Virus record (IMG/VR): IMGVR_UViG_3300042376_001192
Location: 1-22,517 of that record
Reading direction: 5' to 3' (one strand)
Source of the DNA: a virus
DNA length: 22,517 nt
Shown here: positions 1-22,517 of the stretch, piece by piece
Layout: each line of letters starts with the position of its first letter
Position numbering within the stretch: the stretch's first letter is position 1
Made by a program: the position numbers and the translations under genes
The notes under the pieces: generated by a model
Told to the model about the DNA's origin: nothing
Database searches by the model: none
What the model saw: the letters and a program-made list of their open reading frames with translations, nothing else

Positions 1-105
1 ATTTCCCACACAGCACGCACGAGACGCAGCCCAGCGCATAGGCGCAAGCGCCAGACGGTCAACGTGGTGCGCAGCACATGCGCAAAGCTGCGGAGGGTGA
101 TCTAA
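1..105 (+). CDS. C-terminal end of an upstream gene (partial, at window edge)
   Basis: The first reading frame is open from base 1 to a TAA at 103-105, giving about 34 very basic residues with many Arg and Lys. The stop overlaps the next ATG by one base (TAATG), the same coupling used repeatedly in this window, and third codon positions are mostly G or C. A second frame is also open to a TGA at 98-100, so the choice of frame is uncertain. The product cannot be identified from this fragment. Confidence 0.45.
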   Translation: MSHTARTRRSPAHRRKRQTVNVVRSTCAKLRRVI

Positions 106-353
106 TGGATGACCTGCCAAACCTTCGCGTTGCCATTTCCCCGCTCAGCAACCGCATTTTTGCGGGCTACTCGCGCGCCGTGAAGGGCAAGCCCGGCCTG
201 ATGAACTGGACCCGCAAGCAGGACGTCACAGCGCAAGCGGTTGACGCGGTCCTTCGTCATCTTCTCGACGGCAAAAAACAAGCGCGATGGGAATTTTTGA
301 ACGATGAAGACACGCTTGTCGTCACCATCAAGCGTGGAGCGGCGAAGCCATGA
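105..353 (+). CDS. Small phage accessory protein, 82 aa
   Basis: The start at 105 is preferred over an in-frame ATG at 78 because a strong ribosome-binding site (GGAGGG, 92-97) lies seven bases upstream and the start overlaps the previous stop as TAATG. The protein opens with an 'ISPLSNRIFAGYS' stretch (residues 11-23), followed by W34 and a 'KQDVTAQAVDAVLRHLL' helix (37-53). This pattern (SPL-NRI-AG, then W-x-x-KxDVT, then a helix) recurs in small uncharacterised phage proteins as far as I recall. No catalytic motif is visible. It heads the + strand chain of small genes and its stop overlaps the next start by four bases. Role unknown; an early accessory function is inferred from context only. 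Confidence 0.75.
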   Translation: MDDLPNLRVAISPLSNRIFAGYSRAVKGKPGLMNWTRKQDVTAQAVDAVLRHLLDGKKQARWEFLNDEDTLVVTIKRGAAKP

Positions 354-532
354 GCAACGTAATCCCCCTCCGCCCCCACGCGCCCATCGCCCTGCCAGAC
401 GACACCATCCGCGCAGACTGCGAGCGGCTGATGCGCCGGCTTGTGCTGTCGCGCTGCGCATTCGAGCACGAACTGCGCGACTTGGCCGACCTGCTCGACA
501 TGATCGTTGTGCGGACGGAGCGGGAGCGGTGA
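350..532 (+). CDS. Small hypothetical protein, 60 aa
   Basis: The start overlaps the preceding stop as ATGA (350-353) and its own stop overlaps the next GTG start, so it sits inside a translationally coupled chain. The N-terminus is Pro/His-rich (PLRPHAPIALP). It is followed by a predicted helical segment of about 40 residues with alternating charged and hydrophobic positions (DCERLMRRLVLSR, then ELRDLADLLDMIVV). There is no signal peptide, membrane segment or known motif. I do not recognise the family. It is kept as a gene because of exact coupling on both sides and the absence of a better competing frame. Confidence 0.65.
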   Translation: MSNVIPLRPHAPIALPDDTIRADCERLMRRLVLSRCAFEHELRDLADLLDMIVVRTERER

Positions 533-1167
533 GTGTCACGATAGCAGCGCTCTACGTCGAGACGGACGGCGCATATTTCGGCCTGCCAGGCGTTGACCCG
601 TGGGACGAGGCTAGAGATGCCCGCCTTTATGCCGGCCCGCACCCTGTCGTGGCGCATCCGCCATGCCAGCGCTGGGGCCGCTTCTGGCATGGCAGCACGC
701 GAAAGCCGCACCAGTATAACCTCGGTGACGATGGCGGGTGCTTTGCGGCCGCGCTCGATGATGTGCGCGAGTTTGGCGGCGTCCTTGAACACCCGGCAGA
801 CAGCCGCGCATGGCCGGTTTTCAACTTGAACCCGCCGCCACGCTCGGGCGGTTGGATCGCCGCCGACTTTCATGGCGGGTGGACGTGCTACGTCGAGCAA
901 GGTTTCTACGGCCACGCGTCGCGAAAGCCCACTTGGCTTTATGCGCACGGCGTCGATCTGCCGGAATTGCGCTGGGGCTGCGGGGAACAGCGCATCCCGC
1001 AGTGGATGATCGAACGCTATGGCTATGAAAAGGCCCGGCGCATCGGCGTCGTCGCGATGGTTGGCGGCAAGAATAAAACCCGCATTCGCAACGCCACGCC
1101 TGAAGCATTCCGCGACCTGCTCATTTCAATAGCCCGCACGGCGCGGCCAGCGAGGGCCGCGGCATGA
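529..1167 (+). CDS. Phage DNA methyltransferase-like protein, 212 aa
   Basis: I choose the GTG at 529, which overlaps the previous stop as GTGA. The protein has an 'AHPPCQRWGRFW' segment (residues 42-53), a 'GGVLEHPADSRAW' segment (83-95) and an 'FYGHASRKPTWLY' segment (126-138). They resemble, in order, the PC(Q) catalytic motif IV, the EN(V)-type motif VI and the Arg-containing motif VIII of cytosine-5 DNA methyltransferases. Phage proteins with this HPPC...EHP...G-x-x-x-RK-x-TWLY layout are common and are usually left as hypothetical or methyltransferase-like. The N-terminus lacks a clear FxGxGG cofactor loop and the protein is shorter than typical C5 methyltransferases, so activity is uncertain. 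It may modify or mimic modification of phage DNA. It is the largest gene of the left operon and overlaps the next gene by four bases. Confidence 0.75.
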   Translation: MSVTIAALYVETDGAYFGLPGVDPWDEARDARLYAGPHPVVAHPPCQRWGRFWHGSTRKPHQYNLGDDGGCFAAALDDVREFGGVLEHPADSRAWPVFNLNPPPRSGGWIAADFHGGWTCYVEQGFYGHASRKPTWLYAHGVDLPELRWGCGEQRIPQWMIERYGYEKARRIGVVAMVGGKNKTRIRNATPEAFRDLLISIARTARPARAAA

Positions 1168-1406
1168 GCGGCACAAAACGCGACATCCTTGGTCGAATTT
1201 CCTGCACACGAAGCGAGAGCGCTAGCGCGAAGCTCTGCCCAACTTGCCTCGCCGCTCTGCAAGAGACGCACGAACTAGTGCCTATTCACATACTCGAAAT
1301 GCTGGTTTCGGCCTGCAACGAAAATCAGTTGGCGAAGATTACTGACGCTGATCGCGAATGGGCCTTGCGCATGGCAAAGACCCTTCCCGACCCCGGTCAA
1401 CCGTGA
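1164..1406 (+). CDS. Small hypothetical protein with a CxxC pair, 80 aa
   Basis: The start overlaps the preceding stop as ATGA. The protein contains 'KLCPTCLAALQE' around residues 23-34, a Cys-x-x-Cys pair that could bind a metal with C14 or C51, though a full zinc-binding set is not obvious. The rest is predicted helical, with 'DREWALRMAKTLPDPGQP' at the C-terminus. There is no membrane segment. It has no convincing family assignment and is supported mainly by coupling and position in the gene chain. Confidence 0.6.
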   Translation: MSGTKRDILGRISCTRSESASAKLCPTCLAALQETHELVPIHILEMLVSACNENQLAKITDADREWALRMAKTLPDPGQP

Positions 1407-1413
1407 GGGCAGC

Positions 1414-1590
1414 ATGACCGACATACTGACAGACCTCCGCGCCAAGGCCGCACAGTGCAGCCAGGCGACGCCCTACGTCCGCGTCACGGGCGAACTGCTG
1501 GAACGCGCGATCCGTGAAATCGAGGCGCTGCGCAAGGCGGAAGAGACCCGGCTGAAACAAGAGCTGTTCGAGCGGGAGGCGCAGCGATGA
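1414..1590 (+). CDS. Small helical hypothetical protein, 58 aa
   Basis: The ATG at 1414 follows a GAGGG ribosome-binding site (about 1405-1409), and the stop TGA at 1588-1590 overlaps the next ATG as ATGA. The translation starts MTDILTDLRAKAAQCSQATP. It continues into a long charged helix (from about residue 25: ELLERAIREIEALRKAEETR) with heptad-like spacing, suggesting a short coiled coil. It is below the size at which most automated calls are kept, but spacing and coupling support it. Function unknown. Confidence 0.6.
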   Translation: MTDILTDLRAKAAQCSQATPYVRVTGELLERAIREIEALRKAEETRLKQELFEREAQR

Positions 1591-1667
1591 CCGAGGCGTT
1601 TTTGTTGGCCCTGCCAATGGTGGCGGTGGCGTTGTTTCTATTCTGGCCGATGAGGGGGAAGCGGTGA
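1587..1667 (+). CDS. Very small single-membrane-span peptide, 26 aa
   Basis: This ORF has both its start (ATGA with the previous gene) and its stop (GTGA with the next gene) overlapped. It encodes about 26 residues, 'MTEAFLLALPMVAVALFLFW' followed by PMRGKR, that is one hydrophobic span with a positively charged C-terminus. Such peptides are common in phage accessory operons. It may equally serve mainly to couple translation of its neighbours. No function can be assigned. Confidence 0.5.
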   Translation: MTEAFLLALPMVAVALFLFWPMRGKR

Positions 1668-2038
1668 GTGCAAGTGACGTGATCGCGCGCCTGCGAGAGT
1701 TGAACGAAGCGCGTTCGCCGGGTCCGTGGAGGGACACAGACGGCGAACACGTCCACACAGGCAACCGCGTTGTGGTTAGCAAACTGTATCCGTCGCCCGT
1801 GTCGCCTTTGCTCAGTTTCGCGCCTTGGTGCGACTACTCCCCACATGACGCCGCCGCCATCGTCGCCGCGATGAACTCGCTCCCCGCGCTGCTGGAGTGC
1901 GCGGAGGCGGTCCAGAAAATCCACGACCACTTGAGCGACTACATCGACGCCAGAAAGACAGTGGACGTGAGCGTTGCCGTTGCATTCGAGACATCCCGCG
2001 CCGCACTTCAGGCGCTGGCGGAAGGAGGTGGGGAGTGA
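1664..2038 (+). CDS. Phage accessory protein with SPGPW and DAAAIVAAMNSLPALL motifs, 124 aa
   Basis: It starts at a GTG overlapping the previous stop (GTGA). The N-terminus 'DVIARLRELNEARSPGPW' (residues 5-22) and the segment 'DAAAIVAAMNSLPALL' (62-77) match a pattern I recognise from many phage accessory proteins: a short helix ending in (T/S)PGPW, then a variable strand region, then D-A-A-x-I-x-A-x-x-N-x-L-P-x-L-L. The family has no established function as far as I know, and is sometimes grouped with Ead/Ea22-like proteins. There is no catalytic signature. A strong GGAGG near its 3' end serves the next gene. Confidence 0.75.
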   Translation: MSASDVIARLRELNEARSPGPWRDTDGEHVHTGNRVVVSKLYPSPVSPLLSFAPWCDYSPHDAAAIVAAMNSLPALLECAEAVQKIHDHLSDYIDARKTVDVSVAVAFETSRAALQALAEGGGE

Positions 2039-2430
2039 TGGCGAAGAAAAAGTTTCGCGTATTTCAAATGCGGTTTCAGGATCGCGTTTCGCAAGCCATA
2101 TGGGAGTTAGAGCGCGCAGGAAATCCGCCACTTGATGCGACTGTTGCCCTAGATGCGTTTGATCAGGCGTCATTCACACGGCCTCCGAACGTGCGGCCTG
2201 CAATTGAAATCTTGCAGAGCCTGACAACGTTGGAGGCGCACGAGTATATTTCGCCACACGCCACAGGTAGCAGGGACGCGGAATATCGGGTCGCGGAAAA
2301 GCTCGCTCATGTTATCGCGCGCAAGCTTCTTGCGGATGGTCTTATCGAAATTGAAATAGGCGATTTGGACATGCGCGGTTATCCGGCTCGCGCGCGTGTT
2401 CGGATCATGAAACTGGGTGACACCCCATGA
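2038..2430 (+). CDS. Hypothetical protein, 130 aa
   Basis: The ATG at 2038 shares its A with the preceding TGA stop (TGATG), and GAAGGAGG lies just upstream. The protein begins with a basic stretch (MAKKKFRVFQMRFQDRV), contains a helical middle, and ends in a strand-rich part (EIEIGDLDMRGYPARARVRIMKL). There is no membrane segment or known motif, and I do not recognise the family. Base use is a little less GC-rich in places (runs such as atttcaaatgcgg) than in the neighbours, which may reflect separate acquisition, but this is impressionistic. The stop overlaps the next gene by four bases. Confidence 0.65.
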   Translation: MAKKKFRVFQMRFQDRVSQAIWELERAGNPPLDATVALDAFDQASFTRPPNVRPAIEILQSLTTLEAHEYISPHATGSRDAEYRVAEKLAHVIARKLLADGLIEIEIGDLDMRGYPARARVRIMKLGDTP

Positions 2431-2735
2431 CCCACCTAGACCCCCGCGCGCTGGAGGCGGCTGCAAGGGCTGTTTGTGAAATCGATTGCGACGACCCTTG
2501 GGACGACTTGATTGATAGCGAACGCGCGCACTTGCGATGGATCTCCCGCGCCGCCGTCACCGCGTATCTCGAAAGCGCCCCGCCCGTATCGCCAGAGCTG
2601 ATCGCCGGGCTCAACAAGCTGGCGTCCTACCTCACCGAACAGGGCGAATACGAGGCGGTCGATCTTATCGACACGGTCGTTGCGCGGCTGACGCCTCTCC
2701 CCGCCCCTCCCGCAGCACAGGACCCCCGCGCATGA
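2427..2735 (+). CDS. Small phage accessory protein, 102 aa
   Basis: It begins in an ATGA overlap with the previous gene. Its N-terminus is 'ALEAAARAVCEIDCDDPWDD' (residues 8-27), followed by 'RWISRAAVTAYLESA'. This matches a frequent phage accessory pattern (E-A-A-A-R-A-x-C-E, then W, then a helix R-A-A-x-x-A-Y-L). Such proteins accompany the SPGPW-type proteins in phage early operons, which is the case here. No function is known. The C-terminus is Pro/Ala-rich and its stop overlaps the next start. Confidence 0.7.
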   Translation: MTHLDPRALEAAARAVCEIDCDDPWDDLIDSERAHLRWISRAAVTAYLESAPPVSPELIAGLNKLASYLTEQGEYEAVDLIDTVVARLTPLPAPPAAQDPRA

Positions 2736-3052
2736 GCACGACGAGTGAGATTGTGTTTCAGCTTAACTTTATGGCGGGCGCGGCAGATGAGGGTTTTGGT
2801 TCAAAATACAGTGACGCCAAAATCTTCCGCGCCGCAGCCGCCCGCCTCTCCGAGCTGGAGCGGGAGAATGCGAGGCTACGGGAGGCGCTGGTGCCGTTTG
2901 GCGACGAATGGCAATACTGGAAAGACGATGCCGACATAGCCGAACAAGGCTACCTGATTGTCGGTGACGGAGACGGCACGCTGTCACCCGTCAACATCTC
3001 CGTAGCAGCGTTTGAGCGCGCCGCAGCACTAGCGGGGAGCGGGGAGCGGTGA
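2732..3052 (+). CDS. Hypothetical protein with a short coiled coil, 106 aa
   Basis: The start at 2732 is chosen because it forms an ATGA overlap with the previous stop; the frame is open further upstream but only as a shadow of the previous gene. Residues 33-53 (FRAAAARLSELERENARLREAL is the full helix, 32-53) form a leucine-zipper-like helix. It is followed by an aromatic acidic part (W60, Y62, W63) and a possible small strand domain. It is the last gene of the + strand chain, and its TGA ends only two bases from the end of the opposing operon. Function unknown. Confidence 0.65.
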   Translation: MSTTSEIVFQLNFMAGAADEGFGSKYSDAKIFRAAAARLSELERENARLREALVPFGDEWQYWKDDADIAEQGYLIVGDGDGTLSPVNISVAAFERAAALAGSGER

Positions 3053-3054
3053 GC

Positions 3055-3147
3055 CTACAACCTCTCCAGCACCACAGCGAACCATACCAGCGCGCTTGCG
3101 CTCGAGATGACCAGCAACAGCGTCTTGAGAAACGGCACGTATCTCAT
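3055..3147 (-). CDS. Small single-span membrane peptide, 30 aa
   Basis: This short frame starts in an ATGA overlap with the stop of the upstream late gene (3144-3147) and ends with TAG at 3055-3057. It encodes about 30 residues: a short basic N-terminus (MRYVPFLK), a hydrophobic stretch 'TLLLVISSASALVWFAVVL', then ERL. It is probably a single-span inner-membrane peptide. It is the last gene of the late operon and part of the membrane-protein cluster after the lysozyme. Its role is unknown; a small lysis accessory is possible. Confidence 0.5.
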   Translation of the reverse strand: MRYVPFLKTLLLVISSASALVWFAVVLERL

Positions 3148-3365
3148 TGGCGCACATGCACCCGAATAACTCGTTCAGGGTAGAACCGCCCGCCCGCTTC
3201 CACGAGGCACTGCCCATCCCGGTAGGTCACACGCAGGCCGCTTTCAGCCCAGCGCGCCGCGCAGTCATGCGCATGGCCGGCCACGAACGCCCACGCGCCG
3301 ATGGCCCCGGCGACACACAGCGCGACAGCGCCGAGCATCGCCGGGTTGGTTACACGTACCTGCAA
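3144..3365 (-). CDS. Small membrane-anchored protein with paired cysteines, 73 aa
   Basis: The N-terminus carries a hydrophobic span (about residues 10-30), followed by a small external domain. The domain contains 'DCAARWAESGLRVTYRDGQC' and then 'GGRFYPE'. The layout C-x-x-RW-x-x-SG...C-x-V...GR-(F/W)-x-PE resembles small phage membrane proteins I have seen near lysis genes; the two Cys could form a disulfide in the periplasm. The frame opens with TTG at 3365 just after the upstream stop; an ATG at 3338 is the alternative. Neither has a clear ribosome-binding site. The stop overlaps the following 30-aa gene by four bases. Confidence 0.6.
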   Translation of the reverse strand: MQVRVTNPAMLGAVALCVAGAIGAWAFVAGHAHDCAARWAESGLRVTYRDGQCLVEAGGRFYPERVIRVHVRQ

Positions 3366-3367
3366 GG

Positions 3368-3562
3368 TTAGCTGAACTTCGGACGCAGCGACCAGAGCAT
3401 GTGCCAGACGATCAGCCAGACGGCGTACAGCGCGAGGCCGTCGAGGATGGTGTCTAGCCCGATGGATTTGTCATCGAACGGGTTCAGGCCGATCAGGCGA
3501 ACGCCGACCAGCCAGGTTGCGAGCGCGACGTAGAAGAACCGGCGAACATTCATCCAGTTCAC
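3368..3562 (-). CDS. Two-span membrane protein, holin candidate, 64 aa
   Basis: I choose the GTG at 3562 because AAGGGG lies about six bases upstream; ATG at 3553 is an alternative and an ATG-like upstream extension to 3640 would overlap the previous gene. There are two predicted spans, about residues 8-26 (RRFFYVALATWLVGVRLIG) and about 39-57 (ILDGLALYAVWLIVWHMLW), joined by a polar loop with NPFDDK, and a basic C-terminal tail (RPKFS). Size and two-span topology fit a class II-type holin. Position just after the spanin pair supports a lysis role, but no sequence family is recognised. Confidence 0.6.
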   Translation of the reverse strand: MNWMNVRRFFYVALATWLVGVRLIGLNPFDDKSIGLDTILDGLALYAVWLIVWHMLWSLRPKFS

Positions 3563-3614
3563 GGCGCCCCCCTTGCTTGTGATTTCCAGCCCGAGAATGT
3601 TCACGTCAAGTCTC

Positions 3615-3890
3615 CTATGTTTTGCAAATGGCGGCATCAAACGCCGGAGGCCGCTTCTCCGGACAAGCGCAGAAGATTGCGTTGTTGTGGTCCCCGATTG
3701 CCTCGGCGGTCGGGAGCGTCAGCACGTCGCCGCGCGAGATCAGGATCGGCGTCCCCGTGGTGCAGAGCACTTCCTTCCACACCGCCCCGCTAGTCGCGGA
3801 AATGATATTCGGGGAGGCTTTTGGTTCCGTCTGGCAGCTCGACAACAGCGGTATGGCTGCGCACAGCGTCAGCCTCGCGAACGACTTCAT
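3615..3890 (-). CDS. Rz1: Rz1-like outer-membrane spanin lipoprotein candidate, 91 aa
   Basis: The protein begins MKSFARLTLCAAIPLLSSC: a signal peptide ending in a lipobox (L16-S17-S18-C19), so it should be lipidated at Cys19 and sorted to the outer membrane. Its first third lies inside the 3' end of the Rz-like gene in another frame (overlap 3790-3890), the classic overlapping Rz/Rz1 arrangement. Residues around 52-70 (ISRGDVLTLPTAEAIGDHN) match a pattern (I-S-R-x-D-x-L-T...T...I...HN) I recognise from small lipoproteins in phage lysis cassettes. It would complete the spanin complex that disrupts the outer membrane. It is not strikingly proline-rich, unlike lambda Rz1. Confidence 0.75.
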   Translation of the reverse strand: MKSFARLTLCAAIPLLSSCQTEPKASPNIISATSGAVWKEVLCTTGTPILISRGDVLTLPTAEAIGDHNNAIFCACPEKRPPAFDAAICKT

Positions 3891-4092
3891 TGGTGTTTTC
3901 CGTGATCTGGGTGAGGACTTCTGACTCTACCTGCGCGGCTTCGATGTCGCGCGCGTCGTTCACTTCCCTGCGGATGCGCTTGTCGTGCTGCGACAGCAGG
4001 AACTTGCCGGTTAGCGCCATCATGAACAGCGCGCCGCACCACATGAGCGCAGTGCGCGCCCATTGTGGCAGGCCCATCCACAGCGCCATCAT
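3790..4092 (-). CDS. Rz: Rz-like inner-membrane spanin candidate, 100 aa
   Basis: The start forms an ATGA overlap with the lysozyme stop. One N-terminal membrane span (about residues 12-30, ARTALMWCGALFMMALTGK) is followed by a charged helical periplasmic part (about 35-75, KRIRREVNDARDIEAAQVES and onward), typical of an i-spanin. It directly follows the lysozyme and has a lipoprotein gene embedded in its 3' end, so the lysozyme-Rz-Rz1 order is conserved. It would span the periplasm together with the lipoprotein in the last step of lysis. The assignment rests on topology and context, since spanins share little sequence. Confidence 0.75.
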   Translation of the reverse strand: MMALWMGLPQWARTALMWCGALFMMALTGKFLLSQHDKRIRREVNDARDIEAAQVESEVLTQITENTNEVVREADAVRSHTAVVELPDGTKSLPEYHFRD

Positions 4093-5255
4093 TTGAGAGG
4101 CCGTGTCGCTTTGCGTTCGCCCCAGTGCTGGACGGCTTCCCCGATCACCATGACCATGAAGCCTGAGAACATCTCCATCACGAGCGGATCAGAAACAGCC
4201 CCAAGAACCGCGTTGCTGCCAGTTTTGAGCATCCACACACGGCCCGCCACAACCAGGAGAAGGCCCCAAAATCGGCGGGAGTAGATCATCGACTTGGCAG
4301 ATGATGACCACTCCTCCGACTTTCTCGCAGCGTCTACAGCGCCGGTCTGTTGGCCGATGGGAACGGGCGGATCTGGCAAACCTGGCGGCGGCGCAGGCTT
4401 AACCGGCGGCGGTGGCGGCTGGGGAGCCGGGACCACCACCGCCGGCCCTGCGACCACGGGACCACTCGGCGGCGCAGGAACGGGCGCAGATACCAGCGGA
4501 GGGGGGCTGGGCTGGGGGGCTTGCTTCTCCGCTGGCTCCGCATCGCCCTCCGCCTCAATCACAGAGGTCGGGGGTTCAGCTTGTTTCGCGATCAGTTCGG
4601 ACCACTGTTTCTTGAGAATGTGAGACGTGTCGGGCGGCTTCGACGTGTCGAGCCGCGCACGCATGAGGGTGTCTTCCAGAGACGTGCTTTCGTTCGTGTC
4701 GATCTTGCCAGCGTCATCGACAGATAGCTGGACCACGCTGATCGAACAGGCGTTCTCCCACGGGAGGTCGCAGAACAGGCACGCCTCAGCCAGCCTTCGC
4801 CGGTAGAGGCCCTTGAGCGGCTTGCCACCTGCGCGGCAGTTGCGCGGGAACTGCAACAGCGCCGAGCCGTAGCTGCCTGGCGTCATCACCTTGCCCGCGT
4901 CTGTCACGCCGCCATTAAGGCAAGCTTTCAGGCTTTTGGGTATATAGCCTAGATTGAAGACCAAACTTGCGAGGGCATCGAACTCGCCTTGCGTGAGCGG
5001 CACTGTGATCTGGTCCCGCACAATCTGCGCGTGTCGTGCCACGTCTTCGTCAAGCAGTGCGTCGGCTTCAGCGAGCGTGATGCGCTTGCCGACAACCGCG
5101 ACCGGCCCGGTCCTGCCGTATCCGATGGTCGGGATGCCGATAGGGTCGAGGTATCCCGTGAGGCTTAGCCCCTCGAAGTGCCGGATAAGGTCTAGCGCGG
5201 CCTTCGACGGATACAGCTCACTCGGCGGCCTTCGGCGGAGAATTTCTATCGCCAT
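4089..5255 (-). CDS. GH24 (T4-type) lysozyme with proline-rich linker and C-terminal membrane segments, 388 aa
   Basis: The phage endolysin cleaves the MurNAc-GlcNAc bonds of peptidoglycan. The catalytic triad is visible as E28, D37 and T43, with the same 9- and 6-residue spacing as T4 lysozyme E11/D20/T26, in 'HFEGLSLTGYLDPIGIPTIG'. 'DALASLVFNLGY' and 'YRRRLAEACLF' are further family motifs within the first 170 residues. Beyond the catalytic domain come a polar linker, a very proline-rich stretch (about 246-305) and two hydrophobic segments (about 329-343 and 353-375) ending in a basic tail. Usual phage GH24 enzymes are about 150-180 aa, so this is more than twice as long. The start has GGAGG nine bases upstream and overlaps the previous gene by 38 bases. 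Confidence 0.9.
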   Translation of the reverse strand: MAIEILRRRPPSELYPSKAALDLIRHFEGLSLTGYLDPIGIPTIGYGRTGPVAVVGKRITLAEADALLDEDVARHAQIVRDQITVPLTQGEFDALASLVFNLGYIPKSLKACLNGGVTDAGKVMTPGSYGSALLQFPRNCRAGGKPLKGLYRRRLAEACLFCDLPWENACSISVVQLSVDDAGKIDTNESTSLEDTLMRARLDTSKPPDTSHILKKQWSELIAKQAEPPTSVIEAEGDAEPAEKQAPQPSPPPLVSAPVPAPPSGPVVAGPAVVVPAPQPPPPPVKPAPPPGLPDPPVPIGQQTGAVDAARKSEEWSSSAKSMIYSRRFWGLLLVVAGRVWMLKTGSNAVLGAVSDPLVMEMFSGFMVMVIGEAVQHWGERKATRPLK

Positions 5256-6231
5256 CGTTCTTGTCCTCCGAGAGATCGGCTTTGGTTTCGGTTCGCGCCT
5301 TGCGCATGTCTTCGATCAGGCGGCGGCGCGATGTGGTGCGCCCGCCCTTTGCGCCGTTTTCCTGCGCTTCCTTGCGCTTGCTCATACCCATCTGGACCGC
5401 AAGCAAGGCTTGCGCGCCGACAGAGCCGCACGCCTCGAGCAGGATTACCCAGAACAGCGCGAACATGTCCCGGAAGGTCACGCCATCGAAGCCGGGGAAA
5501 TAGCGCGCGGGAGCCTGGAACACGGCGGGCAAGGCCGGATCGCCAATGGCGGCTTCCGTCGCCTGCTGACGTGCGCCGAGGCGGTCTGTCTCTGCGGCCG
5601 CAATCTTCGCGTCCTGCTCGTCCAGCTTGGCTTGCGCCTCGGTCTGGTACTGCGCGATGTTTTTCTCGTAGCTCGAGACGTCATCATTCTTGCTGTTGCC
5701 GTCATCAAGGACAAGGTTCATCGACTGACGCGCGGCTGCTACCAACTGGTCACGGTCGGCGCGGATCGCCACCTTTTCCTTTTCGGCACGCGCGATGATC
5801 GTGTCGGCGCTTTCCGTCGATGCGCTTTCCGTCTGCGTGATCGCGGCGCCTTTGCGGTAATGGTAGTCATTGCCCTCGGTGACGAAGCCGAGCGCCGCGA
5901 CACCGCAAGCCACAAGCCCCATAACCCAGATGAAGCGCAGCGTGCGGCCGGCAGCGGGGTTCAGCTTGTTGGTCTTCATCCAGACGATTGCCAGACCGCC
6001 GAAGATGACGAACGTCCTGAACACGATCCCCGCAGCCATGAAGCTGGCTTCCATGCCGGGCGGCGCGAGGCTGGAGTAGAACTGGCTGTCCCAGACGTAG
6101 AGCGTCAGGCACGCCACCACGACAGCGGCCCAGAGCGCCGAGAACGTCACGAAGGACACGGTGAACGCGGGAGCGTGATCCCTGACCCACCGGCCAGCAG
6201 ACGCCCACTCTGCTTTCGTGGGGGCTCTCAA
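5218..6231 (-). CDS. Multi-span membrane protein with a central coiled-coil region, 337 aa
   Basis: No ATG is suitably placed. I choose TTG at 6231, which overlaps the upstream stop as TTGA and has AAGGGG seven bases upstream. Three predicted spans lie at about 23-46, 64-85 and 98-117. A largely helical soluble region follows (about 130-215, rich in E, K, Q and A), then a fourth span at about 256-281 and a basic/acidic tail (KRKEAQENGAKGG, then charged). The layout of three spans, coiled coil and one span is reminiscent of DUF4407-like membrane proteins, but I cannot confirm this. It precedes the lysozyme gene and overlaps its start by 38 bases. It could be a lysis-timing or exclusion protein; function unknown. 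Confidence 0.75.
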   Translation of the reverse strand: MRAPTKAEWASAGRWVRDHAPAFTVSFVTFSALWAAVVVACLTLYVWDSQFYSSLAPPGMEASFMAAGIVFRTFVIFGGLAIVWMKTNKLNPAAGRTLRFIWVMGLVACGVAALGFVTEGNDYHYRKGAAITQTESASTESADTIIARAEKEKVAIRADRDQLVAAARQSMNLVLDDGNSKNDDVSSYEKNIAQYQTEAQAKLDEQDAKIAAAETDRLGARQQATEAAIGDPALPAVFQAPARYFPGFDGVTFRDMFALFWVILLEACGSVGAQALLAVQMGMSKRKEAQENGAKGGRTTSRRRLIEDMRKARTETKADLSEDKNDGDRNSPPKAAE

Positions 6232-6635
6232 CGCCCCACCCCTTGAAACTCGGCCCAGCGTTCCAGGCCAAGCTGCATCACCGCGAAGCAACCCACGGCC
6301 ATAAGCGCCCAGCCAAAAGCGGGAATTCGTGACCAGCCGTTGATTTTCTGGCTGTCCTGCACCTGCGCGACTTCACGCTTGTGGACTGACAAGTCGGTGC
6401 GCAAATGCTCGATTGTCTCAATCAGCTTCTGGAGGCTGTGCCGGACTTCCTGGCTATCGGATTGGAGAGAGGCCAGCTTCACCCTCATTTCGGATTCGAG
6501 GGCTGTGACCTTCGCAGCTACTTGCTCCACGTCTTCTCCGTTAGCCTTGCGTTTCCGCAGTTGTTCAAAATCCTCCGCAACCTCACGCAATTCACGCTTG
6601 AGCGCCTTGAAGCGCTCATTGAAATCGTCATCCAT
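6228..6635 (-). CDS. Coiled-coil protein with C-terminal membrane anchor, 135 aa
   Basis: About residues 3-98 are charged and predicted helical with heptad-like leucines and valines, making a long coiled coil. They are followed by a single hydrophobic segment (about 105-124, PAFGWALMAVGCFAVMQLG) and a short tail. This is a tail-anchored topology with the coiled coil probably facing the cytoplasm. Small tail-anchored coiled-coil proteins are common in phage lysis regions and some are annotated only as hypothetical. The start at 6635 has AAAGG upstream. Its stop overlaps the TTG of the next gene. Confidence 0.75.
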   Translation of the reverse strand: MDDDFNERFKALKRELREVAEDFEQLRKRKANGEDVEQVAAKVTALESEMRVKLASLQSDSQEVRHSLQKLIETIEHLRTDLSVHKREVAQVQDSQKINGWSRIPAFGWALMAVGCFAVMQLGLERWAEFQGVGR

Positions 6636-6661
6636 TGTTCCCAGCCTTTCAGTTTAGGGCG

Positions 6662-7216
6662 TCAGGCTTCCAGCCAGCGCCCCAGCGTCTGCCTTCGCTC
6701 GAGGTCTTGCAGTTCCGCTTGCTCCTCGCCCGTGAGGCCGACAGAGCCGTCCTCGTTGACCTTGATTTCCGGGGCGATGAGGTAGTGACGCAGCTCCTTG
6801 AGACGTTGTGACAGACGCGTCTTGGCGTCGTCGGCTGTCTCATCCGCCAACATCAAGTCTGCAAAGTGATTTTCTGGCGCATCAGGGGCAGGCAAGAGCG
6901 GGGCTTCTGGTTCAGGGGCGGGAAGCTGCGCGGATGGATTGAACTTCGGCCATCCGCGATAGATGTCGATCATGCTGGCATCTTGCAGCGCGGTTTCGTC
7001 CAGCACGCGCTTCAGCCTGCGCGCGTGCTCGATGACCTCATCGACATAAGCATCCATCTGCCGCTTGGCATGTCCGCCCTTGCTGATCAGGTTCAACTGC
7101 TTGTAAATCGGGAAGTGTTCAAAGATCGCTTGCGATGCTTGATTATCCACGACGCTGGCAAGGCGCATACGCAAAACGCATACGTCAGCCGCCACCATTT
7201 CCGGCGCTTCTTCCAT
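6662..7216 (-). CDS. Hypothetical phage protein, 184 aa
   Basis: The start at 7216 has an AGGTG site about six bases upstream. The N-terminal half is helical with 'IFEHFPIYKQLNLISKGG' (31-48) and 'DAYVDEVIEHARRLKRVL' (55-72). A Pro/Ala/Glu-rich linker lies at about 95-114 and a second charged helical region at about 125-180. There is no membrane span or signal peptide. It sits directly after the tailspike and a tiny membrane protein, a place where some phages carry tail-fibre assembly or chaperone proteins. The similarity is too weak to claim that role. Confidence 0.7.
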   Translation of the reverse strand: MEEAPEMVAADVCVLRMRLASVVDNQASQAIFEHFPIYKQLNLISKGGHAKRQMDAYVDEVIEHARRLKRVLDETALQDASMIDIYRGWPKFNPSAQLPAPEPEAPLLPAPDAPENHFADLMLADETADDAKTRLSQRLKELRHYLIAPEIKVNEDGSVGLTGEEQAELQDLERRQTLGRWLEA

Positions 7217-7241
7217 GTAACACCTGCTTGTGAAGATCGAA

Positions 7242-7349
7242 CTACATGTTCGAGATGAGGTTCACGCCGAGCCAGATCATGCCAACAAATATGGCTGCTA
7301 TGATCGCGCCAAGAATGCAGCCAAGCGCGCCCGCTTTGTCCGTAGACAT
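7242..7349 (-). CDS. Small single-span membrane protein, 35 aa
   Basis: The ATG at 7349 shares its A with the tailspike stop (TGATG), indicating coupled translation. The peptide has a polar N-terminus (MSTDKAGALG) and a single hydrophobic span 'CILGAIIAAIFVGMIWLGV', ending NLISNM. It is the first of a run of membrane proteins in the distal late operon. It might act as a small holin or antiholin-like peptide; this is inference from size, topology and location. Confidence 0.6.
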   Translation of the reverse strand: MSTDKAGALGCILGAIIAAIFVGMIWLGVNLISNM

Positions 7350-9553
7350 CAATAGCCTCCGAACAGGATACAGCGCAACGTAATCGATCCGCCAAGGCGG
7401 TTCTCGATGTAAACAATTCGCGTTGAGGTATCGATTGAGATGTTGAGCCGCGCGTCGGTTCCGGTCGTGCCTGAAAGGATGCCCGTGGTCAGCACCACGT
7501 TGGCGCTTGCAGAAATGCTGGTCAGCGATGGCGTGCCTGCGCACTCAAACAAGATGATTGCATATTCCGCCGTGGTTGCGACGAACAGGAAGCCACACTC
7601 ACCGGCACTGAAGGCTGTAATCGCCTGCGCGGTATCATCCAAGAACGTTCCACTTGGAAGGAAGCCGCGCAGGGGAACGCCACCTGCCGCCCCGCCAGCG
7701 CCCGTCAGCTTGAGAGCTGAAACCGTTCCAACGGTTGTGGTATTGGACCCAGCCGACGCCGCGACCTCTCCCGTCAGCGCCGATCTCTGAATGCCGCCAG
7801 AGCCAGTAAACTCGATGCCGCCGCTAACCGTGATCTCTTCCGCAGGGCCAGCCGCTGCCGTGTCGCGACCAAACAAGCGATCGGTGGCCGACGACCACGC
7901 GCCATAGGGCGTGCCGTCCGTGCGAACGCCGCTGAACCTGCCAACCGTCGTGCCGGGGTTTGGATGATACAGGACCGCTGTGTTGACGTGACCGACCCCG
8001 CCAATGTTGGCTCCGATCTGCATCTGCACTGCGGCGCCGGTGTTGTTGTAGACCGTGTACGCCGCCTGGTAGGTCGCCCCCGCCTTGCCACGCAGGGTAA
8101 CGTTGTCCACAACGCCCGTGATCGTGCCATCAAGCTTCACGCCGTACTGGACCGCATCGCTCGGCTGGAAGTCGTAAATCGTTAGGCCATCGACGCGGAG
8201 GCTGGACACCACGCCGGACCCTGTCTGTGAGATGTTGACAGGTGACGCCCGCGCGCCGCTACAAAATCCTGAGATATCGATGGCAGTGTAGCCGAAAGAT
8301 GCATTATTGCCGGCAACGATCTGCGCCACAATGCTATTGGTCGCTGCGGTGACTGATGAGCATGTCCCGCGAAGGCTCCATTTCTCACCGCCGCCGTTGA
8401 CCGCAGCAGCCTGCACCTCGCTGTAGATGCCGCCGCCGACCATCTGGTCATCGCGACTGGTTTCGTCCTTGTCATAGTTGACCAGACGCGCATCAACCGC
8501 CTTGATGCCCCAGTCAAATGTATCCCACTGCGAATTGACGCGGTTGAGCGAGTCAAACCGCCGGTTAGCCGCAGCGAAGCTGGATTGCTGCCCAGATGTC
8601 AGACGAAGCACCACGACCTCCGCCGCCACGTTGACCGCATCGCCCGTGAACTTGTCGCAAATGCCGTAATAAATGCCTAGCGAGCCATCGCCCTGAACCG
8701 CGTCAGAGTGGCCGCCTGATGCGTTCGTCCGCATCGCGACTTCGCAAGTATTGGTCCAGATGTAACTATGGTACGTGTCCGCTGGGTTGCCCCACTTGTG
8801 CCACTGCCAGACATTGAGCGCGCGAATGTCCAGCGTCTTGAAGTCGCGAACGCCACGCGTGTAGAACACGGGCTGGTTGGCCGTCGTGCCGCCGTTGATA
8901 AGCCCACCATGACCGCGAATGGTCACGTTTTGCATGAGCACCGTACCGTCGCCAAACGTGAATAGCGCGCCGCCCGTGTAGCCCTGCACGATGGTCGCGC
9001 CAGCCATGTCGAGTTCAAAGAAGTTTTTCCCCGTGCAGGTGACAGCCGTGCTGATCGTGTAACTGACGCCAGCCCTAAGCCGGCATCTCCCGTTATTTGT
9101 CGGCATCGCCGCGAACATGGCCGTAAAAGCCGCGCCCCAATCCGCAGACGTGCCAAACATTTCCGGGGTCAGAATATCAACGTCAGCCCCGAGAACTGTG
9201 GGCCAGTTGGAGCCAAGGTCCGTCGCAAGCGGCGCCGCCCAGCTTGTGTCGATCAGGATGCCGTTTGAGTAAGTGACCGTCAGAACCCCGCCGACCACTT
9301 CGGCTTCCCACAGCGTTGTCGCGCCGTCAGAGGTTGTGACTACCCATTCGTATTCGATGGCGTCGTTGAAATAGAAGGACAGCCGGCCGTCAGCGTCACC
9401 GACATAGGGGTTGGTTGTCGGGGTCGCGAGGCCGACATCGGAGTAAAGCGGGCTGCGGGTCGTGGTGTTGCGGAGGTAGCTGTTGAACTTGCAGCCGGAC
9501 GCAGGCCCGCCACCTGATGCGACCATGTTTGCAACAAAGGCAACTGCGGCCAT
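7349..9553 (-). CDS. Tailspike protein with right-handed beta-helix, 734 aa
   Basis: Receptor-binding tailspike, most likely trimeric and possibly a polysaccharide-degrading enzyme. Residues 1-95 form an N-terminal module with 'LYSDVGLATPTTNPYVGDAD' and GRLSFYFND, a pattern recurrent at the start of phage tailspikes. About residues 130-560 are Gly/Asn/Val/Thr-rich with short strands, as in pectin-lyase-like beta-helices (GKNFFELDMAGATIVQGYTG, then a glycine-rich GHGGLING turn). The C-terminal part (about 590-734) ends with 'DARLNISIDTSTRIVYIENR', a beta-sandwich-type ending seen in other phage spikes. It follows the ejection genes, the place of gene 9 in P22. The start has TTGGAGC eight bases upstream, and a terminator-like hairpin lies just before that. 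Confidence 0.85.
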   Translation of the reverse strand: MAAVAFVANMVASGGGPASGCKFNSYLRNTTTRSPLYSDVGLATPTTNPYVGDADGRLSFYFNDAIEYEWVVTTSDGATTLWEAEVVGGVLTVTYSNGILIDTSWAAPLATDLGSNWPTVLGADVDILTPEMFGTSADWGAAFTAMFAAMPTNNGRCRLRAGVSYTISTAVTCTGKNFFELDMAGATIVQGYTGGALFTFGDGTVLMQNVTIRGHGGLINGGTTANQPVFYTRGVRDFKTLDIRALNVWQWHKWGNPADTYHSYIWTNTCEVAMRTNASGGHSDAVQGDGSLGIYYGICDKFTGDAVNVAAEVVVLRLTSGQQSSFAAANRRFDSLNRVNSQWDTFDWGIKAVDARLVNYDKDETSRDDQMVGGGIYSEVQAAAVNGGGEKWSLRGTCSSVTAATNSIVAQIVAGNNASFGYTAIDISGFCSGARASPVNISQTGSGVVSSLRVDGLTIYDFQPSDAVQYGVKLDGTITGVVDNVTLRGKAGATYQAAYTVYNNTGAAVQMQIGANIGGVGHVNTAVLYHPNPGTTVGRFSGVRTDGTPYGAWSSATDRLFGRDTAAAGPAEEITVSGGIEFTGSGGIQRSALTGEVAASAGSNTTTVGTVSALKLTGAGGAAGGVPLRGFLPSGTFLDDTAQAITAFSAGECGFLFVATTAEYAIILFECAGTPSLTSISASANVVLTTGILSGTTGTDARLNISIDTSTRIVYIENRLGGSITLRCILFGGY

Positions 9554-9571
9554 GTCGTCGGCTCCAATGCG

Positions 9572-9594
9572 AAAAGCCCCGCGCGAAGCGGGGC
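9572..9594 (-). terminator. Intrinsic terminator-like hairpin in the tailspike leader
   Basis: On the - strand a perfect 7-bp GC stem (GCCCCGC / GCGGGGC, arms at 9588-9594 and 9576-9582) with a 5-base loop is followed by TTTTC. It lies downstream of the ejection gene that ends at 9784 and only about 22 bases before the tailspike ATG at 9553. On the + strand there is no T-run after the stem, so it should act mainly on late - strand transcripts. The T-tract is only four bases, so it may be partial. Confidence 0.7.
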
Positions 9595-9661
9595 CGGGTC
9601 GTTTGTGGTGGGGGTGGGAGAAACGTGTTAGCTTGCGCGCCTGATTTGGAGGCGGGGGCGT

Positions 9662-9787
9662 ATGGGACTTATCGGGCTGGGCTTGTTGCTTTTCGGGCTA
9701 TACTGGGGCCTTGGCGTGTGGCCGTTCGCCTTCTGCCTCGTGGGCATCGTCCTGCTTGTAGGGGAAGACTATAAGCGCCGTCGCTAG
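9662..9787 (+). CDS. Opposite-strand small hydrophobic protein, 41 aa
   Basis: ATG at 9662 has a near-ideal GGAGG (9648-9652) nine bases upstream. The peptide starts MGLIGLGLLLFGLYWGLGVW, continues with a second hydrophobic stretch (PFAFCLVGIVLLVG) and ends in a charged tail EDYKRRR. It probably forms a two-helix membrane hairpin. It is the only + strand gene within the late region; its TAG overlaps the TAG of the opposing 746-aa gene. It occupies the only sizeable gap of the late operon, like a 'moron' insertion. No clear sigma-70 promoter is seen upstream. Function unknown. Confidence 0.55.
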   Translation: MGLIGLGLLLFGLYWGLGVWPFAFCLVGIVLLVGEDYKRRR

Positions 9788-12024
9788 TCGTTGTTGCGCG
9801 GGGCCAGTGCATTGGTCGGCGGTCCCTGCGGCGTCGTTGGCGTTCCAACATTGAGCGCATTGCGTGGGGGGCGGTTGCCGTAGATGCGGGCGAGGTTTTC
9901 GTCAGTCGCGCCGCCGTAGAGAATGTCGGCCATGAGGTCGCGTTGGGGCTTGTTGAAGGAGCCGCTACGGGACATCGCTGCAAGGATCGTGGCGAGCGGG
10001 TTTGTCTTGAACGCCAACGCGGTCTGCGCCATTTCGGCAGCGTTCTGGATGCCGCCAGCGCCGCCCATTCCTGCCTGCGATGTCGCAGAGCCGACGTTGG
10101 GATTGCGGCGCTGCGCGTTCTTGATGATGACCTGATCCGCACGGATGCGGGCAACCAGGTTATCAGCAACGTCCTTGTCAAACACAGCGCCGAGGATTTC
10201 GCGCATCCGCTCGCTTGCGATGCCGTCAATCCCGCGCCCCTTCTCGATGTCCAGCGCCAGCTTTTCTATGGCGCCCATCTGCAAGGCGGTCAGCGGCTTG
10301 CCTTTCAGCCCTGAAGCAAGCGCGCGGACACGCTCAACAAGCATGTTACCGGCTGCAACTTCTGCGCCTTTGGTGCGCGCGCCCTTCATCCGTGGCGCGT
10401 CGGCTCCTTCGCGGACTGCCGCGTACTCAGGCATCAGTTCGTCAAGTTCTTTGACAACCGCCTCGCGCGCTCTCAAAAGAGCTTCGCTTGGCCTGCTGCC
10501 GCTGGAGAAAGCCTTGTCGATTGGCCGGTCCAGCGCACGCTTGACCAGATCCCAAGTGCGGGCGTTGCTGGGGGTTTGCCCTGCGGTTGTGGCAAGGCTT
10601 TCCGCCTCATTGATAGCGGCGCGAACATACTTCCCGACGATCCTGTCATCCGCGAGCTGCATAAGACGCTCAGAGTTAACGCCTGCGTTGTCTGCAAACA
10701 GTTTCTCATAAGCCGGGCTGATTTCCTCGGATGCCTGCTTGATGGCAGCGTCAAGATCGGCTGCAACGCTCGCAGGGTTGATGTTCGTAGTTTCCTGAAC
10801 ATCAGAGAACAGACGTCCCGTCCGCGTGCGGAACACGTCGTCTGCCTGCTGCATCGCCAGTTCAGGGGCGTTGCCCGGAAGGCGCGAGAGGCCAACGCCG
10901 AGGTTCTGCGCTTGCTGCGTGGCGTCGGCCAGAGACACAGGCTTATCGCCATACTGCGCGTTAAGGCTTGCTTTGACTTCATCAGCGGTCTTGCCCAGCG
11001 GCGCCAGCGCGTTCTTGAGAACGTTGGACACCACGCGCTCATCAAACCCTTTTGGGCGGAATGGCTTCACGGCAGCACGAAAGCCACGCGCGGCAAGGCG
11101 CGGGGCGATCATTCCGGCAATCGCACCAGTACCCGGATTGATGATGTCGGGACCACCGCCTTCGTTGCCGTCTCCCGGCGCCGCAAGCGCGTCTCCAGCG
11201 CTGCCCGCAAACGCACCGACACTGCCGCCAACGATCCTGTCGGCATTGTTCTGCAAGAAGCTGCTCGCCTTGGGCTCTGCGGGGGCGCTGAAGGGCGCGG
11301 GCTGCGGCTGTGGGGCTGCGGCTTGCGCGACAGGCTTGCCCCCAGGCGGGGCTCTGGTGGCCTGCACGGCTGCGCGTTCTGCGCCGGCAAGCGTGGTCGG
11401 CGCAAGCGCATTGCGGGGGCCAGCCATGCCGCGAAGCGTCATCGAGCCGGGAAGCATCTGAAGCGCGGCAAAGCTGCCATCTATCGACGCCTGCTGCGCG
11501 CCTTGGGCGGCTTTGCCCATGTCGCCTTCGATGAGGCCCGCGCCAGCGTCACGCAGGCCCAAATAGGCGCGGCCCGCCTCGTCCACGGGGCTGATGAACT
11601 CGACAGCCTCGACAGCGCCGCGCACGGGGTCGCGCGTTGTGGTTTTCGCCCAGCCTTCCAGACGGCCGCCCGTCAGGCCCGCAATCGGAGCCTCGAGGCC
11701 GCGCATCACATCGGTGAAAACATTCGGCTGGGACGTGTCGCCCGTAAGCGGTCCTGTGACTTGCTGCGGTTGCGCCCTCGGCTTGGAAAAGCCGCCAGTG
11801 CTGGCGGGGGCCAACGGGTCAGGAACATAGCCCATTGCCCTCATGCGCTCGGCATTTGGCGGCTTGGCAATGAACGCTTCGTAGCCGCCAGGAATGTTCG
11901 CTGCGGCTTCCTCAATGATAGCGTCAGTCTCGGAGCGGAGGGACGGCCCGGCTTCCGCCTCGGCGCGTTTCCGCTTCGCCTGCGCAATCGCAAGCGCTCT
12001 CTGTTGTTCGATTGTGAGCGGCAT
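9784..12024 (-). CDS. DNA-ejection (internal virion) protein, P22 gp16 position, 746 aa
   Basis: A large, Ala/Gly/Pro-rich, mostly helical protein with no signal peptide. The N-terminus (QQRALAIAQAKRKRAEAEAG) is a charged helix. About residues 255-310 are Gly/Ala-rich and could insert in a membrane (IVGGSVGAFAGSAGDALAAP, and later GAIAGMIAPRLAARGF). The C-terminal half is long helices containing 'EEISPAYEKLFADNAGV', which resembles phage ejection proteins I have seen (S-P-A-Y-E-K-x-F). It is third in a row of three large proteins between the tail hub genes and the tailspike, matching the P22 order gp7-gp20-gp16. It would be carried in the virion and ejected with DNA to help cross the cell envelope. 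The start shares its A with the previous stop (TAATG). Confidence 0.7.
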   Translation of the reverse strand: MPLTIEQQRALAIAQAKRKRAEAEAGPSLRSETDAIIEEAAANIPGGYEAFIAKPPNAERMRAMGYVPDPLAPASTGGFSKPRAQPQQVTGPLTGDTSQPNVFTDVMRGLEAPIAGLTGGRLEGWAKTTTRDPVRGAVEAVEFISPVDEAGRAYLGLRDAGAGLIEGDMGKAAQGAQQASIDGSFAALQMLPGSMTLRGMAGPRNALAPTTLAGAERAAVQATRAPPGGKPVAQAAAPQPQPAPFSAPAEPKASSFLQNNADRIVGGSVGAFAGSAGDALAAPGDGNEGGGPDIINPGTGAIAGMIAPRLAARGFRAAVKPFRPKGFDERVVSNVLKNALAPLGKTADEVKASLNAQYGDKPVSLADATQQAQNLGVGLSRLPGNAPELAMQQADDVFRTRTGRLFSDVQETTNINPASVAADLDAAIKQASEEISPAYEKLFADNAGVNSERLMQLADDRIVGKYVRAAINEAESLATTAGQTPSNARTWDLVKRALDRPIDKAFSSGSRPSEALLRAREAVVKELDELMPEYAAVREGADAPRMKGARTKGAEVAAGNMLVERVRALASGLKGKPLTALQMGAIEKLALDIEKGRGIDGIASERMREILGAVFDKDVADNLVARIRADQVIIKNAQRRNPNVGSATSQAGMGGAGGIQNAAEMAQTALAFKTNPLATILAAMSRSGSFNKPQRDLMADILYGGATDENLARIYGNRPPRNALNVGTPTTPQGPPTNALAPRNND

Positions 12025-13442
12025 TACTGGAACAGCGCTTTCTGTTCAGGCGTCATGAACTCCCAATCGGCGGCGTCCACACCGTCAGGCACGCCCGCTG
12101 GCTGCGGCTTGGCTAGCAGAAACGGCACGCCCTCTCGCGTCCGTGTTGAGCCCGTAGCGCCTGCCGGCCGTCCCGGCAGAACGGGGGCTTTGACCGACTT
12201 CTGACGGGCGATCTGGATGCCCTTCTGATAGTAGCGCTGCAATTCGTCCATCGCCTTGAGCGCTTCGCCAACCGTGATGTCCTGATTTTGCAGGCGCGTG
12301 ACGGCTGCGGTTGCGGCCCTGCCTTCCGTCTCGGTGATGGCGCCGCCGCCCTTGAGCTGGTCGAACGCGTTGAGGAAGGCTTGGCTGACAATCTGATTGA
12401 TAAGCCCCTGCACGTCCGCGCCATCGGTGCCGGGGATCGCGTACAGCTTGCCCTGCATCCCGAAGCGCTGGCCGATGTTGCGGCTCTTGAGGTCTGCAAT
12501 AGAGTTGATGGCGAGGCTTGCGCGCTGTTCCACGGTCGGCAGATCGAACGCCGCTTGGCCCTGTGCCTTGCCCTGAACTTCAGCACTCGCCACAGCCGCA
12601 CGGTTGCCCGCAACGTCTGCGATGGGCGCAAGCTCCGAGGTCGCCAGCGTGCGCTTGTCCACCGCGACGGGAACGCCGCCGACGTTGGAAAGCTGCGGCG
12701 GGATGTAAGCCGTGCGGCCCGTTCCCTGCGCACGGCCATCCGACATGACAACCATCTGCTCGCCAGTGTTGGCGTCGATGAAGCCTTGGAACGCTCGCGC
12801 CGTCTCAGCTTCGCTGCTGCCCTCGAACACAACTTTCCAGCCGCCATCGGCCTGACGCTCAACAATCTGATTGCCGAGCTTCTGGATTTCGGGACCTTGG
12901 CTGGTCTGCGGTGATGGCTCGCGCACAAGCTCCATCTGGCCCGTGGTCGGGTTGAACGAACCTACGCCACCATCGCCAAGGTTGACGCTCTGATACTGCA
13001 CGGGCTTCGCCACTTCCGGCGAAATCCCCGCCTGCGCCGACAGCGCCGCGATCTGGCCGTCTAGCTCTTGATCCGAGAACTTTGACACGTCCAGCGGCAT
13101 CTGCGAGACGTCCTGCCCGATGATCTTGCTGATGGTCGGCGCGTTCTGCTGCCACCACTGGCCGCGCTGCGCTTCGGGGATCGCGCGTTGCTGCTGCATG
13201 AGCGCGAGCGTCTGTTTCAGCTTGTCGCCTTCTGCGGTTTTCGCCTCGGCCTGGCTGGCCTTGTAGCCTTCCGGGTCAAAGCTCTTGCGGAAGGCGTTCA
13301 GCCCGCCGCCGATTGCTTGCATTAGTGCATTGTTCGGCGGGGCAGGCATGGACTGTTGCAGGCCCATTGATCCGGTCGGGTTCATCGGGGCCGGCGCAGG
13401 CCCGCCCATTGGCTTCGGTGCAAGCGGGTTCTGCATCATCAT
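12024..13442 (-). CDS. DNA-ejection protein, P22 gp20 position, 472 aa
   Basis: I choose the ATG at 13442, forming ATGA with the previous stop; more ATGs follow at once and the frame opens slightly upstream. The N-terminus is Pro/Met-rich, then comes a helical Gln-rich region (LKQTLALMQQQRAIPEAQRG) and a strand-rich middle (about 165-260). The C-terminal region contains 'QAFLNAFDQLKGGGAITETE' followed by GRAATAAVTRL, a motif I recognise from many phage virion or injection proteins (A-F-x-x-L-K-G-G-G-x-I-T-E-x-E-G-x-x-A-T). Length is close to P22 gp20 (about 470 aa). It lies between two other ejection-type genes. Confidence 0.75.
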   Translation of the reverse strand: MMMQNPLAPKPMGGPAPAPMNPTGSMGLQQSMPAPPNNALMQAIGGGLNAFRKSFDPEGYKASQAEAKTAEGDKLKQTLALMQQQRAIPEAQRGQWWQQNAPTISKIIGQDVSQMPLDVSKFSDQELDGQIAALSAQAGISPEVAKPVQYQSVNLGDGGVGSFNPTTGQMELVREPSPQTSQGPEIQKLGNQIVERQADGGWKVVFEGSSEAETARAFQGFIDANTGEQMVVMSDGRAQGTGRTAYIPPQLSNVGGVPVAVDKRTLATSELAPIADVAGNRAAVASAEVQGKAQGQAAFDLPTVEQRASLAINSIADLKSRNIGQRFGMQGKLYAIPGTDGADVQGLINQIVSQAFLNAFDQLKGGGAITETEGRAATAAVTRLQNQDITVGEALKAMDELQRYYQKGIQIARQKSVKAPVLPGRPAGATGSTRTREGVPFLLAKPQPAGVPDGVDAADWEFMTPEQKALFQ

Positions 13443-14575
13443 GTAGACCACCACTTATTTTTGTTGCCGTAGTCCACGATACCGCCGACAGCATCGCTGA
13501 TGCCGGTCCCATAGCCCTTGTATGCGGATGAAAGCGCATTGGCTCGAGCATCACCGGCTTTCATCATCGCATTGCCCGCGTTGACGCCGTAGTTGCCCGC
13601 AGCGTTGGACGCGAGCTGCGAACTGGTCTGGTTCATGCCTGCCAAGTCAGCGAGACGGTTCGTGTAGTCGCCAAACGCGCCATAGGTGTTGCCCGCTAAG
13701 GTCTTCGCATAACGCCCCTCTGCGGCCCCGCTGATCGACTTGCCGGCCGCGCCGAGGTTGCCCTTGATCTGGTCGAACTGCTGGTCATTGATGGTCGTCG
13801 CCAATTTGGCATAGGGCGAGGCGTAGAACTCCGCGAGCGGGTTGGACGCGCCGCCCTGCATCTGCTGCGCGCCGCCTGTGGGCATCGTGCCTTTGGTATC
13901 GCCGCCAAGAGCCTTGAGAGGAGTTGCCGCCCACGCGCCACCGCCACCTTTTGCGTGCCAGTCCGCATAGGCGTCACGGTTGTTGCCGAACAGCGCCTTG
14001 ATCTGCGGCTTGGCCCACTCTTCCTGCAAGCCAGGGCTTTGCATGTAGGCATCATAATCAAAGCCGCCCGGAGCCTGCGTCTGTACCGTTTTCCAGTTGT
14101 CCCCACCGTCGCGGATCATGCCGCCCAGCGCGCCGCCGACAGCGCTGCCGAGAGGACCGCCTAGGAATGTGCCAGCGATGCTTCCGACAGCGCCCGCAGC
14201 CGCGTTGGAGCCACCGCCGCCTGAATAGCCCTGAACAGGCTGGCCTGCGCCGAGGTTCGGCAGCATCTGCGAGCCGCCCTGCATGTTCATCCCGCCGCCA
14301 CCATACGCCGCCTGATAGTCCTGCGGGGCGATGCCGAACAGCGCAGCGAGCTTGTTGGAGGCAGCGCCGCCGGTCATGTACCCGGGCGAGGCAAGCCCGC
14401 GCTGGTCCATGTAGATCTGGCGCTGAAGCGCGGTCGTCTGGTTCGCCGCGTCCTGCTGCGCTTTGGCTGACGCTTGCCCGCCTTGGCCTTGCATGTAGCC
14501 GCCAGCCAGAGACGCGCCCGCATTGATCAGCGCGGGGGCGTTATCTATGGCGAACTTGGCGATTTGATCCCACAT
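13439..14575 (-). CDS. DNA-ejection protein, P22 gp7 position, 378 aa
   Basis: A Gly/Ala/Gln-rich protein starting 'MWDQIAKFAIDNAPALINAG'. A glycine-rich possible membrane-active segment follows at about 125-155 (AAGAVGSIAGTFLGGPLGSA, continuing VGGALGGMI). The middle contains W residues in 'DAYADWHAKGGGGAWAATP' and the C-terminal helical part is rich in Ala, Asn and Gln. N-terminal W-x-x-I-x-K-F-A plus a Gly-zipper segment is typical of phage internal or DNA-transfer proteins. It is first of the three ejection-type genes. It starts two bases after the previous stop and its stop overlaps the next start. Confidence 0.7.
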   Translation of the reverse strand: MWDQIAKFAIDNAPALINAGASLAGGYMQGQGGQASAKAQQDAANQTTALQRQIYMDQRGLASPGYMTGGAASNKLAALFGIAPQDYQAAYGGGGMNMQGGSQMLPNLGAGQPVQGYSGGGGSNAAAGAVGSIAGTFLGGPLGSAVGGALGGMIRDGGDNWKTVQTQAPGGFDYDAYMQSPGLQEEWAKPQIKALFGNNRDAYADWHAKGGGGAWAATPLKALGGDTKGTMPTGGAQQMQGGASNPLAEFYASPYAKLATTINDQQFDQIKGNLGAAGKSISGAAEGRYAKTLAGNTYGAFGDYTNRLADLAGMNQTSSQLASNAAGNYGVNAGNAMMKAGDARANALSSAYKGYGTGISDAVGGIVDYGNKNKWWST

Positions 14576-14576
14576 T

Positions 14577-15119
14577 TTACGAAATCTCCGCTATAGAGAC
14601 GCCGACAGTCGTTGACGCCGTGGCGGCCAGTGAATCAGTCGCCGTGCAACGCCAGACCGCCGTAAAATCCTGGCCAAGCGCCGTAATAGTGCCGCTGAAT
14701 GTCGTCGTGACCGCAGTTGGCGAGCCCGCTGTAAACACCGCATCGCCTGACACATAAGCCCATGCGTAAGTGTAAGGGCCAGTGCCGCCCGATGCCGTCA
14801 CGGTCACGGAATTTGTCGTCACCGATCCTGTACCGAGCCGTGAACCAAAAACCCCCGACCTGTTGGCTGAAAGCGTGAACGAGAGTGCTGCGTCGGCAAC
14901 ATCCGTTGCAGCCTGCGCCGCCGCATCCGCCGTAGCCTGTGCTGCCGCCGCATCGGCCCGCGCCTGTTCCGCAGCAAGTGCCGCCGCCGCCACGCCGCTG
15001 TTTACGTTTGTCGTGAAGGACACGCCGCCCGTCAGGTACTTGTACCACTCAGGCGTTAATCGCCCGTCCTTGTCCACAAGCGGCACGGCCAGCGATGGCG
15101 GTTTAGGAGCCCGCGCCAT
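14577..15119 (-). CDS. Virion protein with coiled coil and Ig/PKD-like domain, 180 aa
   Basis: The ATG at 15119 shares its A with the tail hub stop (TGATG). The N-terminus has 'PLVDKDGRLTPEWYKYLTG' (about 13-31), a short motif (P-L-V-D-x-x-G-x-x-T-P-E-W-Y) that I know from several phage structural proteins. An alanine-rich coiled coil follows (about 43-80), then a strand-rich domain (about 83-180) with 'SGGTGPYTYAWAYVSGDAVF', typical of PKD/Ig-like folds. It occupies the position of the P22 tail needle gp26 but does not resemble it beyond having a coiled coil. It could be a short fibre or needle-like tail tip, or a decoration protein. Confidence 0.75.
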   Translation of the reverse strand: MARAPKPPSLAVPLVDKDGRLTPEWYKYLTGGVSFTTNVNSGVAAAALAAEQARADAAAAQATADAAAQAATDVADAALSFTLSANRSGVFGSRLGTGSVTTNSVTVTASGGTGPYTYAWAYVSGDAVFTAGSPTAVTTTFSGTITALGQDFTAVWRCTATDSLAATASTTVGVSIAEIS

Positions 15120-16543
15120 CACAGATCCTCATTGACGAGGACGCCCAGATAGGCCGCCGGCGCGGGGTCGGATTTGCTGAACTGGAACACCATGCCCGCG
15201 AGCTTCGTGCGCCCGCAGCGATGCCAGACCGTCCGTTGATCGTAGACACCCTGCGCGCCGAGCTTGCGGTCGCGCCAGTTTGTCCACGTATTGCCGCCGT
15301 CCACTGACGCGCGCATCCGCACGATAGGGTCAACACCCTGTCCCGTCGCCACGCCAACGCCCTTGGAGCTTTCCAGCCGCAGCGTCGTGATGGGCAGGCT
15401 GTCCGGTGCGCCCGACAGATGCGCCGTGAACTCGCGAACGATCTCGGTTCCCATCGTGGAGGCGGTCGCCATGCTCTCGGACGTGTAGTCCCGGCTCAGT
15501 TCGTCAAATTGTCCCGTGCCGTCGCAGACAAACACGCGGCCCGCTGCCGTGATGATGTCCGTGTAGCGCCACGAGTTTTGCAGGTTCGTCCCGCGCGTGT
15601 GCCATTCCTGCGTCAGCACGTCGAAGATCATGCAAGCCGTAGGCGTCCGGTAGCTGACGAAGATATGCCCCCGGTCCTGGTACGTCTTGCCGATGATGTT
15701 TGCAGCGCCTGCACTGCGCAGCGCCGCAGATACCCACGGCTCGGACACGATGGGCGAGCCGCCCTGCCCCAGCCTGCGGACATTGAACGCCTCGTCCACG
15801 AAGAACAAGCTGTTATCGGCCTTGACGATGCCGTCACGGCACGCGCAGCCAACCTGCTGCGTCATGCCTCCCTGCATGGCAAACGGGTCGGCGCTGTCGC
15901 CGGTCTGCGACCAAACTTCAATCGTCTGCGAACCCAGCAGGTAGTAGAACTCGCCCAGCACGCGGCCGGCGACGATATCGTCAGGCGAACTCTCTGCCGT
16001 GTAGTAATTCAGCGCCGTGACGTCATCGAGGTCGAGAACCGCCGTAAAGCCAAAGCGGTTCTTATAGGTGAACAGCCCGCGCTGCCCGAGCGTGTCAACC
16101 GACGTGAACGCGGTTGCCCCTGCATCGCTCAGAAGCGTTGCATACTGCGCATCCGTCACCGCAGCGATGGCCGTCCCGGTCGAGACGTACAGCCCGCCAT
16201 TGAACAGGCCAAAGCCCTCGGTTTCCGTGAATGCGAAATCCCCGCGATCCGTCCCGCTGATGGTCCCCGTAAGGCTGCTTGTCGTGTTGGAGCTAGGCAC
16301 AAACGTCGATAGCGTTGTCCCCTGCGCGATCAGCACGTTGCCCGAGGCGTGACCGTCTGCCTGCCACATCCCTCGGCACGCGCCGGCGAAGTCGGCACGC
16401 TGGAGAGTGCCAGGCGCTTCGATCAGCACGTTCTCGCGCGTGGGGTCGTTCGGATGCGGCTCGCGGTAGACGTTGTGGCACTTCTTCTCGGCAAGCCCCG
16501 TGACAACAGCGGAGGCTGCGGAAGTCGCCATTGGCACGCGCAT
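15119..16543 (-). CDS. Packaged-DNA stabilisation protein, P22 gp10-like tail hub, 474 aa
   Basis: In P22, gp10 forms a hexameric hub below the portal and gp4, closing the head after packaging. I start at ATG 16543, which overlaps the previous TGA (TGATG), although the frame is open further upstream. The length (474) is almost that of P22 gp10 (472). Features in common include 'SQTIEVWSQTGDSADPF' mid-protein followed by a GI-x-K segment, an 'ESSKGVGVATGQG' stretch, and the C-terminal end 'YDQRTVWHRCGRTKLAGMVF', which parallels YDKRVLWKRVGRIRRLIGF of P22 gp10. The N-terminal region has 'VYREPHPNDPTRENVLIEAP'. It is adjacent to the gp4-like gene, as in P22. Confidence 0.88.
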   Translation of the reverse strand: MRVPMATSAASAVVTGLAEKKCHNVYREPHPNDPTRENVLIEAPGTLQRADFAGACRGMWQADGHASGNVLIAQGTTLSTFVPSSNTTSSLTGTISGTDRGDFAFTETEGFGLFNGGLYVSTGTAIAAVTDAQYATLLSDAGATAFTSVDTLGQRGLFTYKNRFGFTAVLDLDDVTALNYYTAESSPDDIVAGRVLGEFYYLLGSQTIEVWSQTGDSADPFAMQGGMTQQVGCACRDGIVKADNSLFFVDEAFNVRRLGQGGSPIVSEPWVSAALRSAGAANIIGKTYQDRGHIFVSYRTPTACMIFDVLTQEWHTRGTNLQNSWRYTDIITAAGRVFVCDGTGQFDELSRDYTSESMATASTMGTEIVREFTAHLSGAPDSLPITTLRLESSKGVGVATGQGVDPIVRMRASVDGGNTWTNWRDRKLGAQGVYDQRTVWHRCGRTKLAGMVFQFSKSDPAPAAYLGVLVNEDL

Positions 16544-16899
16544 CAGAAATACTCGGCCCGGGTCGGCTTGTTGAACCGCTCGCCGCTCTGAACCAGACGC
16601 CGCAAGTTGCGTTCGGCTGTCGGCTCGTAAGTCTGCCGGAACGATGCGGCCTGCCCGCCGTCCATGTAGTCGTCTGCCGCGTGGCAGGCGACATACATAG
16701 CCAAATCCTCGAGCATCGATTGCGGACATGCGCTGTCGGACCAGTAGGCAATGCCGAGGTCGCGCAGCTTCTCGTTGACGCTGGCAATCAGCCCCTCGAT
16801 CAGTGAGCTGTCCTCGGCTTCCGCCGTCTCGCCTGCTTGCAGCACCTTGAGCTTTTGCAGCACGCGGTTGCGCAGCTCGGCAAGGGTCGCGTCAGCCAT
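16543..16899 (-). CDS. P22 gp4-like head-tail adaptor protein, 118 aa
   Basis: A helical protein that in P22 binds the portal ring and stabilises packaged DNA. The sequence runs LAELRNRVLQKLKVLQAGET, then DSSLIEGLIASVNEKLRDLG, then 'MYVACHAADDYM' and a C-terminal helix with 'EPTAERNLRRLVQS' ending NKPTRAEYF. This helix pattern is typical of the gp4/HK97 gp6 adaptor superfamily. It is shorter than P22 gp4 (about 166 aa). It overlaps the previous gene by 8 bases and is followed directly by the gp10-like gene, which makes the assignment stronger than sequence alone. Confidence 0.82.
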   Translation of the reverse strand: MADATLAELRNRVLQKLKVLQAGETAEAEDSSLIEGLIASVNEKLRDLGIAYWSDSACPQSMLEDLAMYVACHAADDYMDGGQAASFRQTYEPTAERNLRRLVQSGERFNKPTRAEYF

Positions 16900-17233
16900 T
16901 GACCACCTCGCCCTCGATCACTTCCAGCGGCTCGCGTGTCGCGCCTTCCAGCGCCGCGCGCAGCCGTTCGATGCCCCAGCGCTTGTCGTAGTTTGCGCCG
17001 AGGTCGTCCAGTTGCTGCTTGATGATGGCGCGTTCGTCCTGTTCCCGTGAGCCTTTCGGCTCTGGCGCATCCTGCGGAACTTCCGTGAAATACGGATGGT
17101 TCCGCAGTTTGTTGACCTGCCAGGGCAACAGGTGCCCGACATCAACAGGAGCGCCAGCCGAAAACGTGACGCCGTAGAGGGAGGCGAACTCGTCGCCCCC
17201 CTCATCGTCACCTTTCCAGATGAACACCGACAT
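16892..17233 (-). CDS. Small head-region protein, 113 aa
   Basis: The ATG at 17233 shares its A with the previous stop (TAATG). The N-terminal half is strand-rich with 'YGVTFSAGAPVDV' and 'LRNHPYFTEV' (a V-x-F-x-x-G-x-P-V-x-V, then H-P-x-F pattern that I recognise from small phage head or connector proteins). The C-terminal part (about 72-105, QLDDLGANYDKRWGIERLRA) is like the short HeH/SAP-type helix-extension-helix found at the end of many phage structural proteins. It lies between the capsid genes and the adaptor. Its exact role is unknown. Confidence 0.7.
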   Translation of the reverse strand: MSVFIWKGDDEGGDEFASLYGVTFSAGAPVDVGHLLPWQVNKLRNHPYFTEVPQDAPEPKGSREQDERAIIKQQLDDLGANYDKRWGIERLRAALEGATREPLEVIEGEVVNG

Positions 17234-17745
17234 TAAACGGCCAGCGTCGGATCGACCACGTAGTACACGACGAGCGAGATGGTGCCCGTGTGGCCTGCGT
17301 TGCCGGCTACGTTGGCTTCGACTTGCAGCTTTGTCTTCTTCGTGAAGAACGGCAGCACGCCAGTGGCGAGAATGCCGCTCAGCGGGTACATGAGGCCCGC
17401 AACCGGCGACACGTTGCCAAGGGCAAACGCGTCACCCGTCAGCACGCCGAGATTGCCAAGCCCGTCAGGGTCGGCAGCGTCATATGTTCCCGAACCGCCG
17501 TTAGCGGCCCAGCCGAGGTCCATGTCCAGCGTCTCCGTGCCGGTATCAAGGTCGGCGCCGTAGAACATGCCTCCGACGACAACCGCCCCGGCCGGAACCC
17601 AGCACATTTCGAAGATGTCGCCATCTTCGACCGCAGCCCCGATTGTGTAGGAGCCGTAAGCGCACTGGAGAACGCCAGCCAGGGAAGGACCCGCAATCGG
17701 GAAGCCCGTTGCACCGCGCGTAGCGGTGAGTGTTTCAGCAACCAT
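17233..17745 (-). CDS. Probable capsid decoration or head protein, 170 aa
   Basis: A strand-rich, Gly/Ala/Thr-rich protein without charged helices or membrane spans, encoded directly downstream of the major capsid gene with AAGGAG nine bases before its ATG. It contains 'MCWVPAGAVVVGGMFYGADL', 'GTETLDMDLGWAANGGSGTY' and a C-terminal strand repeat 'GHTGTISLVVYYVVDPTLAV'. Proteins of this type (V-P-A-G-x-x-V...D-x-G...L-D-x-x-x-G) sit next to capsid genes in many phages and are thought to decorate or stabilise the head. The function is inferred from position and composition. Confidence 0.7.
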   Translation of the reverse strand: MVAETLTATRGATGFPIAGPSLAGVLQCAYGSYTIGAAVEDGDIFEMCWVPAGAVVVGGMFYGADLDTGTETLDMDLGWAANGGSGTYDAADPDGLGNLGVLTGDAFALGNVSPVAGLMYPLSGILATGVLPFFTKKTKLQVEANVAGNAGHTGTISLVVYYVVDPTLAV

Positions 17746-17758
17746 TGTTCAGTGCTCC

Positions 17759-18871
17759 TTACGAGTCGGCGGCGGCTGCGAAGAAGCACGACACCATGCC
17801 GTGTTGCTTGCCGTTGTATGCGAGTTTCTTGACGCCAAGCAGTTCCTCGATGGCAACGCCAGGGCGGAACTTGTAGTCCTTGTCCATGTCGCTGCGCGGG
17901 GTCGGCTCTTGACCCCATGCGATGCCGACAGCCTGCGCGCCGCACAGGAACACCGGACGGACGTCCGTTGTTCCAGAAGCGCCGGCGTTGGTCAGGTTGT
18001 AGGTGCCGGTCGATGACACGTCATCGATTTCAGGCACTTCGCGATGGATGATCCCGTCATACAGGAGGTCGCCGTCCTGGAAGATCGGGTTGTCGTCCAT
18101 GCCAGAGCCTTCACGCGAGCGAGCCTCACGGTTCGCCTGCGTCATCGTGGTGTCGGCCTTCAGGTCGCGGAATGTCCGCGCACCGTGGAACGCCACGTAG
18201 TATTCCCGGCCGTCCGCTGTCTTGTACGGGCGGATATGGGGGTCAGCCGACTTGGCGATGCGCTTCGCCAGCGACATCGACGCAACCGTGCATTTGTCGT
18301 CGGTCGTGTCGAGCGTCGCCGTGGCGGTTGCCCAAGTCGCGGAGTAGTTCGACTTGAGCTTGCCGAAAAGCAGGCGGTCAGCGTTCGCAGCCGCGTAAGC
18401 GTTGCGGTTCGCAGCCGACGAGCTTGCAAGCGTGACAGTCGTGTCGCCAGTCGTGACAGCCGACAGCATAGCCGTGATGACGTCATCGCGCAGCTTCTCC
18501 GCTTCCCACTGGCGCAGCATGTCTTTCGCGGCGCCGTACAGGTCAATCTCGGTCTTGTAGCTGGTCGATTTCGGCACGCGCACGCCGTTCCTGCGCCAAT
18601 CGACGGAGATTGCGCAGTTGTAGTTGCCGAGTTCTTCCTCGGCGCCGTCGAGCATGGTTGCCCCGCTCACGCCCTGGCCGACCAGTTTCGTGATCAGCGG
18701 GATGTTGATGGTCTTTCCCGCTTCTTCCTGCAGCTCATACTTGGCGATGATGATGGATGACGACGAGCGGCCCATGTACGGCTTGAAGCCGGATGCGCGG
18801 ACATACTCAGCGTAGTATTGGCTGATCCACTTCTGTTTTTCAGAAGCAGAAGCCAGCATGACTTCTGACAT
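17759..18871 (-). CDS. Major capsid protein (P22-like coat / DUF4043 type), 370 aa
   Basis: The main shell protein of the head. Residues 45-130 carry the most typical part: 'AGKTINIPLITKLVGQGVSG', then a DGAEEELGNYN segment and 'DWRRNGVRVPKSTSYKTEID', followed by a helix 'MLRQWEAEKLRDDVITAML'. This pattern (G-x-x-x-I-x-I-P-L...L-x-G-x-E-E-x-L...I-x-x-x-R-x-x-V) is that of the N4-gp56/DUF4043 phage capsid proteins. Length fits. It lies three bases after the scaffold gene and has AGAGGA upstream of its ATG. The gp4-like and gp10-like genes follow. The rest of the shell fold cannot be assigned by eye. Confidence 0.87.
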   Translation of the reverse strand: MSEVMLASASEKQKWISQYYAEYVRASGFKPYMGRSSSSIIIAKYELQEEAGKTINIPLITKLVGQGVSGATMLDGAEEELGNYNCAISVDWRRNGVRVPKSTSYKTEIDLYGAAKDMLRQWEAEKLRDDVITAMLSAVTTGDTTVTLASSSAANRNAYAAANADRLLFGKLKSNYSATWATATATLDTTDDKCTVASMSLAKRIAKSADPHIRPYKTADGREYYVAFHGARTFRDLKADTTMTQANREARSREGSGMDDNPIFQDGDLLYDGIIHREVPEIDDVSSTGTYNLTNAGASGTTDVRPVFLCGAQAVGIAWGQEPTPRSDMDKDYKFRPGVAIEELLGVKKLAYNGKQHGMVSCFFAAAADS

Positions 18872-18874
18872 TGG

Positions 18875-19606
18875 TTATCCTCTGAATAGGTTGTCAAAGG
18901 CATTGCCCGGCCCAACGGGGACGGAGCCTGCCCTTGCTGCCGCTGGTCTTCCGACCACACTCGGCGGGGGTTGCTGTGACGATGGGGCCGGCGAGACGCC
19001 TTGACCCTGAAGTTCAGCCAGTACCTGCGCGCGGATCTTCTCGGCTTCGCTCTTGCGCCATGCTTCCGGGTCTTGCCCGATCTCTGACATCAGCTTGTGC
19101 TGGCGGTGCCATTTGACGACAAAGTCGTATGGATGGATCTGGCCTTGCAGTTGCTGTTGCAGCATCGGGTTCTGACCGACAGCGGCAAGAAACGCCTGTT
19201 GCGCCTCGCTTACGATGTCCTCGCCGTGGGCCTGTCGGGCCATCAGCTCGGATGTGTTGAGGCGTTCGTTGAAGGCGATCCGCTGCTGTTCAGCGAGCGC
19301 ATACTGGATGATCCCCGAAGGGTCAGTCGGTATCTGCTCAGGCTGTTGCGGTTGCTGGTAGCGTTGTAGCTGTTGCTCGAGTTCTTCCCGCTTGCGGGTC
19401 TCGGCTTGTCGTTTGTCGCGCTCGTCTAGAAGCGCGGAGATGGGGACGAAACGCCCTGTTTCCGGATCGCGCGCCCTGCCATCGCCTTGCGGCTCGGGCT
19501 CCGGTGCGGCTGGCTTCTCGGCTTCGATGACCGGAGCGGATGGCTCAGGCGCAGCGGCGGCCGGTTCGTCAGCTTCGTCCAGAAAGTTCAGCTTCTCATC
19601 GCTCAT
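18875..19606 (-). CDS. Capsid scaffolding protein, 243 aa
   Basis: I start at ATG 19606, with AAAGG about eight bases upstream, rather than at an in-frame GTG (19630). The protein has an acidic Pro/Ala/Glu-rich N-terminus (1-45). It then has 'RDPETGRFVPISALLDERDK' (46-65), a motif seen in many phage scaffolds, and a long charged Gln-rich helix (60-90). A central helical region (95-200) and a disordered Pro/Ser/Gln-rich tail ending in NAFDNLFRG follow. Position immediately before the capsid gene and high helical, hydrophilic content support the call. It should direct coat assembly and leave the procapsid. Confidence 0.83.
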   Translation of the reverse strand: MSDEKLNFLDEADEPAAAAPEPSAPVIEAEKPAAPEPEPQGDGRARDPETGRFVPISALLDERDKRQAETRKREELEQQLQRYQQPQQPEQIPTDPSGIIQYALAEQQRIAFNERLNTSELMARQAHGEDIVSEAQQAFLAAVGQNPMLQQQLQGQIHPYDFVVKWHRQHKLMSEIGQDPEAWRKSEAEKIRAQVLAELQGQGVSPAPSSQQPPPSVVGRPAAARAGSVPVGPGNAFDNLFRG

Positions 19607-19689
19607 CGTTCGACCTTTCGTCGTCGTCACGCAATCGCCCGAAACAGCGGCGTCCTGTTTGACGCCCGTTGACCCCGGCGGCGGGTACG

Positions 19690-19715
19690 AAAAAACCCGC
19701 CTGATCAGGGCGGGT
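19690..19715 (-). terminator. Intrinsic terminator between the 153-aa gene and the scaffold gene
   Basis: On the - strand a 7-bp stem (ACCCGCC / GGCGGGT, arms 19709-19715 and 19695-19701) with a 7-base loop, itself part of the palindrome CCTGATCAGG, is followed by a run of T's (TTTTTC at 19690-19694). It lies downstream of the stop at 19742 and upstream of the scaffold start at 19606. This is a textbook intrinsic terminator in the middle of the late operon. No obvious promoter is seen between it and the scaffold gene. Confidence 0.8.
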
Positions 19716-19741
19716 CGTTCATCTCTTGAATGTCGGAAGCG

Positions 19742-20203
19742 TTACGCCGCGAGCAGCAGCATGATCGCTTCGTCCTCGTCTTCCTGTTCCTGCGCCGCGC
19801 GGGCCAATGCCTCGGCGCGTTGCCGGTCGTATTGCTCAAGCGCTGCGACAATCGCGGCCTGCGTTCTCGCGAATGCTGCATCCGGGCGCGCGATGATCTG
19901 CTGCGCTGCCAGCGGCGGGATTGCCGGCCGTGGCGTTGGCGGTTGCCACTTGTCCCCGAAATCCTTCGAGACAGGCTCTGGCTGCTTCTTCTTCTTGCGC
20001 TTCTTGTAATAATAGGGGTCTTCAAAGCCGCCTTGTGAGCGCGACTGGACTTCTTCAGTACCCTGACCTGACAGCGTCGCGGTGAACTCTGACGAGCCCG
20101 CAAAGCTTCCCGACATCGCGTTTGGGTCGGTTGCAGTTTCCTGCCCGCCCGCCGCTTTGAAGTAGAGCGCTTTCCAGTAGTCGGCTGAGAAAAAATTAGC
20201 CAT
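19742..20203 (-). CDS. Phage virion-associated protein, 153 aa
   Basis: The ATG at 20203 shares its A with the previous stop (TAATG). The N-terminus 'NFFSADYWKALYFKAAGG' (3-20) followed by 'GSFAGSSEFTATLSGQG' (32-48) is a motif I recognise from small phage structural proteins. A Lys-rich stretch (KKRKKKK, about 67-73), a Pro-rich linker and a C-terminal helix rich in Ala, Gln and Glu/Asp (about 98-148) follow. The 32-48 segment matches one unit of the 20-residue repeat in the neighbouring protein (20203-20991). It probably belongs to the virion; exact role unknown. Confidence 0.7.
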   Translation of the reverse strand: MANFFSADYWKALYFKAAGGQETATDPNAMSGSFAGSSEFTATLSGQGTEEVQSRSQGGFEDPYYYKKRKKKKQPEPVSKDFGDKWQPPTPRPAIPPLAAQQIIARPDAAFARTQAAIVAALEQYDRQRAEALARAAQEQEDEDEAIMLLLAA

Positions 20204-20991
20204 TAGTCGAGGTCGTAGGTTATGGCGGTTCGATTGCCGTCCGTGTCCACCGTCGCGACGATGCGGTTTGCACCATCAGCCACCGCGTTCCGTATGGTGA
20301 TGGTCGCCGTCCCGCCGCCTGAAATCTTGCCCGCCGTCGCCGCCGTCACCAGACGCAGCGCCTGCCTCAGTGTCAGGCCCGTCTCAACGTCTTCCTGATC
20401 GAGCAGGTAGGACGAGAAACCTTGCGCCTCCAGTGTGATGGCCGGCGCAAATGACCCAGCCAGCGAGCCTGACGCGTACCGGATCGCCTCGAAGCTTGCG
20501 ACACCCGTAAACGCGCCCACGATATTGCCCTTGGCGAGCACAGTGCCAGTGAAGGCAGCAACACCCGCGAACGATCCAACCGCACCCAGCGCCGCCGTGA
20601 CGTTGCCTGCGAAGGCCCCGATACCAGCAAACGAGCCGACACCCGAAACAACGAGCTGGCCCGTACCGGTGAACGTCGCAGCGCCATCAAACGTGCCGAC
20701 GATGTTCCGGCCCGCAGCGATCCCGCCAGACCAGCTTGCTACGCCGATGCTTTCGGAGTGGCTGGACAGACCGCCAGGCTTCTGCGGCAGCATCCAGCTT
20801 GACGGGTGCAAGTGGCCGCTCGGAATGCCCGACTTGGCCGAATAGCCTTGAGCCGTGAAGATGTTACGACGCGGTCCCGCCTTGTCGTTGTTGCTCTGCA
20901 GCGCAGGCGGATAAGCGTTGTTGCTCTGTGTCGCCCCGAAGATACGAACGCCCGCCGATGCGTCGCGGAAGCCGTTCTGGAGCAAAGCCAT
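20203..20991 (-). CDS. Repeat-containing virion protein with C-terminal phage module, 262 aa
   Basis: Residues 1-80 are polar and Asn/Ser/Gly-rich with no clear domain. Residues 81-200 are six in-phase 20-residue repeats whose first residue is Phe at 101, 121, 141, 161 and 181 (Ser at 81). The consensus is about FAGVAxFTGTV followed by GxxxxVGS, and is likely to form a small beta-helix or beta-solenoid. Residues 203-262 carry a conserved ending, 'TGLTLRQALRLVTAATAGKI' then 'ITIRNAVADGANRIVATVD' and 'GNRTAITYD', a module found at the C-terminus of many phage tail or virion proteins (LT-x-R-x-A-L-R-L...A-G-K...R-I-x-A-T-V-D...G-N-R-T). It is coupled to both neighbours by TAATG overlaps. Probably a virion surface protein. 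Confidence 0.75.
   Translation of the reverse strand: MALLQNGFRDASAGVRIFGATQSNNAYPPALQSNNDKAGPRRNIFTAQGYSAKSGIPSGHLHPSSWMLPQKPGGLSSHSESIGVASWSGGIAAGRNIVGTFDGAATFTGTGQLVVSGVGSFAGIGAFAGNVTAALGAVGSFAGVAAFTGTVLAKGNIVGAFTGVASFEAIRYASGSLAGSFAPAITLEAQGFSSYLLDQEDVETGLTLRQALRLVTAATAGKISGGGTATITIRNAVADGANRIVATVDTDGNRTAITYDLD
20392..20751 (-). repeat. Six degenerate 60-bp repeats encoding 20-residue units
   Basis: Within the 262-aa gene the translated sequence repeats every 20 residues (60 bases) over six units, with no phase slip. Conserved columns are Phe at position 1, Gly at 3, a hydrophobic residue at 7, Val/Leu at 18 and Gly at 19. The second to fifth units match best and the first and last are degenerate. 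DNA identity between units is lower than protein-pattern identity, pointing to old duplications. Confidence 0.85.
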
Positions 20992-21143
20992 TAGAGCGCA
21001 TCCGCTGCTTCCTGAAAGCCCGCATCGATCAGGCGCTGTTTAACCAGTTCCGTATTCTGCGCAATAAGAAGCGCGGCCAGGGTGAACAGGTTGCCCCGCC
21101 AGCTTGCGAAATCGTTGATGATGTCGAGCAGAGATTTATCCAT
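20991..21143 (-). CDS. Small helical protein, 50 aa
   Basis: The ATG at 21143 and the stop at 20991 both overlap neighbouring genes by one base (TAATG on each side), so I take the short 50-codon form rather than the upstream-open frame. The product is a single helical protein with a moderately hydrophobic middle (GNLFTLAALLIAQNTELVKQ) and charged ends. It is probably soluble or peripheral rather than membrane-spanning. No family recognised. Its place among virion protein genes suggests a minor structural or assembly role. Confidence 0.6.
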   Translation of the reverse strand: MDKSLLDIINDFASWRGNLFTLAALLIAQNTELVKQRLIDAGFQEAADAL

Positions 21144-22039
21144 TAGCCGCCATATCCCCAATCGAAGTCGGCCATAATCGTGCCGCCCGATGTCGTGGCG
21201 CCGGTCTGGAACATGAGAAACTGGATGTTCGCCCCGTCCTTGATTTGCGGCAGCGACGGGAAGGCGTTCACGAAGTCCAGCTTTGTGTAAAGGCCGGTCG
21301 CAGGGACAGGGATCGTCCACAGCGGCCGGCACAGGCCGATGATGACCGTGCCGGAAGCGTGCGCCGTACCCGCCCAGACCAGCGAGACGATGTCGGACAC
21401 ACCCGTGTCGCCCGCCGCAAGCGGAAGGAACGGGTTGTACTTGTTGGCCGCAGTCCCAGAGTTGAGCAGTTGACCCACGCCGAGCGAGGCCGTGCTTGTG
21501 AATGTGGTAGTCGCACCAGCGCCGCCGCCCGTGTCCAGATAGTTGACAATGCAGGTCGGCGCGTTGGCGCCTAGCGCCGTGTCAGCCGCCACGAACATTT
21601 GAAGACCGGCGCCATTGGCGTAGCGATCACCCGTGCTGCCCGTGTTGGAAATCGCCGTCATGGTCACGGTCTTTGTGCCCGTGGTCGAAACGTTGGTTCC
21701 CGACAAGGGCACATAGCCAACGAGGTCAATCGCCATCAGATACCACGGCGCACCCGCAGCCGCGACCACTGTCGCGCCAGCCGTCAGGAAGTGCTTCGTC
21801 GCTGTCGAGACGTTGCCACCATGATAAAGCGTTCCCTCGCCCCATGTGTCATTGGTCGCTACGTAGGTGAGGTCCGCTCCCGCAAACGTCGCAGCCGCAG
21901 GAAAGCCCGCATGGCCAGCAAGCAGCGTCCAGTGACCAGCCGTTCCGGCAGATGAAAGGGTTTTGTTGGAATAGACGTTGCCTGTTTTGCCGTTGGTCGT
22001 GATCTGGTTGATTAGGTCGTCCTGTGAAGACCAGCCCAT
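21143..22039 (-). CDS. Virion protein, paralogue of the neighbouring gene, 298 aa
   Basis: A strand-rich Gly/Thr/Ala/Val protein with no membrane span. The N-terminus 'MGWSSQDDLINQITTNGKTG' is followed by segments with HAGFPAAA and WGEGTLYHGGNVSTATKHFL. The C-terminal half contains 'YNPFLPLAAGDTGVSDIVSL' (201-220), 'VIIGLCRPL' and 'PQIKDGANIQFLMFQTGAT'. These segments align with YHPYLSLQAGDSGV, 'VIVQPI' and QIKDGAVLNLF of the next gene upstream, so the two are paralogues. Such strand-rich proteins near the head genes may be head fibres or tail-associated surface proteins. Function is inferred from location only. Confidence 0.7.
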   Translation of the reverse strand: MGWSSQDDLINQITTNGKTGNVYSNKTLSSAGTAGHWTLLAGHAGFPAAATFAGADLTYVATNDTWGEGTLYHGGNVSTATKHFLTAGATVVAAAGAPWYLMAIDLVGYVPLSGTNVSTTGTKTVTMTAISNTGSTGDRYANGAGLQMFVAADTALGANAPTCIVNYLDTGGGAGATTTFTSTASLGVGQLLNSGTAANKYNPFLPLAAGDTGVSDIVSLVWAGTAHASGTVIIGLCRPLWTIPVPATGLYTKLDFVNAFPSLPQIKDGANIQFLMFQTGATTSGGTIMADFDWGYGG

Positions 22040-22042
22040 GCG

Positions 22043-22517
22043 TCAGTTCCACGTTGTTTCGAGAATACCCGCCAGGATCGATGAGGCGAGCGAACCGGCG
22101 TGACCGGCTGCGAAAAGGTTAAGCACTGCGCCGTCCTTGATCTGGCGCGGCCTGTGATTGATGACCGAGGCGAACTCGTCGCACGCGCCGTAGCTCTCAA
22201 GGTTGCCAGTCGTTGTCCTGCGGCTTTCCTGCGTCACGAAGCACTCAAGGATAGGCTGCACGATGACCAGCGCCATCAGCCCGCCGCCGCCCGCCGTGAA
22301 GGTCACCGACTGAATAGACCGCACGCCGCTGTCACCAGCTTGGAGCGACAGGTACGGGTGATAGCTTGTGGCGCTCTGAACGCTTGAGGCCACCACCTGA
22401 CCGCCACCAGCCACCGCGAAGGTGAAATGGTTTTGGCTTGTCCGTCCTGCCGTGCCGTCCTGATTAGTGTATCTGAACGTGAACTGGCCCGTGGTCGATG
22501 ACGCCGACTGACCCACC
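22043..22517 (-). CDS. Virion protein paralogue, 5' end cut by window edge
   Basis: The frame runs to the right edge of the window without a convincing start; a GTG at 22516 is possible but alignment with the 298-aa neighbour suggests about 150 N-terminal residues are missing. The C-terminal 157 residues are strand-rich and Gly/Ala/Ser-rich, with 'YHPYLSLQAGDSGVRSIQSV' and 'RQIKDGAVLNLFAAGHAG', matching the neighbour. It ends three bases before the neighbouring gene starts, so the pair is a tandem duplication. Function as for the neighbour. Confidence 0.7.
   Translation of the reverse strand, partial: VGQSASSTTGQFTFRYTNQDGTAGRTSQNHFTFAVAGGGQVVASSVQSATSYHPYLSLQAGDSGVRSIQSVTFTAGGGGLMALVIVQPILECFVTQESRRTTTGNLESYGACDEFASVINHRPRQIKDGAVLNLFAAGHAGSLASSILAGILETTWN

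What the first reader, a model, noticed from the sequence alone, without database searches (positions are those of the whole stretch)
9662..9787. Isolated + strand hydrophobic peptide gene inside the late region
A 41-codon frame with a near-perfect ribosome-binding site faces against the late operon in its only sizeable gap, next to a terminator hairpin. Its stop codon overlaps the stop of the opposing gene (TAG read on both strands across CTAG). This resembles a moron, possibly a prophage-expressed membrane peptide such as an exclusion factor or toxin.
Basis: partly seen in the sequence, partly recalled or inferred. Interest (0 to 1): 0.5.

Follow-up and report, generated by a model that had tools for sequence, protein, structure and literature searches.

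The report
Small antisense membrane-peptide gene in phage
A phage carries, facing against its virion genes, a real gene for a 41-residue membrane peptide at the spot where Salmonella phage P22 keeps the gene that shuts out competing phages; the peptide matches no family searched here and probably does a similar job, which remains to be tested.

Summary
Window 9662-9787 (+) encodes a 41-residue hydrophobic peptide behind GGAGG; its stop overlaps the opposing gene's stop. Length alone proves nothing, but relatives do: 22 virus contigs (window included) carry an intact copy, down to 56% identity, with purifying selection in this frame. In 21 of 22 it lies antisense, downstream of the same late gene. 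Of 19 relatives of that late gene, 12 have the insert, 5 have an empty site, 2 cannot be judged: it is an optional insert, a moron. All 6 pep1 contigs of 29 kb or more have an integrase match (one below the cut-off).

The late genes run Hc3, gp7-like, gp20-like, gp16 position, [antisense gene], tailspike: the P22 order, with the peptide where P22 has sieA and on the same strand. [quoted passage not shown] I found no sequence similarity to SieA, nor to any named phage, plasmid or family searched. Best reading (0.5): a prophage-expressed inner-membrane peptide excluding related phages at DNA ejection; a toxin or another conversion function stays possible. The slot is known; the peptide family and its small size look new.

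The parts
9662..9787 (+). pep1, 41-codon gene for a hydrophobic peptide with a basic C-terminus
   Evidence: conserved frame under purifying selection
9648..9652 (+). Shine-Dalgarno GGAGG, 9 nt before the ATG
   Evidence: GGAGG in all 13 class A leaders listed
9625..9652 (+). conserved class A leader GTGTTAGCTTGCGCGCCTGATTTGGAGG; its GTGTTA[AG]C[GT]T part is a promoter- or operator-like element (unproven)
   Evidence: in 1.02 Mb of partly redundant loci every hit lies just upstream of class A pep1 or of pep2; class B, C and D pep1 copies lack it
9784..9787 (.). CTAG: overlapping stop codons of pep1 (+) and the gp16-position gene (-)
   Evidence: the same overlap in all 9 contigs where pep1 stands alone (CTAG in 8, TTAG in 1)
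9571..9595 (-). terminator-like hairpin of the late strand, between the moron and the tailspike gene; also at the four empty sites that I read
9784..12024 (-). gene in the position of P22 gene 16 (ejection protein); no family match of its own
   Evidence: P22 order
12024..13454 (-). gp20-like protein (phrog_2534, 'released from the phage upon host infection')
   Evidence: E 5.6e-13; direct comparison with P22 gp20 not significant
13439..14575 (-). gp7-like protein (phrog_598, 'DNA ejection')
   Evidence: E 4.8e-6
15119..16729 (-). head closure Hc3 (P22 gene 10 position)
   Evidence: phrog_578, E 1.4e-62
7349..9553 (-). tailspike-like gene (phrog_14558, matched only near the C-terminus)
   Evidence: E 7e-9

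Best explanation
It is a moron: a gene inserted, facing backwards, between the last ejection-protein gene and the tailspike gene of a P22-like phage of a temperate group. Shown: the peptide is a conserved coding gene, the site can be empty, and long relatives carry integrases. Inferred: the prophage makes the peptide from its own promoter; [quoted passage not shown] On induction, late transcription would run through the gene antisense and turn it off.
For: Coding: synonymous excess and best-conserved frame. Family of four classes, 56-100% identical to the window copy. Position: in 21 of 22 contigs antisense and downstream of the same late gene, directly abutting it in 9 and with a companion gene between in 12, although what lies on the other side differs (tailspike matched in 12, contig end in 1, Hc3 in 8), so the gene stays with the gp16-position gene. 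Optional: 12 of 19 loci occupied, 5 empty, 2 unresolved. Same slot and strand as P22 sieA, a slot described as the 'ant moron' (PMC2629481, passages). [quoted passage not shown] escape mutations map to gp16 and gp20 (PMC10883804, abstract and passages). HK97 gp15, a 62-aa moron product, also lies beside a conduit gene, the tape measure (its exclusion function as stated in PMC10883804). Hydropathy: residues 1-34 average 2.07. Models: two helices 3-17 and 20-44 in class B (pLDDT 75.4, pTM 0.39).
Against: No sequence similarity to SieA and only 41 aa against 164. The gp16-position protein and the gp20-like protein do not align significantly with P22 gp16 and gp20 directly; P22-likeness rests on PHROG matches and gene order. 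One relative (contig 3300025889_000202) lies in another phage, beside a different membrane-protein moron and with no match to the late gene, so the link with ejection genes is not absolute. The promoter-like element is missing upstream of class B, C and D copies and no sigma-70-like site was found. The window peptide itself is modelled as one helix 2-40, not a hairpin (pLDDT 83.6, pTM 0.39), and such models are weak for peptides of this size. No transcript, localisation or plating data. Many of the 22 contigs are close kin, so independent lineages are fewer.
Confidence: 0.5

Rival explanations
1. A membrane-active toxin of type I kind: a small hydrophobic peptide that depolarises the cell, held down by antisense RNA (here possibly the late transcript itself), serving prophage maintenance or abortive infection.
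For: Under 60 aa, hydrophobic with a charged tail; antisense transcription across it is expected from the late operon (inference).
Against: Rfam gives no RNA family in the window, and no antisense RNA gene was looked for otherwise; the leader is short (37 nt from the conserved element to the ATG), without the long structured leader usual for type I toxins (recalled).
Confidence: 0.2
2. Another lysogenic-conversion function in the membrane (for instance altering a host transporter or receptor), unrelated to DNA ejection.
For: Companion genes in the same cassette also look like small membrane proteins (pep2 in 9 of 22 contigs, the 155-aa protein or its relative in 4 of 22), and the 155-aa one also sits in a second antisense slot away from the ejection genes.
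Against: The place next to the gp16-position gene is kept in 21 of 22 contigs.
Confidence: 0.2
3. A lysis protein (holin, antiholin or pinholin).
For: Short hydrophobic peptide.
Against: It lies outside the lysis cluster (endolysin 4089-5255, spanin-like match at 3615-3890) and on the wrong strand for late expression. The phage's holin was not identified, so this is not fully closed.
Confidence: 0.05
4. Not a gene: a chance frame, or only an antisense RNA.
For: Frames of this length are common here (about 81 ATG frames of 35-60 aa per shuffled window).
Against: Purifying selection on the protein and conservation down to 56% identity.
Confidence: 0.03

Closest known systems
sieA of Salmonella phage P22
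   Same: Gene between the last ejection-protein gene (16) and the tailspike gene (9), transcribed against the late operon, membrane protein; optional among related phages (PMC10883804 section 13: 22 of 66 P22-like phages carry it).
   Different: SieA is 162-164 aa with three predicted transmembrane segments (PMC10883804); no sequence similarity; the window moron is one 41-aa gene whose stop overlaps that of the late gene.
'ant moron' region of P22-like phages (PMC2629481, passages read)
   Same: Same slot 5' of the tailspike gene, variable content, absent in some relatives.
   Different: In the 22 contigs the cassette holds pep1 alone or with one further small membrane-protein gene; I recognised no repressor or antirepressor gene in the window's slot, which holds only pep1.
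HK97 gp15 moron
   Same: Very small exclusion moron (62 aa) beside the gene of the DNA conduit protein; blocks DNA injection (stated in PMC10883804).
   Different: Same strand as the late genes, upstream of the tape measure gene, with a putative terminator annotated; long-tailed phage. Sequences were not compared; the original paper is not held.
Type I toxin peptides (TisB, Hok, Ldr; recalled)
   Same: Short, hydrophobic, charged tail.
   Different: No antitoxin RNA recognised (Rfam only); kept in a phage late-region slot.

Membership tests
phage moron | extra gene between two genes that are adjacent in relatives | tested here: met
   of 19 relatives of the neighbouring gene 12 occupied, 5 empty, 2 unresolved
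phage moron | own promoter | tested here: inconclusive
   no sigma-70-like site; conserved GTGTTA[AG]C[GT]T element upstream of class A copies only
phage moron | own terminator | tested here: inconclusive
   of the scan's + strand hits in 8500-11000, one lies inside pep1 and one upstream at 8910, none after its stop; a hairpin plus T-run follows the 155-aa gene in L069 (read by eye)
phage moron | expressed from the prophage | not testable with these tools
   needs strand-specific RNA-seq; integrase match in 8 of 23 pep1 contigs (7 over the cut-off), and in 6 of 6 of those 29 kb or longer (5 over the cut-off)
SieA | located between ejection gene 16 and tailspike gene 9, antisense | tested here: met
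   gp16 identity by position only (not significant)
SieA | sequence similarity, including the FxRYPxEAxxFNK motif | tested here: not met
   motif from PMC10883804 section 13, absent from the peptide by eye
SieA | inner-membrane protein with three or more transmembrane segments | tested here: not met
   hydrophobic, but room for one or two short helices only
SieA | blocks DNA injection of related phages | not testable with these tools
   needs plating and K+ release assays
type I toxin | antisense RNA antitoxin | tested here: inconclusive
   no Rfam match; the late transcript would be antisense, untested
holin | in the lysis cassette, late expressed | tested here: not met
   opposite strand

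The most novel reading that the evidence does not exclude
The peptide founds a new family of minimal (41-45 aa) superinfection-exclusion proteins that plug or misassemble the ejection conduit of short-tailed phages, reached independently of SieA at the same genomic slot and strand, showing that one helical hairpin is enough to block DNA entry.
Probability: 0.38. Interest if true: 0.62.

Novelty: new member of a known kind. Interest (0 to 1): 0.36.

Why it matters
If it excludes phages, it would be a very small protein that stops DNA ejection of short-tailed phages, and a handy probe of how ejection conduits cross the inner membrane. It would also show that the sieA slot beside the ejection genes is used by unrelated exclusion proteins in phages far from the enterobacterial P22 group. 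Even without that, it is a protein family with no match in the libraries searched, and one that gene callers can miss because it is short and antisense.

Tried and rejected
Named relatives of the peptide: none in phages (class A, class B) or plasmids (class D only); none in Pfam, PHROGs, NCBIfam or PADLOC for classes A and B except one sub-threshold Pfam hit for class B (TgpA_N, E 0.058); one chance-level hit in solved structures (E 1.5). The 155-aa protein: no match in phages or plasmids. pep2: one chance-level phage hit (E 4). Host: two scans of genome contigs, with the peptide alignment and with the neighbour's alignment, gave no relative, and no tRNA was found in four stretches of two long relatives, so the host is unknown. 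The named phages nearest by coat protein are distant (best 49.5% to Pseudanabaena phage Pam1).

Homology of pep1 to pep2, and of pep1, pep2 or the 155-aa protein to SieA: not supported. Direct comparison of the gp16-position and gp20-like proteins with P22 gp16 and gp20: not significant; gp7-like E 0.007 over 52 residues.

The 155-aa membrane protein looked at first like the partner of pep1. In the 20 of 23 loci that I mapped, pep1 was recognised beside it in 3, while 12 share a 124-aa neighbour next to a terminase-like gene (terminase named by eye), so I treat it as a separate moron. A sigma-70 promoter for pep1: none found. Paper searches for a small exclusion protein of this kind listed nothing on this peptide (listings only, except the two papers cited).

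Full report
The window is a 22,517-base virus record; it holds no integrase match. At 9662-9787 on the + strand there is a 41-codon frame, MGLIGLGLLLFGLYWGLGVWPFAFCLVGIVLLVGEDYKRRR, with GGAGG 9 nt before the ATG and an in-frame TAG 33 nt upstream. Its own TAG overlaps the stop of the minus-strand gene 9784-12024 in CTAG. A hairpin with a U-run lies at 9571-9595 and serves the minus strand.

Frame length is no evidence in this sequence: shuffled windows held about 81 ATG frames of 35-60 aa each. The pairing of an SD with GRAVY >= 1.0 did not occur in 60 shuffles; one other frame of this size in the window is equally hydrophobic. What settles it is the relatives. Scans of IMG/VR found the peptide in 22 contigs with an intact copy, window included, plus one cut by a contig end. 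They fall into four sequence classes: A (window type, 41 aa, 88-100% to the window), B (45 aa, 66-68%), C (45 aa, 56%) and D (44 aa, about 59-62%). Eighteen columns are invariant, among them a central G-L-G-x-x-P-F-x-F and R-R near the end.

In class A the window and L008 differ by six synonymous and one non-synonymous change, L015 and L016 by 13 and 5; in class B, L013 and L019 differ by 9 and 1. Over all 55 pairs of 11 distinct copies pN/pS runs from 0 to 0.55, the highest values between classes A and B. Under equal rates the chance of so few non-synonymous changes is 0.018 to 5.8e-5 in the seven pairs that I tested (chosen by me, and not independent). Of the six frames, +0 keeps the highest amino-acid identity within A (0.96), within B (0.99) and between A and B (0.70); the next best, the antisense frame that shares its wobble positions, has 0.95, 0.95 and 0.57. 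The gene therefore encodes a protein under selection. Many contigs are close kin, so the number of independent lineages is smaller than 22.

Position. In 21 of 22 contigs the peptide gene lies antisense and downstream of a relative of the window's 9784-12024 gene. It stands alone in 9 of 22, its stop overlapping that of the late gene each time (CTAG in 8, TTAG in 1); it has a second small membrane-protein gene (pep2, about 59 aa) behind it in 9 and a 155-aa membrane-protein gene behind it in 3; in the 22nd contig it follows a relative of the 155-aa gene, in another phage with no match to the late gene. On the far side the next late gene is matched as tailspike in 12, the contig ends in 1, and it is an Hc3-like gene in 8. 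The moron thus stays with the gp16-position gene while the other neighbour changes.

The site can be empty. Of 19 loci carrying a relative of the late gene, 12 have pep1 (one copy cut by the contig end), 5 (L005, L006, L007, L010, L011) go from the stop of that gene to the next frame within 48-69 bases, with the late-strand hairpin kept in the four that I read (L006, L007, L010, L011), and 2 (L004, L020) cannot be judged. Optional presence at a fixed site is the mark of a moron.

Leader. The block GTGTTAGCTTGCGCGCCTGATTTGGAGG is the same in the class A copies except the L015 and L048 contigs (one change), and several pep2 genes have a related block at a similar distance from their start. In 1.02 Mb of fetched, partly redundant loci the element GTGTTA[AG]C[GT]T or its pep2 variant occurs only upstream of class A pep1 or of pep2; class B, C and D copies of pep1 lack it, and so does pep2 of L054. 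The pattern was derived from those sites, so this shows specificity, not function. No sigma-70-like promoter was found.

Temperate phages. A phage integrase (PF00589) match is found in 8 of the 23 contigs with pep1, 7 over the curated cut-off, and in all 6 of those that are 29 kb or longer, 5 over the cut-off.

What it works like. The late genes of the window run, in transcription order: Hc3 (phrog_578), a further small gene, a gp7-like 'DNA ejection' gene (phrog_598), a gp20-like gene 'released from the phage upon host infection' (phrog_2534), the 9784-12024 gene, and a tailspike-like gene (phrog_14558). In P22 the record shows 10 (Hc3), 26, 14, 7 ('DNA ejection'), 20 ('released from the phage upon host infection'), 16, sieA on the opposite strand, orf59a, mnt, arc, ant, and 9 (tailspike). 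The peptide gene has the place and strand of sieA. The 2008 genome paper on phage epsilon34 (PMC2629481, passages) names this slot the 'ant moron', variable and absent in some P22-like phages. P22 SieA (PMC10883804; abstract, sections 13 and 20, passages; [quoted passage not shown] escape mutations lie in gp16 and gp20. HK97 gp15, 62 aa, also sits beside a conduit gene and blocks DNA injection (stated in PMC10883804).

From this I infer that pep1 is a prophage-expressed inner-membrane peptide that excludes related phages at the ejection step. Shown: gene, family, site, optional presence, temperate setting of the long relatives. Inferred: membrane insertion (hydropathy), hairpin form (helices 3-17 and 20-44 modelled for class B; but a single helix 2-40 for the window copy), expression in the lysogen, and the exclusion itself.

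Against it: no similarity to SieA; the direct comparison of the gp16-position and gp20-like proteins with P22 gp16 and gp20 is not significant; one relative lies away from the ejection genes; the promoter-like element is not shared by all classes; no experiment. A type I-like toxin and other conversion functions stay open.

Novelty. The slot and the kind of gene are known. The peptide family was not found in the named phages, plasmids, four family libraries, solved structures or genome contigs searched (not every class was put to every collection), and the paper searches listed nothing on it. I file it as a new member of a known kind.

Noticed in passing
L008 9319-9495 (-), L015 9235-9411 (-), L050-L059: A second small antisense membrane-peptide gene, pep2 (about 59 aa, MKLWxAGL..FGVYGFFPASFQTW..), lies behind pep1 in 9 of 22 contigs; in L059 pep2 is present and no pep1 was recognised.
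   Followed up: partly
L082-L104: A 155-aa membrane-protein gene, also antisense: of 20 mapped loci (of 23), 12 share a 124-aa neighbour beside a terminase-like gene (named by eye) and 3 have pep1 beside it, one of them in another phage, contig 3300025889_000202.
   Followed up: partly
window 9784-12024 and relatives L005, L006, L008, L010, L011, L013, L015, L019: Open frames of the gp16-position gene range from 735 to 1420 aa with exchanged C-terminal extensions; the one in L005 resembles ADP-ribosyltransferase of polyvalent proteins (ART-PolyVal, E 1.3e-6, just under the curated cut-off).
   Followed up: no
L013, L014, L019 (class B contigs): The Hc3-like frame is open backwards through the antisense of pep1 (MPTAVKRNGQPPKP.. 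and similar), so an automatic caller may start it inside pep1 and hide the peptide gene; the likely start is MAPLRLL (inference).
   Followed up: partly
window 4089-6291: The endolysin frame (4089-5255) has a hydrophobic stretch near its C-terminus (by eye) and overlaps a 357-aa frame (5218-6291) without a convincing family match; the holin was not identified.
   Followed up: no
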